Below, one piece after another: positions 1 to 64,000 of a stretch of DNA of 64,000 nucleotides (within the stretch, counting starts at the first letter, position 1; each line of letters starts with the position of its first letter). Source of the DNA: Chlorobiaceae bacterium (GTDB taxonomy: Bacteria > Bacteroidota > Chlorobiia > Chlorobiales > Chlorobiaceae); assembly GCA_013334965.1 (NCBI GenBank), contig JAAXWO010000009.1, positions 1 through 64,000 on the forward strand. Direction: 5' to 3'. The notes below the pieces were generated by a model, which worked only from the letters and a program-made list of their open reading frames with translations, was not told the origin of the DNA and did not search any database. The position numbers were made by a program, and so were the translations under genes.

Positions 1-54
1 CAGCAGCGGGGTGTTGCCGATAAGGTCAGTGAGTTTTTTTGCGATACGTGCCAT
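1..54 (-). CDS. cysK: Cysteine synthase, N-terminal fragment (runs off left edge)
   Basis: Only the first 18 codons are present, starting at the ATG complementary to 52-54. They read MARIAKKLTDLIGNTPLL, and the LIGNTPLL block is the conserved N-terminal signature of O-acetylserine sulfhydrylases, the PLP enzymes that make cysteine from O-acetylserine and sulfide. The rest lies outside the window, so isoform (CysK or CysM) and integrity cannot be judged. No AGGAGG-like site precedes the start; instead a 9-bp inverted repeat ends 3 bases upstream of the ATG, and a conserved dyad lies about 90 bp upstream. The gene points the same way as the cooS-ABC operon, whose last gene ends about 200 bp upstream. 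Confidence 0.85.
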   Translation of the reverse strand, partial: MARIAKKLTDLIGNTPLL

Positions 55-57
55 GGG

Positions 58-94
58 TACAGGTAGTTTTGGGTTTGTTGCTTGACTACCTGTA
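58..94 (-). promoter_or_regulatory. Inverted repeat in the cysK 5' leader
   Basis: TACAGGTAG at 58-66 and CTACCTGTA at 86-94 are perfect 9-bp complements around a 19-nt loop. On the cysK (minus) strand the hairpin would end 3 nt before the start codon, where the ribosome binds. It may act on translation or on transcript stability. No T-run follows, so it is not an obvious terminator. Confidence 0.5.
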
Positions 95-118
95 AGATCG
101 GTACTCGATGCGGTATGG

Positions 119-161
119 GAAATCCCGTTGAAACGGTATTTTTTATACCGCAAATAGGGTA
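119..161 (-). promoter_or_regulatory. Operator-like block upstream of cysK (copy A)
   Basis: The core dyad is CGGTAT (134-139), five T, ATACCG (145-150). The surrounding 43 bases match 4961-5003 upstream of cooS at 39 of 43 positions. Conservation beyond the dyad on both sides suggests a full promoter/operator rather than a chance palindrome. The regulator is unknown. Confidence 0.6.
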
Positions 162-250
162 CGCGGGCGGGATGGGCTTGCTGCAGAACGCTATCCGCCC
201 CCTGTTTCCGCCGGGAAACGGGAGCGGACCTTTCGTTTCGCTGTTATTGG

Positions 251-1084
251 TCAGATTCCGCTTCCGCCCTGCTGGATGCTTTCCGTGACAAGGGCCCTGT
301 TCATCTGGCTGCTTTCCCTGTGTACCAGATCGAACGCGGTGAAGAGCTGTTTGCGGTAATGGTCGAAACGATCATCGGTCCGGTTTCTCGGTGAAGCCAG
401 GTCGATATCCATGATGTTGACGAATCTGCCTGGGTTCGGGGCCATGAGCACGACGCGGTCCCCCAGATAGATGGCCTCTTCAAGGTCATGAGTGACGAAA
501 ACCACTGTCAGCCGCCTTTTTTTTCGAAGTTCGAGCAGCTCGTCCTGGAGGTGCAGTTTCGTGAATGCGTCGAGAGCGGCGAACGGTTCGTCCATGAAGA
601 GCACGCTGGGCTCGACGGCAAGGGCCCGGGCCAGGGAAACACGCTGCTTCATGCCTCCCGAAAGCTCGTGAGGGTGACGCTGGGCGTAGGTCGCAAGCCC
701 GACGCTGTCGAGGGCGGCCAATGCTTTCTGTTTTGCTTCCTGATCCCTGATGCCCCGGCACTTCAGGCCGAAAAGGACATTGTCGAGCGCTGATTTCCAT
801 GGAAACAGCCCGTAGTCCTGGAAGAGCATGATATGGTCCGGATCGGGTTCTGTGACAGGCTTGCCGTCTATCGTGACCGTGCCGCCGTTCGGCTTTTCGA
901 ACCCGGCCATCAGGTTGATCACCGTCGATTTGCCGCAACCGCTCGGGCCTACGAGGCAGACGAACTCTCCTTCATTGATGTCGAGGCTCGCTTTGGCAAG
1001 GGCGGTCTGCGTTTCGCCCGATGACGAACGATATGTTTTTTCGGCATTGACGAGCGATATTTTCGGTGTGCGTCTGTTGTTCAT
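251..1084 (-). CDS. ABC transporter ATP-binding protein, nitrate/sulfonate/taurine type
   Basis: This is the ATPase of an SsuB/TauB/NrtD-like importer, last gene of the cooS operon. Seen are Walker A GPSGCGKST, the Q-loop in LFQDYGLFPW, the signature LSGGMKQRVSLARAL, Walker B VLFMDEPFAALD and the switch His in VFVTHDLEEA. I chose the ATG at 1084 (MNNRRTPK..., 277 aa). An alternative ATG at 1114 overlaps the permease stop as TAATG and would add 10 residues; translational coupling could favour it. The open frame continues further upstream but is then only a shadow of the permease. The substrate cannot be read from the ATPase; the operon context suggests something tied to the CODH-like protein. 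Confidence 0.9.
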   Translation of the reverse strand: MNNRRTPKISLVNAEKTYRSSSGETQTALAKASLDINEGEFVCLVGPSGCGKSTVINLMAGFEKPNGGTVTIDGKPVTEPDPDHIMLFQDYGLFPWKSALDNVLFGLKCRGIRDQEAKQKALAALDSVGLATYAQRHPHELSGGMKQRVSLARALAVEPSVLFMDEPFAALDAFTKLHLQDELLELRKKRRLTVVFVTHDLEEAIYLGDRVVLMAPNPGRFVNIMDIDLASPRNRTDDRFDHYRKQLFTAFDLVHRESSQMNRALVTESIQQGGSGI

Positions 1085-1113
1085 GGTGTCACGGTAGCCT
1101 TGTGATGATTGCA

Positions 1114-1881
1114 TTATGATGGTACGCCAGATTTTCCCCAACGCCGGTTGATGACATGTTCTGCGAGGGTGATGAGCGAATTGAGGATAAGTCCGAGCAG
1201 GCCAACCAGGATCATTCCTGCCATGATCAGGTCGGTACGGAGGAAGTTCCTCGCGTCGATGATCAGGAACCCGAGTCCTGAGTCCGCGCCGAGCATCTCG
1301 CCTGCGACGAGGTGAATCCATGCGGTGCCGAGCGCAATGTGCAGGCCGGTCATGATGCCGGGAAACGCAGCCGGGATGATGATCGAAATGAACACCAGGG
1401 ATGGTTTGGCTCCGAAGTTCCGGGAGACCTTGTAGTAGCTTTGGGGGATTGTCCGGATCGCTCCGATCGTGGCCATCAGCACCGGGAAAAATGACGCGAT
1501 GAAGATGATGAAAATCGCCGGGGCATTGCCGATGCCGAACCAGAGTACGGCAAGCGGGAACCAGGCGATGGGCGAAATCGGTCGGATAAGCTGCACCAGA
1601 GGGTCGATTCCGCGGAGGCATAACGGGCATCGGCCGAGCAGGATTCCCAGTGGGACGGCGCAGCATACGGCTGCCGAATAGGCGATGCCGAGCCGGAACA
1701 GGCTGATGCCGATATCGCTCCATAACCGGCCTGCGTTGACCAGTTCTATAATCGCCAGACCGATGTTGAGCGGTCTGGGGAAGAGCTCCTCCGGGTAAAA
1801 AGAGGCCGCCGCGTGCCAGATGAGCAGGAACGCGGCGACTACTGCGGTTGGAACGACGATTTTGATGAGTTTATCAGCCAT
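1114..1881 (-). CDS. ABC transporter permease, SsuC/TauC/NrtB type
   Basis: A 255-aa inner-membrane permease of the binding-protein-dependent family, with several hydrophobic helices starting at LIKIVVPTAVVAAFLLIW. An EAA-like loop is seen in FGAKPSLVFISIIIPAAFPG near residues 155-175, where the ATPase docks. The ATG at 1881 is chosen because it overlaps the stop of the preceding binding-protein gene by 8 bases and has AAAGGGTG upstream. A longer frame from 1926 would run back into that gene. It is followed by the ATPase with at most a one-base TAATG overlap, so the three transporter genes look translationally coupled. Confidence 0.9.
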   Translation of the reverse strand: MADKLIKIVVPTAVVAAFLLIWHAAASFYPEELFPRPLNIGLAIIELVNAGRLWSDIGISLFRLGIAYSAAVCCAVPLGILLGRCPLCLRGIDPLVQLIRPISPIAWFPLAVLWFGIGNAPAIFIIFIASFFPVLMATIGAIRTIPQSYYKVSRNFGAKPSLVFISIIIPAAFPGIMTGLHIALGTAWIHLVAGEMLGADSGLGFLIIDARNFLRTDLIMAGMILVGLLGLILNSLITLAEHVINRRWGKSGVPS

Positions 1882-2863
1882 GCCGTAACACCCTTTTTGC
1901 AAACGAGTCGTCGATATAGCCGCCAAGATCGGCTTTCGAGCCGGGAAGCCCGAATTTGACCATAAGGTTACGGGTTGCCGAGAAATCTGCCAGATCCGGG
2001 GCGAGATTGTTGAAGGTCAGGCGGTCTTTGGGCGAAGTCAGCACTGTCTCCACGATTTGTGGTTTCTGGCCGAGCAGGCGCTGTGATTCTGTCGCTGCCT
2101 GTACAGGGTTTGCTTCGATGAATGAAGCGGTTCTTGACAGCCCGCCAACCAGCTCCTGGACTGCTTCCGGGTATGAGCGGATCACATTCTCCCGGAGGTT
2201 CAGTACGCAGCAGATGTGGTTCGGCCAGATATCTTTCGACAGCATGAGCACCTTGCCTACATGCTGGGCTTCAGCCTGTGCGCCGAATGGTTCGGCAACA
2301 ATGTATCCGTTGATTCTTCCGGAAGCCAGGGCGATAACCATTTCCGGCGGAGGCATGTCGATGATTCTGACGTCACGGGCCGCATCGAGCCCCCTTTCTG
2401 CAAGGATTTTGCGAAGGAGGATGTTGTGGGTCGAAAACTGGCTCGGAACGGCAATGGTTTTGCCCTTGAGGTCTTCGATCCTGTTGATTTCACCGCTGTT
2501 CTTGACCGTGATCGCGCTGCCGTTCCTGTGACCGAGCAACACGACCCTGATCGGTATGCCCTTTTCGCGCAGGGCAAGGCTCATCGGGGTGAGCAGGAAC
2601 GATCCGTCAATCGCGCCGGATTTGAGCGCTTCTGCGTTCTCCGGCCAGGAAGAGAAGCGGACCGGCTGAATGGTCAGGTTCTTGAACTGCTCCCGGAATG
2701 CGGCGATCAGCAGCAGGTGGTCGGTGATCGGGAGATAGCCGATCTTGAGGTTCACTTTGCCTGTCCCTGCAATTGCTGTGGCAAAGTTCCCGGCAACAGC
2801 TGCCGGAAGCTGGGCTCCCAGTGCAATAAGTCCTGTTTTGAGAAGAAAATCGCGTCTGTTCAT
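1874..2863 (-). CDS. ABC transporter substrate-binding protein, NMT1/SsuA/NrtA-like, with Tat-type signal
   Basis: A 329-aa periplasmic binding protein. The N-terminus MNRRDFLLKTGLIALGAQ resembles a twin-arginine signal, followed by a mature domain opening with LKIGYLPITDHLLL. This is the fold used for nitrate, bicarbonate, taurine, alkanesulfonates and thiamine precursors; further family-typical stretches are IEDLKGKTIAVPSQFSTH and GRINGYIVAEPFGAQA. It starts 6 bp after the cooS stop, so it is surely co-transcribed with cooS. The ligand is unknown. Sulfonate or nitrate are the family defaults, but the cooS link leaves room for a metal complex or a small C1/S compound. Confidence 0.88.
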   Translation of the reverse strand: MNRRDFLLKTGLIALGAQLPAAVAGNFATAIAGTGKVNLKIGYLPITDHLLLIAAFREQFKNLTIQPVRFSSWPENAEALKSGAIDGSFLLTPMSLALREKGIPIRVVLLGHRNGSAITVKNSGEINRIEDLKGKTIAVPSQFSTHNILLRKILAERGLDAARDVRIIDMPPPEMVIALASGRINGYIVAEPFGAQAEAQHVGKVLMLSKDIWPNHICCVLNLRENVIRSYPEAVQELVGGLSRTASFIEANPVQAATESQRLLGQKPQIVETVLTSPKDRLTFNNLAPDLADFSATRNLMVKFGLPGSKADLGGYIDDSFAKRVLRHG

Positions 2864-2869
2864 AATGGT

Positions 2870-4873
2870 TTAATCGTGGTTATGATGATGGTGGTTATGA
2901 TGATTGCCGGCGTGTTCAGCTTCGTGCTGAATCACGGAGAGTCTTGTTTCGGAAGCCGTCGCGCACGTCGTCCAGCCGAGAGCCGCACGGCGCTGATCGA
3001 AATGGGCGATGAGTTGGCGGGCGAGAGAAACCGGATCGGGATCGACGACCATGACGCCGCCGAGCATTCCTGCGGTGTCTTCGTAAAAGAAGCGTGAGAC
3101 CTTGTCCGAACCGGCGATCGGCGGCGGTACGCAGTGGTATGAGTTGAGGCCGAGAAGCCTGAAGCCGAGTGCCGCGCCTATCCCTTTTTCATTCGACCAT
3201 TCAGGGCTGGAGAATGCAAGCGGCAACCCTGTGAGCGGAAGGTCGGATGCCGTCGCTATCGCCCTGAACAGTGCCGATGCCCTTGCATTGTCGAGGCATT
3301 CGCCCATATGCCAGACCGGTGGGAGCTTCAGGGGAGACAGAAGGTCGCGGAGGCCTTTTCCGGCTCCTTCGAGCCCTTCCGGGATGCAGAAACCGAGTTT
3401 GAGGAGCGCATAGGCGGCACAGCCGTTGGTCAGGGCGATCACGTCATGCGCGATCAGTTCGTCAGCGACCTTGACGATGGCCTCCTCGAAGACCACTTTC
3501 GGATTGTTGCAACCGACCAGATTGACGATTCCCCTGATTTTTCCCGATTTCAGGTGCTCGACGATCTTGTCCATTCCGCCGAAGGTTTCGGTGAGGTTCT
3601 CTACGGAAAAGCCGACTTCGGCATCCATGCGGGCCTGGGGGATGAAGACCTGGCCGCTGTTACGCTGCCTGAACCCGTCGATGCCGCGCCGGATGATGCG
3701 CTCTGCCAGGGCATCTGCCTCACCGAGGTTCGCGTGGTGGTGGTCGAACGCGATGTGTTCGGCTCCCGGCAGGCGAGCGGAGTCGCTGGTCGTGACCACG
3801 CGGGTATGGAAGCAGGCCGCGACGTCCATGATTCCTGGAAACACATCCTGCACGTCGGCGACCCAGAGATCGAGAGCCCCGGTGGCGAGGGCAAGTTCAG
3901 CTCCGACCGCGTTGGTCAGCGGATGGATGTCGCCGAACTTCGCCAGTGCAGAGTGGCCGGAACAGCAGATGCCGTAGAGCCGTATTCCTTCAGCCCCGAC
4001 AGCCTTTGCCTCATTGATGAGCTTTTCGCTCCGGGCGGCCTTCACGATTGCGGCGACAAGGACAGGGGAGTGGCCGTGCACCGCTATGTTGAGCGTTTCG
4101 AGCCTGATGGAACCGAGGTTGGTCGTGATTCGGCTCCGTTTCGGCAGTCCGTACAGGCAGTCCATGGCGATCGATGAGCCAACGACGCTGCTCCATGCGA
4201 AGGCAAGCCCGCACCGCAGCAACTGGAGCGAAACGTTGTACCAGTCGCCGTCGGTCCCGACCGATGTCCGGTGAAGCGCTTCAAAGACCTCGTGGTAGGC
4301 TCCGATCGGCATGATGTCCAGTGCTTTCCATACCTCAAGGCGCTCTTTCGGCGCGAGGGCTTCAAGGGTTTTGTAGGGACCGGGAATCGTTCTGCAGAGA
4401 TCGTCCAGCAGGATCATTGCGATCTCGCCTGCAAGCGCCGGGATCGGTTTCCCAGGTTCATGGATCCCGAAAGACTTTGCGGTGGCTATGACCTTTTCAG
4501 GTCCGAGGATTTCGAGATTGATGTCGCCGTCAGCCGCTTTTTTCAGTGCGAGCATTACCTCTCGGCCCCTTGCGCCATGAGCGGCCACGCCGGCTGCAGT
4601 CCAGCGAAGGATATTGCGTGCTACAATGAGGTGCGCATCGGCGCCGCAGACTCCGCGGGGGCTTTTCTGCGTGACCTTGCATGGGCCCATATGGCAGTTT
4701 TTGCAGCAGGTGCCGTCAAGACCGAACCCGCAGAGTGGCTTCTGGGCGTCGAATCTGTCGAAAGCGGTTTCAATGCCCATTTTTTCCATATGGATGAGCA
4801 TCTCCCTGACCGATGTGTCAGGAGTTCTTTCGATAACATCTTTTTTTTCGGGGAATTTTGGCCTTATGCTCAT
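2870..4873 (-). CDS. cooS: Ni,Fe carbon monoxide dehydrogenase-like protein (CooS/AcsA family), atypical active site
   Basis: A 667-aa member of the anaerobic CODH family, which oxidises CO to CO2 at a Ni-Fe-S C-cluster. The N-terminal D/B-cluster region is intact (CGFG...TCCKNCHMGPCK at about 48-65, then GVCGA near 76). C-cluster ligands are seen at His268 (HGHSP), Cys303/304 (GICCSG), Cys455 (GCNNPK), Cys485 (NGCAA) and Cys526 (HMGEC); catalytic-type Lys563 is in NEKG. The family motif DVQC is DVQD here: residue 343, codon at 3845-3847, is Asp in place of a cluster Cys. Residues 650-667 form a tail with 9 His, a possible nickel-binding segment. The operon continues with an ABC importer, and no CooC, CooF or hydrogenase is adjacent. 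CO oxidation activity is therefore uncertain. Confidence 0.9.
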   Translation of the reverse strand: MSIRPKFPEKKDVIERTPDTSVREMLIHMEKMGIETAFDRFDAQKPLCGFGLDGTCCKNCHMGPCKVTQKSPRGVCGADAHLIVARNILRWTAAGVAAHGARGREVMLALKKAADGDINLEILGPEKVIATAKSFGIHEPGKPIPALAGEIAMILLDDLCRTIPGPYKTLEALAPKERLEVWKALDIMPIGAYHEVFEALHRTSVGTDGDWYNVSLQLLRCGLAFAWSSVVGSSIAMDCLYGLPKRSRITTNLGSIRLETLNIAVHGHSPVLVAAIVKAARSEKLINEAKAVGAEGIRLYGICCSGHSALAKFGDIHPLTNAVGAELALATGALDLWVADVQDVFPGIMDVAACFHTRVVTTSDSARLPGAEHIAFDHHHANLGEADALAERIIRRGIDGFRQRNSGQVFIPQARMDAEVGFSVENLTETFGGMDKIVEHLKSGKIRGIVNLVGCNNPKVVFEEAIVKVADELIAHDVIALTNGCAAYALLKLGFCIPEGLEGAGKGLRDLLSPLKLPPVWHMGECLDNARASALFRAIATASDLPLTGLPLAFSSPEWSNEKGIGAALGFRLLGLNSYHCVPPPIAGSDKVSRFFYEDTAGMLGGVMVVDPDPVSLARQLIAHFDQRRAALGWTTCATASETRLSVIQHEAEHAGNHHNHHHHNHD

Positions 4874-4960
4874 TCACTGGTTTGGTCTGATGTTGCATAA
4901 CGCACATGGGTTATGCTGAAATCTCGAATCCCTTCAAGATCTCAATTGCCGACCGGACCT

Positions 4961-5003
4961 GAAATCCCCTTGAAACGGTATTTTTCATACCGTAAAAAGG
5001 GTA
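4961..5003 (-). promoter_or_regulatory. Operator-like block upstream of cooS (copy B)
   Basis: ACGGTAT (4975-4981) and ATACCGT (4987-4993) are perfect 7-bp arms around TTTTC. The 43-base block matches 119-161 before cysK at 39 positions. It lies about 90-130 bp before the cooS start and just after the NarL-type regulator gene, so it probably holds the promoter and operator of the cooS-ABC operon. Confidence 0.6.
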
Positions 5004-5015
5004 TGGCGGGTTAGC

Positions 5016-5669
5016 TCAGATATGGTATTCGATGTTGTCGATAAGTCCGGCCTTGATGGCGAACATCATCAGCTCCGGGCTGCTCGTGACGCCGAGTTTC
5101 CGGAAGATGTTTTTGCGATGGGTCATCACCGTATGGAAGCTGATGTGCTTTTTTGTCGCAATCTCCTTGGTGGAGAGGCCTGACGAAATAAGTCGTACAA
5201 TCTCGATTTCGGACGAGGTGAGCAGGCATGCGTCTTCGATCGGCCCGTCCTGTTTCAGGAGGATGTCGAGCACGCTTCCCGAATAGGCTTTTTTCCCTTT
5301 CATCGCAGATGTGACCGCATGGAGCAGCTCCGTCCTGTCGTCTGTCTTCAGGGCTATGTTCCTGATGCCGGCGTTGTTGAACTCCTTGATCTGCATCTGG
5401 TTGATCGAGTTGCTGAGGATCAGGAGATGGGAGCCCGGATTGTGCTCCCCAATCTCCTTGAGATCGTTGATCGACCTGAAATCCAGCAGCACATAATCAG
5501 TGACGATCAGCGAGACTTCGTTCTGTTTCAGGTATTCGATCAATTCGTTTCTCGACGATACCGCTTCGATTCGGTAGCCTGTCTCGGAAAGGAGCGATTT
5601 CAGCGCCTCGGTGGTGAGGTACTGCGTGTCCGCGATGAGGATCGTGCCCCTCTTGCTGCTGCTTTCCAT
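5016..5669 (-). CDS. Response regulator, NarL/FixJ family (orphan)
   Basis: A 217-aa two-domain regulator. The receiver (about 8-125) has acidic Asp13 (LIADTQ), a likely phospho-acceptor Asp57 (IVTDYVLLD) and the conserved Lys in IALKTDD. The C-terminal LuxR-type helix-turn-helix (about 148-210) reads LTSSEIEIVRLISSGLSTKE then ISFHTVMTHRKNIFRKL. No sensor kinase is adjacent, so its partner is elsewhere. It lies directly upstream of the cooS operon on the same strand with the conserved dyad between them. That makes it a candidate regulator of cooS and perhaps cysK, but nothing in the sequence proves it. Confidence 0.9.
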   Translation of the reverse strand: MESSSKRGTILIADTQYLTTEALKSLLSETGYRIEAVSSRNELIEYLKQNEVSLIVTDYVLLDFRSINDLKEIGEHNPGSHLLILSNSINQMQIKEFNNAGIRNIALKTDDRTELLHAVTSAMKGKKAYSGSVLDILLKQDGPIEDACLLTSSEIEIVRLISSGLSTKEIATKKHISFHTVMTHRKNIFRKLGVTSSPELMMFAIKAGLIDNIEYHI

Positions 5670-5690
5670 GATCTCTTTATGCCTTCTTCC

Positions 5691-5735
5691 GGGCAGCCCT
5701 GTTTCGATGATCGTGTCAGTGATACAGGGCTGCCC
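5691..5735. terminator. 12-bp perfect inverted repeat between metY and the NarL-type gene
   Basis: GGGCAGCCCTGT (5691-5702) and ACAGGGCTGCCC (5724-5735) are perfect complements with a 21-nt loop. The stem is GC-rich but lacks a T-run on either side. It may be a weak or factor-aided terminator after metY, or a processing site. Confidence 0.4.
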
Positions 5736-5763
5736 TCAATTGAAAAATGTGACGAATGTACGA

Positions 5764-7053
5764 CTATACCCCGGCAAGCGCTTCGTCGAGCGCTTCGATA
5801 AGGTCGTCAATATGTTCGAGCCCTATCGAAAGCCTGATCAGGTCTGAAGAGAGCGCGCTTTGCAGACGCTGCTCTTCGGTCAGCTGGCTGTGCGAGGTGC
5901 TTGCCGGATGCAGGATGAGGCTTTTTGCGTCACCCACGTTAGCCACATGCGAGAAAAGCCTGATCGTGTCGATGATCTTTACGGATGCTTCATAACCGCC
6001 CTTGACGCCAAAGACGACCATGCCGCCGAAACCGTTTTTCAGGTCCCGTGATGCCAGCGCGTATGAAGGGTCCTCCTTCAATCCGGGGTAGCGAACCCAT
6101 GCCACTTTCGGGTGGTTTTTAAGGTGTTCGGCAACTTTCAGGGCGTTTTCGGAGTGGCGGATCATTCGCACCGGCAGGGTCTCGATGCCCTGGATGAACA
6201 TCCATGAATTGTCTGGCGAAATGCAGGCGCCGAGGTTCCTCAATGGCACCGTGCGAACCCTCAGTGCGAAAGCGATTGGTGCGAGCGGTTCGGGAAGGTC
6301 GATGGCCCAGCGCAAGCCGTGGTAGTTGCTGTCGGGTTCGGTGAAGAGCGGATGCTTTCCTGCTTTCCAGTCGAATCGACCTGCATCGGTAATGATGCCG
6401 CCGATAGCTGCGCCATGTCCCCCGATCCATTTGGTGAGCGAGTTGATGACGATGTCGGCTCCCAGCTCGATCGTGTTGAGCAGGTAAGGCGTAGTGAATG
6501 TGGCGTCGACGATGAGCGGCAGGCCGTTGCGGTGAGCCACTTCTGCGATGGCCCTGACATCGGTGTAGTCGAGCACCGGGTTACCGATGGTTTCGATATA
6601 GAGCGCCCTGGTCTTGTCGTTGATCGCTTTTTCAAAGTTGGATGGATCCTTCGGATCGACGAAGGTGACGTTGATGCCGAGTTTCGGCAGGATTGAGTCG
6701 AACTGCGTGTAGGTGCCGCCGTAGAGGTTGTTGGCCGATACGATGTTGTCGCCCGCTTCGGCAAGGGTGATGATGGTATAAAAGATGGCCGAGGTGCCCG
6801 ATGCGAGGGCGACCGATGCGGCTCCGCCTTCGAGTTGGGTTATACGCTGTTCGAGGACGTCGGTGGTCGGGTTCATCAACCGGGTATAGATATTGCCGAG
6901 CTCCTTCAGGGCGAACAGGTTTGCGGCATGCTCGGTGTTCCTGAACAGGTAGGAGCTGGTGCGGTAGACAGGTACTCCGCGAGACATGGTGCCGTCGACC
7001 GGCTGTCCGGCATGAAGGGCTACGGTTTCAGGACGATAGGAGGTGTGACTCAT
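5764..7053 (-). CDS. metY: O-acetylhomoserine sulfhydrylase (aminocarboxypropyltransferase)
   Basis: A 429-aa PLP enzyme of the Cys/Met metabolism family that combines O-acetylhomoserine with sulfide or methanethiol to give homocysteine or methionine. The start MSHTSYRPETVALHAGQ at 7053 matches family N-termini; the frame is open further upstream but only from a weak extension. The PLP-binding lysine is in INSLTKWIGGHG, and the LALASGTSAI-type cofactor loop reads VALASGTSAIFYTI. Length and the long GGHGAAIGG region fit MetY better than the shorter cystathionine synthases. It follows a DUF4395 membrane gene by 76 bp on the same strand. With cysK, the CGS-type gene, metK and ahcY in this window it forms a sulfur amino acid and SAM group. 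Confidence 0.92.
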   Translation of the reverse strand: MSHTSYRPETVALHAGQPVDGTMSRGVPVYRTSSYLFRNTEHAANLFALKELGNIYTRLMNPTTDVLEQRITQLEGGAASVALASGTSAIFYTIITLAEAGDNIVSANNLYGGTYTQFDSILPKLGINVTFVDPKDPSNFEKAINDKTRALYIETIGNPVLDYTDVRAIAEVAHRNGLPLIVDATFTTPYLLNTIELGADIVINSLTKWIGGHGAAIGGIITDAGRFDWKAGKHPLFTEPDSNYHGLRWAIDLPEPLAPIAFALRVRTVPLRNLGACISPDNSWMFIQGIETLPVRMIRHSENALKVAEHLKNHPKVAWVRYPGLKEDPSYALASRDLKNGFGGMVVFGVKGGYEASVKIIDTIRLFSHVANVGDAKSLILHPASTSHSQLTEEQRLQSALSSDLIRLSIGLEHIDDLIEALDEALAGV

Positions 7054-7129
7054 TGTGTTTCTCTCTTTTATGGTTTTTCTGACCGATCGGTATTGATGTT
7101 TACGGCATCCGGCTGACACTTATCAGCTC

Positions 7130-7567
7130 TCATTTGCCGAACAGTTTGTAACGTTGCAGATTGAACTGGTAGAAAAGGAAGCAGCCGAAGCAGAAACCGC
7201 AGAGCGCTACCAGAGCGGCAACGGCAACGATGCCCGAAAGGATCCATCCGGCAAGGGCAGCCTCCAGAACAAACGCTATCTGGGCCAGGCCGAGCAGGAT
7301 GACGGCTATCGAGTTGTTGAAGCGCATGAGTTTCGGACTTTCCGACGCTGCAGTACCGTTCTGTTTACTGAACAGCTTCGAGCCGATCAGGTAAACAAGG
7401 CTGGCTTTCTGACCCCACAGCACTGCAGGAAGGATAATCAGGAAGAGCGCTGTGGTGATCAGCGGCTTCTGCAGGATAATGGCGACGGTGATTCCGGCAA
7501 GAAGCACGATGCGGTTGAGTTTGACTATCGGCATCGGAATGCCTTGTACCTGGTTTGTTGACGTCAT
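7130..7567 (-). CDS. DUF4395 family membrane protein
   Basis: About 145 aa. The start is at the ATG at 7567 (MTSTNQVQG), since the upstream extension begins with TTG and adds only three residues. Hydrophobic helices are seen near 20-45 (IVLLAGITVAIILQ...) and 85-130, and the C-terminal motif ALCGFCFGCFLFYQ is typical of DUF4395. Two close cysteines in that motif suggest a redox or thiol role; relatives often occur near sulfur-transfer or thioredoxin-like genes. It sits directly upstream of metY and is probably co-transcribed, and its upstream region carries the two palindromes at 7805 and 7930. The function is not established. Confidence 0.8.
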   Translation of the reverse strand: MTSTNQVQGIPMPIVKLNRIVLLAGITVAIILQKPLITTALFLIILPAVLWGQKASLVYLIGSKLFSKQNGTAASESPKLMRFNNSIAVILLGLAQIAFVLEAALAGWILSGIVAVAALVALCGFCFGCFLFYQFNLQRYKLFGK

Positions 7568-7804
7568 GGCAGTCAATAAGGTTGTGTTCAGGTATATTGT
7601 ATTATCTGAATGAAACGAAAAAAGCCGGCACTGACAATCAGAACCGGCTCCAGAACATGCTGTCTACTTCGTTGCTGTCGACATCAGTCCGGGGCGCCAG
7701 GGTTCATCATGCTTCCGTGGATCGGCATGCAGGTGCTACATATGGCTGTTGAGGTATATTGGGCAGTATCTGGACTCATGAGTCGTAACGTTGTAATGCC
7801 GCTG

Positions 7805-7818
7805 TTAACAATTGTTAA
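7805..7818. promoter_or_regulatory. Palindrome TTAACAATTGTTAA, site 1
   Basis: A perfect 14-bp palindrome in the intergenic region between the divergent DUF4395-metY unit and the SAM-riboswitch gene. An identical site lies 125 bp away at 7930. It is probably an operator for an unidentified repressor or activator. Confidence 0.55.
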
Positions 7819-7929
7819 GATTATCGATTTTTTCGCTGATCTCAAAAGTCTTTTTTTGTCCTGTTTTATTTTTTTTACTCCAGGAAAAAATGGCGACAGC
7901 TCTTGACCGGTATCCTTTTTCCGCGTACA

Positions 7930-7943
7930 TTAACAATTGTTAA
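7930..7943. promoter_or_regulatory. Palindrome TTAACAATTGTTAA, site 2
   Basis: An identical copy of the 7805 site, here extended to a 16-bp palindrome (A before, T after, 7929-7944). It ends about 20 bp upstream of the SAM-I aptamer, so it should overlap or flank the promoter of that transcript. Confidence 0.55.
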
Positions 7944-7964
7944 TAGTTCTTTTGATTTTTTGCT

Positions 7965-8102
7965 GGTCATCAAGAAAGGCTGAGGGAATAGACCCTGAGA
8001 CGCCTTGACAACCGATCCCGAATACCGGGACACGGTGCCGCATTCTACTTCCGCTGATTTTCCTGGAAGCCAAAAGCTTCACGGCGCGGAAGAAAGATGA
8101 GT
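7965..8102 (+). ncRNA. SAM-I (S-box) riboswitch
   Basis: The P1 arms are TCATC (7967-7971) and GATGA (8096-8100). Between them are the S-box core elements AAGAAAGGCTGAGGG, ACCCTGAGACGCC and TTGACAACC, a P3 built on CCCG/CGGG, then CGGTGCC and ATTCTACTTCC, in canonical order. It lies upstream of the CGS-type gene at 8271 with an intrinsic terminator in between. High SAM should therefore stop transcription of the sulfur amino acid gene. Confidence 0.88.
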
Positions 8103-8178
8103 GAAAAAGAGCCCGACAGCTTCTCTTTTCAAAAACGGCGGAACCCTCCATGGGGGCGCCGCCTGACAAGAGTTCTGA

Positions 8179-8220
8179 AAACCTCTTCCTTGCTCGTCAG
8201 GGAAGAGGTTTTTTCTTTTT
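8179..8220 (+). terminator. Riboswitch-controlled intrinsic terminator
   Basis: AACCTCTTCC (8180-8189) pairs perfectly with GGAAGAGGTT (8201-8210), followed by a T-rich tract. It lies between the SAM-I aptamer and the downstream start codon, as expected for the expression platform. Confidence 0.85.
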
Positions 8221-8270
8221 CCTCTTCCGTTTGCAGACGCAGTTTTTTTAACCATGAACGGAGTGAACCC

Positions 8271-9407
8271 ATGAGTTTTCAGACAGACACCATCCATGCG
8301 GGAGTTGCTCCCGACAAGGCATATGGCGCAATCATGACCCCGATATACCAGAGCTCGACTTTCGTTTTCGAGGATATCGGCAAGCATCGCGGCTTCGATT
8401 ACACCAGGAGCGGCAACCCGACGCGCAAGGCGCTCGAGGACAGCCTTGCCGCCCTTGAAGGGTGCTCGTGCGCCGTGGCCGTAACGACGGGCATGGCTGC
8501 CGTGGCCACCGTGCTGCACCTTTTCAACGCTGGGGACGAGATCATCGCGACCGACGACTGTTACGGCGGTACGGCCAGGCTGCTCAAGACCATCAATGAG
8601 CATTTCAACATCCGCGTCAGGTTCGTCAGCCTGAGGGAGCCCGCCGGGATTGAGGCGCATGTCACCGAAAAGACAAAGGCGATATGGATTGAAACTCCCT
8701 CCAATCCGCTGCTGAACCTGATCGATATCGCTGCAGTTACGGCTATCGCCCGCAAGCACGAATTGCTGTCGATCGTCGACAACACCTTTCTTTCGCCATA
8801 TCTGCAGCAGCCGTTCACCCTTGGGGCGGACATCGTTGTGCATTCGACCACCAAGTACCTGAACGGCCATTCGGATGTGGTCGGCGGTGCGGTGCTGTCC
8901 AACAGGCCCGACCTCGACGAGAGGGTGAAGTATCTGGTCAACACGCTCGGAACCTGCGCCCAGCCTTTCGATTGCTGGCTTGTGCTGCGCGGCATTAAAA
9001 CCCTGGTGCCGAGGATGAAGGAGCACGAGCGTAACGCCCGCATCGTCGCGGAGTTCCTCGATGCCCATCCAAGGGTGAAGCACGTCTACTATCCGGGACT
9101 TGAGAGCCATCCCCAGCATGAGCTTGCCAGGCGCCAGCAGCGAGGATTCGGCGGCATGGTTTCGTTCGAGCTCGAAGGGGGGATTTCGGAGGTCGAGAAC
9201 TTGCTTCGCGCCACCAGAATCTTTGCTTTGGCAGAGAGCCTCGGCGGAGTAGAGTCGCTCATCGAGCACCCGGCGACGATGAGCCATGCCTCAATGGGCG
9301 CAGAGCACCGGCAGGAAGTTGGCATTACCGACACGGTGATCCGTCTTTCGGTTGGCATCGAAGACCCGGACGATCTGGTCGCCGACCTGAAACAGGCGCT
9401 TGGCTGA
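8271..9407 (+). CDS. Cystathionine gamma-synthase / beta-lyase family PLP enzyme
   Basis: A 378-aa trans-sulfuration enzyme acting in the cytoplasm. The start MSFQTDTIHAGVAPDKAYGA at 8271 has GGAGTGA upstream; a longer frame runs back through the riboswitch and is not coding. The PLP lysine is in HSTTKYLNGHSD, and GNPTRKALEDSLAALE and TGMAAVATVL are family blocks. Cystathionine gamma-synthase (MetB), gamma-lyase and O-succinylhomoserine sulfhydrylase cannot be separated by eye. The SAM-I riboswitch points to methionine synthesis, so gamma-synthase or a sulfhydrylase is more likely than a catabolic lyase. Confidence 0.88.
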   Translation: MSFQTDTIHAGVAPDKAYGAIMTPIYQSSTFVFEDIGKHRGFDYTRSGNPTRKALEDSLAALEGCSCAVAVTTGMAAVATVLHLFNAGDEIIATDDCYGGTARLLKTINEHFNIRVRFVSLREPAGIEAHVTEKTKAIWIETPSNPLLNLIDIAAVTAIARKHELLSIVDNTFLSPYLQQPFTLGADIVVHSTTKYLNGHSDVVGGAVLSNRPDLDERVKYLVNTLGTCAQPFDCWLVLRGIKTLVPRMKEHERNARIVAEFLDAHPRVKHVYYPGLESHPQHELARRQQRGFGGMVSFELEGGISEVENLLRATRIFALAESLGGVESLIEHPATMSHASMGAEHRQEVGITDTVIRLSVGIEDPDDLVADLKQALG

Positions 9408-9584
9408 CGAACCCCGGGATATTCCCGTCTTGTCCGGTTCCTGTGCAACGCAGGACTCTCAGGTTCCTGCCGCACAACCGGGCAGGAGCCGGAGAGCAAG
9501 GGGATAACCGTTTTTTTTATATCCGGCGACAGCCTATACTGAAGGGTAATGCCATGAGTACAATCCGATCAGGAGAGCGCTGTA

Positions 9585-10331
9585 ATGTCGAAAGACGGCC
9601 CGGGACAAACTCTTCAAGACATCTCATATACCGTAAGGGTGAGTCGTCGCGCCCGTTATGCGCGTCTGAAGATCTCTCCCCACGAGGGTCTTGTCATTGT
9701 CGTTCCGGAAGGATTTGACAGAAAGCTTATTCCAGGTATTGTCGAGAGCAGGAGAGCCTGGATTACGAAGGTCCGGCTGTCGTTCGATCGCCGTCGTGTC
9801 AGCGGCGTCTCGGATACAGGCGCTGAGCTTCCATCGTCCATCGATCTTGCCGGCATCGGCGAATCGTGGCGGGTGTCATACAGAAACGAACCCCGGCCCG
9901 GAGTGTCGGTCAGAGAATCGGGAGGTGAGGAGCTGGTGCTGGCCGGAGCGGTGCATGACCATGCGCTCTGTCGTTCCGCACTCGAGGGATGGCTGAAACG
10001 GCGGGCCAGGGCGAAGCTTGAACCTCAACTCATGCGGTTGGCTTCAATCCACGACTTCAAGGTATCGGCAGTTTCGATCAGGAAGCAAAAGAGTCGATGG
10101 GGGAGTTGCTCTTCACGCGGCACGATCAGCCTCAATCTCAAGCTGCTGTTTTTACCCCCGCTGCTCGTACGTTATATCATGATTCATGAGCTTTGCCATA
10201 CGCTTCACATGAACCATTCCGTTCGCTACTGGAAGTCGGTGGCACGCTACGACCCCGATTTCGCTGTTCATGACCGGGAGATGCGACATGCATGGCGTTT
10301 CGTGCCGGCCTGGGTCTCCAGGCCTGATTGA
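9585..10331 (+). CDS. YgjP-like metal-dependent hydrolase (DUF45)
   Basis: A 248-aa protein of the YgjP/SprT-like zinc protease family. The diagnostic block is IMIHELCHTLHMNHSVRYW near residues 196-214: HELCH gives the two zinc His and catalytic Glu, and the later HS..YW segment supplies the rest of the site. The preceding KQKSRWGSCSSRGTISLN is also family-typical. The N-terminal half is the usual variable beta-rich region (YTVRVSRRARYARLKIS). The start at 9585 is the first ATG giving this N-terminus. The cellular substrate of the family is unknown. Confidence 0.85.
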   Translation: MSKDGPGQTLQDISYTVRVSRRARYARLKISPHEGLVIVVPEGFDRKLIPGIVESRRAWITKVRLSFDRRRVSGVSDTGAELPSSIDLAGIGESWRVSYRNEPRPGVSVRESGGEELVLAGAVHDHALCRSALEGWLKRRARAKLEPQLMRLASIHDFKVSAVSIRKQKSRWGSCSSRGTISLNLKLLFLPPLLVRYIMIHELCHTLHMNHSVRYWKSVARYDPDFAVHDREMRHAWRFVPAWVSRPD

Positions 10332-10349
10332 GTCTGTCCGGACATTTGC

Positions 10350-10628
10350 CTAACGGTTTTCGAAGCGGTTGTTCGGCATCGACTTCAGGCCGGACAGGAT
10401 AAGGGATGCGATCAGAAGCAGTGTGCCCCAGACGACTGACGCCACCGCTGAAATGATGGCCGGGAGCGCTCCGAACAGCATGTATGTGGCGCCGCAGATG
10501 CCCAGCCAGAGCATTGCGATAAGAATGATCCTCATTTTCCTGATCGTGCGCATCATTGACGGTATCGAAGATATCGCCATGCATGCCGCCGTGAGAATCC
10601 AGAATACCGGTTCGTGCATAAGGCTCAT
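10350..10628 (-). CDS. Small membrane protein, unknown function
   Basis: About 92 aa from the ATG at 10628 (MSLMHEPVFWILTAAC), with GGAAAAGAG about 8 bases upstream; another ATG 9 bases later is also possible. Three hydrophobic segments are visible: FWILTAACMAISSIP, IILIAMLWLGICGATYMLFG and IISAVASVVWGTLLLIASLI. The end is basic and polar (GLKSMPNNRFENR). I do not recognise a family. It converges on the YgjP-like gene, with only 18 bases between their stops, and is divergent from ald. Confidence 0.6.
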   Translation of the reverse strand: MSLMHEPVFWILTAACMAISSIPSMMRTIRKMRIILIAMLWLGICGATYMLFGALPAIISAVASVVWGTLLLIASLILSGLKSMPNNRFENR

Positions 10629-10740
10629 CAACTCTTTTCCTGGTTCATTGCCTGTGCTTTGTGGCGTTGAAGGATTTCGGGGACGATGCAGTATTGCTAC
10701 ATTACTGCTACAGGCTTTCAATCAACAAAATTCCTCTGGC

Positions 10741-11844
10741 ATGAATATAGGAATTCCGAAAGAGATCAAGACCCGTGAAACCCGGGTGGGCTGCACACCT
10801 GCCGGAGTCAGGCATCTTGTCGGGGCCGGGCACCGGGTCGTCGTAGAGTGCGGCGCCGGTGTCGGAAGCGGGTACAGTGACGAAAAATATCGGCTTGCCG
10901 GAGCCGTACTTGCCGCTACTCCTGAAGATGTCTGGAAGTCCGAACTGGTGGTTAAGGTCAAGGAGCCCCTTGAGCAGGAGTTCCGGTTTTTCAGGAAGGA
11001 GCTGATCCTGTTCACCTTTCTGCACCTCGCAGGCGTGCGTGATCTTACCAGGGCTCTTGTCGATGCCGGTACGACGGCTATCGGCTATGAGACTGTCGAG
11101 GTCGGAGGACGATTGCCGCTGCTCGCTCCGATGAGCGAAATCGCCGGAAAAATGAGTGTGCTCATGGGCGGTTTTTACCTTTCGAAGCATCATGGGGGAG
11201 AGGGAAAACTGCTTGGCGGAGTTCCCGGTGTGCTGCCCGGCAGGGTGCTTGTCCTGGGCGGCGGTACGGCAGGGATGAACGCCGCACGTTCCGCCGCCGG
11301 CCTCGGCGCCGAAGTGACGATCATGGAAACCGACCAGGACAGGATGCGGGAGCTTGAAGCGACCCTTCCTTCGCAGGTGCATACGATCTACTCGAACGAG
11401 CAGCATCTTGAGGAGTTGCTTCCTGAAACCGATCTGCTGGTCGGCGCTGTACTCGTTGCCGGTGCCACCGCTCCGAAGCTCGTGACGAGGAGGATGGTGC
11501 AGTTGATGAAGAAGGGTTCGGTGATTGTCGACATAGCGATCGATCAGGGAGGATGTATTGAAACCTCCCGCCCCACGACCCATATCGATCCGATATATAT
11601 AGAAGAGGGGGTGGTGCATTACTGCGTGACGAACATGCCTGCCGCTTACCCCGGCACCTCGACCGAAGCGCTGACGGGGGTCACGCTGCCCTATGTGAGG
11701 CGCCTTGCCGACCTTGGGCTTGAAAGCGCGATGGTGGTCATGCCTGGATTTGCCGGCGGCCTCAATACCTGGAACGGCACCGTCACCCAGGAAGCGGTTG
11801 CTCACTCTCTCGGGATGCCGTACCATGAAAACCCGTTCGCATGA
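10741..11844 (+). CDS. ald: Alanine dehydrogenase
   Basis: A 367-aa NAD-dependent enzyme that interconverts L-alanine and pyruvate plus ammonia. The N-terminus [20 protein letters not shown] is the classic Ald/PNT start, containing the substrate-binding Arg and, further on, a Lys in KVKEPLEQE. The Rossmann motif [17 protein letters not shown] is near residue 170. [12 protein letters not shown] and the C-terminal [13 protein letters not shown] also fit, though canonical Ald has MPGAVPRTST at an equivalent place. A longer open frame upstream is rejected because it lacks this start. A hairpin with a T-run follows at 11987. Confidence 0.92.
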
Positions 11845-11986
11845 GTAAGCCGCTTTTATCCTGTTACGCCAACCGAGTGCTGCGTGTCCCGACGAGTCGG
11901 GATGCCGCTTTCTGCGCTCCGTCCGCCTTGCACTCAATTCGCTCACGACGGTTATAAGCGGTTTTCTGCGTTACTGTTTTCCCATA

Positions 11987-12014
11987 GGGGCGGACCTGAG
12001 TGTCCGCCCTTTTG
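11987..12014. terminator. Intrinsic terminator after ald
   Basis: GGGCGGAC and GTCCGCCC flank a 6-nt loop (CTGAGT) and are followed by TTTT on the plus strand. It lies between the convergent ald and PPC-domain genes. The 140 bases before it contain another short hairpin (TCCCGAC-GAG-GTCGGGA near 11888) and no gene. Confidence 0.7.
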
Positions 12015-12062
12015 GGGATTTCGATGCCGAATTCGTCGTGACCGGAGGTTACCAATCGGGTC

Positions 12063-12506
12063 TCAGGGAATGAGCAGCTTGAATCCTGTTGCCTTGTCGG
12101 GCAATCTGGCGGCGTTGGTGCCGAGAAGTTCGATGAGGACGACCTCCATGACCTGCCATACCCTTACTCCGCTGCGTACGCAACCGGTTACGGTGTTCTC
12201 CTCGCGGCCGCAGGCCATGTGCAGGTGAACGACAGGATTGCCGAGCTCGTCGGGGAAGAGCGTTCCGGTGCCGGTGACCTCATGGGCATCGTATAGCTCG
12301 TGAATCATGGGGTTGATGGGCAAACTCCGGCTCTCCTCCGGTCCTACCACCAGACGGCTGCCTTTATCGGCTCCTCCTACGACATTGAGATAGGCCCTTT
12401 CGATTCCTTGCTCTTTTGCGAATCGCTCTATCTGTTCGTGAAAAATTTCGCCGTCTTCGAGCCTGATGATGAAAATCCTGCCCTGTGTTGCTTCCGAATA
12501 CTTCAT
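12063..12506 (-). CDS. PPC/DUF296 domain protein
   Basis: A 147-aa protein consisting almost entirely of a PPC domain (plants and prokaryotes conserved, DUF296), starting MKYSEATQGRIFIIRLEDGE. Family features are FAKEQGIERAYLNVVGGADK, the metal-site-like VVHLHMACGREENTVTGC and VWQVMEVVLIEL. In plants the domain follows AT-hooks; the bacterial single-domain forms are trimeric and their role is unclear. No AT-hook is present here. The gene stands alone, convergent with ald, and no operon partner is evident. Confidence 0.82.
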   Translation of the reverse strand: MKYSEATQGRIFIIRLEDGEIFHEQIERFAKEQGIERAYLNVVGGADKGSRLVVGPEESRSLPINPMIHELYDAHEVTGTGTLFPDELGNPVVHLHMACGREENTVTGCVRSGVRVWQVMEVVLIELLGTNAARLPDKATGFKLLIP

Positions 12507-12720
12507 GCTCTGTTGTTCAATGGCTGGCCGGGCTCGAGGCGTTTGCGCGCCTTGCCTGGCTGGCTGTTGTGGTTCAGTTTGACTTCAATGTCGTCTCTGA
12601 TCGATATGCCCGTTCGGTTCTGCCCTGCATTTGCCGAAACCCCGAATGCTCATTCCGCAATTTAGCGATTCGGTCGTTTCTCTCAATGTCGAACCTGTGA
12701 ATCTGATCGGGAGCCCGGCT

Positions 12721-13125
12721 TTATGCCTGAGGATCATTCTTCGGGTTGAGTCGCAGGATTCCCCAGTTGAGGTAGGTGGCAAACATGCACCAGCAGCAAT
12801 ATGGGATGAGCAGAAGTGCGGCGGTATGGTTGGTCTGGATGAATGCGACCATGATCAGGGCGAGCGTCGCATCCATGAACAGCAGGTCAAGCAGGGCTGC
12901 AAGCAGTCGTTTCCTGCCGAAAAAGATCGAGGTCCATGAAAATCCTGCCGTGAAATGAATGGCGAGCAGGATGAGGACCGGAATGAAGTATGGTTTGGCG
13001 GGTGTGAGGAAATAGATGGTCAGGGATATGGCGATGAGCAGATACAGCCCTGCCCAGACAGGGCCGAATATCTTTTTAGGGGGTGTCATCGCTGGCTTTG
13101 AAAGCCCGTCATACCATGTCGTCAT
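12721..13125 (-). CDS. tspO: TspO/MBR family tryptophan-rich sensory protein
   Basis: A 134-aa five-helix membrane protein. The start MTTWYDGLSKPAMTPPKKIF at 13125 has GGAG 8 bases upstream; the frame is open 12 codons further, but without a better start. Characteristic are the WYDGL-KP and PP..FGPVW entrance, Trp and Tyr scattered in the helices, ATYLNWGILRLN at the end and a total length near the family norm. TspO proteins bind porphyrins and related tetrapyrroles and modulate pigment synthesis or stress responses in photosynthetic bacteria. A role linked to bacteriochlorophyll precursors is plausible here but inferred. Confidence 0.88.
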   Translation of the reverse strand: MTTWYDGLSKPAMTPPKKIFGPVWAGLYLLIAISLTIYFLTPAKPYFIPVLILLAIHFTAGFSWTSIFFGRKRLLAALLDLLFMDATLALIMVAFIQTNHTAALLLIPYCCWCMFATYLNWGILRLNPKNDPQA

Positions 13126-13212
13126 TGAGAACTCCGCTTTCCATAAGGTAGCCATTCCCAAGGGAACCCGGAAACAGTACGCAGGGAAAAGGGCGACAGA
13201 CGCCTGCCATAT

Positions 13213-13518
13213 TCAGGGATTAAAAGCGATCTGCAGTGTGCTGTCGGAAGCTTCAGTCATCTCATACGTGCCTTTACGATTGACGACAAGACCCATATTC
13301 ATGGCTTCAGGCATAATTTTGCCGGCGATTTCGTCGGCCTCATCCGCAGGGCACTCGGTGTTGAAAAACAGGTCAAGAGAGTTCGATTCGTCATTGAACT
13401 GGAGCAGGAAGTCGTTGTGGTCGACGAAAACGAGGTCGTCGTATGCATAAGTGATCTCATGGCCAAGTCCCTTGACAAGCTCCATGACGATTCCCAGAGG
13501 TCTTAACGGTGTTTCCAT
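13213..13518 (-). CDS. Conserved-looking small protein, unknown function
   Basis: A 101-aa acidic cytoplasmic protein (METPLRPLGIVMELVKGLGH...). It has regular alternation of hydrophobic and charged residues (YAYDDLVFVDHNDFLLQFND) and no signal or membrane segment. It is followed by the TspO gene and preceded at 22 bp by the NifO-like gene on the same strand, so the three may form one transcript. I do not recognise the family. The compact size and acidic bias suggest a small regulatory or adaptor protein, but this is a guess. Confidence 0.7.
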   Translation of the reverse strand: METPLRPLGIVMELVKGLGHEITYAYDDLVFVDHNDFLLQFNDESNSLDLFFNTECPADEADEIAGKIMPEAMNMGLVVNRKGTYEMTEASDSTLQIAFNP

Positions 13519-13539
13519 GGTTCAGTTGTCCTTTATGGT

Positions 13540-13986
13540 TCAGGTGTTGTTGGATGAGTGTGAGCATGAGAGCGTACATGAGTTCATGTCGAGCATCTTG
13601 AAGGACTGGACCAGCGATTCAGCTCCTTTTACCGGTTCGAGGTAGATGATCGACCTGAGCTGTGCCGGGTCGAAACCCTGGATGCGTCGCACTCCGATCT
13701 TCATGAGCGGTCTTCTTATCAGCAGAGGGTTTTTTACCATCATGTCGATGGCTTCCTCCTTCGACAATATGCCCGGGTCGATCCGTCCGTTCTTTATGTC
13801 GGGAGCTGCCGGGTTGAAGCATTCGTATACCGTTTTTTCGCCAAGGAATGCGCGCAGTTCCTCTTTCTCCCATGGATGGCTGAGAATATCGACTACGTCA
13901 AGCGTATGTCCTGCAAGTTCAAGCCACTCTTTCTGTCTCCGGTTGTTTTCACACCCAGGTTTTTCGTAGAACGTTATGTGTGCCAT
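13540..13986 (-). CDS. ArsC/Spx-like nitrogenase-associated protein (NifO-like)
   Basis: A 148-aa thioredoxin-fold protein. MAHITFYEKPGCENNRRQKEWLELAGHT matches the nitrogenase-associated branch of the arsenate-reductase-like family, as do the WFNxAAP-type block YECFNPAAPDIKNG and the PLLIRRPLMKIGVRR segment. Cys12 is the reactive-site cysteine; the ArsC-type CxxxxR arrangement is only partly kept. The start at 13986 is chosen because the N-terminal strand begins there; the frame upstream (to 14412) encodes an unlikely protein in AT-rich promoter DNA. The tail after about residue 130 (SCTLSCSHSSNNT) is unusual. No other nif gene is present in the window, so a role in nitrogen fixation is only inferred from the family. 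Confidence 0.8.
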   Translation of the reverse strand: MAHITFYEKPGCENNRRQKEWLELAGHTLDVVDILSHPWEKEELRAFLGEKTVYECFNPAAPDIKNGRIDPGILSKEEAIDMMVKNPLLIRRPLMKIGVRRIQGFDPAQLRSIIYLEPVKGAESLVQSFKMLDMNSCTLSCSHSSNNT

Positions 13987-14133
13987 AAGATCCAGCTGTT
14001 TGGTTTTCGGGACATATTTTTCCCGGATCTCCTTGAATGCGTTTTCAATATAAAAAAATAAGTATAATTTAATATAATGCCTAAATAAATAAGGCATACC
14101 GGTGAATTTATAAACATAGAAAAAGGAGGTCGT

Positions 14134-14388
14134 ATGGCTATAAGCGCCTTGCAGACATGGGAAAAGGTTCTTGAGTACGCTTCGGTCCCGCTTCACGGAA
14201 CGATGTCGAGAAAAATCAGGAAAGGTGTGAAGATGCAGATCAATGAAGGAAAAATTTATGAAGAGGCCGTGCTTTTCATAAGCGATCTGTTCCTTCGGGT
14301 TACCGAGGATTCGGATGGGACAGCCATCAATACCTACTATGATATCGATTCCATAGCGAGCATCCGTACATACAGCGTCAAGGAGTAA
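14134..14388 (+). CDS. Small protein of unknown function
   Basis: 84 aa with one of the best Shine-Dalgarno sites in the window (AAGGAGG, 7 bases before the ATG). The sequence MAISALQTWEKVLEYASVPL... has no signal or membrane helix and is rich in charged residues (SRKIRKGVKMQINEGKIYEE). It is divergent from the NifO-like gene across an AT-rich region containing ATGCC-N11-GGCAT near 14077-14097. It is followed by a strong terminator at 14479. I do not recognise the family. A clean leader, a terminator and sensible codon use argue that it is real. Confidence 0.65.
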   Translation: MAISALQTWEKVLEYASVPLHGTMSRKIRKGVKMQINEGKIYEEAVLFISDLFLRVTEDSDGTAINTYYDIDSIASIRTYSVKE

Positions 14389-14478
14389 CATCCGAACTCC
14401 GGGGCACAGCATCTATGACAAGTGAAACGGGAGCCCCGGTTTCCTGATGGGTCAGGGCGATAGAAAAGTTGCGCGGGC

Positions 14479-14523
14479 AGCCGGAGACTCCAGTCGGGGA
14501 TGGAGTCTCCGGCTGTTTTTTTA
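14479..14523. terminator. Bidirectional terminator between 14134 gene and the SulP gene
   Basis: AGCCGGAGACTCC (14479-14491) and GGAGTCTCCGGCT (14502-14514) form a 13-bp stem followed by T8. It can end the plus-strand small gene. The minus-strand SulP gene stops at 14524, so its transcript would read through the same stem. Confidence 0.85.
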
Positions 14524-16233
14524 TTACTGTCCGGAATCCCTTTTTACGGTCGGTACGAAGTTTGTGGGACGACCGATTCGGGGAATGCCGAGCAGCTCCC
14601 TGGAGCGGTCGAGCGCATCGTCGATGTTGCCGAAGATGTTCTCTTCACCGATATCGTCGGCCAGTCCGTATTGTTGCAAGGCAAAGAGCGGCTGGACATG
14701 AACGCCGGAGAGGATGAGCGTGGTTCCCGATTTTTTGCAGTCGGTCAGCAGCTCTTTCATCATGTTCAACCCCGTGGCGTCGATGCTCAGCACCTTGCGC
14801 ATCCTGATGATGCGGATAGCCGGTGATTTTCCGACAATGTGGACCGCATCCTTGAATTTCGACGCTGCCCCGAAGAAAAACGGTCCGCTGATCTCAAAAA
14901 CCTCCACACCAGCCGGTATGCTTCTGGATACGATGGCGTTGGGGTCGTCCTGTTCATCCTCGTCCTTCAGTTCGCCGGTGATGACGCCGACGTTGGTCAG
15001 TCCGGCCATGCGCTGCATGAACAGGATCACAGCGAGCAGCATGCCGACTTCGATGGCGATGGTCAGGTCGAACATCACGGTAAGCCCGAAGGTGGTGAGA
15101 AGCACGATAACGTCGCTCCGGGGACTTTTCAGGAGTTGTCGGAAAACATGGTGTTCGCTCATGTTCCACGCGACGACGATCAGGATCGCGGCCAGCGTCG
15201 GCATCGGGATGAGTTTGGCCCATGAACCGAAGACCAGCATGATGAACAGGAGGGTGACGGCATGCACAATGCCGGCGATGGGCGTCCTGCCGCCGTTCTT
15301 GATGTTGGTGGCGGTTCGGGCGATGGCTCCTGTGACGGGAATGCCGCCGAAAATCGGTGAGGCGATATTGGCTACCCCCTGGGCGATGAGCTCCATGTTC
15401 GATTTGTGCCTGCTGCCGATCATGCCGTCGGCCACAACAGCGGAGAGCAGGGCTTCGATTGCTCCGAGCATGGCGATGGTCGTCGCGGGCATGATGAGGT
15501 TTTTCACTGTCGCAAGGTCGACCGATGGGAACGAGGGGGAGGGGATGGTCGACGGGATCTCGCCGAACCTCGTCGCGATGGTGTCGACGTTCAGGTGCAG
15601 AAGCTGGACGGCTGCGGTTGTGACCAGGATCGCCACCAGGGGTCCTGGAATTTTTTTGGATACCTTTGGCCAGAATACGATGATCAGCAGGGCCGTCATG
15701 CCGATCAGCAGGCTGTTTGGTCCGAAGGTGGGAAGGGCGTTTGCATACGCTACCCATTTGTCGATAAACTCCGCTGGCACCTTCGGGATGGCAAGTCCCA
15801 GGAAATCCTTGATCTGGCTCGAAAAGATGATGATGGCGATGCCGCTGGTGAAGCCGACGACTACCGGGTATGGAATGAATTTGATAAGGGAGCCGAACTG
15901 GGCGAGGCCCATGATGATCAGGATGATTCCGGCCATGATTGTGGCGATCATGAGTCCGTTGACTCCGTATTTTTCGACAATCCCGTAAAGGATCACGATG
16001 AAGGCTCCTGTCGGGCCTCCGATCTGTACCCGGCTTCCGCCGAGGAAAGAGATCAGGAATCCTCCGATTACGGCGCTGATCAGCCCTTTTTCGGGTGAAA
16101 CCCCAGAGGCGATGGCGAACGCAATGGCAAGGGGAAGCGCTACGATGCCGACCAGTATACCGGAAGAGATGTCCCGAATAAGCTGCTCTTTGTTAAGCTC
16201 GGGAAGAAGGGTAAAAAGTTTTGGTTTGAACAT
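14524..16233 (-). CDS. SulP family anion transporter with STAS domain
   Basis: A 569-aa inner-membrane transporter. The N-terminal two thirds holds about 12 helices, starting with [21 protein letters not shown], the family's first-helix signature. Then come [18 protein letters not shown] and the [20 protein letters not shown] block typical of SulP. The C-terminal STAS domain (about 440-555) reads [21 protein letters not shown] then [20 protein letters not shown]. Members carry sulfate, bicarbonate or other anions with Na+ or H+; substrate cannot be called. The start [15 protein letters not shown] sits directly before the conserved helix. It is divergent from rubrerythrin. Confidence 0.92.
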
Positions 16234-16373
16234 AGCTGCAGAACATGGAGTGAAGGAACGGCAGTTCTCCGTCTTGTCGCCTTTTATAACTTCGAGGGAA
16301 CTGTCAACTGATTAGCAATGTATCGTTTTTAGCGAATTATCAATGACTTTGTGCATAATCCTTTAGGAACAGT

Positions 16374-16402
16374 TTGTTCGTTTCGTGTCCGGATGCTACA
16401 AT
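16374..16402 (+). promoter_or_regulatory. Sigma-70-like promoter of the rubrerythrin gene
   Basis: TTGTTC (16374-16379), 17-base spacer, TACAAT (16397-16402). It lies 65 bp upstream of the rubrerythrin ATG. Spacing is ideal and each box is one or two bases from consensus. Confidence 0.55.
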
Positions 16403-16467
16403 GTTATTCGTAATCATTCCTGATTTTTTCAGATCAAACCAGTCAACCAGAACAGGAGACAAATCAT

Positions 16468-16965
16468 ATGCCTACCACCAACGACAATCTCAAGACCGCT
16501 TTTGCCGGTGAAAGCCAGGCGAACCAGAAATATCTGGCTTTTGCCAAAGCTGCAGAAAAAGAGGGCTTTGGCAACGTCGCAAAACTTTTCAGGACTACCG
16601 CCATGGCAGAACGCATTCATGCCGCCGGTCATTTTGAGGCTCTCGGAGGTGTCGGCTCTACTGCCTTCAACCTGACTGCGGCCATTGGAGGTGAAACCTA
16701 TGAGCACAACGAGATGTATCCGCCGATGCTTGAGCAGGCTGAAGCCGAGGGTCATGCCGCAAAACGCATGTTCGCCTATGCTCTTGAGGCAGAAAAGGTG
16801 CATGCCGTCCTTTACAGGGAGGCTCTCGAAGCTGTCCGCAACGGCCAGGATCTCGCTTCACAGGAAGTCTGGCTCTGCCCCGTCTGTGGTCATATTGAGC
16901 TGGTAACCCCACCGGATAACTGTCCGATCTGCGGGGCCAAATCTTCAGTTTACGTTCAGGTCTGA
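16468..16965 (+). CDS. rbr: Rubrerythrin
   Basis: A 165-aa peroxide-scavenging diiron protein of anaerobes. The N-terminal four-helix ferritin-like domain supplies Glu/His ligands in AFAGESQANQKYLAFAKAAE, TTAMAERIHAAGHFEAL and AYALEAEKVHAVLYREAL. The C-terminal rubredoxin-like domain has two Cys pairs in WLCPVCGHIE and DNCPICGAKSSVY. It reduces H2O2 with electrons from rubredoxin or NADH, protecting strict anaerobes. It has its own promoter and a strong terminator, so it is probably monocistronic. Confidence 0.95.
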   Translation: MPTTNDNLKTAFAGESQANQKYLAFAKAAEKEGFGNVAKLFRTTAMAERIHAAGHFEALGGVGSTAFNLTAAIGGETYEHNEMYPPMLEQAEAEGHAAKRMFAYALEAEKVHAVLYREALEAVRNGQDLASQEVWLCPVCGHIELVTPPDNCPICGAKSSVYVQV

Positions 16966-16989
16966 CCGGCGGTTTCTGTTCATATCAGC

Positions 16990-17026
16990 AGCGAGGGGCC
17001 GGTAAATGAACGGCCCCTCGCTGTTT
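16990..17026 (+). terminator. Intrinsic terminator after rubrerythrin
   Basis: AGCGAGGGGCCG (16990-17001) and CGGCCCCTCGCT (17011-17022) form a perfect 12-bp stem with a 9-nt loop, followed by GTTT. Confidence 0.85.
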
Positions 17027-17098
17027 ATGGAATTACGGATCAGCGGGTGCTGATTTTATTTATAACATTTTAGTATTGCGTTTACGTAGAGGTGCCGA

Positions 17099-18883
17099 AT
17101 GCATCAGTATGAATTTCTCGGGCAGATGATCCTGATCGGGGCGCTTGCCATCGTCAACATCCTTGTTTTCCAGAAGATCCGCATACCTCCGGTCATCGGA
17201 CTGATCGTTACCGGTATCATGCTTGGGCCGTCCGGATTCCATGTGGTCCGGGACAGCGGGATGATCTCGACGCTTGCCGAAATGGGCGTCGTGCTGCTGC
17301 TGTTCACCATCGGCCTGGAGTTTTCCATCGACGACATGAAAAAACTCCAGAAGATCGTCGTGTTCGGGGGCACTGCCCAGATCATTCTGACCGGGTTGGT
17401 TATCGCGATGTTATCGTTCTGGCTGATGGATGCCATCGGGAAGCGTATAGGCATGCAGGAGGCGCTCGTTCTCGGTTTTTCATTTTCCGTGAGCAGTACG
17501 GCCCTGTGCCTTAAAATCCTTTCCGACCGGGAGGAACTCGGCCTCGAACACGGCAAGATCGCCGTTGGGGTCCTGATATTCCAGGACATGGCTATCGTCC
17601 CCCTGATGTTCGGGTTGACCTACATGGCGCCCGGGCGTACCCAATCGCTCGAGTCTGCGCTGGAGGAGGTCGCGCTTATTGCGCTTTTTGGCATCGCCAT
17701 GTTCGGCGGGTTCCGGCTGTTCATGCCGAAGGTCGTCCGGGTGATCACCTCGCTTCATGCCAGTGAGGTGCTGGTGCTCGGCGCCCTTGTGCTCTGTTTC
17801 GGGGCAGCCTATCTGGCTTCCCTCATCGGCCTTTCGCTGGCTCTCGGGGCATTCCTCGCTGGTATGGTGATTGCGAGTACAGACGAGAGCCACCGTATCA
17901 GCAGAACCATCGATCCTTTCAGGGAGGCGATGACCAGCATCTTTTTCGTGTCGGTCGGTCTGCTGCTCGACGTGAATCTGATCGATCTTCCCTGGCTGGT
18001 GCTCGTGGCCGTCGTTGTGCTTGTCGTGAAAGCGGTGATCATGACCGCCATCTCCATGACGCTCGGTTTTTCAGCACGGGTGAGCGTCATGGCTGGCATG
18101 GCCCTTGCCCAGATCGGTGAATTTTCATTTGTCCTTGCCGGTACGGCCTTGAACATCGGCCTGCTCGACCAGCGCATGTTCCAGTCGATGCTGACAGTTA
18201 TTGTGGCCACCATGATCATGACGCCTGCGCTCATTGCAGCCGCCCCGAAATTTGCAGCCCAGATGGCTCCTGTATTCAGTTTTATGCCCCTGGCACCTCA
18301 TCCGGAACCAAAACACCAGGATCGTTCAGCCCCCGGTCCCATCGTCTGCAGGGGAGAGATCCACGCAGCAATTATCGGGTTCGGACTCAGCGGAATGAAT
18401 GTCGCCGCGGTGCTCAATGCGACCAATCTGGCGTATACTGCGCTCGATATCGACCGCAGGGTCGTCAGGACAATGCGTCGCAAGGGCGAACCCCTGTTTT
18501 ACGGTGACTGCACGGAGCGCAAATCGCTGCTCAGGGTGGGCATCGATCATTCGCGTGCCGTTGTGATCTGCATTCCCGATGTCGAGGCCTCAATCCGGTG
18601 TATTCGAATGGTGCGGGAGCTCAACCGGGATGCGTTCATCATTGTGCGTTCCCGGACGCTTGAACCTGTCGACCAGCTTTATCGTGCAGGGGCGGATACT
18701 GTCGTGACCGAGAAAATCGAGACATCGATCCAGATCTTCTCGGAACTGCTGAAGCGTTTCATGATCGATCAGGAAACGATCATCGAGCAACAGGAGATCA
18801 TCAGGCGTGAGGGCAGCCTGATTTTCATCGAGCCTCCGTCAGAGCCCGGTGAGAAAGAGGCCTCACAACGTATTGTTCAGTAA
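17099..18883 (+). CDS. Kef-type cation/proton antiporter (CPA2) with RCK_N domain
   Basis: A 594-aa inner-membrane protein. Residues about 1-390 form the CPA2 exchanger, with around 12 helices and family blocks IRIPPVIGLIVTGIMLGPSG, EMGVVLLLFTIGLEFS and LGAFLAGMVIAST. The C-terminal part carries an RCK_N/TrkA-type Rossmann domain (IHAAIIGFGLSGMNVAAVL) that senses nucleotides. A glutathione-gated KefC-like K+ efflux role or Na+/H+ exchange is possible; the sequence does not decide. It stands alone between the rubrerythrin terminator and an alpha/beta hydrolase. The start at 17099 follows GTAGAGGTG. Confidence 0.9.
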   Translation: MHQYEFLGQMILIGALAIVNILVFQKIRIPPVIGLIVTGIMLGPSGFHVVRDSGMISTLAEMGVVLLLFTIGLEFSIDDMKKLQKIVVFGGTAQIILTGLVIAMLSFWLMDAIGKRIGMQEALVLGFSFSVSSTALCLKILSDREELGLEHGKIAVGVLIFQDMAIVPLMFGLTYMAPGRTQSLESALEEVALIALFGIAMFGGFRLFMPKVVRVITSLHASEVLVLGALVLCFGAAYLASLIGLSLALGAFLAGMVIASTDESHRISRTIDPFREAMTSIFFVSVGLLLDVNLIDLPWLVLVAVVVLVVKAVIMTAISMTLGFSARVSVMAGMALAQIGEFSFVLAGTALNIGLLDQRMFQSMLTVIVATMIMTPALIAAAPKFAAQMAPVFSFMPLAPHPEPKHQDRSAPGPIVCRGEIHAAIIGFGLSGMNVAAVLNATNLAYTALDIDRRVVRTMRRKGEPLFYGDCTERKSLLRVGIDHSRAVVICIPDVEASIRCIRMVRELNRDAFIIVRSRTLEPVDQLYRAGADTVVTEKIETSIQIFSELLKRFMIDQETIIEQQEIIRREGSLIFIEPPSEPGEKEASQRIVQ

Positions 18884-18994
18884 TTGTTTCATAATGGTCC
18901 GATTCTGGTCGGGGGATGAAGAAAAAACGGCGTGTATGGAGGAATATTTTGTAAATTTGTGAGTCCATTCTCATGCATTACATCATCACAAACC

Positions 18995-19951
18995 ATGGGA
19001 ACCATGCCAAATTCCTCCTCGGAAAAATTTCGAGCATACCGCGACAAACTCCTGATCAAACAGCAATCCATCAACACGTCCGAAAGGCGCGGTGCGGAGT
19101 ACGAGCTGTCGCTGATGGAGAAGAGTCATTTCATTGAAGTCGGCGGTCTTCTGCACCACTATCACGATTCGGGCCCCCGGGACGCAAAGGAGACCATTCT
19201 GCTGATCCACGGTTGGGATTGCTGGTGGATGTGGTGGCATCATGTCATCAAGGCCTTGAACGCGCAGGGGATCAGGACCGTTGCCTATGACATGAAGGGA
19301 CATGGCTGGTCTGAAAACGATCCCGCTAACCATTACCATATCGACCATTTCGCAAGGGATCTTGATGAAATGGTTACGAAACTGGGCCTGGAGAATTTCC
19401 ATGTGGCGGGGTTCTCGTTCGGTCCTTTCGTCGCCATCGATTACGTCACCAGGTTCAAGAACAGCGTCAAATCGCTGCTTTTCTTTAATTTCGGGTACCT
19501 GCCGAACAACGAGGTCATCTCGAAAGTAGCTCCTGCCACCATCAATTTCCTTTTCAACAACATGCTCAGGGGATTGACCTGGTGGCTTCCGGCCTATATA
19601 TTCGCGAGGCTCGTGCTGGCCAAAAACTCGGTCATGAAGCACGACGTCCTGATCGCCTTTGAAAGCCTTGGGCTATGCGCTCCTGACGCCATCGAGCAGA
19701 CGACGGAACAGATCTCCTCGATGGAGACCACCAACGCGCTTCCTGAAAAGGTAAAAGCGGTGAAAGTCCCGATCCTGTTTGTCGCCGGAGAGGGAGATTC
19801 GATCATGACTTGTGAGAATGCCAGGAAACTTCAGGAGCTGACCGATACCGGAAGCTATATCTGCGTACCGAATTGCGGCCATCTCATAACACTCGAACTA
19901 CCCGAAACCGCATCGGCAATAGTGCTTCAGCACATCAGACGCAACTCCTGA
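18995..19951 (+). CDS. Alpha/beta hydrolase
   Basis: About 318 aa. The nucleophile elbow is GFSFG in FHVAGFSFGPFVAIDY; the acid is likely the Asp in VAGEGDSIM and the base His in PNCGHLITLE. The oxyanion region is LLIHGWDCWWMWWHH, unusually rich in tryptophan, suggesting a bulky hydrophobic substrate pocket. The start is uncertain: ATGs at 18995 and 19004 are both possible, and an upstream frame from 18932 is less likely. The 3' end overlaps the convergent trpF by 17 bases. The substrate is unknown; BchO-like or esterase roles cannot be told apart. Confidence 0.85.
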   Translation: MGTMPNSSSEKFRAYRDKLLIKQQSINTSERRGAEYELSLMEKSHFIEVGGLLHHYHDSGPRDAKETILLIHGWDCWWMWWHHVIKALNAQGIRTVAYDMKGHGWSENDPANHYHIDHFARDLDEMVTKLGLENFHVAGFSFGPFVAIDYVTRFKNSVKSLLFFNFGYLPNNEVISKVAPATINFLFNNMLRGLTWWLPAYIFARLVLAKNSVMKHDVLIAFESLGLCAPDAIEQTTEQISSMETTNALPEKVKAVKVPILFVAGEGDSIMTCENARKLQELTDTGSYICVPNCGHLITLELPETASAIVLQHIRRNS

Positions 19952-20600
19952 GCGCGCGGTCGGCGTCGCGCACGGCTTCGATGAAAGCTTTTGTTTTCAG
20001 CGGATCCTTGATGCCCGGCGCCGATTCGACCCCGCTTGCGGTATCCACCCCCCAGGGGCGCACGAGCCTGACAGCTTCGCCCACATTGCCGGGAGTAAGT
20101 CCTCCGGCCAGCAACGCCCATGCGAAATCGCGGGTTCGATCGAAAAGGCCGATCGCCGTCGAATGCCCGATGCTTTCTCCTGTGCCTCCTGCCATCACGG
20201 GACTGTAGGCATCGAACAGGAATGCGTTGCATCCGGTTGCGTCGGCAAACTCCCTGACCTCTTCCAACCGGAACTCCGGCCTCGGCCTGAACACTCTTAT
20301 CACTTTAGCACCTCTTACCCGTAGCGCATGTTCCGGCGTATAGGCGTCCGAATGGAGCTGGGCGACCTGCAAACCGCAGTAGCTGCAAAGGTCGCTGATT
20401 TCGTCCGGCGTCTGCTCAACAAAGATGCCTGCAGTCGTGACGAGCGGCGGCATTTCTGCAATGATTTTTCGTGCAGCATCAGGCGTCACGAACCTTGGAC
20501 TTGACTGGCTGAAATTGAAGCCGAGGGCGTCGGCCCCGGACAGGCATGCAAAAAGCGCATCTTCAGTACGGGTTATGCCGCAAATTTTGATTTTCGTCAT
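19935..20600 (-). CDS. trpF: Phosphoribosylanthranilate isomerase
   Basis: A 221-aa TIM-barrel enzyme, third step from anthranilate to tryptophan. MTKIKICGITRTEDALFA contains the KICG motif with the catalytic Cys. ALGFNFSQSSPRFVTPDAA is the usual second block, QLHSD the third, and FLFDA supplies the catalytic Asp. The start at 20600 is chosen because it gives the standard N-terminus; the frame is open 15 codons further. The end overlaps the hydrolase gene on the other strand by 17 bases. No other trp gene is nearby, so the pathway is dispersed as in many Chlorobi. Confidence 0.93.
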   Translation of the reverse strand: MTKIKICGITRTEDALFACLSGADALGFNFSQSSPRFVTPDAARKIIAEMPPLVTTAGIFVEQTPDEISDLCSYCGLQVAQLHSDAYTPEHALRVRGAKVIRVFRPRPEFRLEEVREFADATGCNAFLFDAYSPVMAGGTGESIGHSTAIGLFDRTRDFAWALLAGGLTPGNVGEAVRLVRPWGVDTASGVESAPGIKDPLKTKAFIEAVRDADRALRSCV

Positions 20601-20788
20601 GGTCGAAAAGATGGTTCGGGAAACGCTTAAACCAAAGGTAAGCAAAGAGGCGGAAAAACTGCGATTTCGATCTGCACGGTGTTGTTCAAGATCGTCGAAC
20701 AGGGCTTTTGTCCAAGGATCCGGTTTTGTGATTTAACGTATTTATCCGTATACTTGGAGCCCTGATTTCCGGCATCACGCAGGTACGA

Positions 20789-20860
20789 TGGGGCGTCGCC
20801 AAGTGGTAAGGCATCGGCCTTTGGAGCCGACATCCGCAGGTTCGAATCCTGCCGCCCCAG
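20789..20860 (+). tRNA. tRNA-Gln (TTG)
   Basis: A full cloverleaf: acceptor TGGGGCG/CGCCCCA, D-arm GCCAAGTGGTAAGGC, anticodon stem ATCGG-CTTTGGA with anticodon TTG, T-arm GCAGG-TTCGAAT-CCTGC. Discriminator G at 20860; CCA is not encoded. The T1-A72 end pair is typical of tRNA-Gln. Confidence 0.95.
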
Positions 20861-21053
20861 CAAATCTTCTTCCAGAGCAGGAACGCTTCTCCCCAGTACT
20901 GGCTTTTACCTGCCCAACAGCCTTTTTTATCGATCGTTACTCCCCGGAGATCATGGTATCCAGGCAACAGGACTCAGCAAATGGGCTGTTGGAGATGTCG
21001 GGCTGAAGTCCGAAGAGTATTATTTCATTTTGTTTCAAAATCCCTGAAACGAA
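20861..21053. other. Intergenic stretch after tRNA-Gln
   Basis: No supported gene. Short complementary blocks (CCAACAGCC near 20928 and GGGCTGTTGG near 20984) could pair at a distance of about 50 bases. Otherwise nothing is recognised. Confidence 0.4.
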
Positions 21054-21083
21054 AAAAGGCAACCTTTGCGGGTTGCCTTTTTT
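21054..21083. terminator. Terminator after ahcY
   Basis: AAGGCAACC (21056-21064) and GGTTGCCTT (21071-21079) form the stem. A-run and T-run flank it on both strands, so it ends the metK-ahcY transcript and could act bidirectionally. Confidence 0.85.
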
Positions 21084-21110
21084 CGTCGCTTGTAACCTTA
21101 AACCGGTCGA

Positions 21111-22526
21111 TTAATAGCGGTAGTGTTCCGGTTTGTAGGGTCCTGATACCGGTACGCCGATGTAGTCGGCCTGTTCGGTGGTCAGGGTTGTCAGCCTGAC
21201 ACCGAGCTGTTCGAGGTGCAGGCGTGCGACCTCTTCGTCCAGGTGTTTCGGCAGACGGTAGACATCGATGTCGTAGTTGTTCTTCCAGAGTTCGATCTGG
21301 GCGAGCGTCTGGTTGGTGAACGAGTTGCTCATGACGAACGACGGGTGGCCGGTGGCGCAACCGAGGTTAACCAGGCGGCCTTCGGCGAGCAGGTAGATGC
21401 AGTGGCCGTCTTCGAAGGTGTACTTGTCGACCTGTGGCTTGATGTTGAGCCTTGTGACCGTCTTGTCTTCGTAGAGCCTGTCGACCTGGATTTCGTTGTC
21501 GAAGTGGCCGATGTTGCAGACGATGGCTTCGTCTTTCATCTGCTTCATGTGCTCAAGGGTGATGACATCCTTGTTGCCGGTGGTGGTGACATAGATGTTG
21601 CCTTCGGCGAGCGCATCTTCGATGGTTGAGACTTCGTAGCCTTCCATGGCGGCCTGCAGTGCGCAGATCGGATCGATTTCAGTGACGATAACCCTGGCGC
21701 CGTATGCCCTCATGGAGCGTGCGGAACCCTTGCCTACGTCTCCGTAACCGAGAACGACGACCACCTTGCCTGCGACCATGACGTCGGTCGCGCGCTTGAT
21801 GCCGTCAGCCAGCGATTCGCGGCAGCCGTACAGGTTGTCGAATTTCGATTTGGTGACCGAGTCGTTGACGTTGATGGCAGGGAAGAGCAGTTCGCCCTTT
21901 TCCATCATCTGGTAGAGCCTGTGCACGCCGGTGGTGGTCTCTTCAGAGACGCCCTTCATTTCGGCGGCGACCTTGTGCCAGCGGTTGGTGTCTTCAGCGA
22001 AGACATCCTTCAGCTGCTGGTAGAGCGCTTTCTCCTCGGCGTTACCGGGGGTTTTGTCGAGCAGGGAGGGGTTCTCTTCGATCTTGTAGCCGAGGTGGAT
22101 CATCAGGGTAGCGTCACCGCCGTCGTCGACGATGAGGTTCGGGCCTTTGCCGCCTTCGAACTCAAGGATCTGGCGGGTGCACCACCAGTATTCGTCGAGG
22201 GTTTCGCCCTTCCATGCGAACACCGGGATACCGGCAGCTGCGATTGCTGCAGCTGCATGATCCTGGGTCGAGAAGATGTTGCAGCTCGCCCAGCGGACTT
22301 CTGCTCCGAGGTCGACCAGCGTCTCGATGAGCACGGCGGTCTGGATGGTCATGTGCAGGGAGCCGGTGATACGGGCGCCTTTCAGCGGTTTCTGCCCTTC
22401 ATATTTTTTGCGCGTGGCCATAAGGCCCGGCATCTCTTTTTCAGCGATATCGATCTCTTTGCGGCCCCATTCGGCAAGCGAAATGTCAGCTACTTTGTAA
22501 TCGAGCACTGCTGCTTCTGTTGTCAT
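21111..22526 (-). CDS. ahcY: S-adenosylhomocysteine hydrolase
   Basis: A 471-aa NAD-dependent enzyme that splits SAH to homocysteine and adenosine, removing the product inhibitor of methyltransferases and recycling homocysteine. [20 protein letters not shown] is the standard start, [19 protein letters not shown] holds substrate residues, [14 protein letters not shown] is the NAD site, [11 protein letters not shown] is family-specific, and the C-terminus is [10 protein letters not shown] with the cofactor-contacting Lys and Tyr. The length includes the about 40-residue insertion common in bacterial forms. It lies 88 bp downstream of metK on the same strand. The RNA leader in front of metK probably controls both. 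Confidence 0.97.
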
Positions 22527-22614
22527 GATATCAGCGTGTTTATACAGTTGCGTTAACGGTAACAGCCATCAATCCGTTTATCGATCGATGGCCGTTTCCA
22601 GTCGTTTGTTTATC

Positions 22615-23826
22615 TCAGATGCCCAGGGCTTTTTTCAGCTCTTCGACTTTTTCGGTCTTCTCCCAGGGGAAGTTCTCGCGACCGAAGTGGCCGTAGGCAG
22701 CCGTTTCGCGGTAGCACCAGCCGTGCGGCCTGTCGAGGTTGAAGCGCCTGATGATCGCAAGGGGCCTGAGATCGAAGATCTGTTCTGCCTTCTCCTGGAT
22801 CTGGGCGTCGGTGAAACCATGCTTGCCTGTGCCGTGGGTGTTGATGTAGATCGAAACCGGGCGTGCGACGCCGATGGCATAGGAGACCTGAACGGTGCAC
22901 TTGTCGGCCAGGCCGGCGGCAACGATGTTCTTGGCAACGTGGCGAGCTGCGTAGGCTGCGCTGCGGTCGACCTTCGAGGGGTCTTTGCCGCTGAATGCGC
23001 CACCGCCGTGGGGAGCTGCGCCGCCGTAGGTGTCGACGATGATTTTGCGGCCTGTCAGACCGGTATCGCCGTGAGGCCCGCCGATTTCAAAACGACCGGT
23101 CGGGTTGATGTGCATTTTGGTCTTTTCGTCGAGCAGGGCAGCCGGGATGACAACCTTGATGACGTTTTCGATGATGTCTTTCTTGATGACTGCCTGGAAC
23201 TCGGCTTCGCTCATGCCTGCCGGTTCAGGATCGTGCTGGGTGGAGACGACGACGGCGTCAACCCTGATGACCTTGTCACCTTCGTATTCGAGCGTGACCT
23301 GGCTCTTCGCGTCAGGGCGGAGGTAGGTCATGATTTTTCCGGCCTTGCGGATGTCGGCAAGAACCTTTACCAGGCGCTGGGCGAACTGGATGGCTGCCGG
23401 CATGAGTTCCGGGGTTTCGTTGCAGGCGTAACCGAACATCATGCCCTGGTCGCCGGCACCGACGCGATCGAACTCGTCAGCGATCTCTTCTTTACGGTCG
23501 ACGCCGCGGTTGATGTCAGGCGACTGGCTGTGCAGTGCCGAAAGGACGCCGCATGAATTGGCCTCGAACATGTATTCGCCTTTGGTGTAGCCGATGGCGG
23601 TGATGACTTCGCGGGCAATTTTCTGGACATCGACGATGCCCTTGGTGGTGACTTCGCCGCCGACGATCACCTGACCGGTGGTAACGAAGGTTTCGCAGGC
23701 AACGCGTGAATTGGGGTCCTGTTTGATGAACTCATCAAGCATCGCGTCGGAAATCTGGTCGGCAACCTTGTCCGGATGGCCTTCGGAAACAGATTCTGAG
23801 GTAAAGAAATACCTTGAATGTGACAT
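22615..23826 (-). CDS. metK: S-adenosylmethionine synthetase
   Basis: A 403-aa enzyme making SAM from methionine and [23 protein letters not shown] starts at 23826; the longer frame upstream runs into the leader RNA. Signature motifs are [17 protein letters not shown] and [19 protein letters not shown], all intact. A notable stretch of acidic and Lys residues near 270-290 ([15 protein letters not shown]) is ordinary for the family. First gene of the metK-ahcY unit, it sits 27 bases after a terminator-like hairpin in the leader. It links the sulfur amino acid genes in this window to methylation and bacteriochlorophyll synthesis. Confidence 0.97.
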
Positions 23827-23852
23827 GGTTTCAATACGGTTTTGGTTAATCA

Positions 23853-24024
23853 AACGAAAAAAACGGCAAGACCTGTCCCGTTTGTTGCGGAAAGGCTTTT
23901 TCGTGTTTGTGTATGTCAGTGGGGACAGACGGGACACGGGTAGCCTTTCGGCAAGCTCCAGGGATTACTCCTGCAGAGAGCTTTTGGCACCGTGTCCATA
24001 GGTAATGGGAGTGCCGGGTAAAAT
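23853..24024 (-). ncRNA. SAM-Chlorobi-type leader RNA of metK-ahcY with terminator
   Basis: On the minus strand a stem GGACACGG/CCGTGTCC (23990-23997 with 23932-23939) encloses AAGCTC/GAGCTT (23978-23983 with 23953-23958) and a GCC-GAAA-GGC hairpin. Downstream, AAACGG/CCGTTT (23861-23866 with 23878-23883) followed by T-rich sequence looks like a terminator. CTGTCCC on the transcript (from 23922-23928) can pair with GGGACAG (from 23873-23879) as an alternative antiterminator. The location is exactly that of the SAM-Chlorobi RNA motif, described only in Chlorobi upstream of metK/ahcY. Identity is by position and structure, not by alignment to the published model. Confidence 0.72.
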
Positions 24025-24030
24025 CAACGA

Positions 24031-24063
24031 CAAAATGTACGCAATCGGTAAAAGCTATGCAAA
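24031..24063 (-). promoter_or_regulatory. Bacteroidetes/Chlorobi-type promoter for metK leader
   Basis: Read on the minus strand: TTTG (24063-24060), 20 bases, then TACATTTTG (24039-24031). This is close to the TTTG ... TAnnTTTG pattern used for strong expression in Bacteroidetes and Chlorobi. The transcript would start near 24024, just before the leader structure. Confidence 0.5.
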
Positions 24064-24087
24064 CCAAATATGAGGCCTTTATTGTAA

Positions 24088-24197
24088 GGGCGTTTCCATG
24101 CAGGAGGTCACGCAAGACCTTATGGCAACCCAGAACCCTGCACAGCGTTGTGCTGATGAAATGATCCGGAACAGCAGGAATGCCCGGCGGGCTTTTT
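24088..24197 (+). ncRNA. Candidate structured RNA/leader upstream of pstS, class unassigned
   Basis: The ends pair as GGGCGTTTCC (24088-24097) with GGAATGCCC (24177-24185). Inside are TGCAGG/CCTGCA (24099-24104, 24137-24142) enclosing AGGTC/GACCT (24105-24109, 24116-24120), and CAGC/GCTG (24143-24146, 24152-24155). The 3' GCCC is also the left arm of a terminator GCCC-GGC-GGGC-T5 (24182-24197), so closing stem and terminator are mutually exclusive. GGCAACC and GTGCT recall parts of the SAM-I core, but the rest does not fit. No clear promoter was found, and transcription is unproven. Confidence 0.4.
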
Positions 24198-24199
24198 AA

Positions 24200-24218
24200 C
24201 GATATTGTAACAATATCG
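24200..24218. promoter_or_regulatory. Palindrome before pstS
   Basis: CGATATTG (24200-24207), TAA, CAATATCG (24211-24218): perfect 8-bp arms, 3 bases after the T-run of the preceding hairpin and about 87 bp before the pstS start. Possibly an operator. It does not look like a PHO box. Confidence 0.45.
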
Positions 24219-24304
24219 CAGTAAAAAATTTTACAAATTAATTATGTAATCGTGCGAATTTATTTTCGATTCTCGTTTAAAACAATATAGAACAATCAGC
24301 GCTT

Positions 24305-25120
24305 ATGAAGTTTTTCAAATCAGCATTGATGATCGCTGCAATTTCCGGATTTACGACTTCCGGTGCCATGGCAGCAAACAAGATCGTGATGGATGGATCC
24401 ACAACCGTTGGTCCGATCGCAAAGTCATTTGCGTCCTACTTCACCAAAAAAACCGGTATCGAAGTCACGGTCAGTGAGTCGGGTTCCGGAAACGGCGCAA
24501 AAAGCCTTATCAACAAGACCTGCGACATCGCCAACATGTCACGTCCGATGAAGGACAACGAATTGGCGGCGGCTAAAGCCAGCGGCGTGACTCCCGTAGC
24601 GAATATCATCGCGCTGGACGGTATCGCTGTTATCGTACACCCATCAAACCAGGTTAAAGGCCTGACAAAAGAGCAACTCGCAGGTGTCTACACCGGCAAG
24701 TACACCAATTGGAGCCAGGTTGGCGGTCGTAATGTGCCGATTGTTGTTATTCAGAGGGAATCCAACAGCGGCACACAGGAAACCTTTCATGAAATGGTCG
24801 TAGGCAAGGAAAACAAGATTATCACACAGGCTGAAACCCAGGCGAGCAACGGTGCAGTGAAGAGCCGGGTGAGCACGACGCCGAATGCCATTGCTTTCGT
24901 CGGTCACGGCTTTGTGGACAAGTCGGTAAAACCTGTCGCTATTGATGGCATCGCTTCCACGGTAAAGACGATCAAGGCAGGGACCTACCCGATTTCAAGA
25001 CCGCTGTTCATGTATACCAACGGCAAGCCGACCGGTTCTGTAAAGCAGATGATCGATCTTCCTAAAACGAAGGAAGGCAAGAGTATCATTTCCGAGCTTG
25101 GCTTTGTCAACAAATACTGA
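24305..25120 (+). CDS. pstS: Phosphate ABC transporter substrate-binding protein (PstS-like)
   Basis: 271 aa with a clear Sec signal peptide (MKFFKSALMIAAISGFTTSGAMAAN, cleavage after about residue 23). Family blocks are MDGSTTVGPIAKSFASYFTK, ESGSGNGAKSLINKTCDIAN and VVIQRESNSGTQETFHEMV; the last holds phosphate-binding Arg, Ser and Thr residues. It is expected in the periplasm, feeding a PstABC importer that is not in this window. The gene stands alone with its own terminator and is followed by arsC. That neighbour raises the possibility that it handles arsenate as well as phosphate, or is induced with the arsenic response. Confidence 0.9.
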   Translation: MKFFKSALMIAAISGFTTSGAMAANKIVMDGSTTVGPIAKSFASYFTKKTGIEVTVSESGSGNGAKSLINKTCDIANMSRPMKDNELAAAKASGVTPVANIIALDGIAVIVHPSNQVKGLTKEQLAGVYTGKYTNWSQVGGRNVPIVVIQRESNSGTQETFHEMVVGKENKIITQAETQASNGAVKSRVSTTPNAIAFVGHGFVDKSVKPVAIDGIASTVKTIKAGTYPISRPLFMYTNGKPTGSVKQMIDLPKTKEGKSIISELGFVNKY

Positions 25121-25151
25121 CAATATCACTCAGTAACCCTGTGAAGATCTC

Positions 25152-25182
25152 AAGCCGGCTCCAATAGCCGGCTTTTTTTTAT
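25152..25182 (+). terminator. Intrinsic terminator between pstS and arsC
   Basis: GCCGGCT (25154-25160), CCAAT, AGCCGGC (25166-25172), followed by T8. It lies 14 bp before the arsC start, so pstS and arsC are at least partly uncoupled. Confidence 0.9.
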
Positions 25183-25195
25183 CAACTGCCAGATA

Positions 25196-25708
25196 ATGGA
25201 TGACATGTCAAACAGAATATACAACGTCCTTTTCATCTGCTCCGGAAATTCAGCCCGGAGCATCATGGCTGAAGCTATCCTTAATGATCGCGGACACGAT
25301 CGCTTCAAGGCTTACAGTGCCGGAAGTCGTCCCCGGGGAGAGGTCGAACCAGTGGTGCTTGAATTGCTCGGCAGTCTGGGGTTTGATACCAGTGGACTTC
25401 GCAGTAAAAGCTGGCATGAATTTGCCGTGGCGGATGCCCCGCAGATGGATTTCATCTTTACGGTTTGCGACCGCGCCGCGGGTGAACAGTGCCCAATATG
25501 GCCTGGTCAACCGATCAGTGGGCACTGGAGCTTTCCGGATCCGGTTCAGGCTGCCGTTACTCCGGAGGAAAAAAGTGACGCCTTAAAGCACATCTTGCTT
25601 CAGATTTCCAACCAGATAAGGCTGTTGCTGAGTCTTCCGATTGACGAGCTTGATGAAATATCGCTCCATTCCGTGGTTCGCGAACTCTGTGAAACCAAAA
25701 TGGAATAA
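25196..25708 (+). CDS. arsC: Arsenate reductase, LMW-phosphatase (thioredoxin-linked) type
   Basis: A 170-aa protein of the low-molecular-weight protein tyrosine phosphatase fold. VLFICSGNSARSIMAEAIL contains the CxxxxxRS P-loop that binds arsenate. FTVCDRAAGEQCPIWPG supplies a second redox Cys and the DP motif follows in HWSFPDPVQA, all as in thioredoxin-coupled ArsC. The C-terminal helix region DALKHILLQISNQIRLLL also fits. It reduces As(V) to As(III); no arsB, acr3 or arsR is adjacent. The alternative start MSNRIYNVLFICSG three codons in is equally possible. Confidence 0.88.
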   Translation: MDDMSNRIYNVLFICSGNSARSIMAEAILNDRGHDRFKAYSAGSRPRGEVEPVVLELLGSLGFDTSGLRSKSWHEFAVADAPQMDFIFTVCDRAAGEQCPIWPGQPISGHWSFPDPVQAAVTPEEKSDALKHILLQISNQIRLLLSLPIDELDEISLHSVVRELCETKME

Positions 25709-25955
25709 TCTGTTTTCCTGAGTCTTCACAGGATACTTAACCATACGGATCAGGTCCTTCCAGTAGTCTGCCATCCCTTTGATTCCAGGTCATGCGGATG
25801 AGGGCATGACTGGTCGGGCGGGTGGCACGTTTTCCTCTTCAAAGTTCGCAGGAAGTTTACAAACCGAGGAATGCATCGATATTCATAAAGTCATATTTTT
25901 TATGAAAGTAAAACGAGGTATTCCCGCTCTGTCATGACTGTAAACATCCATTGAA

Positions 25956-27710
25956 ATGAGGATTTATCGCGTACTGACGAGAGTCTGTGTTCTGGTAGTC
26001 GCACTCATCCAGTTGGGTGGAGCGGCTTCGGCTGAAGCCTGGAAGTTCGGGGTAATGGGCGACACCCAGTGGACTACATCCGATCCGGCCATGGCAAATC
26101 CGGCCACGGTTCCAGTTTCCATTATCGATCAGGTAAACAGGCAGTTTATCAAGGCCGGTGTTAAATTCGTCATTCAGGTCGGAGATTTGACCGACAGTGG
26201 CAACGATATTTCTGAAGCCGCGAGGGCTGCAGCTGCCCAGCCATTGATCGATGCCGGTATAGGATTCTTTCCGTTTCGCGGTAATCATGAAACCAACGGA
26301 GCAAACAACGCATATGGCATTCCCGGCTTTCAGTCGAATTACCCCCAGACCAGAACCGGTATCTTCACCAACAGTGGCCATGATCAGTACAGTATAGGTT
26401 CAGGGTTCAGCAGCCCGACTGACGTCAGCCCTGAGCTGGCCGGGATGAGCTATTCGTTTGATTATGGTGACAAGGATGACAGCGCCCGCATGGTGATCAT
26501 CGATACATGGGCCACGACGGGCAAGCTGGATAAAAATCCAGACGGCTATATGTATGGTTACACTGTCGACGACCAACAGGGCTGGATCAGCAGCAGGCTT
26601 GACAGGAAGAAACGCGGCACAAGGCATGCCTTTGTCTTTTCACATCAGCCGTTGATTGCTGAAGGACATCAGGATACCATGTTCAGCGGATATGCGAACG
26701 CCCATCCCGAATGGCAGAACAGGTTTTTTGCGAGCCTGCAGGATAACGGCGTGCGGTATTTCGGGTGCGGACATGACCACATTCATCAGCGCTCCATAAT
26801 AACAAGCCCAGATGGTAAATCCCGGGTTCAGGAGATCATATCAGCGTCCAACAGCAGCAAGTTCTACACTCCCAAACCTCTCGATGACCCAAAGTGGTTT
26901 GGACAGAAAGTCCGTGAGACGTCGATCTCCCAGGAGCGGAATACGGTAGGTTACTATATCTATACGGTAGACGGCCCCGGAGTGACCGTCGATTACTATT
27001 CCGACGATCACGGGAACTGGCAGTCTGATGCAAATTATCCGCAAGGGGCCGGCATGGAGAATACCGGTATGACACCCATGTTGCATTTTGTGAAAAAAGA
27101 GAGCTGGAGCTACAACCTGAACGGCAGGGAGTACCTTGTTTCCCAGGGCGCAAGCTATGGGATGGTAAGGGAACGCTTCAAAGGCACTGTCGCCCGCATT
27201 CTTGATGGTACCAATAACAGCCTGGCGAGGGACGCAAGCTACAATACAACTGGCGGGGAAGGTCGCCCTCTGACTAAAGCGGTCGATACCGGCTGGTTTG
27301 AGATCGATTTCATGAACGGTAGATCAGTATCTCCGAAATCAGACAGGAAAAGAGGTCTGGCAAGCAACATTTTTACGCTGCGAGGTATGGCCGATTTTGG
27401 CCGGGAGGAGGCTGACGTTTATGTGCTTGCAATGAGTTACGATCCAGCCAGATTCAGTCATGATGACGTGAAAAAAGGTCTGTTCGGGTTGGTCGTGAAA
27501 AACAGTGACGGAACATGGATCAACGCTGTAGATAAAAATTTCGGCGGTGTCAGGAGATTTGTCAAAGGGCCATGGGTAAAAGGGTACGCACTGGGCTCTT
27601 ATGGTATCGACTCCAATAAAAAAATTGTCTGGGCGGTAATTAACTCTAATGGTGACTATGCGGTTGCCGGATTTGCCGGCAGATCAAGGGGATTGATAAC
27701 GGATCATTGA
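25956..27710 (+). CDS. Secreted calcineurin-like metallophosphoesterase
   Basis: 584 aa with an N-terminal signal (MRIYRVLTRVCVLVVALIQLGGAASA). The metal-binding motifs are in order: GDTQW (about 33), GDLTDSG (about 71), GNHETNG (about 107), SHQP (about 228) and GHDHIHQ (about 268). This is the purple acid phosphatase/3',5'-cAMP phosphodiesterase-type catalytic core of residues about 28-290. The C-terminal half is a separate beta-rich region (HFVKKESWSYNLNGREYLVS...) with no recognised name. It would act in the periplasm or outside the cell on phosphate esters. It lies 250 bp after arsC, supporting a phosphate-related neighbourhood. Confidence 0.85.
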   Translation: MRIYRVLTRVCVLVVALIQLGGAASAEAWKFGVMGDTQWTTSDPAMANPATVPVSIIDQVNRQFIKAGVKFVIQVGDLTDSGNDISEAARAAAAQPLIDAGIGFFPFRGNHETNGANNAYGIPGFQSNYPQTRTGIFTNSGHDQYSIGSGFSSPTDVSPELAGMSYSFDYGDKDDSARMVIIDTWATTGKLDKNPDGYMYGYTVDDQQGWISSRLDRKKRGTRHAFVFSHQPLIAEGHQDTMFSGYANAHPEWQNRFFASLQDNGVRYFGCGHDHIHQRSIITSPDGKSRVQEIISASNSSKFYTPKPLDDPKWFGQKVRETSISQERNTVGYYIYTVDGPGVTVDYYSDDHGNWQSDANYPQGAGMENTGMTPMLHFVKKESWSYNLNGREYLVSQGASYGMVRERFKGTVARILDGTNNSLARDASYNTTGGEGRPLTKAVDTGWFEIDFMNGRSVSPKSDRKRGLASNIFTLRGMADFGREEADVYVLAMSYDPARFSHDDVKKGLFGLVVKNSDGTWINAVDKNFGGVRRFVKGPWVKGYALGSYGIDSNKKIVWAVINSNGDYAVAGFAGRSRGLITDH

Positions 27711-27768
27711 GTCAACGTCCTGCGCCTTCTGTTTCTGCTCGTGGTACTAACCCGGAAATCCAATAAAC

Positions 27769-28281
27769 ATGCCCCTGCTGAAATCGAAAGTCCTTGTGCT
27801 GAATGCCAGTTATGAGCCGCTGAGCATATTGGACGCAAGGAATGCAATTATGCTGCTGTTCGGCGGAAAAGCCGTGACGGTGGCAAACCATCCCGAACAT
27901 CGTATTCGCACGATCTGTGAAAGTTTTCCAATGCCGAGCATCGTGCGACTTACCGCTTTTATCCGTCTTCGATACAGTACTGCGCTTCTTAACAGAAAGA
28001 ACCTGTTCAGGAGAGACGGGTTCAAATGTCAGTATTGCGGCCGCAAGGACGTTCAACTGACGATCGATCATGTGTTACCCAGATCCCGAGGAGGTGAGGA
28101 TAGCTGGGATAATCTTATCACGGCGTGCAAGTCTTGCAATACCATCAAGGGAAACCGTACCCCGCTCGAAGCAGGAATGCCGACGTTGAGCAAGCCAGCC
28201 CGACCGACTCAGATCATGTTGATGAGACAGCATTTCCAGCCGGTTTCAGACGAATGGAAGCCTTACCTTTTCATGAGTTGA
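27769..28281 (+). CDS. HNH endonuclease family protein
   Basis: 170 aa. The C-terminal HNH domain spans about 80-135: [20 protein letters not shown] gives the first zinc pair and the catalytic DH, then [18 protein letters not shown] gives the N and second Cys pair. The N-terminal segment [20 protein letters not shown] is the usual partner of this widespread bacterial family, which is not part of a restriction system and has no defined role. It stands between the phosphoesterase and the convergent nucleotidyltransferase, with no adjacent methylase. Confidence 0.88.
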
Positions 28282-28375
28282 AGGACGTGGTGCCGGTTTT
28301 CGATTAAACCATTGATTCGCCGTGGTTTAGGCTGTCCTCATCGATTCCGAAAAACTTCAGCATGACGTTCTCTGC

Positions 28376-29353
28376 TCACCCCATGCGGATCTCGGAGTAG
28401 TCGCCGATGTTCATCTGGTGACCCATGCCGGAAACAGAAGCATGATTGCCGACGATCGACCTGTCCATCATGATGTCGCTGACCTGTGCTTTTTCACCGA
28501 TAATGGAGTTCCGGATGATCGCGTCGGTTATCACGGCGTGCTCTGCAATCGTGGTGTTCGGCCCGATGATGGCGTTGGAGATGAAGGCGCTGTCGGCGAT
28601 GAATACCGGGGGGTTGATGATGCAACCGGGCAGCGATTTCACCTTGTGCTCCCTGAGCAGGAGCACTTCGTTGGTCGAAAGGAGGGTTTCGGGTTTCCCG
28701 CAGTCGTACCACCCCTGCACAGGAAACGTGGTGAACTCCTCTCCGTTTTCGATCATGTATTGCAAGGCGTCGGTGAGCTGGTATTCGCCTTTCGTGGTGA
28801 TGTCGTTTTCGATGATGTAGCTGATGCTCCTGAAAAGCGGGCCGGCCTGGCGGAGGAAATAGAGACCGACGATCGCCATGTTGCTGACCGGATAGTCGGG
28901 TTTCTCCACGAGCCTTGAGATATGGTCGCCTTCGGTAACCGCAACGCCGAATCGCCTTGGATCGGCGACCTCCTTGACTCCGATGGTCGATGTCCTGCCT
29001 CTCAGCACCGGCATGAGGTCCACGTCGAAAATGGTGTCTCCGAGGATGATGAAAAGCGGTTCGTCCTCTGATACGTGGGAACGGCACATATGGATGGCGT
29101 GGGCGAGGCCGAGCTGTTCGGATTGCGTGACGAAGGTAAGGCGGATCGAGTATTTTGCCGTCAGATACTCTTCGATCATCTCTCCAAGATAGCCGACGAT
29201 GATAATTGCTTCGTCGATTCCCGATTCAATAAGCTTGTCCATGATATGGCCTATGATCGGCTTGCCGGCGACGTTCAGCAGTACCTTCGGCTGTGAAAAT
29301 GTATGCGGGCGGAGCCTGCTTCCAAGGCCGGCGACGGGAATGATGGCTTTCAT
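28376..29353 (-). CDS. Sugar-1-phosphate nucleotidyltransferase
   Basis: A 325-aa enzyme that joins a sugar-1-phosphate to an NTP for cell-envelope polysaccharides. The start MKAIIPVAGLGSRLRPHTFS at 29353 is the nucleotide-binding GxGxRxxP-type signature, and PKVLLNVAGKPIIGH follows. The middle has FIILGDTIFDVD with the metal-binding Asp. From about residue 240 there is a left-handed beta-helix tail with hexapeptides (FISNAIIGPNTTIAEHAVI). Glucose-1-P thymidylyl-, mannose-1-P guanylyl- or UTP-transferase cannot be separated by eye. Forty extra codons upstream were rejected as not family-like. Confidence 0.88.
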   Translation of the reverse strand: MKAIIPVAGLGSRLRPHTFSQPKVLLNVAGKPIIGHIMDKLIESGIDEAIIIVGYLGEMIEEYLTAKYSIRLTFVTQSEQLGLAHAIHMCRSHVSEDEPLFIILGDTIFDVDLMPVLRGRTSTIGVKEVADPRRFGVAVTEGDHISRLVEKPDYPVSNMAIVGLYFLRQAGPLFRSISYIIENDITTKGEYQLTDALQYMIENGEEFTTFPVQGWYDCGKPETLLSTNEVLLLREHKVKSLPGCIINPPVFIADSAFISNAIIGPNTTIAEHAVITDAIIRNSIIGEKAQVSDIMMDRSIVGNHASVSGMGHQMNIGDYSEIRMG

Positions 29354-29636
29354 GGTCCTGTCGAAGTGTAGGTTAAATGAATATATATCATCAACATACT
29401 TCAAATTTCGGAATTTATCACCAACGCATGGCAATGGAACCTGTTTTGAGGTGCGATCGTTGCCGTGTTTCATGCAGGGGTTAGCCGGGTATAGGCTTGT
29501 ACGTGCATGTATCCGTAAACGTGAAAAACATCGAAAATCGCGTATCTTTACATAACGGTTGATTGGGACTCAGTGCATTCGATCCGGCATGTTGCCCTTC
29601 AGTTCAACAGAACCCTCATATATATCAATACCATCC

Positions 29637-30047
29637 ATGCTCAACGGAGAGGAAAAGATATCATATCAGTCCGGCGTGCTCCCGATCGCAGGCGACATGA
29701 TCGTATTGGTCACAGGGCGTCGGTCTGGTAAATGGATCATTCCGAAAGGTTATGTCGAAAAGGGGATGTCGCCTGCAGAATCCGCAGCCAAGGAGGCATG
29801 GGAAGAAGCCGGAGTAACCGGGAAGGTTTTGGAGAAAGATATAGGTACCTATCGTTTCAGCCGGCCTTCAGGAGTTTTTGCCGTTCAGGTGTTTCCGCTT
29901 GAGGTTCTGGAAATTCGCGACGAATGGCAGGAGATGCATGTTCGGCGACGCACGGTGGTCACTCCTTTGGAAGCTGTACGGCTGATTTCCCATGAAGGTC
30001 TCAGAAGGCTTGTCGCTGAATATTTCGCCCTGCGTCTCGAGTATTGA
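29637..30047 (+). CDS. Nudix hydrolase
   Basis: A 136-aa protein with one Nudix box, GYVEKGMSPAESAAKEAWEE, then AGV, near residues 42-64. The box keeps the EE pair that binds Mg2+; the usual R before the first E is K. The start MLNGEEKISYQSGVLP at 29637 begins just before the first strand; a longer frame from 29559 is possible but adds a Ser/Pro-rich extension. Such single-domain Nudix enzymes cleave nucleoside diphosphates linked to other moieties. The substrate is unknown, and it precedes the tRNA cluster. Confidence 0.85.
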   Translation: MLNGEEKISYQSGVLPIAGDMIVLVTGRRSGKWIIPKGYVEKGMSPAESAAKEAWEEAGVTGKVLEKDIGTYRFSRPSGVFAVQVFPLEVLEIRDEWQEMHVRRRTVVTPLEAVRLISHEGLRRLVAEYFALRLEY

Positions 30048-30153
30048 GCCGGTTTTCGGAAGTCTTAACGGAACGCCATTTTAGAGACGAATTCCCTAAA
30101 AAAGTATTTGGTATTTTTAGCTGTTGTCGTATATTATGAGCCTTCCGTTCAGA

Positions 30154-30229
30154 CGGGGCATGGCGCAGCTGGTAGCGTGCCTGCTTTGGGAGCAGGAGGT
30201 CCCGAGTTCGAGTCTCGGTGCCCCGACCA
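30154..30229 (+). tRNA. tRNA-Pro (TGG)
   Basis: Acceptor CGGGGCA/TGCCCCG, D-arm with GCAGCTGGTAGCGTG, anticodon TGG in CTTTGGGAG, T-arm CCGAG-TTCGAGT-CTCGG; CCA is encoded. First of four clustered tRNAs. Confidence 0.95.
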
Positions 30230-30251
30230 TGAATGCAGCGACAGGGTTGAT

Positions 30252-30324
<73 letters not shown>

Positions 30325-30352
30325 CACAGGAAGGCGACTGTAGAGTTTCTAT

Positions 30353-30430
30353 GGTGATTGTAGCTCAGCTGGTTAGAGCGCCAGGTTGTGGCCCTGGAGG
30401 TCGGGGGTTCGAGTCCCCTCATTCACCCCA
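30353..30430 (+). tRNA. tRNA-His (GTG)
   Basis: G at 30353 is the extra G(-1) typical of tRNA-His, opposite C73 at 30427. D-arm GCTCAGCTGGTTAGAGC, anticodon GTG in TTGTGGC, T-arm GGGGG-TTCGAGT-CCCCT, CCA encoded. One T-T mismatch is seen in the acceptor stem (30358 opposite 30422). Confidence 0.93.
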
Positions 30431-30437
30431 ATATTTT

Positions 30438-30509
30438 GGCCCCATCGACTAGTGGTTAGGTCATCACCCTTTCAAGGTGGTAGCACGGGTTCGAATCCCG
30501 TTGGGGTCA
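30438..30509 (+). tRNA. tRNA-Glu (TTC)
   Basis: Acceptor GGCCCCA/TGGGGTC (one G-T pair), anticodon TTC in CTTTCAA, T-arm ACGGG-TTCGAAT-CCCGT, discriminator A at 30509. CCA is not encoded. In photosynthetic bacteria Glu-tRNA also feeds tetrapyrrole synthesis. Confidence 0.95.
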
Positions 30510-30599
30510 CACAATAACCTGGAAGATCCGGAAGCCGTTTGCCAGCAGCGGTATATTTCCGGAAGCCGAAGAGTGGTTAATTGAAAAGTGTGGTTAGGT

Positions 30600-30634
30600 A
30601 AGCTCTGTTCTTCTTAAAGTTCAGGGCTTTTTTT
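30600..30634 (+). terminator. Terminator after the tRNA cluster
   Basis: AAGCTCTG (30600-30607) pairs with CAGGGCTT (30622-30629) with one G-T, followed by T6. It ends the four-tRNA transcript before pheT. Confidence 0.7.
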
Positions 30635-30770
30635 ATTAGGTCTGGGCATCACTGAAAATCTGTTCCGCGATTCGAAGCTTCGGCCGGACGGTATTCTGTC
30701 CTCGTTGCTTTTTAACCCGCTTCCGACGATTTTTCAGGGTTCCCGTTTATGAACGCAGCGGATTCCTTCC

Positions 30771-33206
30771 ATGAAAATCTCCGTCAACTGGCTCAAAGAG
30801 TTCATTCCCGCATTTTCACCCGATATCCCCGAACTTGTCGATCGCCTGACCTTTCTCGGCCTTGAGGTCGAAGATGTCGTCGAGCAGAAGCTGCCCGACC
30901 TGAAAGTCGTCGTCGGCAGGATCGCCGAGGTCCGTCCCCATCCCAATGCCGACAGGCTGCGCATCTGCATGGTCGATACCGGTGAGGGCGAGCTTCGCCA
31001 GATCGTTTGCGGCGCGCCGAACGTAGAGAGCGGCATGCTCGTTCCTGTTGCAGGCATTGGCGCAGTGCTGAGGCCGGCTTCCGGTGAGAGCTTTACCATC
31101 AAACCGGCCAAAATTCGCGGCGAGCACTCTTCAGGCATGATCTGCGCAGCTGACGAACTCGGCCTGTCGGACGACCACGACGGAGTCATGGTGCTCGATG
31201 AAGGATGCGTCGTCGGCGAGCCTCTGGCTTCCTATCTGGACGTCGACACGGTTCTCGACATAGCCGTGACCCCCAACCGCCCGGACGCCCTTTCGCATCT
31301 CGGCGTGGCGCGGGAGCTTGCGGATTGCAGCGAAATCGTCTATCCTGAAGCGCCCGTCGTCGAATTCAGCAGGGGAGGAGGGCTTGTCGAGGTTCAGGAT
31401 ACCGAAGCATGCCCTTATTACTCAGGAACGGTCATCAAGGGCGTGACCGTAGGTCCCTCACCGCGCTGGCTCGCCCGTAAGCTCGAGCAGATCGGTCTCC
31501 GCCCGAGGAACAACATCGTCGATGTCACGAACTATATCCTGCACTCCTTCGGCCAGCCGCTTCACGCATTCGACTACAACCGCCTTGGCGGCAACCGTAT
31601 CGTCGTACGCAACAGCGCCGACAGCAGGATCATGGCGCTCAACCAGGCGGAGTACACCCTCAGGACAGGCATGACTGCCATTTGCGACGCAAAAGAGCCC
31701 GTGGCTATCGCAGGGGTCATGGGTGGCCTCCATTCTGCTGTCACCGACCAGACGACCGACATCCTGCTTGAAGCCGCCTACTTCAGCCCGGCCTCGATCA
31801 GGAAGACGGCAAAACAGCTCCAGCTCTCATCCGACTCCTCCTATCGCTACGAACGCGGTATCGATCCGCGCAACGTCAAACGTGCCGCAGAATATGCAAT
31901 AGCCCTGATTCTCGACATCGCAGGGGGCAAAATCGAGACAGCCGAAGAGTCCGGGAGCATGCCCGACTCCCTGAAGATCGTTTCCCTGAGGCCCGAGCGG
32001 GTGAACGCCATTCTCGGCAGCACGATCAGCGCCTCGGAAATGGTGAACCTTCTCGGTAAAATCTGCATAAAGGCAGTGTCACAGGGCGCAGTATCGCAGG
32101 ATGCCGATTCCATCTCTTTTTCTGTTCCGTCCTTCAGGGTCGACATCGAAAGCGAGATCGACCTCATTGAAGAGGTTGCGCGCCTTTACGGTTACAACAA
32201 CCTGGAGCCCTCGACAGCGATGGTTTCCAGCTATCCTGTTTCGCGCAAGGTGCCGGAATATTTTCCCGATTACCTGCGAAACATCATGATAGGGCTGAAT
32301 TTCAGGGAAGCCCTCACCAATCCGCTCATCAGGAAAGAGGAGGCGGAGCGTTTCGGAGGAGTGCATGTCAGGGCATTGAACCCCATCAGCGAAGAGCTTG
32401 AAGTCCTCAGGCCGAGCCTGGCGGCATCGTTGCTCAAGGTTGTGGCCCATAACATTCGCCACGGCAACCGTGACCTTCGTCTTTTCGAGGTGGCTCACGG
32501 GTTCTCGATGCTTCCTGAAAGCGAACGCACCGGTCAGGGGCCGCTATCAGCTTATCGCGAAACGGAGTTGCTCGCGTTTGTCATCACCGGTCAGCGCGCC
32601 CCCCGGAGCTGGAACCAGCGAGATGAAGCCGTCGATTTCTTCGACCTCAAGGGGGCTGTCGAGATGTTGCTTGAGAAGCTGAATTTACTTGATAAATCAG
32701 CACTTAATATTTATAATGAAACTACGATTGGTATTGAATTCTCATCGGCCGAAAACGGGAAACCCATTGTATTGAAAGCCGGTACGGTTCAACAGATCGG
32801 TAAGGATATGGTTGAGGCATTCGCTCTTGATCAGGATGTTTTTCTTGCCGAAATAGATGTCGCTGTGCTGGAGCGTTGTTTTGAATCCGGCGTCGTGTAT
32901 GAACCGCCGTCGAAGTTTCCTGTTGTCGAAAGAGACCTTTCATTTGTTTTGCCCCGCCATATCCCGGTACAGCGGCTTGTCGATCTGGCACGAAAGAGCG
33001 ATTCTCTGGTCAGGTCTGTGCGTGTTTTCGATGTGTTCGAGCGTAGCGACGCCGGCACAGGAGATAGTGGAACACGCAGCGTAGCAATTTCGCTGGAGCT
33101 TGCCGACAGGTCGGGGACAATGAACGAGGAGCTTATCAGCGCCGTTGTCTCGAAAGTGAGCGACAATGCCAGGAGTGAACTTGGTGCGGAAATTCGGCAA
33201 GTATGA
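30771..33206 (+). CDS. pheT: Phenylalanyl-tRNA synthetase beta subunit
   Basis: An 811-aa subunit of the alpha2-beta2 enzyme charging tRNA-Phe. Domains in order: MKISVNWLKEFIPAF start, tRNA-binding EMAP-like domain (about 40-150, VVGRIAEVRPHPNADRL), B3/B4 editing domain (about 210-385, with NNIVDVTNYILHSFGQPLHA), B5 (about 405-475), catalytic-like core, and the C-terminal ferredoxin-like anticodon-binding domain (about 710-811, SKFPVVERDLSFVLP). Length is standard. pheS is not in the window. It leads into the 33221-zapA pair only 14 bp downstream, so these may be co-transcribed. Confidence 0.97.
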   Translation: MKISVNWLKEFIPAFSPDIPELVDRLTFLGLEVEDVVEQKLPDLKVVVGRIAEVRPHPNADRLRICMVDTGEGELRQIVCGAPNVESGMLVPVAGIGAVLRPASGESFTIKPAKIRGEHSSGMICAADELGLSDDHDGVMVLDEGCVVGEPLASYLDVDTVLDIAVTPNRPDALSHLGVARELADCSEIVYPEAPVVEFSRGGGLVEVQDTEACPYYSGTVIKGVTVGPSPRWLARKLEQIGLRPRNNIVDVTNYILHSFGQPLHAFDYNRLGGNRIVVRNSADSRIMALNQAEYTLRTGMTAICDAKEPVAIAGVMGGLHSAVTDQTTDILLEAAYFSPASIRKTAKQLQLSSDSSYRYERGIDPRNVKRAAEYAIALILDIAGGKIETAEESGSMPDSLKIVSLRPERVNAILGSTISASEMVNLLGKICIKAVSQGAVSQDADSISFSVPSFRVDIESEIDLIEEVARLYGYNNLEPSTAMVSSYPVSRKVPEYFPDYLRNIMIGLNFREALTNPLIRKEEAERFGGVHVRALNPISEELEVLRPSLAASLLKVVAHNIRHGNRDLRLFEVAHGFSMLPESERTGQGPLSAYRETELLAFVITGQRAPRSWNQRDEAVDFFDLKGAVEMLLEKLNLLDKSALNIYNETTIGIEFSSAENGKPIVLKAGTVQQIGKDMVEAFALDQDVFLAEIDVAVLERCFESGVVYEPPSKFPVVERDLSFVLPRHIPVQRLVDLARKSDSLVRSVRVFDVFERSDAGTGDSGTRSVAISLELADRSGTMNEELISAVVSKVSDNARSELGAEIRQV

Positions 33207-33220
33207 GTCCATCGTAAATT

Positions 33221-33526
33221 ATGGATGCAGCAGACGAGCATAACGGTCAGATGATACTGACCGGCCTGGAAGAGAATGTCGTCAGGCTCGTTGAGCAACT
33301 GTCCGAATGTCGGAAAGAAAATGAGTTATTGAAATCTGAGATCACAAGCCTGCAGAACATATTGAGGTCCTTCAAACTGCCGGGTACCGAAGGTTCGACC
33401 GGAACAGTGCCGGGCGCTTCAGGTGATGGTTTTTCATATGCCGAGAAGCTTCAGGTCAAGCAGAAACTTGCCCTGGTCCTGCAGAAGATAGAGAGGGAGC
33501 TCAGGGGTGATCAGGCCAGATTTTGA
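33221..33526 (+). CDS. Coiled-coil protein upstream of zapA
   Basis: 101 aa. Residues about 12-50 (LTGLEENVVRLVEQLSECRK...NELLKSEITSLQNILRSF) form a leucine-rich coiled coil, followed by a Gly/Thr/Ser linker and a basic amphipathic end (KLQVKQKLALVLQKIERELR). The stop overlaps the zapA start (TGATG), so the two are translationally coupled and probably work together in division-ring assembly. It resembles ZapB-like or cell-division coiled-coil proteins in context only; no family motif identifies it. Confidence 0.75.
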   Translation: MDAADEHNGQMILTGLEENVVRLVEQLSECRKENELLKSEITSLQNILRSFKLPGTEGSTGTVPGASGDGFSYAEKLQVKQKLALVLQKIERELRGDQARF

Positions 33527-33795
33527 TGTCCATGGAAAAGATTAACGTCAATGTTTACGGCGACAACTATCCCTTAAGGGTAGAGAACAGCGAACTGACC
33601 GGTAAGGCGGCAAAAGAGGTCGATGGCGTCATGAGGCGTTTCGCCGAAAAAGCCCCGGATCTCGAACCGAAAAAGCTTGCCGTTCTTGCAGCGGTGCAGT
33701 TTGCTGAAAAAAAGAACGAACTTGAGGAAGAGCTGTCGCAACTCAGGCAGAAAATGGCTCGAGTCAATGAATTTATCGAGCAGAATTTGCACTGA
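33526..33795 (+). CDS. zapA: Cell division protein ZapA
   Basis: About 89 aa. MEKINVNVYGDNYPLRVEN is the ZapA N-terminal domain, and AVQFAEKKNELEEELSQLRQ is the C-terminal coiled coil that crosslinks FtsZ filaments. The start is either the ATG at 33526, which overlaps the previous stop, or the ATG at 33532, which gives MEKINVNV. As in many bacteria, a 6S RNA candidate follows directly. Confidence 0.88.
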   Translation: MSMEKINVNVYGDNYPLRVENSELTGKAAKEVDGVMRRFAEKAPDLEPKKLAVLAAVQFAEKKNELEEELSQLRQKMARVNEFIEQNLH

Positions 33796-33823
33796 AGCGT
33801 TACATTGAAAGTAGACGAAACAT

Positions 33824-34048
33824 CCGCACCACGAGTCGAGGTGTATTGTAAGTAAAAGAACTAACACGACAGAACAGGGAGCCCAACTCTTCATTTTGAT
33901 TGCAGGCCTTAACGCCTTTCGGTGACGAACCAGAGGCTCGGCGTTTTACGAAGCGCCGCATTGGAAGCAAAAAACCTGGAGGAGGCGCCCACCGTGATTA
34001 TACGGGTTCTTGAATCTTACACATCTCGTGATGGTGCGGGTTTTTTTT
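33824..34048 (+). ncRNA. ssrS: 6S RNA candidate (ssrS) with terminator
   Basis: CCGCACCA (33824-33831) pairs perfectly with TGGTGCGG (34032-34039), extended by CGAG/CTCG, and is followed by T9. This closes a transcript of about 215 nt between zapA and rny with no ORF. The position after zapA and a 3' segment CCACCGTGATTATACGGG near 33990 recall the CACCTTGAAC...GGGTTCAAGG region of known 6S RNAs. The RNA would mimic an open promoter and bind sigma-70 RNA polymerase. Assignment is by synteny and structure. Confidence 0.68.
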
Positions 34049-34101
34049 TGTCAATTTGAAGGGCCGGCCGTTGTCGGCCGGTTGAAAAAGGAGGTTTTTT
34101 A

Positions 34102-35676
34102 ATGGGGATTGTAATAAATCTGTTTCTCATTATTGCGGCGTCCGTGATCTGTTTTGTGGTAGGGTTCTTCATCGGTCGCTTTTTTCTTGAAAATATCGGC
34201 ACTACCAAAGTCCTTGAAGCCGAAGAGCGTGCAGTTCAGGTAGTTCAGGAGGCCCAGAAAGAGGCCAACGATTACAAGGAACTCAAGGTCAATGAGGTAA
34301 ACCAGGAGTGGAAGAAGCGGAAACGCGAGTTCGACGCCGAGGTGACCATCAAGAACAACAAGTTCGTCCAGCTACAGAAACAGATACGCCAGAAAGAGGT
34401 TACCCTTAACAACCAGACACGTGACGTAAGGGACGCAGAGAAAAAAGTGCAGGAGCAGAAAGATGAGCTCAGGCATCAGCTTTCAAATGTCCAGAACCGC
34501 TCGGCAGAGCTCGAAAGGGTCATCCTCGAACAGAACGCACGCCTCGAGAGCATATCCAACCTGACCGCAGAAGATGCTCGTCAGATGCTCATCGACAACA
34601 TGGTATCCAAAGCCAGGGAAGAGGCGACCGAGACCATCCACCGCATTCATGAAGACGCCGCACAGAAGGCTGACAAGGTCTCTGAAAAGATCATGCTCAC
34701 CGCTATCCAGCGCATCTCGTTCGAGCAGGCTACCGAGAGTGCACTGTCGGTCGTCCACATCCAGAGCGACGAACTCAAGGGACGCATCATCGGTCGTGAA
34801 GGACGCAACATCAAGGCTTTCGAGAACGCCACTGGCGTCGACATCATCGTCGACGACACTCCAGAGGTGGTTATTCTCTCCTGCTTCGATCCGCTTCGCA
34901 GGGAGATGGCCAAGCTGACGCTGCAGAAACTGCTTGTCGACGGAGTAATCCATCCGGTAGCCATCGAAAAAGCCTATCAGGACGCAAAGAAAGAGATCGA
35001 CGACGTCATCATGACATCCGGTGAGGAGGCGCTCTCGTCGCTTCAGATCCCCGACATGCCGGCAGAAATCGTCGCATTGATCGGCAAGATGAGATTCCAT
35101 ACCGTTTATGGCCAGAACCTTCTCCAGCACAGCCGCGAGGTTGCCATGCTCGCCGGACTGATGGCTGCCGAGCTCAAGCTCGACGCCAGGCAAGCCAAGC
35201 GCGCAGGCCTTCTGCACGACATCGGCCTGGTGCTGCCTGAGACGGAAGGGCCCCATGCGCTTGCAGGAGTCAAGTTCCTGTCGAACTTCAAGGAGACATC
35301 GGTCGTGCTTAACGCCATTGCCGCCCATCATGGCGATGTCGATAAAGAGTCAGCCATTGCCGACCTGGTCGATGCGGCCAACGTCATTTCGCTCTCAAGG
35401 CCCGGCGCCCGTGGCGCCGTGACTGCCGAAGGCAACGTCAAAAGGCTCGAAAGCCTTGAAGAGATCGCCAAGGGTTTCCCCGGCGTGATCAAGACGTACG
35501 CTTTGCAGGCTGGCCGTGAGATCCGGGTGATAGTGGAAGGGGACAACGTGAGCGATTCCCAGGCCGACGTGCTTGCTCACGATATCGCGAGCAAAATCGA
35601 ATCGGAGGCTCAGTATCCAGGCCAGATCAAAGTCACCATCGTCCGCGAGAAACGCTCAGTCGCCTTCGCGAAATAA
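34102..35676 (+). CDS. rny: Ribonuclease Y
   Basis: A 524-aa membrane-anchored endoribonuclease that starts bulk mRNA decay. Order: an N-terminal transmembrane helix (IVINLFLIIAASVICFVVGF), a long coiled coil (about 40-190, KKRKREFDAEVTIKNNKFVQ...), KH domain (about 215-275, LKGRIIGREGRNIKAFENAT), HD domain (about 335-430) with HSREVAMLAGL and LLHDIG, and the usual C-terminal VTIVREKRSVAFAK. A perfect AAGGAGG precedes the ATG. It is followed by a strong terminator at 35720. Confidence 0.96.
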   Translation: MGIVINLFLIIAASVICFVVGFFIGRFFLENIGTTKVLEAEERAVQVVQEAQKEANDYKELKVNEVNQEWKKRKREFDAEVTIKNNKFVQLQKQIRQKEVTLNNQTRDVRDAEKKVQEQKDELRHQLSNVQNRSAELERVILEQNARLESISNLTAEDARQMLIDNMVSKAREEATETIHRIHEDAAQKADKVSEKIMLTAIQRISFEQATESALSVVHIQSDELKGRIIGREGRNIKAFENATGVDIIVDDTPEVVILSCFDPLRREMAKLTLQKLLVDGVIHPVAIEKAYQDAKKEIDDVIMTSGEEALSSLQIPDMPAEIVALIGKMRFHTVYGQNLLQHSREVAMLAGLMAAELKLDARQAKRAGLLHDIGLVLPETEGPHALAGVKFLSNFKETSVVLNAIAAHHGDVDKESAIADLVDAANVISLSRPGARGAVTAEGNVKRLESLEEIAKGFPGVIKTYALQAGREIRVIVEGDNVSDSQADVLAHDIASKIESEAQYPGQIKVTIVREKRSVAFAK

Positions 35677-35719
35677 GAGAGATGTTCACCTGAAAAGGGG
35701 ACCAAGACAGACCCAACAC

Positions 35720-35752
35720 AAAGGGCGCCCGGAAACGGCGCCCTTTGTGTTT
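35720..35752 (+). terminator. Terminator after rny
   Basis: AAAGGGCGCC (35720-35729) and GGCGCCCTTT (35737-35746) form a perfect 10-bp stem with a 7-nt loop, followed by GTGTTT. Confidence 0.85.
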
Positions 35753-35808
35753 ATTGATTTTTTCCTCCTCGGTTCAGGATTTCATATCCGGAGTGTTTCA
35801 ACCCACCA

Positions 35809-36079
35809 GACATCCAGACATTTTACATTCCCGTTGCCCTGGGATTCAACCACCCAAATTCTGGAAGAGTTCAGTCTCCCGGACATTCAGCGCTCTTGCA
35901 TTCAGTAGCCCCGGGATTCAACCTCCCATAATCCGGAAGACTTCAGTCTTCCGGACATTCAGCGCTCTTGCATTCAGTAGCCCCGGGATTCAACCTCCCA
36001 TAATCAGGAAGACTTCAGTCTTCCGGACATTCAGCGCTCTTACATTCAGTTGCCCCGGGTTTCAACCCGGGGGGATACA
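35809..36079. repeat. 72-bp tandem repeats, cluster 1
   Basis: The phrase GGACATTCAGCGCTCTT recurs at 35881, 35953 and 36025, spaced exactly 72 bp, with a diverged unit before at about 35809. Each unit holds two dyads: GGAAGACTTCAGTCTTCC and a CCCCGGG-TTTCAA-type arm, which is complete (CCCCGGGTTTCAACCCGGGG) only at the cluster end. Because 72 is a multiple of 3, frames stay open across it, but they encode only the repeat. The structure resembles REP/BIME-type elements. Confidence 0.85.
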
Positions 36080-36204
36080 GAATCAATAAAAATCCGTACT
36101 TCAGTCCAGCATCCTTACATCTGGTTTGAATCAGGCTATGGACATCGATTGGAGGAGGAAAAGGTGAATATGGATATGTTCGAAAAAGCGTGGCAAGGAG
36201 ATAT

Positions 36205-36258
36205 TGGACTAAAGTCCATGATTATTTCGGAGATCTCACCCCGGACTAAAGTCCGGGG
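36205..36258. repeat. Two GACTAAAGTC inverted repeats between the clusters
   Basis: TGGACTAAAGTCCA (36205-36218) and CCCCGGACTAAAGTCCGGGG (36239-36258) share the core GGACTAAAGTCC. They sit between the two 72-bp clusters and look like a second member of the same palindromic repeat family. The stretch 36080-36395 contains nothing else recognisable. Confidence 0.7.
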
Positions 36259-36395
36259 CAACTGAAGAAATAGTATTGATTTCGCGTAGTGCATGCCGTG
36301 TTTTTCCAATAATGGATTCGCACTATTGAACTTGACCACGGTCCAAATATCAAGAGATCAAAAAAACCGTTGATCCGGACATCGGTTGTTCATTT

Positions 36396-36617
36396 TCAGA
36401 GCGTTTCAACCCCCCTGACATTCAGACCATTTACATTCCAGCAACCCCGGGTTTCAACCTCCCATAATCAGGAAAACTTCAGTCTTCCGGACATTCAGCG
36501 CTCTTGCATTCAGTAGCCCCGGGTTTCAACCTCCCATATTCAGGAAGACTTGAGTCTTCCGGACATTCAGCGCTCTTACATTCAGTAGCCCCGGGTTTCA
36601 ACCCGGGGGGATAGGGG
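36396..36617. repeat. 72-bp tandem repeats, cluster 2
   Basis: Units start at about 36416 (diverged, 73 bp), 36489 and 36561, with the same internal dyads as cluster 1. The cluster ends with the complete CCCCGGGTTTCAACCCGGGG at about 36591-36610. Sequence identity with cluster 1 units is high, with a few point changes. Confidence 0.85.
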
Positions 36618-36631
36618 GTCCCCACACAAAA

Positions 36632-36668
36632 AAAAGGATTGCGGGCTGACGCCCGCAATCCTTTTAAT
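36632..36668. terminator. Terminator after hisB
   Basis: AAAAGGATTGCGGGC (36632-36646) and GCCCGCAATCCTTTT (36651-36665) form a perfect 15-bp stem with a TGAC loop. T-runs flank it on both strands. It lies 30 bp beyond the hisB stop on the minus strand. Confidence 0.9.
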
Positions 36669-36697
36669 ACAAAAAACAAAACAGAGATTTCCTTCTC

Positions 36698-37303
36698 TTA
36701 CAGCGACCCCTTCGTCGACAGGATCTGTGTGCCGCTTATCCTTACTGCCTGCTTCATCGCATAGGCCAGCGACTTGAAGAGCGCCTCGATCATGTGGTGC
36801 GTGTTCTGTCCTTCGAGAATCGCGAGATGGATGTTCGCATTCATGGTCCTTGAGAGCGAGACGAAGAAATGTTCGACCATTTCTGTCGAAAGACCCTGGA
36901 TCACGGGTCGCTTGAATTCTGCCTTGAACACACTGTAGCTCCGTCCTCCAAGATCGATCGAACATTGCGCCAGAGCTTCATCCATGGGGATGATGGCCCA
37001 TCCATATCTTTCGATCCCTTTTTTGTCGCCAAGGGCGTCTACGATGGCTTTACCCAGCACGAGGGCGACATCTTCGACCGTGTGATGATCGTCTACGTCC
37101 AGGTCGCCCCGGCAGTCGAGCTGCACGTCGATGCCGGAGTGGCGGCTGAAGCTGGTCAGCATGTGATCCAGGAAGACAACGCCGGTCGAGATTGCCGATA
37201 CTCCGGAGCCATCGAGATTAACGGTTGCGGAAATATCGGTTTCGCTTGTTTTTCTCGTGTGTGATGCGACACGTCGCCCTAAAGCGGCTGATTGTTCTGT
37301 CAT
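36698..37303 (-). CDS. hisB: Imidazoleglycerol-phosphate dehydratase
   Basis: A 201-aa Mn-dependent enzyme of histidine synthesis. It has the two-repeat fold with metal-binding motifs [30 protein letters not shown] and, in the second half, [17 protein letters not shown] and [17 protein letters not shown]. The monofunctional length, with no N-terminal phosphatase, is the usual form outside enterics. The start [15 protein letters not shown] is 11 bp after the DUF2905 stop, so the two genes form an operon ended by the terminator at 36632. Other his genes are not nearby. Confidence 0.96.
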
Positions 37304-37314
37304 GGAGGATTGTG

Positions 37315-37566
37315 TTACCTGATGAATTTATTGATGATCCCTATAATGACGCTCAGGATGATTGAAAGTATTATGGAACTGCCTATCGGAAAATATAAAC
37401 GGAAATTTTCCCTGTTGATCCGGATGTCGAGTGGGAGGTTGCCGAACCAGCCGAACAGGCCGTTTCCTCCCGATTTCTGTGCAAACACGATAAGAAAACC
37501 GAGTATGGCGATTGACGCACCAATAAAAATCAGCATTTTTCCGATAGAAGAAAACTCGTCTTGCAT
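37315..37566 (-). CDS. DUF2905 family small membrane protein
   Basis: 83 aa with two hydrophobic helices ([20 protein letters not shown] and [17 protein letters not shown]). Between them lies the family motif [26 protein letters not shown], which identifies DUF2905. The function is unknown. It precedes hisB by 11 bp and is divergent from secG with an 80-bp gap that must hold both promoters. Confidence 0.88.
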
Positions 37567-37645
37567 ATTCTCAAAAAGTTGCTAAATTATGGCCACAACA
37601 TCGTAAAATACGATTGTATTCGGGAAATTCATCAGGTGTCAGGAC

Positions 37646-38023
37646 ATGCTTCACGGTTTCGTAGTCATACTTGCCTTGCTTGCCTCCATCCTGCTGGTCG
37701 CGTCGGTTTTGCTGCAGAGCCCAAAGGCCGGCAGCGGACTTACGGGCGGAATCTCCAGCCTCGGTACCGTGCAGACCCTTGGTGTCAGGCGGACCGGTGA
37801 CTTCCTGAGCAAGACCACGGCAATTCTTGCCGGTCTTGTCATGGCTCTTTGCTTTGCGGCCCAGTTCACGCTTCCGGCACGTCACAACCCTGACGCCGGC
37901 AAGAGCTTACTCCAGAAAGATGTTCCGGCTTCGCTTCCGGCAAACAGCTTTCCGAAGTCTCTGCCCCAGCCCGGAACCGTTCCCGCACCGGTCAACCCAG
38001 TGCCTGCGGCTCCTGTAAAATAG
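37646..38023 (+). CDS. secG: Preprotein translocase subunit SecG
   Basis: 125 aa. Two helices of SecG are seen: [20 protein letters not shown] and [20 protein letters not shown]. Between them is the conserved [20 protein letters not shown] loop. The C-terminal extension of about 40 residues is Pro/Ala-rich ([19 protein letters not shown]), longer than the E. coli protein, as in many Chlorobi and Bacteroidetes. It assists SecYE in protein export. tRNA-Lys begins 8 bp after its stop. Confidence 0.92.
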
Positions 38024-38031
38024 AATATCAT

Positions 38032-38107
<76 letters not shown>

Positions 38108-38115
38108 AAACATAT

Positions 38116-38150
38116 AAAGACTTACAGGTTTCGGCTTGTAAGTCTTTTTT
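38116..38150 (+). terminator. Terminator after secG-tRNA-Lys
   Basis: AAGACTTACA (38117-38126) and TGTAAGTCTT (38137-38146) form a 10-bp stem followed by a T-run. Confidence 0.85.
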
Positions 38151-38305
38151 GTTTTATGCCTGTGCGGGGTGCTTTAGCGGAGGCTTCGAACAGGGGTCTT
38201 GTGTCAACCCGAGGCCGAAAATGTTCTGCTTCCGTGGGCATGTCATGGCAACTCGATAAGCAGGTGTCCGGAACTTGTCTGGATCACGACCTCAGAGAGG
38301 TAGGT

Positions 38306-38728
38306 TCAACTCTCTGAAAAAGAGTATGTGCCGGCGTCAAACGGTACGCTCACCATTCCGGAACTTATCTTCCAGCGATCATCCTCTTTGATGAGTGAGA
38401 ATGCAATTCGCATGAGGGTGTTGTTTTTCAATCCGTCTGCTTCATACGAAATTGGGATTTCCAGTACTGCGACAGCCAGCGTGGGAGAGGCGTCGACGTG
38501 CAAACTGCGAAAATCTCCGAAGTTAATATTGGCCATGCTCTCTTTGTCTCTCTGGAGGGTGGCCCGGACTTCATCGGCGCTTTTGAGGACTTCGTCGACA
38601 TTTGTCCCGAACAGCAGTATAGGCTTTGCCGTAGCTATTACCGACATGCACTCCTCTACATTTCCATTCGAATAGCCGCTCAGATACTGTTTGACCGTAT
38701 CAAGTGCTCCAAGTTCTTCTGTTGTCAT
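38306..38728 (-). CDS. SnoaL/NTF2-like domain protein
   Basis: 140 aa, cytoplasmic, fitting the cone-shaped SnoaL-like/DUF4440 fold: an N-terminal helix pair (LGALDTVKQYLSGYSNGNVE), a middle with PILLFGTNVDEV, then strands DASPTLAVAVLEIPISYE, NNTLMRIAFSLIKEDDRWKI and the SGMVSVPF end. The DRWKI block before the last strand is typical of the superfamily. Members range from steroid isomerases to ligand sensors, so no reaction can be named. It stands alone. Confidence 0.7.
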   Translation of the reverse strand: MTTEELGALDTVKQYLSGYSNGNVEECMSVIATAKPILLFGTNVDEVLKSADEVRATLQRDKESMANINFGDFRSLHVDASPTLAVAVLEIPISYEADGLKNNTLMRIAFSLIKEDDRWKISSGMVSVPFDAGTYSFSES

Positions 38729-39028
38729 GCTTATTATGTATTTAATGGTTTATTACTCCACCATCAAAAAAATGTAGTGATTGCAAAAACCATTAACAAC
38801 TTCCAAAATAATCACTTGTGATTGGACGTCAATAGCTGGAGTACAAAATAAGTGTTTTGTTGTTGGGAATAAAGTGTTAATATTGGCGTAGATTAGTCGC
38901 CAGTGTCATTTAGGGGCATATTCACCTATCTGCAATAAGATTGGATCTGTTTTGAAATACGTTCACAGCCTCTTGCCGGTCGGGATTATTTCTGATCCTT
39001 CAGGCTCAAGGCGCATATGGTGTACCCT
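38729..39028. other. AT-rich intergenic region upstream of the 38306 and OMP genes
   Basis: No supported gene. The sequence is AT-richer than its surroundings and should hold the divergent promoters. No convincing operator or RNA was recognised before the hairpin at 39029. Confidence 0.4.
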
Positions 39029-39076
39029 GAAAACAGCAAGAGGTGGTGTTTTGATGCACCGCCTCTTGCTGTTTTC
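39029..39076 (+). promoter_or_regulatory. Long hairpin in the leader of the outer-membrane protein gene
   Basis: Positions 39029-39048 and 39057-39076 are 20-bp complementary arms with one G-T pair and an 8-nt loop (left arm GAAAACAGCAAGAGG...). There is no T-run after it. It lies 94 bp before the start codon, so it is probably a transcript-stabilising hairpin, attenuator or small mobile-repeat remnant. Confidence 0.55.
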
Positions 39077-39169
39077 GGTTTTGCCCTGATTTATTCTGGC
39101 AGTTTTGACGATGCGTTTGTCCTGTTTTTCATGCGGGCATATTTTTTTGAACAACCAAATAGCGAAAAA

Positions 39170-39814
39170 ATGAAAAAGACACTTCTTCTGGTCATGCTTT
39201 TTGCAGGTCTTGGAGCAACTTCAGCTTTTGCAAAGCCTTATGTCAGCGGTTCCGCCGGGGTGGCAATGCTGGGCGATGCTGATGTTGATGGTGTCCAGAA
39301 TGCAGTTGCCTTCAAAACCGGCTATGCCGTGAACTGCGCGGTTGGTTATAATTTCGGCAAGGTCCGCCTTGAGGGTGCCGTCGGATATCAAAAAAATGGC
39401 GTCGACAGGTTCACCGGCATACCTGCCGAATTTGTACTGACTCCCGGGAGCGATGTGAATGTAAACTTCTCACTGCTTTCCTATATGGCCAACGCATATT
39501 ACGATTTTAACATAAAGTCGCCTCTCAAGCCGTATCTCATGGGTGGAATCGGCGCCGTGACCACCAAGTGGGAAGCGAACCTTAACAACCTCGAAGAGAG
39601 CATGGATATCAGCATTTCATCTGATACGACCTCCTTTGCCTGGCAGCTTGGTCTTGGCGTAGGCGCAAGGGTTACTGACAACCTGAGGTTTGATGTCGGC
39701 TATCGCTATTTCAAACCGTCAAATTCAGAGATACTGAGGCCTTTTGGCGGCCAGATCGGTGATATTACTCTTGGCAGCCATAACCTTATGGCCGGAGTCA
39801 GGTACGAGTTCTGA
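39170..39814 (+). CDS. Outer-membrane beta-barrel protein
   Basis: A 214-aa protein with a Sec signal (MKKTLLLVMLFAGLGATSAFA, cleavage near residue 21). It then has an 8-strand-type barrel: alternating strands such as YVSGSAGVAMLGD, VNCAVGYNFGKVRLEGAVGY, YLMGGIGAVTTKWE and NLRFDVGYRYFKPS, ending in the C-terminal Phe signature VRYEF needed for Bam insertion. It resembles OmpW/OmpA-like and opacity-type porin families; the exact one is not identified. The start is at 39170, since the longer frame from 39017 runs through the leader hairpin. A terminator follows. Confidence 0.85.
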   Translation: MKKTLLLVMLFAGLGATSAFAKPYVSGSAGVAMLGDADVDGVQNAVAFKTGYAVNCAVGYNFGKVRLEGAVGYQKNGVDRFTGIPAEFVLTPGSDVNVNFSLLSYMANAYYDFNIKSPLKPYLMGGIGAVTTKWEANLNNLEESMDISISSDTTSFAWQLGLGVGARVTDNLRFDVGYRYFKPSNSEILRPFGGQIGDITLGSHNLMAGVRYEF

Positions 39815-39835
39815 TCAGATGTACCATTGAATTAA

Positions 39836-39869
39836 AAAGGCCGGAAGTTATTTCTGTTCCGGCCTTTAT
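39836..39869 (+). terminator. Terminator after the outer-membrane protein gene
   Basis: AAAGGCCGGAA (39836-39846) and TTCCGGCCTTT (39857-39867) form an 11-bp stem. The 300 bases from here to 40170 hold no recognised gene. Confidence 0.85.
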
Positions 39870-40170
39870 TGTTCGGCAGGGATGTCATTGGTCAACGTCG
39901 CCGCTGACGACAACAGTACTGATTTCAGAAATCCGCATGGCGTGTCGACAGGGTCGCCTCCATCCATTCCTCTTTCTGTCATTACAAAGCCTTTTGTCCC
40001 GGTATATCCATGATTTGATTGATCACTTCCAGATTCGGGAGCACTACATTGGCATTTATTAACTAAAATACGGTTCGGTTTCCCAATGGTTGTGCAAACC
40101 GCTCGTCATGAATTCGACGAACGGCCAAATTATTGAATATTCATGCTTTCACCAGCAAGATGGAGCGTGT

Positions 40171-40809
40171 ATGAAGAAAATAGACCTTGATACCTACCCG
40201 AGACGGGCGTTGTTTGATGCATTTATTTCGCTCGATATTCCTACCTATTCCATTACCTGTCAGGTAGATATAACCTCATTCAGGACTATTCAGGCAACAC
40301 TGGATTGCGGTTTTTTCGTCCCGTTCAGCTATCTCCTGTCGAGAGCGATCAACGCTGTTCCGGAGTTTCGTCATCGGCTCATTGACGGCGACATCTATGA
40401 GTTTGAACGTATCGACCCGAGTTATACGGTACTTCAGGACGACAGAACCTTCTCGTTCTGCGATTCCAGGCATTTCGATGCATTCGTTGAGTATCGAGAC
40501 CATGCTCAACGCCAGATCCAGGCAGCACGTGAGCATCCGGTCTGTGATGACAAGGAGAAGCACAACTCGTTTTTCATTACGAACTTGCCGTGGCTGAATT
40601 TTACCTCGATCACCCATCCGTTCAACCGAAAATATGCTTCGATCCCGATTATTTCAGTGGGACGGTTTTGCCTGCACGGTGATCGGGTGTTGATCCCGAT
40701 CGGCCTTCAATGCCACCATGCTTTGGTTGACGGTATCCATATCGGTGATTTCTTCGGGAGACTCGGCGAACTTTGCAGCGACCCGGCTGATGTTTTGGGA
40801 TTGTGCTGA
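40171..40809 (+). CDS. Chloramphenicol acetyltransferase-like protein
   Basis: 212 aa of the CAT fold. The catalytic motif is CHHALVDGIHIGDFFGRLGE near residue 188, matching HHxxxDG of the family. Other blocks are KIDLDTYPRRALFDAFISLD (N-terminus), FSYLLSRAINAVPEFRHRL and LPWLNFTSITHPF. The start at 40171 (MKKIDLDTY) is preferred over a longer frame from 40090 that lacks family similarity. Chromosomal CAT-like proteins of environmental bacteria often do not give resistance and may acylate other small molecules. No resistance context is visible. Confidence 0.85.
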   Translation: MKKIDLDTYPRRALFDAFISLDIPTYSITCQVDITSFRTIQATLDCGFFVPFSYLLSRAINAVPEFRHRLIDGDIYEFERIDPSYTVLQDDRTFSFCDSRHFDAFVEYRDHAQRQIQAAREHPVCDDKEKHNSFFITNLPWLNFTSITHPFNRKYASIPIISVGRFCLHGDRVLIPIGLQCHHALVDGIHIGDFFGRLGELCSDPADVLGLC

Positions 40810-40950
40810 AGTCAATGGCGACCCGGGGACACTTTGCCACCGGGACAGCACGGTTTTTGTCCGATCGGATTGTACGTCGAAAATGGAAAAAGCCGGATGT
40901 TTATTCTTCGTGGCAGGGGGGGATTTCGCTGTTGCGAGAATTGTGTTTTG

Positions 40951-43302
40951 TTAAGGTGATGAAAGCACTTTGGACACGGTGCCGATAAGCCCTCTGATGG
41001 TGAATGGTTTCGATATGAAGGTGATATCGTCATCCGATGCTGCGTAATGATCGTGAGACTCGGCAGAGTAGCTTGACATCAGGATGCTTTTCAGGTCAGG
41101 ATTGCGTAACAGAAGTGTTTTGCTCAGGACGATGCCATTCATGTCGGGCAGAATGATGTCAGAGATCAGCAGTTTGATATTTTTCGCATGGTTACCGGCA
41201 ATTCGAATAGCCTCTTTTGCATCGGGAGCAGTCAGTATCGTGTAGTGTTGGGCTACCAGTACCTTTTTAATGATGTTGAGTATTTCCGGTTTGTCGTCAA
41301 CGAGCAGAATCAGCCCTTGTGCATCTTTTTCACCAGGATGCTGATTGCTCGAATGTTCATTCAGTATGGTGGCATCCTGACAAAGCGGCAGATAGATGTT
41401 GAATGTCGTTCCCTTGCCCTCTTCAGTCTGGCATTCGATGTAGCCGTCATTCTGCTTTATGATGCCGTAGACGGTCGCCAGCCCAAGTCCGGTTCCTTTG
41501 CCCACCTCTTTGGTCGTGAAAAACGGCTCGAAAATATGGGGAAGCGTCGTTCTGTCGATACCAGTTCCGGTATCGGATACGGAAAGCATGACGTAATCGC
41601 CCGGCAATGAACAGGCATGTCCCGCATCGCAGTCAGACTGGACGACATGGATGGTGCTTGTCGCCAGGCGGATCGTTCCCCGGTCGGCTATGGCGTCCTG
41701 TGCGTTGACGACAAGATTGGTAATGATCTGGACGAGCTGTGCCGGGTCGATGTAGATCTGCGAATGGAGATTTTCCGGTTTCCAGTCCAACTGTATGTTT
41801 TCCCTGATCAAACGACCGAGCATATTAAGCAGTGTGCCGATCTCTTCGTCGAGCAGCAGGTGCGTCGGTTGAACATGCTGTTTTCTGGCGAAGCCGAGAA
41901 GCTGTCGGACGATATCCGCAGAACGGTTCGCAGCTTGCTTGATGACATCAAGGCTGTCAAAGAATGGGTGGTTTCTGTCGATTTTGGCAAGGAGAAGTTC
42001 AGAATGACCGAGAATTGCGGCAAGGACGTTGTTGAAGTCGTGGGCGACCCCGCCAGCCAATTGCCCTACGAGCTCCATTTTCTGGGATTGCTGAAGCTGG
42101 TTCTGCAGGTTCTGTTGATTGATCTCTGCCTGCTTTCGATCGGTTATGTCCTGCACGATGCCGGTCATGCTTTCCGGTTTTCCATGGTCATCGAACCTGG
42201 TTGATCCGATTATGGAAAGCCAGCGTACTTCACCATCTACCTTGCGAATTCGAAATTCATCCATCCAATGGCTCTGGGGATTCGCAGTCCGCTCATGAAA
42301 ATTCTGAATGATCCCGGCACGGTCCTCTTCGTGTATGTGCTCCATAAACGTTTCGAATGTCCAGTCCGGAAGTTGAGAGTCATACCCGAACAGACGGTCA
42401 TGTTCATGAGTGCGCGAAACCGTGCCATCCAGAAGGTTCTGCTCCCATACCGCCACTTGAGCGCTTTGCAGGGCAAAATTCATTTTGGCCTGAAAATCCT
42501 CATTGGTTTTCTCCGTCAGTTTTTGAAACGTGATATCCCTTGATACGCCCAGGAGTCGAAGGGGCTCCCCGTTGTCGTTTCGCTCAACGCCTCCGATATC
42601 CAGAACCCATCGTAGTTCTCCATTTTTTTTACGAATACGGTACTCGACGCTCCAGTCATGGGGGTTTGTCGTTATTTCATGGAACAACCGGTCAATTCTT
42701 TCCCTGTCTTCAGGAATGACAGCTTCACGAAACAGTTCGTATTTCCATTCTGTCGGAGAACCTTCATAGTCGAAAAGGCGTGCATGTTCAGGCGTGAGAT
42801 AAGCCTTTCCGTCAAGCAGGTCGATTCCCCACCCGCCCAGTTGGCACTTTTCGAGAGTAAATTCCCACTGGTTACGGATATCCTTGTACGTCTGCAGATC
42901 GGTTTTTTGCTGAGTGACGTCCTGGGAAATGATGAAAAGCCGTGTGATCGTACCTTCGGGGGAATAGACCGGATAGATGTCGTATTTAAATGATCTGGCA
43001 TTCAGCTCCTCATCAAAGGAGATCGGTTTTCCTGTGCCAAGGACGGTCTGCACCTGGGCTTTACGCCGGTTACCGCTGCCTTCAGGATAGATGTCGCAGG
43101 AATCGATCAAGTCATAGATGTTGGAGCCGATACACATTGAGAGCTCCATGCCGAACCGTTCAGCAACCTTGATATTCGCATCAAGTACCGTGCCTTCCGG
43201 ATCGATGACATAGACGGGCTCCTGAAATGATCTGAACAGTGCTGAAACCGTATTCTCTATCAGATTTGCATCTGATGTGGTGTTTTTAGACAGATAAGGC
43301 AT
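40951..43302 (-). CDS. PAS-domain hybrid histidine kinase (cytoplasmic)
   Basis: 783 aa from MPYLSKNTTSDAN at 43302; the frame upstream is a non-family extension. Order: PAS (about 15-130), PAS/PAC (about 145-262), PAS/PAC (about 270-392), a linker helix, HisKA with phospho-His421 (GGVAHDFNN), HATPase (about 510-640; N box VVNAQDAI, G boxes DTGTGI and GKGTGLGLA) and a C-terminal receiver (about 660-780, phospho-Asp715 in ISDIILPD). No membrane helix is seen, so it senses an internal signal. It has no DNA-binding output, so phosphate must pass onward. It is divergent from the related kinase at 43918. Confidence 0.92.
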   Translation of the reverse strand: MPYLSKNTTSDANLIENTVSALFRSFQEPVYVIDPEGTVLDANIKVAERFGMELSMCIGSNIYDLIDSCDIYPEGSGNRRKAQVQTVLGTGKPISFDEELNARSFKYDIYPVYSPEGTITRLFIISQDVTQQKTDLQTYKDIRNQWEFTLEKCQLGGWGIDLLDGKAYLTPEHARLFDYEGSPTEWKYELFREAVIPEDRERIDRLFHEITTNPHDWSVEYRIRKKNGELRWVLDIGGVERNDNGEPLRLLGVSRDITFQKLTEKTNEDFQAKMNFALQSAQVAVWEQNLLDGTVSRTHEHDRLFGYDSQLPDWTFETFMEHIHEEDRAGIIQNFHERTANPQSHWMDEFRIRKVDGEVRWLSIIGSTRFDDHGKPESMTGIVQDITDRKQAEINQQNLQNQLQQSQKMELVGQLAGGVAHDFNNVLAAILGHSELLLAKIDRNHPFFDSLDVIKQAANRSADIVRQLLGFARKQHVQPTHLLLDEEIGTLLNMLGRLIRENIQLDWKPENLHSQIYIDPAQLVQIITNLVVNAQDAIADRGTIRLATSTIHVVQSDCDAGHACSLPGDYVMLSVSDTGTGIDRTTLPHIFEPFFTTKEVGKGTGLGLATVYGIIKQNDGYIECQTEEGKGTTFNIYLPLCQDATILNEHSSNQHPGEKDAQGLILLVDDKPEILNIIKKVLVAQHYTILTAPDAKEAIRIAGNHAKNIKLLISDIILPDMNGIVLSKTLLLRNPDLKSILMSSYSAESHDHYAASDDDITFISKPFTIRGLIGTVSKVLSSP

Positions 43303-43917
43303 GAGTGACGCTTCAGTATCATGGAAAACCAATAATGACCTGTTCCGGCATTTCGTTGAAATCCAGAACCATCCTGTCGCCGCAGAAATCATATTCGCGT
43401 TTCAGGAAAATAATTCAACAAGTTACGGGATTTCATCACCCTCCGCAATCTCGGCCGCTCTTCAACGGGATGATCCAATAACAGCGGGCAGGAGAGCCCT
43501 TTTCAGTACCGGCTGCCGGACAGGAAAGATGTTTTCCTGATAATTACTTATTATGTAAAATGATATTGGTGGCGTGCAGCCGCTGAGCTGACAGATATGT
43601 CTGGAAGTGAGGTGATCGGTCCTGTCACGTGTGCTGTCCGGATCGAAATCGCAATCGGGTTGGAAATCGATTTATCCGACAGCGCCGGGAGCCTGTCCCT
43701 GAGTAATTCAGGCTGTAAATTGAGGTGTTGCCAATGACGGTTGCAATGCCCGGAGCTGGTAGACGCCGTTGCCATAACAGGAGTTCGATTGCGATAACGA
43801 TTTTGATCTCGATGGAGCAACCAGCTTTGGTCATGAACGTAGAGGGCAATAAGGCATTCTTCCGTTGATACGATACTTGGCGATATGATGGTAACGTAAA
43901 CGATTCTCCAAACAGCG
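43303..43917. other. 615-bp intergenic region between the two hybrid kinases
   Basis: It should contain both divergent promoters. Frames on the minus strand across it continue into the antisense of the 43918 gene and have no protein-family character, so no gene is called. No repeats or palindromes of note were recognised. Confidence 0.5.
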
Positions 43918-46900
43918 ATGTCCACGATCAATTTCCAGTCTGAGAACAATCTGGCCGATGATCCGGTTTCTGCCCTGATGGAATCCCTTCCTGACGATGC
44001 CTTTATCATCGATCCCAAAGGCCGGGTTCTCTGTGCCAACAGCTTGTTCTCCGAGCGGTCAGGGCTTTCTCCGGAGATGATCATCGGAGCCGATGCCCAT
44101 GACAAGATTGCCGTCAATCTGCACGCTCCGGAACTTGCCGCTCGCGGGAAAACGATGTGGGAGAGGGCTTTCCTGACCGGGAAGCGAATCGTGTTTGATG
44201 ATGAAATGGATGGTATGGCCTGCAGGATTGCCATAAATCCTGTCCGTTCTGCGAAAGGGGAGATCACCGGTATGTTCGTTACCATCCGGGATATCGGAGC
44301 GGAAAACCTGTCAGGTCAGGAGACTCAAACGAAAGAGTCATCTTTGGCAGTCACGGGTAACAGTGTACCTTCTCACAACGAGATCGACGTTGAGCTTCAG
44401 GAGAGCAAGAAAAGGCTCAGCCAGGCATTGGAAGCTGCGCGTGCCGGTGTATGGGAGTGGGATTTGATAACGAATGAAAATTTCTGGTCTGACGAGATAT
44501 GGCCATTATATGGGCTAAAGTCAAGCGATGAAAAGCCCAGTTTTGAATTGTGGGTCCGCTCTATTCACCCGGATGATCGGGAATCTGCGATCATCGCTGT
44601 TAATGAGGCCAGACAAGGTGAAACGCAGCTGAACATCGAATATCGTGTCTGTTACTCCGACGGCTCCACCCACTGGCTCATGTCCCGCGGCAAGCCTTTG
44701 TTCGACCATGACGGCAGGGCAGTCCGTTATATCGGGACCATTATCGATATCACTGAACGCAAATTGATAGAAGATGACCTACGGGTGAGCCGTACGCGGA
44801 TGAATTTCATTCTCGACAACAGTCATGTTGGTTTGTGGGAGTTGAATCTGTCGGAAAATACAGCACTATGTACCCCCGAACATTCCCGCATTTTCGGGTA
44901 TGAAGCAATCCGGTCAGACTGGTCACTGGATAGGTTTTTAAGTCACATCATTGAAGATGATCGCGCCAGAATTGAACGGCTTATCAGGAATTCGATTGAA
45001 AAGCGTGAAAGCTATACGTTCGAATGTCGAATCTGTCGTGTCGATGGCGAGGTTCGGTGGATTTTAGTCGTCGGGGCTTTTCGGCTTGATCGACAAGGCA
45101 GGCCCTGCATTATATCCGGCATCGTACAAGACATCACTGAACGCAAGTTGGCCGAGCAGGCGCTGGTTTCGAGCGAGAAAAAGTTTCGTTCAATAGCAGA
45201 GCAAATATCCGAGATGGTTTTCATTACGGCCCAGAACGGAGTCATATCGTATGTATCTCCCGCTGTTGAAACGATTTCCGGCTACAGGGCTGATGAGGTG
45301 ATCGGTCACCCCTTTATCGAATTCATTTTTGAAGAGGATATTGAATATGCCGTCAGCTCATTCAATGCCGGCTTTAACAATCCCAAGAGCAATGGGGTCC
45401 CTGAACATCGCGATGATATGCTTGAACTCCGCTACAATAAAAAAGACGGTTCGATTTTTTTTGCGGAAATTCATGTGCAGTACTACGAGGATGATGCATT
45501 TGTCGGATATGCTGGATTGATCAGGGATATAACCGCCCGGAAAAATTATGAGCAGGAGCTGATCGAAAGCAAACAGTTCCTCAAGAATATCTATGATGAG
45601 GTCAACTACTCTATTTTTGTTGTCGATGTCATGCCTGACGGTTCCTACCAGTTTAAAGGCATCAACCCGCGTCATGAAGAGCTGACCGGTATCAGGAACA
45701 ATGAGGTTGCCGGGAAAAAACCGGAGCAATTTCTTCCTGCTGATGTTGCTGAATCGGTTACCCGTCATTATGACGAATGCATTGAGGCGGGGAGGTCAAT
45801 TGAATATGAAGAGTCTCTGCCGTTCAAGGGCGAAGACTCTTTGTGGGAGACGGTGCTGAATCCGGTACGCAATGAAGGGGGCAGCATTTTCAGAATTATA
45901 GGTACCAGTATAAACATCACGGAACGCAGGCAGATCGAAGAGGAGAGGGCCAAGCTTGAGGTTCAGCTTCAGCAATCCCAGAAAATGGAGATGGTCGGTC
46001 GGTTGGCCGGAGGTATAGCCCATGATTTTAACAATATGCTCACGGTCATTCTCGGTCATACCGATATGGTCCTGGAGGATATCGACCCATCCCAACCGGC
46101 ATATGCAAGTTTTGATGCCATCCGTCAGGCCGCGACCCGTTCTGCCGATCTGACCTCGCAACTTCTTGCGTTTGCCAGGAAGCAGATCATCATTCCAAAA
46201 ATCATTGAACTCAACACTGCGGTCGCAGACATGCTTCCCATGCTTGGCCGTCTCATAGGGGAAAACATCACGCTGATATGGATCCCCGGAAGTAAAGACA
46301 CCCATATCAAAATCGATCCATCACAGCTCGACCAGATACTCGTCAATCTCTGTGTCAATGCCCGCGATGCAATAACCGGCAATGGCAGGATCACCATCGG
46401 AACCAGCGTTCAGGATGATGAAACTATCGTCTCAAAAGCCGGTAAACCGGAAGTCAATCGCATCAACAGCGTAACGCTCTCTGTAAGCGACGATGGTCAT
46501 GGTATTGATCAACGCGATCTTTATCATATTTTCGAGCCCTTCTACACCACAAAAGAACATGGGAAAGGCACCGGGCTCGGTCTTTCAACCGTTTACGGAA
46601 TTGTTAAACAGAACAATGGAAGCATTGACTGCAAGAGCCAGTCCGGCAAAGGAACAACCTTCAATATTAATCTGCCACAGCACAAGGCACCAGTAAAAAC
46701 CGAAGAGGACTCATTGCGGCAGGATCAATCGACGCAGCGGGGGGATCAGACAATCCTGCTCGTGGAGGATGAACCGAGTATTATGAAACTCTGCAAGCTG
46801 ATACTGGAGCGTAACGGCTATAAAGTGCTTTCTTTCTGCACGGCCATGGATGCGCTCGAATGTGCTGAGAGTTACAACGGAACCATCGACCTGTTGATGA

Positions 46901-47112
46901 CTGACGTTATGATGCCGGAAATGAATGGGTCAGAGCTTTCCAAAATGCTTCTCGCTAAACGACCTGAGCTGAAAATACTCTTTGTCTCAGGTTACACTGC
47001 CGACATTATCTCCCACAACACGGTACTTGACAGTGGCATCAACTTCATCCAGAAACCGTTCAACCCCAAATCGATGATGAAGATCGTCTACTCTATCCTC
47101 AACCCTGCATAG
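43918..47112 (+). CDS. Multi-PAS hybrid histidine kinase (cytoplasmic)
   Basis: 1064 aa, start MSTINFQSENNLADDPVSAL. About five PAS/PAC units are seen; repeated endings such as GTIIDITERKLIEDDL, GIVQDITERKLAEQAL, GLIRDITARKNYEQEL and GTSINITERRQIEEER mark their borders. HisKA follows with His702 (GGIAHDFNNML), then HATPase (LCVNARDAI, SVSDDGHGID, GKGTGLGLST) and a C-terminal receiver with Asp996 (LMTDVMMPEMNG). It shares core architecture with the divergent kinase at 40951, so the two probably arose by duplication. There is no transmembrane segment and no adjacent response regulator. Confidence 0.93.
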   Translation: MSTINFQSENNLADDPVSALMESLPDDAFIIDPKGRVLCANSLFSERSGLSPEMIIGADAHDKIAVNLHAPELAARGKTMWERAFLTGKRIVFDDEMDGMACRIAINPVRSAKGEITGMFVTIRDIGAENLSGQETQTKESSLAVTGNSVPSHNEIDVELQESKKRLSQALEAARAGVWEWDLITNENFWSDEIWPLYGLKSSDEKPSFELWVRSIHPDDRESAIIAVNEARQGETQLNIEYRVCYSDGSTHWLMSRGKPLFDHDGRAVRYIGTIIDITERKLIEDDLRVSRTRMNFILDNSHVGLWELNLSENTALCTPEHSRIFGYEAIRSDWSLDRFLSHIIEDDRARIERLIRNSIEKRESYTFECRICRVDGEVRWILVVGAFRLDRQGRPCIISGIVQDITERKLAEQALVSSEKKFRSIAEQISEMVFITAQNGVISYVSPAVETISGYRADEVIGHPFIEFIFEEDIEYAVSSFNAGFNNPKSNGVPEHRDDMLELRYNKKDGSIFFAEIHVQYYEDDAFVGYAGLIRDITARKNYEQELIESKQFLKNIYDEVNYSIFVVDVMPDGSYQFKGINPRHEELTGIRNNEVAGKKPEQFLPADVAESVTRHYDECIEAGRSIEYEESLPFKGEDSLWETVLNPVRNEGGSIFRIIGTSINITERRQIEEERAKLEVQLQQSQKMEMVGRLAGGIAHDFNNMLTVILGHTDMVLEDIDPSQPAYASFDAIRQAATRSADLTSQLLAFARKQIIIPKIIELNTAVADMLPMLGRLIGENITLIWIPGSKDTHIKIDPSQLDQILVNLCVNARDAITGNGRITIGTSVQDDETIVSKAGKPEVNRINSVTLSVSDDGHGIDQRDLYHIFEPFYTTKEHGKGTGLGLSTVYGIVKQNNGSIDCKSQSGKGTTFNINLPQHKAPVKTEEDSLRQDQSTQRGDQTILLVEDEPSIMKLCKLILERNGYKVLSFCTAMDALECAESYNGTIDLLMTDVMMPEMNGSELSKMLLAKRPELKILFVSGYTADIISHNTVLDSGINFIQKPFNPKSMMKIVYSILNPA

Positions 47113-47127
47113 CGTCCATGAATAGCT

Positions 47128-47481
47128 CTATTTGACCGTTATGACGCCCCTGTTTACCCCCATGGCGCAGGTGATTCTGTAGATGCCCGGTTTCTGCGGT
47201 ACAAAATCCATCACAACCGGACGGCCTTTTACGAGCGGTTCAGGCTTGTTCCAGAGCCCCTGGATCATGATATCTTTCATGCAGCCTGATCCGGTCTCCT
47301 GAGGATTTACCTGGAAGCGCACCTTCTGGCCGGAGGTTACGGTAAACGATTTAGGGTTGATGTCTCCAGCCCTGGTATACACCGTCGTGATCGTTACTGG
47401 CTGTGTGGTTCCGGAGGCCAGCGCATTGCCGGGCAGAACAAGGGCGAAAAGGGCAGCGATGTAAAGTTTCGTGCGTTTCAT
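47128..47481 (-). CDS. Small secreted cupredoxin-like protein of the metal efflux operon
   Basis: 117 aa with a signal peptide (MKRTKLYIAALFALVLPGNALA). The mature domain is beta-rich (PVTITTVYTRAGDINPKSFT...VTSGQKVRFQVN) with Cys in GSGCMKD and in the late motif YRITCAMGVNRGVITVK. These two Cys and nearby Met are consistent with a copper-binding cupredoxin of the type found next to Cus systems. It lies 25 bp after cusA and shares its transcript. Role inferred: a periplasmic metal chaperone feeding the pump. Confidence 0.78.
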   Translation of the reverse strand: MKRTKLYIAALFALVLPGNALASGTTQPVTITTVYTRAGDINPKSFTVTSGQKVRFQVNPQETGSGCMKDIMIQGLWNKPEPLVKGRPVVMDFVPQKPGIYRITCAMGVNRGVITVK

Positions 47482-47506
47482 GGTAATCTTTCGGTTGTGT
47501 TTGAAG

Positions 47507-50500
47507 TCAATGTTTCATGCCGGAGTGGCGCAGGCGGCCATTTCTGAGGTCTCTTGTTTTCATGATGACAAAGATAACCGGCGTCATGATGAGGACGTGA
47601 ACGGCAGATGAGATCATTCCGCCGATCATCGGTGCGGCGATGGGTTTCATGACATCCGCTCCGGTGCCGGAGGACCACATGATCGGGATCAGGCCGAGAA
47701 GGGCCACGGCAACCGTCATGAGCTTCGGGCGCAGTCGAAGTACCGCACCTTCGAAGGTGGCGTCTATAATATCCTGTTCGGTGCAGGTTCCGTCGACCAG
47801 CTTTTTGTCAAGGGCTTCGTGCAGGTAGATGACCATGACTACGCCGGTTTCTACGGCGATGCCGTAGAGGGCGATGAATCCGACCCATACCGCTACAGAC
47901 AGGTTGTATCCCAACGCTGAAACCATGTAGATGCCCCCGACCAGCGCGAAAGGAACCGAGAGCATCACCATGGATGCTTCAAGGGCCGAGTGGAACGTGA
48001 AATAGAGCAGGATGAAGATGATGATCAAGCCGAGCGGTACCAGGATCTGGAGACGCGCTTTCGCCCGAATCTGGTTCTCCCACTGCCCGGACCAGGTCAC
48101 GTAGTAGCCGGGGGGCAGCCTGAGGTTCTGTTCGAGTTTCTGTTTTGCCTCGGTCACGAAGCTTCCCATGTCGCGACCGCGGACGTTCAGGTAGACCAGC
48201 GAACGCAACAGGCCGCCTTCGCTGTTGATCTCCGGAGCACCGGTGGATATTTTCAGCTTTGTCACCAGTGAAAGAGGCACCTGGGCGCCATCCATGCCGC
48301 TGACCAGGATGTTGCCGATCGCGGGTATGTTGTCGCGGTAGTCGCGCATATAGCGCACGCGGATCGGGAACCGGTTGCGTCCTTCGACCGAGGTAGAGAG
48401 CATTTCGCCGCCAAGCGCTGTTTCGATGACCTCCTGGATGTCGCCCACACTGACGCCGTAACGAGCCGCAGCCTGGCGGTCGATGTCGATATTGATATAG
48501 TTGCCGCCGGTAACCCGTTCAGCCACGACGTCTGCGGCTCCCTTTACCGGTTTGAGGATCTCTTCGGCCTTTATCGCCAGATCCCTGAGCACGTTCAGGT
48601 CGCTTCCGAATATCTTGACCCCGAGATCGGTACGTACGCCGGTGGAGAGCATGTTGATGCGGTTGATGATCGGCTGGGTCCATCCGTTCCGAACGCCGGT
48701 CTGCTGCAGCTTCGAGTCGAGTTCGGCCACGATGTCCGCTTTGGTGAGCCCTGCTCGCCACTGCTCTTTCGGTTTGAGGATGATGATGCTCTCGAACATC
48801 GATACAGGAGCCGGATCGGTCGACGTTTCGGCGCGTCCGACCTTGCCGAGGACCTGTTCGACCTCAGGTACGCTTTTGATGACCCTGTCCTGACCCTGTA
48901 TGATCCGTTTGGCTTCGGTTATCGAAATGTTGGGCAGCGTTACCGGCATGTAGAGCAGGGAGCCTTCGTCGAGCGGCGGCATGAACTCCGAGCCGAGGTT
49001 CATGAATAGCGGAATGGCAATGACAAGGGCAAGGATGTTGAGCGCGATGGTGCTCTTTCTCCATATCAGCACTTTGCGGATGACCGGAGAGTAAAGCCTG
49101 ATGAAAAAGGCGGAGACCCTGTTGGAGCTCTCTGGAGGCATCTTGCCCCGCATGAAAAGGTACATCAGCACAGGAACCAGCGTGATGGCGATCAGGGCCG
49201 ATCCGACGATGGAGAAGGTCTTGGTGAACGCCAGGGGATGGAACAGCTTGCCCTCCTGTCCTTCGAGCATGAAGACCGGTATGAAGGAGAGCACGATAAT
49301 GGCCAGCGAGAAGAAGATCGCGCGACCGACCTGTCTGGCTGAAGAGATGACCACCTCCAGACGTTTTGCTTCCCGTTCTTCAACAGGTAGTTCCGATAGG
49401 TGCCGGTAGCAGTTCTCGACCATGATCACCCCTGCGTCCACGAGAACGCCGATGGCGATGGCGATGCCCCCGAGGGACATGATGTTTGAGGTGACCCCCA
49501 TGAATTTCATTGTGATGAAGGCGATCAGTACCGATACCGGCAGCGTGAGCACGATGACCAGGGCGCTCCGGTAGTGGAGCAGGAAGATGAGAATGACGAT
49601 TGAGACGATGATCGACTCCTCCAGAAGGTTCTTTTTCAGGGTTTCAATGGCCCGCGAGATCAGGTCTGAACGGTCGTAGGCGACCCTGATGCTGACTCCG
49701 GGCGGCAACCCTTTCTGCAGCTCTGCAATCTTCAGTTTTACACGGTCGATGACATCCTTGGCGTTCTCTCCGTATCGCATGACGACGATGCCGCCGACAG
49801 CCTCGCCCTGGCCGTTCAGGTCGAGCATGCCCCGCCGGATGGCGCTCCCGATCTGCACTGCGCCCAGGTTCCTTACGTAGATCGGCGTACCCCGCATGTC
49901 GGCGCCGACGACGATGTTTTCGATGTCCTCCCTTGACTTTACGTATCCTCTGCCGCGGATCAGGTACTCGGCGTCAGCCTGTTCGAGCAGTCGCCCGCCT
50001 ACGTCCCTGTTCGACGCCTTGACGGCCTCCATGACTTTGCCGACCTTGATGTTGTATGCGAAGAGCTTGTTCGGGTCGAGGTCGATCTGGTATTCGCGCA
50101 CCAGGCCGCCGATGGAGGCGACTTCGGATACTCCCGGCACTGTATTGAGCTGGTAGCGGACGAACCAGTCCTGCAGCGTCCGGAGCTGTTCCAGGTCATA
50201 CCCTTTTCCCTCGATCGTGTACCAGAACACATGGCCGACCCCGGTGCCGTCCGGGCCGAGGGTTGGAACCACCCCCTGGGGCAGGAGCGATGCGGCGTAG
50301 TTCAGGCGTTCGAGCACGCGGGTCCGTGCCCAGTAGATGTCTGCCTTGTCGTCGAAAATCACATAGATCATGGAGAATCCGAAGGCTGAAGATGCCCGTA
50401 CGGCCTTTACTTCCGGCAGCCCCTGCAGGTTTGAGGCGAGCGGGTAGGTCACCTGGTCTTCGACTACCTGGGGGGATCGGCCGGGATAATCGGTAAAGAC

Positions 50501-50644
50501 GATCACCTGGTTGTCGGAGAGGTCGGGAATGGCATCCACCGGCGTTTTGTAGACCGACCAGATGCCGAGGCCGATGATCAGGCCGAACACCATCAGGACT
50601 ATTGCACGGTTGCGGACGGAATATTCGATGATTTTTTCGATCAT
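47507..50644 (-). CDS. cusA: Heavy-metal RND efflux pump, CusA/CzcA type
   Basis: A 1045-aa inner-membrane pump. MIEKIIEYSVRNRAIVLMVF is the HME-RND start, followed by DAIPDLSDNQVIVFTDYPGR, a signature of the Cus/Czc subfamily. There are two sets of about six helices around large periplasmic loops; GGIAIAIGVLVDAGVIMVEN in helix 4 has the proton-relay Asp and Glu. The C-terminal half holds MSVPFALVGGIY and WVGFIALYGIAVETGVVMVI. It works with the membrane fusion protein and outer-membrane channel encoded upstream. The subfamily handles Cu(I)/Ag(I) or divalent metals; the cupredoxin and CusB-like domain favour copper or silver. Confidence 0.95.
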   Translation of the reverse strand: MIEKIIEYSVRNRAIVLMVFGLIIGLGIWSVYKTPVDAIPDLSDNQVIVFTDYPGRSPQVVEDQVTYPLASNLQGLPEVKAVRASSAFGFSMIYVIFDDKADIYWARTRVLERLNYAASLLPQGVVPTLGPDGTGVGHVFWYTIEGKGYDLEQLRTLQDWFVRYQLNTVPGVSEVASIGGLVREYQIDLDPNKLFAYNIKVGKVMEAVKASNRDVGGRLLEQADAEYLIRGRGYVKSREDIENIVVGADMRGTPIYVRNLGAVQIGSAIRRGMLDLNGQGEAVGGIVVMRYGENAKDVIDRVKLKIAELQKGLPPGVSIRVAYDRSDLISRAIETLKKNLLEESIIVSIVILIFLLHYRSALVIVLTLPVSVLIAFITMKFMGVTSNIMSLGGIAIAIGVLVDAGVIMVENCYRHLSELPVEEREAKRLEVVISSARQVGRAIFFSLAIIVLSFIPVFMLEGQEGKLFHPLAFTKTFSIVGSALIAITLVPVLMYLFMRGKMPPESSNRVSAFFIRLYSPVIRKVLIWRKSTIALNILALVIAIPLFMNLGSEFMPPLDEGSLLYMPVTLPNISITEAKRIIQGQDRVIKSVPEVEQVLGKVGRAETSTDPAPVSMFESIIILKPKEQWRAGLTKADIVAELDSKLQQTGVRNGWTQPIINRINMLSTGVRTDLGVKIFGSDLNVLRDLAIKAEEILKPVKGAADVVAERVTGGNYINIDIDRQAAARYGVSVGDIQEVIETALGGEMLSTSVEGRNRFPIRVRYMRDYRDNIPAIGNILVSGMDGAQVPLSLVTKLKISTGAPEINSEGGLLRSLVYLNVRGRDMGSFVTEAKQKLEQNLRLPPGYYVTWSGQWENQIRAKARLQILVPLGLIIIFILLYFTFHSALEASMVMLSVPFALVGGIYMVSALGYNLSVAVWVGFIALYGIAVETGVVMVIYLHEALDKKLVDGTCTEQDIIDATFEGAVLRLRPKLMTVAVALLGLIPIMWSSGTGADVMKPIAAPMIGGMISSAVHVLIMTPVIFVIMKTRDLRNGRLRHSGMKH

Positions 50645-50687
50645 GACGATACTTCTTGGCAGATTGCGTTAGAGGTCATCGGTTCGT

Positions 50688-51977
50688 TTAATTTCCGTTC
50701 GTTTTCGGGGTGCTGCTGCCGTTCAACTGCGATTCAGAGTCGATGAGGTAGCCGCCCGAGATAACCACCCGGTCTCCCTGGGCGATGCCCGAAAGGATCT
50801 GGAGCCTGTCGCCGATCCTCTCCCCGACCACCACGGTCCGGGGTTCAAACTTTCCGGGAGCCATTTCTACCCAGACGAGCTGTCTTTTGCCGGAGTCCAT
50901 GACCGCGGTTACCGGCACGCTGATGCCGTCGGCGAGCGGCACCCTGATGATGGCGTTGACGAACATCTCAGGCTTGAGCTTCATCCCGGGGTTGGGCAGT
51001 TCGACTCTCGCCTTGACTGTCCTGGTTTTTGGGTCGAGGAAAGGGTAGACGAGCGCAACCCGACCGGTGAGCGAAACTCCGGGAAGGGATTGGGCTCGTA
51101 TCTGCACCTGCTGGCCGATGCGGATGTTCCTGAATTCGTTTTCGTAGACCTCAAGTTCCACCCAGACGCTTGAAAGGTCGGCGATGTTGAAGAGCACTTC
51201 ACCCGTGTTGACATACTGCCCCTGCTGAACCATCTTTTCGATCACGATGCCTGAAAAAGGGGAGTAGATGGCCACTTGCGTCGAAGGCTTGCCGCTTTTT
51301 TCGAGCTCGGCGATCTGGCTCTCCTTGAGCCCGAAAAGCCGGAGTCTCTGTCTGGACGACGCTACCACGGTTTCCCCTGTCTCGACGACGGAGGAGAGCG
51401 TTGAGTTCCGGAGCTGGTTCCGGCTCTTCAAGGCCATCAGGTACTCCTGCTGGGAAGCGACGAGATCGGGGGAGTAGATCTCGGCGACAGGTCGTTCCCT
51501 GCTTACTGCCGAGCCCACCGAGGTAACATGCAGTCTGTCGATGCGCCCGGCGGTCCATGCGGTGACTTTTGCCTGGCGGGACTGGTCATATTGTACGATG
51601 CCCACGGCGGCGATCTCTCTGGAGAGCGGTTCACTCTTCACTTCCAGGGTGGCGACGTTGGCCGTGACCAGCTGGGCGGGCGAGAGCGACACGTTTACAG
51701 GGGCTGCAGCCTCCCGGGCGTTTGATGTCGGGGCTCCGGTATCAGGGAGTGCGGTGATTTTCTTGACCAGTTCCATGCCGCAGATCGGGCATGCGCCCGG
51801 CTTGTCCTTGATAACCTGGGGATGCATGGTGCAGGTATAGAGCTGCCTGCTGTTGACCGTCTTCTCTGCCGTATTCCTGTTATGCAGGGTGTTCTGCCAG
51901 ATGAACCAGCCTGACCCGGCGACGAGCGCGAGCACGACGATGAGCAGTGGGAGTGTCGTTTTCCTGTTCATGGGCAT
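50688..51977 (-). CDS. cusB: Periplasmic adaptor of the metal efflux pump, CusB type
   Basis: A 429-aa membrane fusion protein. An N-terminal membrane anchor (LPLLIVVLALVAGSGWFIW) is followed by a heavy-metal-binding domain at about 47-73: YTCTMHPQVIKDKPGACP then ICGMEL, with the Cys-Met-His-Pro and CPICGM motifs. The remainder is the hairpin, lipoyl and beta-barrel adaptor fold (ATLEVKSEPLSREIAAVGIV...). That HMBD is typical of copper/silver CusB proteins. The start at 51977 or two codons later (MNRKTT) cannot be decided. It is 43 bp upstream of cusA and 21 bp downstream of cusC in one operon. Confidence 0.93.
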   Translation of the reverse strand: MPMNRKTTLPLLIVVLALVAGSGWFIWQNTLHNRNTAEKTVNSRQLYTCTMHPQVIKDKPGACPICGMELVKKITALPDTGAPTSNAREAAAPVNVSLSPAQLVTANVATLEVKSEPLSREIAAVGIVQYDQSRQAKVTAWTAGRIDRLHVTSVGSAVSRERPVAEIYSPDLVASQQEYLMALKSRNQLRNSTLSSVVETGETVVASSRQRLRLFGLKESQIAELEKSGKPSTQVAIYSPFSGIVIEKMVQQGQYVNTGEVLFNIADLSSVWVELEVYENEFRNIRIGQQVQIRAQSLPGVSLTGRVALVYPFLDPKTRTVKARVELPNPGMKLKPEMFVNAIIRVPLADGISVPVTAVMDSGKRQLVWVEMAPGKFEPRTVVVGERIGDRLQILSGIAQGDRVVISGGYLIDSESQLNGSSTPKTNGN

Positions 51978-51998
51978 GGTGGTGATTCGAAGTGATCA

Positions 51999-53360
51999 TT
52001 AAAGTTGTTCGTTGTTGCCAGGGGCACTCCCTCTCCTGTCTGCCTGTGCGTTGGTCCGCCCAGAGTCTGAAGGGGATGGCAGTTCGGCGCCGATAGCCGT
52101 TTCGAGTTCCGCTATCCTGATCATGTACTCGGCCTCAGACTGGTAAAGCTGACGTTGATAGTTGAAGAGGCTCATCCTTCCGTCGAGTACCGTCATGAAA
52201 TCCACCTTGTTGACCCGATAGCCGACGAGCGCTGATTCGAGGGATTGCCTTGCTTGCGGAATTATTCCTTCCCGGTAAAGCGTGACCGTCTTGCGGATGC
52301 GTTCCAGCTCAGAGAGGGCCTGGTTGATGGAAAGGGAGATGCTGTTTTTCAGCGCGTCGAGCTCATCGGTCGCCATGGCGGTTTCCGCCATCGATTCCGA
52401 AACCATCGCCTGTCGTTTTTCCCGCCAGACGGGAAGGTTGAACGATACGCCTACTGAAAACATGTTGTCACCGGGATCGGTCGCCATTTCGGTCGATACG
52501 GGTTGCCGCACCATATATTCGACGGAGAGATTGAGGTCAGGATAGTTCTCCTTTCCCGCCAGGCGTCTGGATGCAGCGCCCTTATCCACGAGGCTCGCAA
52601 GGCTTTTGAGCTGAGGTCGGTGCTCAAGGGCGATTTCATTGAGTTTGGCTGGGCTGAGCGCAACCTCAGGCAACGTGAAGCTTGCAATGGCGCCTATCGG
52701 GGTTGATGACGGACGATAGAGCAGATAGTTGAGGGTGGCCTCAAGGCTTTTTCGCTGCTGCTGCAGCGTGATCTGCATCTCAACCATTTTTGATTTTTCC
52801 AGCCCTGCCTTGTAGATGTCGGCCTGCGTTCCCTGGCCTACTGAGTATTTCAGGCCGGTCAGCTTCACGAAATCTCCCAGCAGCGCAAGGTTCCGGTCGA
52901 CGACTTCCAGCTCCCTGTCCACGGTCCAGAGCTTGTAGTAACTCTCCTTGACCATGCGGGCAAGATCGCGCCTACGCTCCTCGAATGCCCATTTGTATGA
53001 ATCGGCCTCATACAGTGCGATTTTTTTGCGCAGATCCCGTTTGCCCCAGAATGGCAGCTGTTGTGACATGCCGATGACCACGCCTGACTGGGTGTCCTTG
53101 TTGAAAACCAGCGGCTCACGCACGGGCATGTTCTGCAGCTTGACCATGAGCATCGGATCGTCAGGCGACGAGGCCTGCCTGGGCTTGCTGGTGAACATCT
53201 GCCAGCGGGATTCCGAAGATTTGAGTTCCGGGTTTTTTGCGACGGCCGTGGCTATAAGCGACGGCAGGTTTTCAACCGGCGGAGCAAGCTCCCCTGTCCT
53301 TGCCGTCAAAGGGGATAGGGCAGAGAGGATCAGCAAGGCAAGTGCGCAATGTTTTTTCAT
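51999..53360 (-). CDS. cusC: Outer-membrane efflux channel (TolC/CusC family)
   Basis: 453 aa with a Sec signal (MKKHCALALLILSALSPLTA). Two long coiled-coil repeats of the outer-membrane efflux protein domain follow, for example WAFEERRRDLARMVKESYYK and the matching second half LSINQALSELERIRKTVTLY. The C-terminus is Ser/Gly-rich. It is the first gene of the operon and would complete the tripartite pump. A sigma-54-type promoter lies about 40 bp upstream of its start. Confidence 0.92.
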   Translation of the reverse strand: MKKHCALALLILSALSPLTARTGELAPPVENLPSLIATAVAKNPELKSSESRWQMFTSKPRQASSPDDPMLMVKLQNMPVREPLVFNKDTQSGVVIGMSQQLPFWGKRDLRKKIALYEADSYKWAFEERRRDLARMVKESYYKLWTVDRELEVVDRNLALLGDFVKLTGLKYSVGQGTQADIYKAGLEKSKMVEMQITLQQQRKSLEATLNYLLYRPSSTPIGAIASFTLPEVALSPAKLNEIALEHRPQLKSLASLVDKGAASRRLAGKENYPDLNLSVEYMVRQPVSTEMATDPGDNMFSVGVSFNLPVWREKRQAMVSESMAETAMATDELDALKNSISLSINQALSELERIRKTVTLYREGIIPQARQSLESALVGYRVNKVDFMTVLDGRMSLFNYQRQLYQSEAEYMIRIAELETAIGAELPSPSDSGRTNAQADRRGSAPGNNEQL

Positions 53361-53397
53361 GGTATTTTAGACGTTATGTCTCCAATACATCTGTATT

Positions 53398-53413
53398 TAC
53401 AAATATCGTGCCA
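53398..53413 (-). promoter_or_regulatory. Sigma-54 promoter of the cus operon
   Basis: On the minus strand the sequence reads TGGCACGATATTTGTA. Against the consensus TGGCAC-R-N4-TTGCW it has the -24 GG and -12 G in exact register, with only the -12 C changed to T. It lies 38 bp upstream of cusC, directly after an NtrC-type activator gene. Confidence 0.75.
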
Positions 53414-53465
53414 ATCGAATTGATGCGGTCGTTATCGAGAGAAATGTTATTTCCTGCGTAATAAT

Positions 53466-53502
53466 TGCAGAATATTCCCCGGTCATTGTAGAATATTCTG
53501 CA
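53466..53502 (-). promoter_or_regulatory. Activator site pair (two GAATATTC boxes) upstream of the sigma-54 promoter
   Basis: TGCAGAATATTC (53466-53477) and GAATATTCTGCA (53491-53502) are exact reverse complements, and each contains the palindrome GAATATTC. They are centred about 70 bp upstream of the -24 box, a normal distance for an enhancer bound by an NtrC-type hexamer. Confidence 0.72.
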
Positions 53503-53520
53503 TATGAGGTTTACGAGCAA

Positions 53521-54876
53521 TTACCTGTCAGGCAGCCCTATACCATATTTTTCGAGGCGATAGATGAGGACATGGCGGGGGATTCGCAGGAATCGGGCGG
53601 CAGCGGTCTGGTTCCACCCGTTTCGCTCAAGGGCTTCGACGACAATCTCACGTTCCAGCTCTTCGAGCGAACAACCTTCGTCCGGAAGGTTGACGATGGT
53701 TTTTTTCGGTGTGCCGCCCTGGCGGAATTTGTCCGGAAGATCGCCTGAACCTATCGAATCGCCGTTGCGCATGATGATCAGGCGTTCGACGGTATTCTGA
53801 AGTTCGCGGACGTTTCCCGGCCATGGGTACCCGCTGAGCATATCGAGGGCTTCCTTTTCAAAGCTGATTCCGTCTTTTCCATATTTGGAGCAGAAGTAAC
53901 GGATGAGGAGCGGAATGTCCGCACGCCGCTGCCGGAGCGGGGGAAGATTGATTTCGATCACCGCGAGCCTGTAAAAGAGGTCTTCACGAAACCTGCCGTC
54001 CGACACGGCGGTTTCGATGTCGCGGTTGGTTGCGGATACCACACGTACGTCGACCTTTTGCGCTTTTGAAGCACCGATCGGGTCGACCTCCTTTTCCTGA
54101 AGCACCCTGAGCAGTTTGGGCTGAAGTTCGGGGAGCAGTTCTCCCACCTCGTCCAGAAATATGGTTCCGCCGTCGGCGAGCTGGAATTTTCCGGCCTTCT
54201 CTTTAATCGCCCCGGTAAACGCTCCCCGTGTATGGCCGAAGAGCTCGCTTTCGAGAAGGTCGCGGGGAATCGCTGCGCAGTTTATCGTGACGAAGGGCCC
54301 ATCGCGTCGCGAGCTGTTGGCGTGGATGGCGCGGGCGACAAGCTCCTTGCCGGTGCCGGATTCACCGGTTATGAGCACCGCAGCCTCCGTATCGGCGACT
54401 TTACGGATCATGCCGAAGACCTTCTCCATCTCTTTCGACGAGCCGATGATGGTGTGGAAATCGGCTTTGTCGGCCAATTCGCTTCTCAGCCGCCGGTTCT
54501 CTTCGGCCAGGCCGCAGAAGGTAACCGCTTTTGTGACGGTCAGGCGAAGTGCATCGCGGCTGAAGGGTTTCAGGATGTAGTCGAAGGCTCCCGCTTTCAT
54601 CGCTTCGACGGCTACGTCGACCTGTCCGAATGCGGTTATGATGATGACGAGGGTTTCGGACGACAGCTCCTTGATGGCCCTGAGCACCGAAAGGCCGTCA
54701 ATACCGGACATTTTCATGTCGGTGATGACAATGTCTGCCCGGACTTCCCGGAAAAGTTTGAGTCCGTCCTCTCCAGATGAGGCTTCAAATACTTCGTATC
54801 CCTCCTCCTGAAGGTTGTACTCTATGACCCGGCGCAACGATGTGTCGTCGTCAATGAGCAGGATTTTCGCTTTCAT
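53521..54876 (-). CDS. Sigma-54-dependent response regulator (NtrC/ZraR type)
   Basis: 451 aa: receiver (1-120) with Asp53 (IVITDMKMSG), AAA+ domain (about 140-375) with Walker A GESGTGKE and the sigma-54 contact loop GAFTGA in FGHTRGAFTGA, and a Fis-type helix-turn-helix at the C-terminus (ALERNGWNQTAAARFLRIPR). The start at 54876 (MKAKILLIDDDT) overlaps the kinase gene by 4 bases; an upstream start at 54897 is less likely. Together they form a two-component pair. The sites between its stop and cusC make that operon the obvious target, as in ZraSR-like metal responses. Confidence 0.94.
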   Translation of the reverse strand: MKAKILLIDDDTSLRRVIEYNLQEEGYEVFEASSGEDGLKLFREVRADIVITDMKMSGIDGLSVLRAIKELSSETLVIIITAFGQVDVAVEAMKAGAFDYILKPFSRDALRLTVTKAVTFCGLAEENRRLRSELADKADFHTIIGSSKEMEKVFGMIRKVADTEAAVLITGESGTGKELVARAIHANSSRRDGPFVTINCAAIPRDLLESELFGHTRGAFTGAIKEKAGKFQLADGGTIFLDEVGELLPELQPKLLRVLQEKEVDPIGASKAQKVDVRVVSATNRDIETAVSDGRFREDLFYRLAVIEINLPPLRQRRADIPLLIRYFCSKYGKDGISFEKEALDMLSGYPWPGNVRELQNTVERLIIMRNGDSIGSGDLPDKFRQGGTPKKTIVNLPDEGCSLEELEREIVVEALERNGWNQTAAARFLRIPRHVLIYRLEKYGIGLPDR

Positions 54877-55991
54877 GATACCTCTCCGTTCACGCATTCC
54901 TGCATAGGCAGGCTGATAATGACCGTTGTGCCTTTGCCCTGACGGCTTTCGATTCGCATCGTTCCCTTGTGGCTTTCGACGATCTTTCTGGTGATCGAAA
55001 GCCCGAGACCCGTTCCGTCTTGTTTGGTGGTGAAAAACGGCTCGTAAATCCGGTTGAGGTCATCTGCACTTATTCCTGAGCCGCTATCCCGGAAACCGAT
55101 TTCACAGAAGCCGTTGCCTGTGACTGATGTGGAGATCATCACTCGGCCTCCGGGAGGGGTGGCCTGCAATGCGTTGAGGACGATGTTCAGGAATGCCTGG
55201 CGCAGCTTTTCCCCTTCGGCCCGGATTATTACCGGTTGGGGAGAGGGCTGAAGCACCAGTTCGATCTGCCTTTTTCCGGCATCGCCGGACACGAGGGTTA
55301 CGATGGTTTCCAGTTCATCCTGCACGTTACACGGCTGTATATCTGATGGTTGCGGCTTTACCATGTGAAGAAACTCTTCGACGACCCGGTTAAGCCGTTC
55401 GGTTTCCCTGATCTGTATTTCGATGAACTCATACTTCGGATCGCCGGGCCGGTAATCGTCCTTCAGTATTTCCGCCGTACCCCGGATTGACCCAAGCGGG
55501 TTGCGGATCTCGTGAGCCAGAACCGCAGCGAACTCTCCCATGGTAGAAAGCCTCTCCGATCGTCTCAGCTGCTCTTCGATGGTGATAATCCGTTCTGACT
55601 GCGCCCTCAACTTCCCGTAAGACTCCTCCAGTACCCTTGCGCTCTGCTGAAGTTCAACTGTTCGTTCACGTTCCCGCTGCGACAGGAGCCCGGTGACACC
55701 TCCGACCGTATTGTAGAGGATGATCTCAAGATATTTTTCCGCTTCCATGTCGAAGTGGCCGCCCCACTGGAAAAGGATGTGGGGCGCATAGACCAGGCTG
55801 ACGATCACGGAACAGAGCAACCCGCCATGAAGGCCGAACCATAGGGCGGCAAGAATGATCGGCAGATAATACAGCCGCTGGAAGATATCGTGAATGTAGG
55901 CTACATGAAGCGGGGTCATGTAGTGAAACAGGCTGATGCCGGTAATGAATGCAGCAAGGATCAGTATCCTGATTCCGAATGATTTATCCAT
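54873..55991 (-). CDS. Membrane sensor histidine kinase
   Basis: 372 aa. Residues about 8-105 hold four or five hydrophobic segments (ILILAAFITGISLFHYM, LYYLPIILAALWFGLHGGLL, SVIVSLVYAPHILF) with no large periplasmic loop. A coiled-coil linker follows, then HisKA with His160 (LAHEIRNPLGSIRG) and HATPase (NIVLNALQAT, DSGSGIS, GTGLGLSI). It would phosphorylate the NtrC-type regulator whose gene overlaps it. The membrane-embedded sensor without a sizeable periplasmic domain differs from ZraS/CusS, so the metal may be sensed in or near the membrane. Confidence 0.92.
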   Translation of the reverse strand: MDKSFGIRILILAAFITGISLFHYMTPLHVAYIHDIFQRLYYLPIILAALWFGLHGGLLCSVIVSLVYAPHILFQWGGHFDMEAEKYLEIILYNTVGGVTGLLSQRERERTVELQQSARVLEESYGKLRAQSERIITIEEQLRRSERLSTMGEFAAVLAHEIRNPLGSIRGTAEILKDDYRPGDPKYEFIEIQIRETERLNRVVEEFLHMVKPQPSDIQPCNVQDELETIVTLVSGDAGKRQIELVLQPSPQPVIIRAEGEKLRQAFLNIVLNALQATPPGGRVMISTSVTGNGFCEIGFRDSGSGISADDLNRIYEPFFTTKQDGTGLGLSITRKIVESHKGTMRIESRQGKGTTVIISLPMQECVNGEVS

Positions 55992-56031
55992 AGCGCCTCC
56001 GTCGCCGGCCCTGATGAACCTGTTATTCCGT

Positions 56032-56391
56032 TCAGTACTCTTCGCCGTTGATCAGCAGCACCACCATACGATTGTCGCCCAGCGCCTCCTTTACCTCCTG
56101 CGACCATTCAAGGGATGCGTCTTCAAGCTCTGCAATGATGAAATCTTCGAAATCTTCCAGGATTTCATCCTCCACATCGACCTCTTCAGGTGAGGTGACC
56201 TTGATCAGGATGCTCGGTTCGGCCTCATCTCCCTCGCCGTAGGTGCCGAATTCGATATCGACGTTACATGCTACCGTTCCCGTGAGGGCGACCAGTTTGC
56301 CCGTTTCGAGAAGTTTGTTTTCGATGTTTTCAAGATCGACAAGAACGCCGGCGAATCTGGCGTCTTCATGAAGGTTGATGGTGTCTGCCAT
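56032..56391 (-). CDS. Acidic protein of unknown function
   Basis: 119 aa and strongly acidic, with clusters such as TSPEEVDVEDEILEDFEDF. It starts MADTINLHEDARFAGVLVDL and ends NRMVVLLINGEEY. No signal peptide, membrane helix or known motif is visible. Good codon use and the lack of competing frames suggest that it is real. It is 40 bp upstream of the sensor kinase on the same strand, so a link with the metal two-component genes is possible but not shown. Confidence 0.65.
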   Translation of the reverse strand: MADTINLHEDARFAGVLVDLENIENKLLETGKLVALTGTVACNVDIEFGTYGEGDEAEPSILIKVTSPEEVDVEDEILEDFEDFIIAELEDASLEWSQEVKEALGDNRMVVLLINGEEY

Positions 56392-56676
56392 TGTTTAAAA
56401 ACTTGGGTGGTGAAAAATCAGCTCATTGCAGGTAAAATAGTCATTAACCGGAATAAAGCCGTTTCCGGAAACACAATGGTAACAAAAGAGCTTTATCAGG
56501 AATAATGATCTCCTGGTGCCGGGATGAACGTCATTCAATTCAACGAGCGGGAAGCTTGATCGACTCTCAATCCGATTGCGTTAAATTCATCAGGGAAGTT
56601 TATCCGAAGCGGCAACGACGCCCTGTTATTCCAGGCTCCATGGAGCATTGGCCGGATCGTGTATTTGGATGGGGCG

Positions 56677-57150
56677 TCAGGCGATCGGGAGGTAGATGTC
56701 GGTAACGGATTCGGTTTCACCCGCTTCAGGCGAGAAGTGGACTCGTTGCAGGAAGACCGGGAACTCCCTTCTCTGCTCTCCGCTGAGCGGAAGCCATTCT
56801 GTGCAGAGCTGTTGTATGCTTTCGCCGAGACTTTCGTCGGTGCCCAGGTGGCGAAGCACTGCGCAACGTCCTGACGGGATGATTCCAGTCACTATGCCAT
56901 ATTCCGGATCGCTCATCTCTTGAGTCACAGCTGCGCAGATATCGATGCGGAAATTTTCAGGCGGCGTCTCTCTCGGGTCGCCATACAGGATATTGAACGT
57001 GGCGCTGACGGATGGAGAGAGATGGTTCTTCCTTCGCCATTCGATGAAACGCCTTATCGACTCATCCAGCATCAGCGGATCGCCGCGATGCTCCATGATG
57101 GCGAGCCTGGTTTCCTTGAACTCTATGACGGCAACGGTTTGAGGTCGCAT
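56677..57150 (-). CDS. GyrI-like small-molecule-binding domain protein
   Basis: 157 aa from MRPQTVAVIEFKETRLAIME at 57150. This is the stand-alone GyrI-like/AraC effector-binding domain: two SHS2-type repeats with the shared opening TVAVIEFKETRLAIMEHRGD and a middle with FNILYGDPRETPPENFRIDI. The end is YLPIA, as in many members. These domains bind hydrophobic small molecules or inhibit gyrase. No DNA-binding domain is attached. It is divergent from the LptF/G-like gene; the extra 23 codons upstream are not family-like. Confidence 0.82.
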   Translation of the reverse strand: MRPQTVAVIEFKETRLAIMEHRGDPLMLDESIRRFIEWRRKNHLSPSVSATFNILYGDPRETPPENFRIDICAAVTQEMSDPEYGIVTGIIPSGRCAVLRHLGTDESLGESIQQLCTEWLPLSGEQRREFPVFLQRVHFSPEAGETESVTDIYLPIA

Positions 57151-57390
57151 ATCGCTGTTTATTTCCTGATGCCCGGCTATTCTTTTCTCAATAATAACAG
57201 CGACGCCGATACGGGCCAAATTCTACCCTCGGAAATCAGTGGCTTTATGGCTGGCCTGTCGGCCTTGACCGGTCATCGCCAGCAGCATTATTGCACTCAC
57301 AGGGTTCTGCCGTATATTGTGTCCTTCCGGCAATGTGCCTGCGTGTTCAGGAAAGAAGCTTCCGGACATTCAGGGATTAACAGATTTTTG

Positions 57391-58707
57391 ATGAAAATTC
57401 TCGATCGATACATTCTCAAAGCGCATGCAGGGACCTTTTTCTTTGCGTTTGTGACGATCCTGTTCGTGCTGATGCTCTCGTTCCTCACGAAGTTTCTCGA
57501 TCGTCTGCTCGGCAAGGGTCTGGATATCGGCATAGTGATCGAGATGGTGATGCTTCAGTCTGCCTGGATGGTGGGTTTCGCTGTACCTATGGCCGTGCTG
57601 GTTTCGACGGTCATGTCTTTTGGCGCGCTGACCAACAGTTCAGAACTGACGGTTATGCGTTCCGGTGGAATCTCCATTTATCGGCTTGTCGCCCCCGTGC
57701 TGGTCGCTAGCCTTTGCCTCTCTCTTCTCGTTGAGCGCTTCAACAATGTTCTGATGCCGGAAGCCAATTACAGGGCCAACGTGCTTTTGTCCGATATTTC
57801 GCGCATGAAGCCCGGTTTCGGTATTGACCAGAACTCTTTCTCAGATGTCATCAAGGGCTATTCGATCATGGCCCGAAAGGTCGACAACAAGACAGGAGAG
57901 CTTTTCGATGTCGTTCTGTACGATCGCGAACGGCCTGATGTGAGCATGGTCATTACAGCTGCAAGGGGGCGGATAGAGTTTTCGTCCGATTATCGCTCGC
58001 TCATACTGACTCTCGATGACGGCGAGATCCATCAACTGAGCCTTCCGGGTATGGAGAAGTACAGAAAAGTGCTCTTCGCCAGGAACCGCTATGTGTTTGA
58101 AGCGGCGGGATACGTTTTCGAGCGCAGCGATGCCAACGGGCGTCGGCGTGGCGGTCGTGAGCTTTCAGCGACAGATCTTCTTGCGGTCGGCCAGGAGTTG
58201 CTCTCGAAAGCGGACATGTCGGAGCGTTCGGTAGATTGCGGGCTCAACGATCTGAAAGGAGCCGTCGACCTGATCAGGAAGAACAGGGGACATGAATCGA
58301 AGGCTCTTCCTGTTGCGTCGCCTGACCGGGCAGTCGAGTCTGCGGATGCCAGTCTCAATGAAGTGGCGACCCTGATCGCAGATATCGAAAAGCAGAGGAC
58401 CGAGTACAGGAAGTACATGGTCGAGTACCATAAAAAATATTCGCTGGCGTTTGCCTGCGTGGTTTTCGCCCTGGTCGGCGCTCCACTCGGAGTGATGGCC
58501 CGAAGAGGAGGGTTCGGCGTCGGAGCAGCCCTTTCCCTGCTCTTTTTCGTGATGTACTGGGCGCTTATGATCGGCGGGGAGAAGATCGCCGACAGGGGAT
58601 TGCTCTCTCCTGCAGTCTCCGTATGGATGCCCAATGTGATCCTTTCGGTCACCGGTCTGTTCATGCTGTTCCGCCTGACCCGTTCGGTAAACGCATCATC
58701 GCGCTGA
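57391..58707 (+). CDS. LptF/LptG family permease
   Basis: 438 aa. MKILDRYILKAHAGTFFFAF starts the YjgP/YjgQ family, whose six helices flank a periplasmic beta-jellyroll domain. Helices are seen at about 12-30, 60-85, 100-120 and three near the end (YSLAFACVVFALVGAPLGVM, GVGAALSLLFFVMYWALMIG, VILSVTGLFMLFRL). It carries the VGAPLG motif of the family. With LptBC it extracts LPS from the inner membrane for transport to the outer membrane. The start at 57391 is the first family-like Met; an upstream frame from 56920 is a shadow of the antisense gene. It appears as a single gene here. Confidence 0.9.
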   Translation: MKILDRYILKAHAGTFFFAFVTILFVLMLSFLTKFLDRLLGKGLDIGIVIEMVMLQSAWMVGFAVPMAVLVSTVMSFGALTNSSELTVMRSGGISIYRLVAPVLVASLCLSLLVERFNNVLMPEANYRANVLLSDISRMKPGFGIDQNSFSDVIKGYSIMARKVDNKTGELFDVVLYDRERPDVSMVITAARGRIEFSSDYRSLILTLDDGEIHQLSLPGMEKYRKVLFARNRYVFEAAGYVFERSDANGRRRGGRELSATDLLAVGQELLSKADMSERSVDCGLNDLKGAVDLIRKNRGHESKALPVASPDRAVESADASLNEVATLIADIEKQRTEYRKYMVEYHKKYSLAFACVVFALVGAPLGVMARRGGFGVGAALSLLFFVMYWALMIGGEKIADRGLLSPAVSVWMPNVILSVTGLFMLFRLTRSVNASSR

Positions 58708-58857
58708 ACGGTTTTTATCAAAGGGAGACGGTCACTCCTGTCCGCCATTCTGCCTCACCGGCCGGGGAATCACCCTCAAACGTTAACAGCCGATTCTCAT
58801 GGTGGGCTGGAAAACCCGACCTCCTTTTAACTCCATGGCAGACAACATCAAAAAAAG

Positions 58858-58891
58858 GTCTGCCCAGGGTGCAATACATGGGCAGACTCAT
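58858..58891 (+). terminator. Terminator after the LptF/G gene
   Basis: GTCTGCCCA (58858-58866) and TGGGCAGAC (58879-58887) form a 9-bp stem with a 12-nt loop, followed by TCATTTTG. The rest of 58708-58963 holds no recognised gene. Confidence 0.6.
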
Positions 58892-58963
58892 TTTGCCAGT
58901 GCTCACAACGGAGTTTACGAATGAACTGCAGAACCGGAGCCAGGCGTTCCCGGCTAAATCGAT

Positions 58964-59332
58964 TCACCGTGCCTTGAATGCGCAAACCGGTCTTTTCTTT
59001 CCATTCGCGTCCACGCTGACGAAGGTGATGCGGGTCGTGAAGACCAGCTCCTTCACTCCCGTGGAGATCTCTTCGCGTGTGACGTCCACGATGTACTCGA
59101 CCGATGTGGTGCCGATGCGGTTCTGTTTGGATTCGAAGCAGAGTATGGTGCCCTGCCGGATGCTTTTCCTGAACTCGATTTTATCCATGCCCACAGTGAC
59201 GAAGTTGCAGCCGGGGAAATCAAGAGTGACGGCTATGTAACTCACTTCATCGATCCATTTGAGCAGGTTGCCTCCAAAGAGGAACCCGAAATGGTTCAGG
59301 TGTTCAGGCATTACAAGTTTATGTGTTTCCAT
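58964..59332 (-). CDS. Acyl-CoA thioesterase (hotdog fold, YciA-like)
   Basis: 122 aa from [20 protein letters not shown] at 59332. The [21 protein letters not shown] opening is the active-site signature of the YciA/BACH acyl-CoA hydrolases, and [13 protein letters not shown] near the end is also typical. Between 60 and 70 codons of open frame upstream are AT/GC repeat-derived and not coding. It hydrolyses acyl-CoA to free acid and CoA. It is separated from the NFACT gene by a repeat tract. Confidence 0.88.
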
Positions 59333-59398
59333 GTACGTAGTGAGAAGTTGGTGATAAAAGACGAAACAAGATAATGAAAGGATTTTATTGGAAGACGT

Positions 59399-59570
59399 AA
59401 CGCGGAAACCGTGACGCGTGACGCGAAACGTGAAATGATGCAGGTTACGTCGGATACTGGCACTGCACTGACTCGTCACCTGTCCCGAGTCCCTCGTCCC
59501 AAGTCCCGTTTTCCGTGTTACGCGTAACGCGTTACGAGTCACGCGTTACGAGTCACGCGTCACGCGTCAC
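59399..59570. repeat. Heptamer repeat tract (CGCGTNA-type)
   Basis: From 59521 seven consecutive 7-bp units CGCGTAA, CGCGTTA, CGAGTCA, CGCGTTA, CGAGTCA, CGCGTCA, CGCGTCA run to 59569, immediately at the 3' end of the NFACT gene. A related degenerate tract (GTGACGCGTGACGCGAAACG) is near 59412-59431. They resemble the short tandemly repeated repetitive heptamers known from cyanobacteria. Confidence 0.8.
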
Positions 59571-61195
59571 GGTTCTCTCGGTGTTACCATGATCACTTTT
59601 TCCCTTTCTACGATCACGCTTCCCATGGCGCCTTTGGATTTTCTGACATATTTTTTCTGCGTGTAGATCACCGGTACCAGCCCTGAATGCTTCGCTGAAG
59701 AGTACCATGCGGCGATTTCAGCGGCACGCCGGATCTCAGACATGTTGTGCATGCCGGCGCCCTTGAGAAGGCAGTGTGAGCCGGAGGCGCCCCTGGCGTG
59801 GAGCCAGATGTCGTCCGGACGTGCGTGGTTGAAGGTGAGCAGCTCGTTGTTTTCAGCATTGCGGCCGACGTACAGGGTGATCGACCGGGTGAGGGGAATG
59901 GTCCTGAATGGACTTCTCTTTTCCTCATTCCTTTTGCCATGAAGGCTGGATTTGCGCGCTTCCGACGGTTTGGCATCGAGCAGTTCCCGGATCTCCTCCG
60001 GTGTCTCTGCCGCGTTGAGTTCTCCGATCCTGTGCTGCAGTGCGTTGAGTTCCCGGACGAGTGTCGTATGCCGGGTCCTGATTCCCTGGATTTTTTTGCG
60101 GCTTTTCGAGGCCTGTCCGAAATACCATGCGGCGTTTTCCTGGATGTTCAGCTCAGGTTTTACCTTTATGGTTACCGGTGGAACCGCGGGGTCGAAGATA
60201 TCGGGGACCGTCACCTGGCAGGCTACCGATTCGATTTTTCCGATTGCTCCGGTGAGCAGGTGACCGAAGGTTTCGAAACGCCGGGCGGAAGCTTCCATCT
60301 CTGGGAAATCTGCGCTGGCAAGCTCTTTTTCTATTTTGCCGATCTTTTTGACCAGATCCCTCCGCATCTCGTCGGCCCTGTCATGCAGGTGCATGTAACT
60401 GTGCATCTTGCGGGAGTATTGGCTCATGGCGTCGAGCACCGTGTCGAACATGCTCACCGTGTCTCCGTCGAAAGGTTCGATGATCGAGAACACCGGAGGA
60501 CGGTCGGCGTTTTCGATAACGCAGGGAGAGGGGGATGCCAGCTCGTAAAAGAGCGCGCAGAAGGCAGAGAAGAGTTTTTCCGGTTTTTCGCCGCCTGCTC
60601 GTGCGATAAGCTGGCGGGCCAGCCTACGGTCGAAGCCCGGCAGGATTGTCGACAGCCTTTTTTCGAGCGGCTCATCGTCGCCGGCGGCGTGCAGCTCTTC
60701 AAGGAACAGGGATTCTGAGAGTGTGAGGGATTCAAGCGCCCTGAACACCGGAATACGATCTGCATCCCCGTCGAACGCTTTGCCTTCAAGCTCCTTCCCG
60801 TCCTTGAACGCTTCGATGATTCGTCCTTCCCGGACCAGCATTACGTTGGTGTCCGCGCTGAAAAGCCTGAGCACGATCAAATGGCCGTCTTCAAGCGAAA
60901 ACCTGATCTCCCGGTCGTTGGGAGCCATGACGACGCCCATGACCTGCTGTTCGAAGACATGGGTCATGATGCCTGCCGAGTTCCGGCGTTTCCTGTTGAG
61001 CCCTTCCCTTGTCGAAAGCGAGAACTGCTGGGAGCGGACGGTGACGATCAGTTGAATGTGCCGTCCGTCGAAGGTGACGAAGCCGAGGGTTATCTCGTTC
61101 CTGTCCTGCGAATGAATTTCGAAAAGGTATCCGCCTGCGAGCTGTTCGTCCAGTTCCCTGGCAGCGTGGTATAGCGTAAAGTAATTTCGGAGCAT
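59567..61195 (-). CDS. NFACT (RqcH/fibronectin-binding-like) ribosome quality control protein
   Basis: 542 aa: an N-terminal NFACT-N domain (MLRNYFTLYHAARELDEQ...), a long helical coiled coil (about 260-400, DRADEMRRDLVKKIGKIEKE) and a C-terminal NFACT-R domain with HARPDDIWLHARGASGSHCL and a basic tail. RqcH proteins bind stalled 50S-peptidyl-tRNA complexes and add alanine tails; the DDIWLHARGASGSH signature is intact. The C-terminus VTPREP* is right against the heptamer tract. No rqcP gene is adjacent in the window. Confidence 0.9.
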   Translation of the reverse strand: MLRNYFTLYHAARELDEQLAGGYLFEIHSQDRNEITLGFVTFDGRHIQLIVTVRSQQFSLSTREGLNRKRRNSAGIMTHVFEQQVMGVVMAPNDREIRFSLEDGHLIVLRLFSADTNVMLVREGRIIEAFKDGKELEGKAFDGDADRIPVFRALESLTLSESLFLEELHAAGDDEPLEKRLSTILPGFDRRLARQLIARAGGEKPEKLFSAFCALFYELASPSPCVIENADRPPVFSIIEPFDGDTVSMFDTVLDAMSQYSRKMHSYMHLHDRADEMRRDLVKKIGKIEKELASADFPEMEASARRFETFGHLLTGAIGKIESVACQVTVPDIFDPAVPPVTIKVKPELNIQENAAWYFGQASKSRKKIQGIRTRHTTLVRELNALQHRIGELNAAETPEEIRELLDAKPSEARKSSLHGKRNEEKRSPFRTIPLTRSITLYVGRNAENNELLTFNHARPDDIWLHARGASGSHCLLKGAGMHNMSEIRRAAEIAAWYSSAKHSGLVPVIYTQKKYVRKSKGAMGSVIVEREKVIMVTPREP

Positions 61196-61290
61196 GGGCC
61201 GGAAGGGTTGCGTCGGGGCGATCTTTCCTCTATTTTATCGTATCGACATCGATAGGGTGATCGCCGTATTGGTTCAATGTATAAAAAAAC

Positions 61291-61821
61291 ATGGCTATGC
61301 ATGAAGAGGGCAATCACTCCTGCTGTTGCGGTCCATCCGGGAACGGAGACTCCGCAGGGCAGGAGCAGCGGCTTGGATGGCACGAATATTTCATGAGCGT
61401 CGCCCATCTCATCTCGCGCCGGGCGACCTGCACGAGGGGGCATATCGGCGCGGTGATCGTTCGCGACCACAACATCCTTTCGACCGGTTACAACGGGGCC
61501 CCATCGGGCCTGCCGCACTGCAACGAGACCAACTGCAGAATATTCAGGAGCACCCATCCCGACGGTACGGTAGAGGAGAACTGCGTCAACACCATCCACG
61601 CCGAGATCAACGCCATCGCACAGGCGGCCAAGCACGGCGTGTCGATCAAGGACGCCGACATCTACATTACGGCGAGTCCCTGTATCCACTGCCTGAAGGT
61701 GCTGATCAACGTCGGTATCAGGACGATCTATTACGACAAGCCTTACAAGATCGAACATATTTCAGAGCTGCTGAGGTTGTCGGGAGTTCAGCTCGTGCAT
61801 GTTACCGCCGAAAAATCCTGA
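61291..61821 (+). CDS. Deoxycytidylate deaminase family protein
   Basis: 176 aa. The core starts at [19 protein letters not shown]; zinc and catalytic residues are in [12 protein letters not shown] (HAE) and [16 protein letters not shown] (PCxxC), with [20 protein letters not shown] before them. It converts dCMP to dUMP for dTTP synthesis, though ComEB-like relatives act in other ways. The N-terminal 25 residues carry a CCC-rich segment ([10 protein letters not shown]) not common in the family. It is 12 bp before ribD, so co-transcribed with it. Confidence 0.88.
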
Positions 61822-61833
61822 ACGGGCAGCTTC

Positions 61834-62952
61834 ATGACCTCCAATTCGACTGACCTGTTAAGACCGGACGATGAAGCGTTCATGAAACGCTGCCTTGAGC
61901 TTGGCCTGAAAGGTGAAGGACGGGTCGCTCCCAACCCTATGGTCGGTTCGGTGGTCGTTCACCGGGGCCGGATCATAGGCGAGGGGTGGCATGAGCGTTA
62001 CGGAGGGCCGCACGCAGAGGTCAATGCCATCGGGTCTGTCCTGGAGACGGAGCTTCTGCCGGAATCGACGCTCTACGTGAACCTCGAACCCTGTTCTCAT
62101 TTCGGCAAGACCCCACCGTGCGCCGACCTGATCGTTTCAAGGAACATTCCCAGGGTGGTCGTCGGATGCCTTGACCCGAATGAGAAGGTTTCCGGACGAG
62201 GGATCGCCAGGCTCGAAGAGGCAGGTGTCAGGGTGACGATTGGCGTGCTCGGCGCCGACTCGGAGAAGCTCAACGAAGCGTTCATGACCAGCCATCGCAA
62301 AGGAAGGCCGTTTGTGGCCCTCAAGACAGCCCAGACCCTCGATGGCCGCATCGCCACGGTGATGGGTTTGTCGAAATGGATTACCGGCCAGGAGTCGAGG
62401 AGGGAGGTGCATCGGCTTCGGAGCCGTTACGATGCCGTTATGTGCGGTGCGTCGACGGTTATGGCTGACGACGCCGAACTTACGGTGCGTCACTGCGAAG
62501 GCAGGCAGCCTCTCAGGGTTCTCCTTGATCGCAGGCTGCAGGTGCCGATTGAGTCAAGGATATACAATGGTGAAGCGAAGACCATCGTTTTCGCGGCACG
62601 GAGTGAGGCGGACCCTTGCCTGGTCAACAGGTTCGAGGAGCGGGGCGTCGAGGTCGTGACGGTTGGGGAGTCCGGCGGCAGCCTCGATCTCGGCGAAGTG
62701 TTTGCCGAACTCCACCGGCGGCAGGTGCTCTCAGTGATGGTGGAGGGCGGGAGCCGTCTTTCGGCTTCGCTGGTGAGGGCTGGCCTCGTCGATAAATATT
62801 ATGTGTTCATCGCGCCGAAACTGTTCGGCGGCGATGGGCTGGCACCCTTCGCTTCGCTTGATGTAGTCCATCCCGGCCAGCCGGTCAGGATGAGGTTCGC
62901 CGGTTGTACCATGTTCGGGGAGGATCTCATGGTGGAAGCATATTCCATCTGA
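61834..62952 (+). CDS. ribD: Bifunctional riboflavin biosynthesis deaminase/reductase
   Basis: A 372-aa fusion of the two early riboflavin steps. The N-terminal deaminase domain (about 15-150) has the zinc motif PHAEVNAI and CxxxGKTPPC in NLEPCSHFGKTPPC. The C-terminal reductase domain (about 150-372) starts RPFVALKTAQTLDGRIATV and has VEGGSRLSASLVRAGLVDKY. The start MTSNSTDLLRPDDEAFMKRC is 12 bp after the dCMP deaminase stop. The two deaminases share the fold, an interesting pairing of related genes. Other rib genes are not in the window. Confidence 0.95.
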   Translation: MTSNSTDLLRPDDEAFMKRCLELGLKGEGRVAPNPMVGSVVVHRGRIIGEGWHERYGGPHAEVNAIGSVLETELLPESTLYVNLEPCSHFGKTPPCADLIVSRNIPRVVVGCLDPNEKVSGRGIARLEEAGVRVTIGVLGADSEKLNEAFMTSHRKGRPFVALKTAQTLDGRIATVMGLSKWITGQESRREVHRLRSRYDAVMCGASTVMADDAELTVRHCEGRQPLRVLLDRRLQVPIESRIYNGEAKTIVFAARSEADPCLVNRFEERGVEVVTVGESGGSLDLGEVFAELHRRQVLSVMVEGGSRLSASLVRAGLVDKYYVFIAPKLFGGDGLAPFASLDVVHPGQPVRMRFAGCTMFGEDLMVEAYSI

Positions 62953-63054
62953 CGTACCAGTCGAAATTCACAATAGATAATCTGTATCCATATGTCACCG
63001 TTATTCAGGAAAGGGTACGGCACTAAAAGCAAACACTCTTTTTCCGGGGGGTTC

Positions 63055-63456
63055 ATGAACAATAACGACCTTGGCAAACTTCTGCTTCGACTGTGTGTCG
63101 GGGGGTTGATGATGTTTCACGGAGTACACAAGCTGATTCACGGTTACGGGTTCATCGGGGCGAAGCTCAAGGCCGCCGGTCTGCCAGAACTGCTTGTCGC
63201 AGGCGTTCCCATCGGTGAAGTCGTGGCTCCGATGCTTATCGTGCTGGGTCTGTACACCCGCCCGGCAGCCCTGATTGAGGCGGTTCTCATGGCCATGGCT
63301 GTCTGGCTCGTCCACATGGGCCAGCTTACGGCGCTCACCGAGCAGGGCGGTTACGCTCTTGAGCTTCAGGCATTCTATTTTCTTGGCTCACTTGCGGTTT
63401 TTTTCCTGGGAGCAGGCCGTTACAGCATGTCGAGAGGCGTCGGACAGTGGAACTGA
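63055..63456 (+). CDS. DoxX family membrane protein
   Basis: 133 aa from [20 protein letters not shown] at 63055, with GGGGGG about 4 bases upstream. Four hydrophobic segments fit the DoxX/thiosulfate:quinone-reductase-like family: [58 protein letters not shown] and [19 protein letters not shown]. The HGVHKLIHG entrance is typical. Members include TQO subunits, but single DoxX genes usually have no defined role. In a sulfur oxidiser thiosulfate use is possible but unproven. Confidence 0.85.
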
Positions 63457-63478
63457 ACGCAACGATAATTCAGTCTGT

Positions 63479-64000
63479 ATGATGAATATGAATTCCGGAA
63501 CCCCTGTTTTCGAGTTCAGGAAGGTGAGCGCATACCGTGGAGGGACGAAGGTGTTCGACGGTATCGATCTCTGCATCGAGCGGGGGGCGAACACGGCCAT
63601 TCTCGGTCCGAACGGTTCCGGGAAATCGACCCTGATCAAGCTGCTGACACGTGAAATCTATTCCGTCCACTCTCCGGAGAGCTCTCTGCTGGTATATGGC
63701 CGCGACCGCTGGAATGTCGAGGAGCTGCGTTCACGAATGGGGATTGTATCCAATGACCTGCAACAGGATTACGGTCGCCATGCCAGGGGAAGGGAGGTGA
63801 TTTTGTCCGGATATTATTCGAGCATCGACATTTGGCCTCACCAGCAGTTCACGCCGGTTGAGCTTGCCCAGGCTGAAGCGTTGATGCAGGAGCTGGGAAT
63901 TGCCGACCTTGCTGAGCGAAAGTATGGAAAGATGTCGACCGGACAGCAGCGCCGGTTCCTTCTCGGGCGCGCCCTGGTGCACGCTCCCGAAGCCCTGCTG
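63479..64000 (+). CDS. ABC transporter ATP-binding protein, N-terminal part (runs off right edge)
   Basis: The first 174 codons are open from the ATG at 63479 (MMNMNSGTPVFEFRKVSAYR) to the window end. Walker A GPNGSGKST is near residue 47, a Q-loop-like GIVSNDLQQDY follows, and the signature is MSTGQQRRFLLGRALV; Walker B would start right at the edge (EALL). The single-domain form with SNDLQQ resembles the ModF/YlmA-like group of soluble ABC ATPases. It starts 22 bp after the DoxX stop. Substrate and partners lie outside the window. Confidence 0.85.
   Translation, partial: MMNMNSGTPVFEFRKVSAYRGGTKVFDGIDLCIERGANTAILGPNGSGKSTLIKLLTREIYSVHSPESSLLVYGRDRWNVEELRSRMGIVSNDLQQDYGRHARGREVILSGYYSSIDIWPHQQFTPVELAQAEALMQELGIADLAERKYGKMSTGQQRRFLLGRALVHAPEALL

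Follow-up and report, generated by a model that had tools for sequence, protein, structure and literature searches.

What does a homolog of CO dehydrogenase (CODH) do if one of the cysteines that hold its C-cluster is an aspartate? This question is raised by a gene in a 64,000-nucleotide stretch of DNA from a Chlorobiaceae bacterium (GCA_013334965.1, contig JAAXWO010000009.1; hereafter, the window). A first-pass annotation had reported that this CooS-like protein has DVQD where active CODHs have DVQC, with the other cluster residues in place. It suggested that the protein has either an altered C-cluster or a different role, such as redox, sensing, or metal handling.

Table 1. Features of the window that are discussed in the text.
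Feature	Position	Strand	Remarks
NitT/TauT-family ABC ATPase	251..1090	-	coordinates from likely start
NitT/TauT-family ABC permease	1114..1926	-	part of the ABC trio
NitT/TauT-family substrate-binding protein (SBP)	1874..2863	-	invariant H112, S144, M175, E191, C218-C219; H146 in 96% (75 aligned SBPs)
CODH-like (CooS-like) gene	2870..4873	-	667 aa, clade B-3 type, His-rich C-terminal tail NHHNHHHHNHD
Asp343 codon GAT	3845..3847	-	second C-cluster Cys position, motif DVQD
LuxR-type response regulator	5016..5669	-	between metY and CODH-like gene
metY-like O-acetylhomoserine/O-acetylserine sulfhydrylase	5764..7053	-	TIGR01326, 598 bits vs cut-off 495
SAM riboswitch (S-box) RF00162	7964..8103	+	56.3 bits; upstream of divergent cystathionine gamma-synthase-family gene
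Cystathionine gamma-synthase-family gene	8271..9407	+	beyond metY, opposite strand to CODH-like gene

The aspartate is real. The minus strand reads GAC GTG CAG GAT, which encodes D340, V341, Q342, and D343. In phmmer alignments, D343 pairs with the cysteine of DYQC in 6t7j and with the cysteine of DVQC in both 6elq (CODH-IV) and 7zkk. These alignments are gap-free nearby, so no other cysteine substitutes at the ligand position. The other residues named in the first-pass annotation are all present: H268, C303/C304, C455, C485, C526, and K563, and the D/B-cluster cysteines at 48, 56, 57, 60, 65, and 76. Our numbering is independently confirmed by two homologs that resemble clade D-1 (L117 and L118), which have glutamate aligned at 304 and cysteine at 343, matching Glu295 and Cys338 of CooS-V. 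The protein scores 518.4 bits against TIGR01702 (the cut-off is 478), and its AlphaFold model (pLDDT 87) has a TM score of about 0.9 to solved CODHs. With Asp343, it does not have the complete set of five C-cluster cysteines that characterizes active Ni-CODHs.

The first-pass annotation treated the aspartate as peculiar to this protein, but the residue is fixed throughout a whole group that was described earlier. We scanned 84,980 genomes and took the best 80 relatives; together with the loci from Chlorobi, this gave 82 non-duplicate sequences from Chlorobi, Desulfuromonadales, Chromatiaceae, Firmicutes, and others. Position 343 is aspartate in 80 of these 82 sequences and glutamate in the other two, and all of the close homologs share this altered ligand. 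This agreement rules out a sequencing error, chance, or misalignment. All of the other C-, B-, and D-cluster ligands are unchanged across the 82 sequences, as are the acid-base histidine and lysine (H99 and K563). As a separate observation, residue 102 (codon 4568-4570, minus strand) is histidine in most members from Firmicutes, which forms HxxH with H99, and it is arginine in the branch with Chlorobi and Desulfuromonadales and in several others.

The substitution is already described in the literature: in clades B-1, B-2, and B-3, the second C-cluster ligand is aspartate (or glutamate), clade B-3 is marked by a His-rich C-terminal region, and genes for a NitT/TauT-family ABC transporter accompany all of the clade B groups (Inoue et al. 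2019, PMC6344411). The window protein has every feature of B-3 that these authors listed, and we found no difference from that clade. Its D-cluster is of Type II (Cys-(X)7-13-Cys-Cys, here C48-X7-C56-C57), and its C-cluster residues are H, C, D, C, C, C (H268, C304, D343, C455, C485, and C526). It retains the acid-base histidine and lysine, it ends in ...EHAGNHHNHHHHNHD, and the genes for the transporter are adjacent (251-2863). In a tree that was built without a labelled reference set, it groups with the protein from Ruminococcus flavefaciens, which is an example of clade B in a recent survey (eLife 2026, PMC13056359). By sequence, tree, and predicted fold, then, the window protein is a clade B-3 homolog of Ni-CODH. 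According to the same survey, the function of clade B "could not be deduced," and none of its proteins had been characterized. Its authors raised a possibly degenerated function. We find it hard to credit that these proteins are functionless remnants: the reading frames are open, the ligands are invariant across phyla, and the operon is conserved.

The closest cysteine-bearing relatives that we found are from 11 genomes of Bacillota and are 37-41% identical. They fit Inoue's group B-4. In our tree, which included 10 of these 11 sequences, they form the sister group with 100% support. The main aspartate group and a divergent group from Chlorobi (42% identical, with DQQD) are joined with support of 98.6/99, so a single change from cysteine to aspartate explains the data, which indicates that Asp343 arose once. 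The divergent proteins are a second Asp-type CODH-like protein of Chlorobi (L029, L030, and L031). Their operons also encode two ABC ATPases, a c-type cytochrome, and a SAM methyltransferase, with a CooC-like ATPase near the SBP in L030 and L031. A similar operon in Prosthecochloris was interpreted as CO metabolism (PMC10158934), one example of such a reading of related Asp-type operons.

Might these proteins still be CO dehydrogenases? On this reading, an oxygen would take the place of one sulfur ligand at an iron of the cubane, and the electrons from CO would feed sulfur assimilation or another pathway. Aspartate can ligate iron in other [4Fe-4S] proteins. The invariance of the other ligands, of the acid-base histidine and lysine, and of the nickel-binding Cys526 would fit with this, as does the full set of cysteines in the sister group. 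On the other hand, we did not recognize a CooF-like ferredoxin, ACS, hydrogenase, or FNOR among the common neighbors. Also, in CooS-V of Carboxydothermus hydrogenoformans (clade D-1), a ligand change at another position goes with the loss of nickel and of CO activity (PMC9311411). Overall, we consider CO dehydrogenase activity to be improbable.

CooS-V also raises the possibility of an HCP-like redox or nitrosative-stress protein. Like the window protein, it has the CODH fold and an acidic residue instead of one C-cluster cysteine, and it is HCP-like (PMC9311411); and there are weak matches to models of hydroxylamine reductase. However, CooS-V has glutamate instead of Cys295 and keeps Cys338 (the DVQC position), while the window protein has the opposite arrangement, with C304 and the acid-base histidine retained. 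The different replaced ligand rules the window protein out of the CooS-V/HCP-like class, and the neighbors of Asp-type genes are sulfur genes, not stress genes. An HCP-like function is very unlikely.

To see which genes accompany the Asp-type genes, we took 81 loci and clustered, without bias, all of the neighbors up to 6 kb away. The ABC trio is the most common neighbor (66-69 of 81 loci), and the SBP or the permease is near the CODH-like gene in 70 of these 81 relatives. Next come, among others, PLP enzymes of cysteine or methionine metabolism (17 loci), cysK (14), LysR-type regulators (10), and cysE (6). Core sulfur genes (metY/CGS, cysK, cysE, or MalY-type) lie within 6 kb at 24 of the 81 loci, and of these 42 genes, 41 run in the same direction as the CODH-like gene. 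At the other 57 loci, this interval is free of core sulfur genes, which counts against a role in sulfur metabolism. We also examined 21 whole genomes, and in 7 of them the CODH-like gene has cysK or a metY-family gene no more than 2 kb away, compared with 0.25 expected from copy number; this enrichment is indicative only, as some of these genomes were picked with their neighbors already known. In the cysteine-bearing sister group, the association does not vary: all 11 genomes have cysK (confirmed by TIGR01139) directly upstream of the CODH gene and on the same strand. The order is cysK, CODH, and then SBP wherever the contig goes on, and 2 of the 11 genomes carry two metY/CGS-type genes as well. 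At one locus (L185), no separate ORF was recovered for the permease.

In the window, metY lies upstream of the CODH-like gene. The LuxR-type regulator between them is also found at related loci from Chlorobi (L034, L036, and L037), and we saw no partner kinase near it. In two loci from Megasphaera (L087 and L102), cysE-cysK-CODH is preceded by a T-box leader (bit scores of 110 and 114; the cut-off is 93), and we read its specifier loop as GGAA-UGC-C, which corresponds to cysteine. There are promoter-like sites between cysK and CODH in Megasphaera, so it is uncertain if they are cotranscribed. A search for riboswitches directly ahead of the CODH operon at 17 loci gave just two T-boxes, of which one belongs to a gene in the opposite orientation, and none of the other loci searched has an element comparable to the cysteine T-box ahead of the operon. 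The CODH-like proteins from these Megasphaera loci (L087:7671-9896 and L102:7728-9896) have N-terminal His-rich extensions of over 60 residues with H-D/E-H repeats.

At another locus from Chlorobiaceae (L038), the gene order is cysK, a family-2A encapsulin of the SrpI type (PF19307, 392 bits), an encapsulin-cargo cysteine desulfurase (NF041166, 790 bits, slightly below the cut-off of 800), CODH, and ABC. SrpI encapsulins are also annotated as "major membrane protein I." Both SrpI and its cargo are proteins of sulfur starvation, which induces SrpI (PMC8049743). Several loci from Butyrivibrio and Ruminococcus are flanked by genes for nitrogenase-like component 1. Four loci from Ruminococcus (L092, L100, L110, and L189) encode two small conserved membrane-like proteins, of about 125 and 107 amino acids, directly 3' of the CODH-like gene.

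The SBP gives further hints about function. In the closest solved structure to its predicted structure (pLDDT 92), which is 3UN6 from S. aureus, zinc is bound; we take 3UN6 to be SA0167. Next closest are the CmpA/NrtA, TauA, and SsuA types. The cysteine pair C218-C219 aligns where NrtA/CmpA-type proteins have PGK, whose lysine has a role in binding nitrate, and H146 aligns with their SMHN. We also considered the SAO (selenocysteine-assisted organometal) transporter and rejected it, as matches to the models for SaoA, SaoP, and SaoX were far under the cut-offs, and a literature search gave no relevant result.

The main rival to a role in sulfur metabolism remains metal uptake. Inoue and colleagues proposed that the transporter imports Ni2+ (or another metal), which the His-rich tail would store and pass on to the active site; in other respects the CODH-like enzyme would be ordinary (PMC6344411). 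The invariant H112 and C218-C219 and the near-invariant H146 across 75 SBPs could be metal ligands, as their sequence conservation and the zinc in 3UN6 hint. His-rich N- or C-termini at 64 of the 81 Asp-type loci also suggest metal handling, and we did not find CooC in the host genome. All of this fits with metal uptake, and the SBP residues, the zinc in 3UN6, and the His-rich tails also count against the sulfur reading. But metal uptake leaves cysK, metY, the cysteine T-box, and the encapsulin unexplained, and the same type of SBP occurs in operons that have cysK or an acyl-CoA-dehydrogenase-family gene and no CODH. Furthermore, an operon of this type in S. aureus (SA0166-SA0168, putatively TauABC-type) belongs to the regulon of the cysteine regulator CymR and is repressed 11- to 34-fold by sulfide (PMC5480029). 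We view metal uptake as unlikely, and the wider gene context points to sulfur assimilation instead.

The CODH-free operons are informative. The top-scoring plasmid homolog of the SBP is from pANL of Synechococcus elongatus. It retains the motif (YLPIT, W, H, S-HN, CC), and it is in a run of genes with the ABC trio, cysK, a gamma-glutamyltransferase-family gene, and, in place of CODH, an acyl-CoA-dehydrogenase-family gene. On plasmids from Agrobacterium, Deinococcus, Thermomicrobium, and Variovorax, the ABC trio comes after an acyl-CoA-dehydrogenase-family gene. These five plasmids are consistent with an O2-dependent counterpart of the CODH operon. By analogy, the CODH-fold enzyme might do without O2 what a flavoprotein may do in aerobes. 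Another parallel is the isethionate reductase Isr of Rhodobacter capsulatus: a nitrogenase-like metalloenzyme and an SsuABC-type importer (SsuCAB) are both needed for anaerobic assimilation of isethionate, and the locus also encodes a serine O-acetyltransferase, a cysteine desulfurase, and "major membrane protein I" (PMC11423573). The folds of Isr and the clade B proteins are unrelated, and the reaction of the clade B proteins is putative.

Overall, the conserved gene context makes the link between the clade B genes and sulfur well supported, and we infer that a sulfur compound enters through the transporter and is then acted on by the CODH-like enzyme. We estimate a probability of roughly 0.6 that the clade B-3 protein and its NitT/TauT-family transporter work together in anaerobic sulfur assimilation by importing a compound and releasing sulfide from it. 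The first-pass annotation's choice between an altered C-cluster and a different role was thus a fair one, and the gene context favors a different role, although not the redox, sensing, or metal-handling functions that it listed, for which the support is weaker than for sulfur assimilation.

We speculate that the pathway would run as follows. The periplasmic SBP would capture a small sulfur-containing compound, which the ABC transporter would import. Electrons would enter the CODH-fold enzyme via the D and B clusters, and the enzyme would reduce the compound at its Asp-ligated C-site, freeing sulfide (or sulfite). CysK or MetY would then fix the sulfide into cysteine or homocysteine. Because CysK uses sulfide, we favor sulfide as the product; sulfite would require another reductase. 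Short sulfonates are possible substrates, given the parallels with SsuABC and Isr. A small anion such as thiocyanate is also possible, given the SBP's similarity to binders of nitrate or bicarbonate and the known reactivity of CODH with small linear molecules. The ancestor of the clade probably had cysteines at all of the C-cluster positions and an existing link to cysK; the single later change of Cys343 to aspartate presumably made the site less suited to CO/CO2 chemistry.

For clade B as a whole, we see even odds that its "CO dehydrogenases" are an unrecognized system for acquiring sulfur anaerobically, with an importer and reductive release of sulfide or sulfite for CysK or MetY by a CODH-fold enzyme whose C-site is Asp-ligated in most lineages. 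Two more observations count against the sulfur reading. First, the host Chlorobium carries DsrA, so sulfide may often be at hand. Second, expression of cooS4 of Calderihabitans maritimus, which is of the cysK/ABC type, was slightly higher with CO, but the difference was not significant (PMC7306483). That cysK adjoins cooS was noted in Calderihabitans (PMC7306483) and in Megasphaera (PMC11338639), in both cases without an interpretation in terms of sulfur. In an incomplete search of the literature, we found no paper that proposes a sulfur role for clade B, and a paper on the cysteine response of Clostridium perfringens has no content on CODH.

In many genomes, some of them from gut bacteria, clade B genes are annotated as CO dehydrogenase. 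If they function in sulfur assimilation, then these annotations are misleading, and a clade without an assigned function gains a role that can be tested directly. The CODH fold would also join the nitrogenase-like enzymes as a metallocluster scaffold that was recruited to scavenge sulfur anaerobically. Equivalent operons that encode either Asp-type or Cys-type enzymes provide a natural comparison of C-cluster ligation.

Elsewhere in the window, a SAM-Chlorobi RNA (RF01724, 23930-24016, minus strand, 70.6 bits) immediately precedes a metK-like gene (to 22615), which is followed by an ahcY-like gene (21111-22526).
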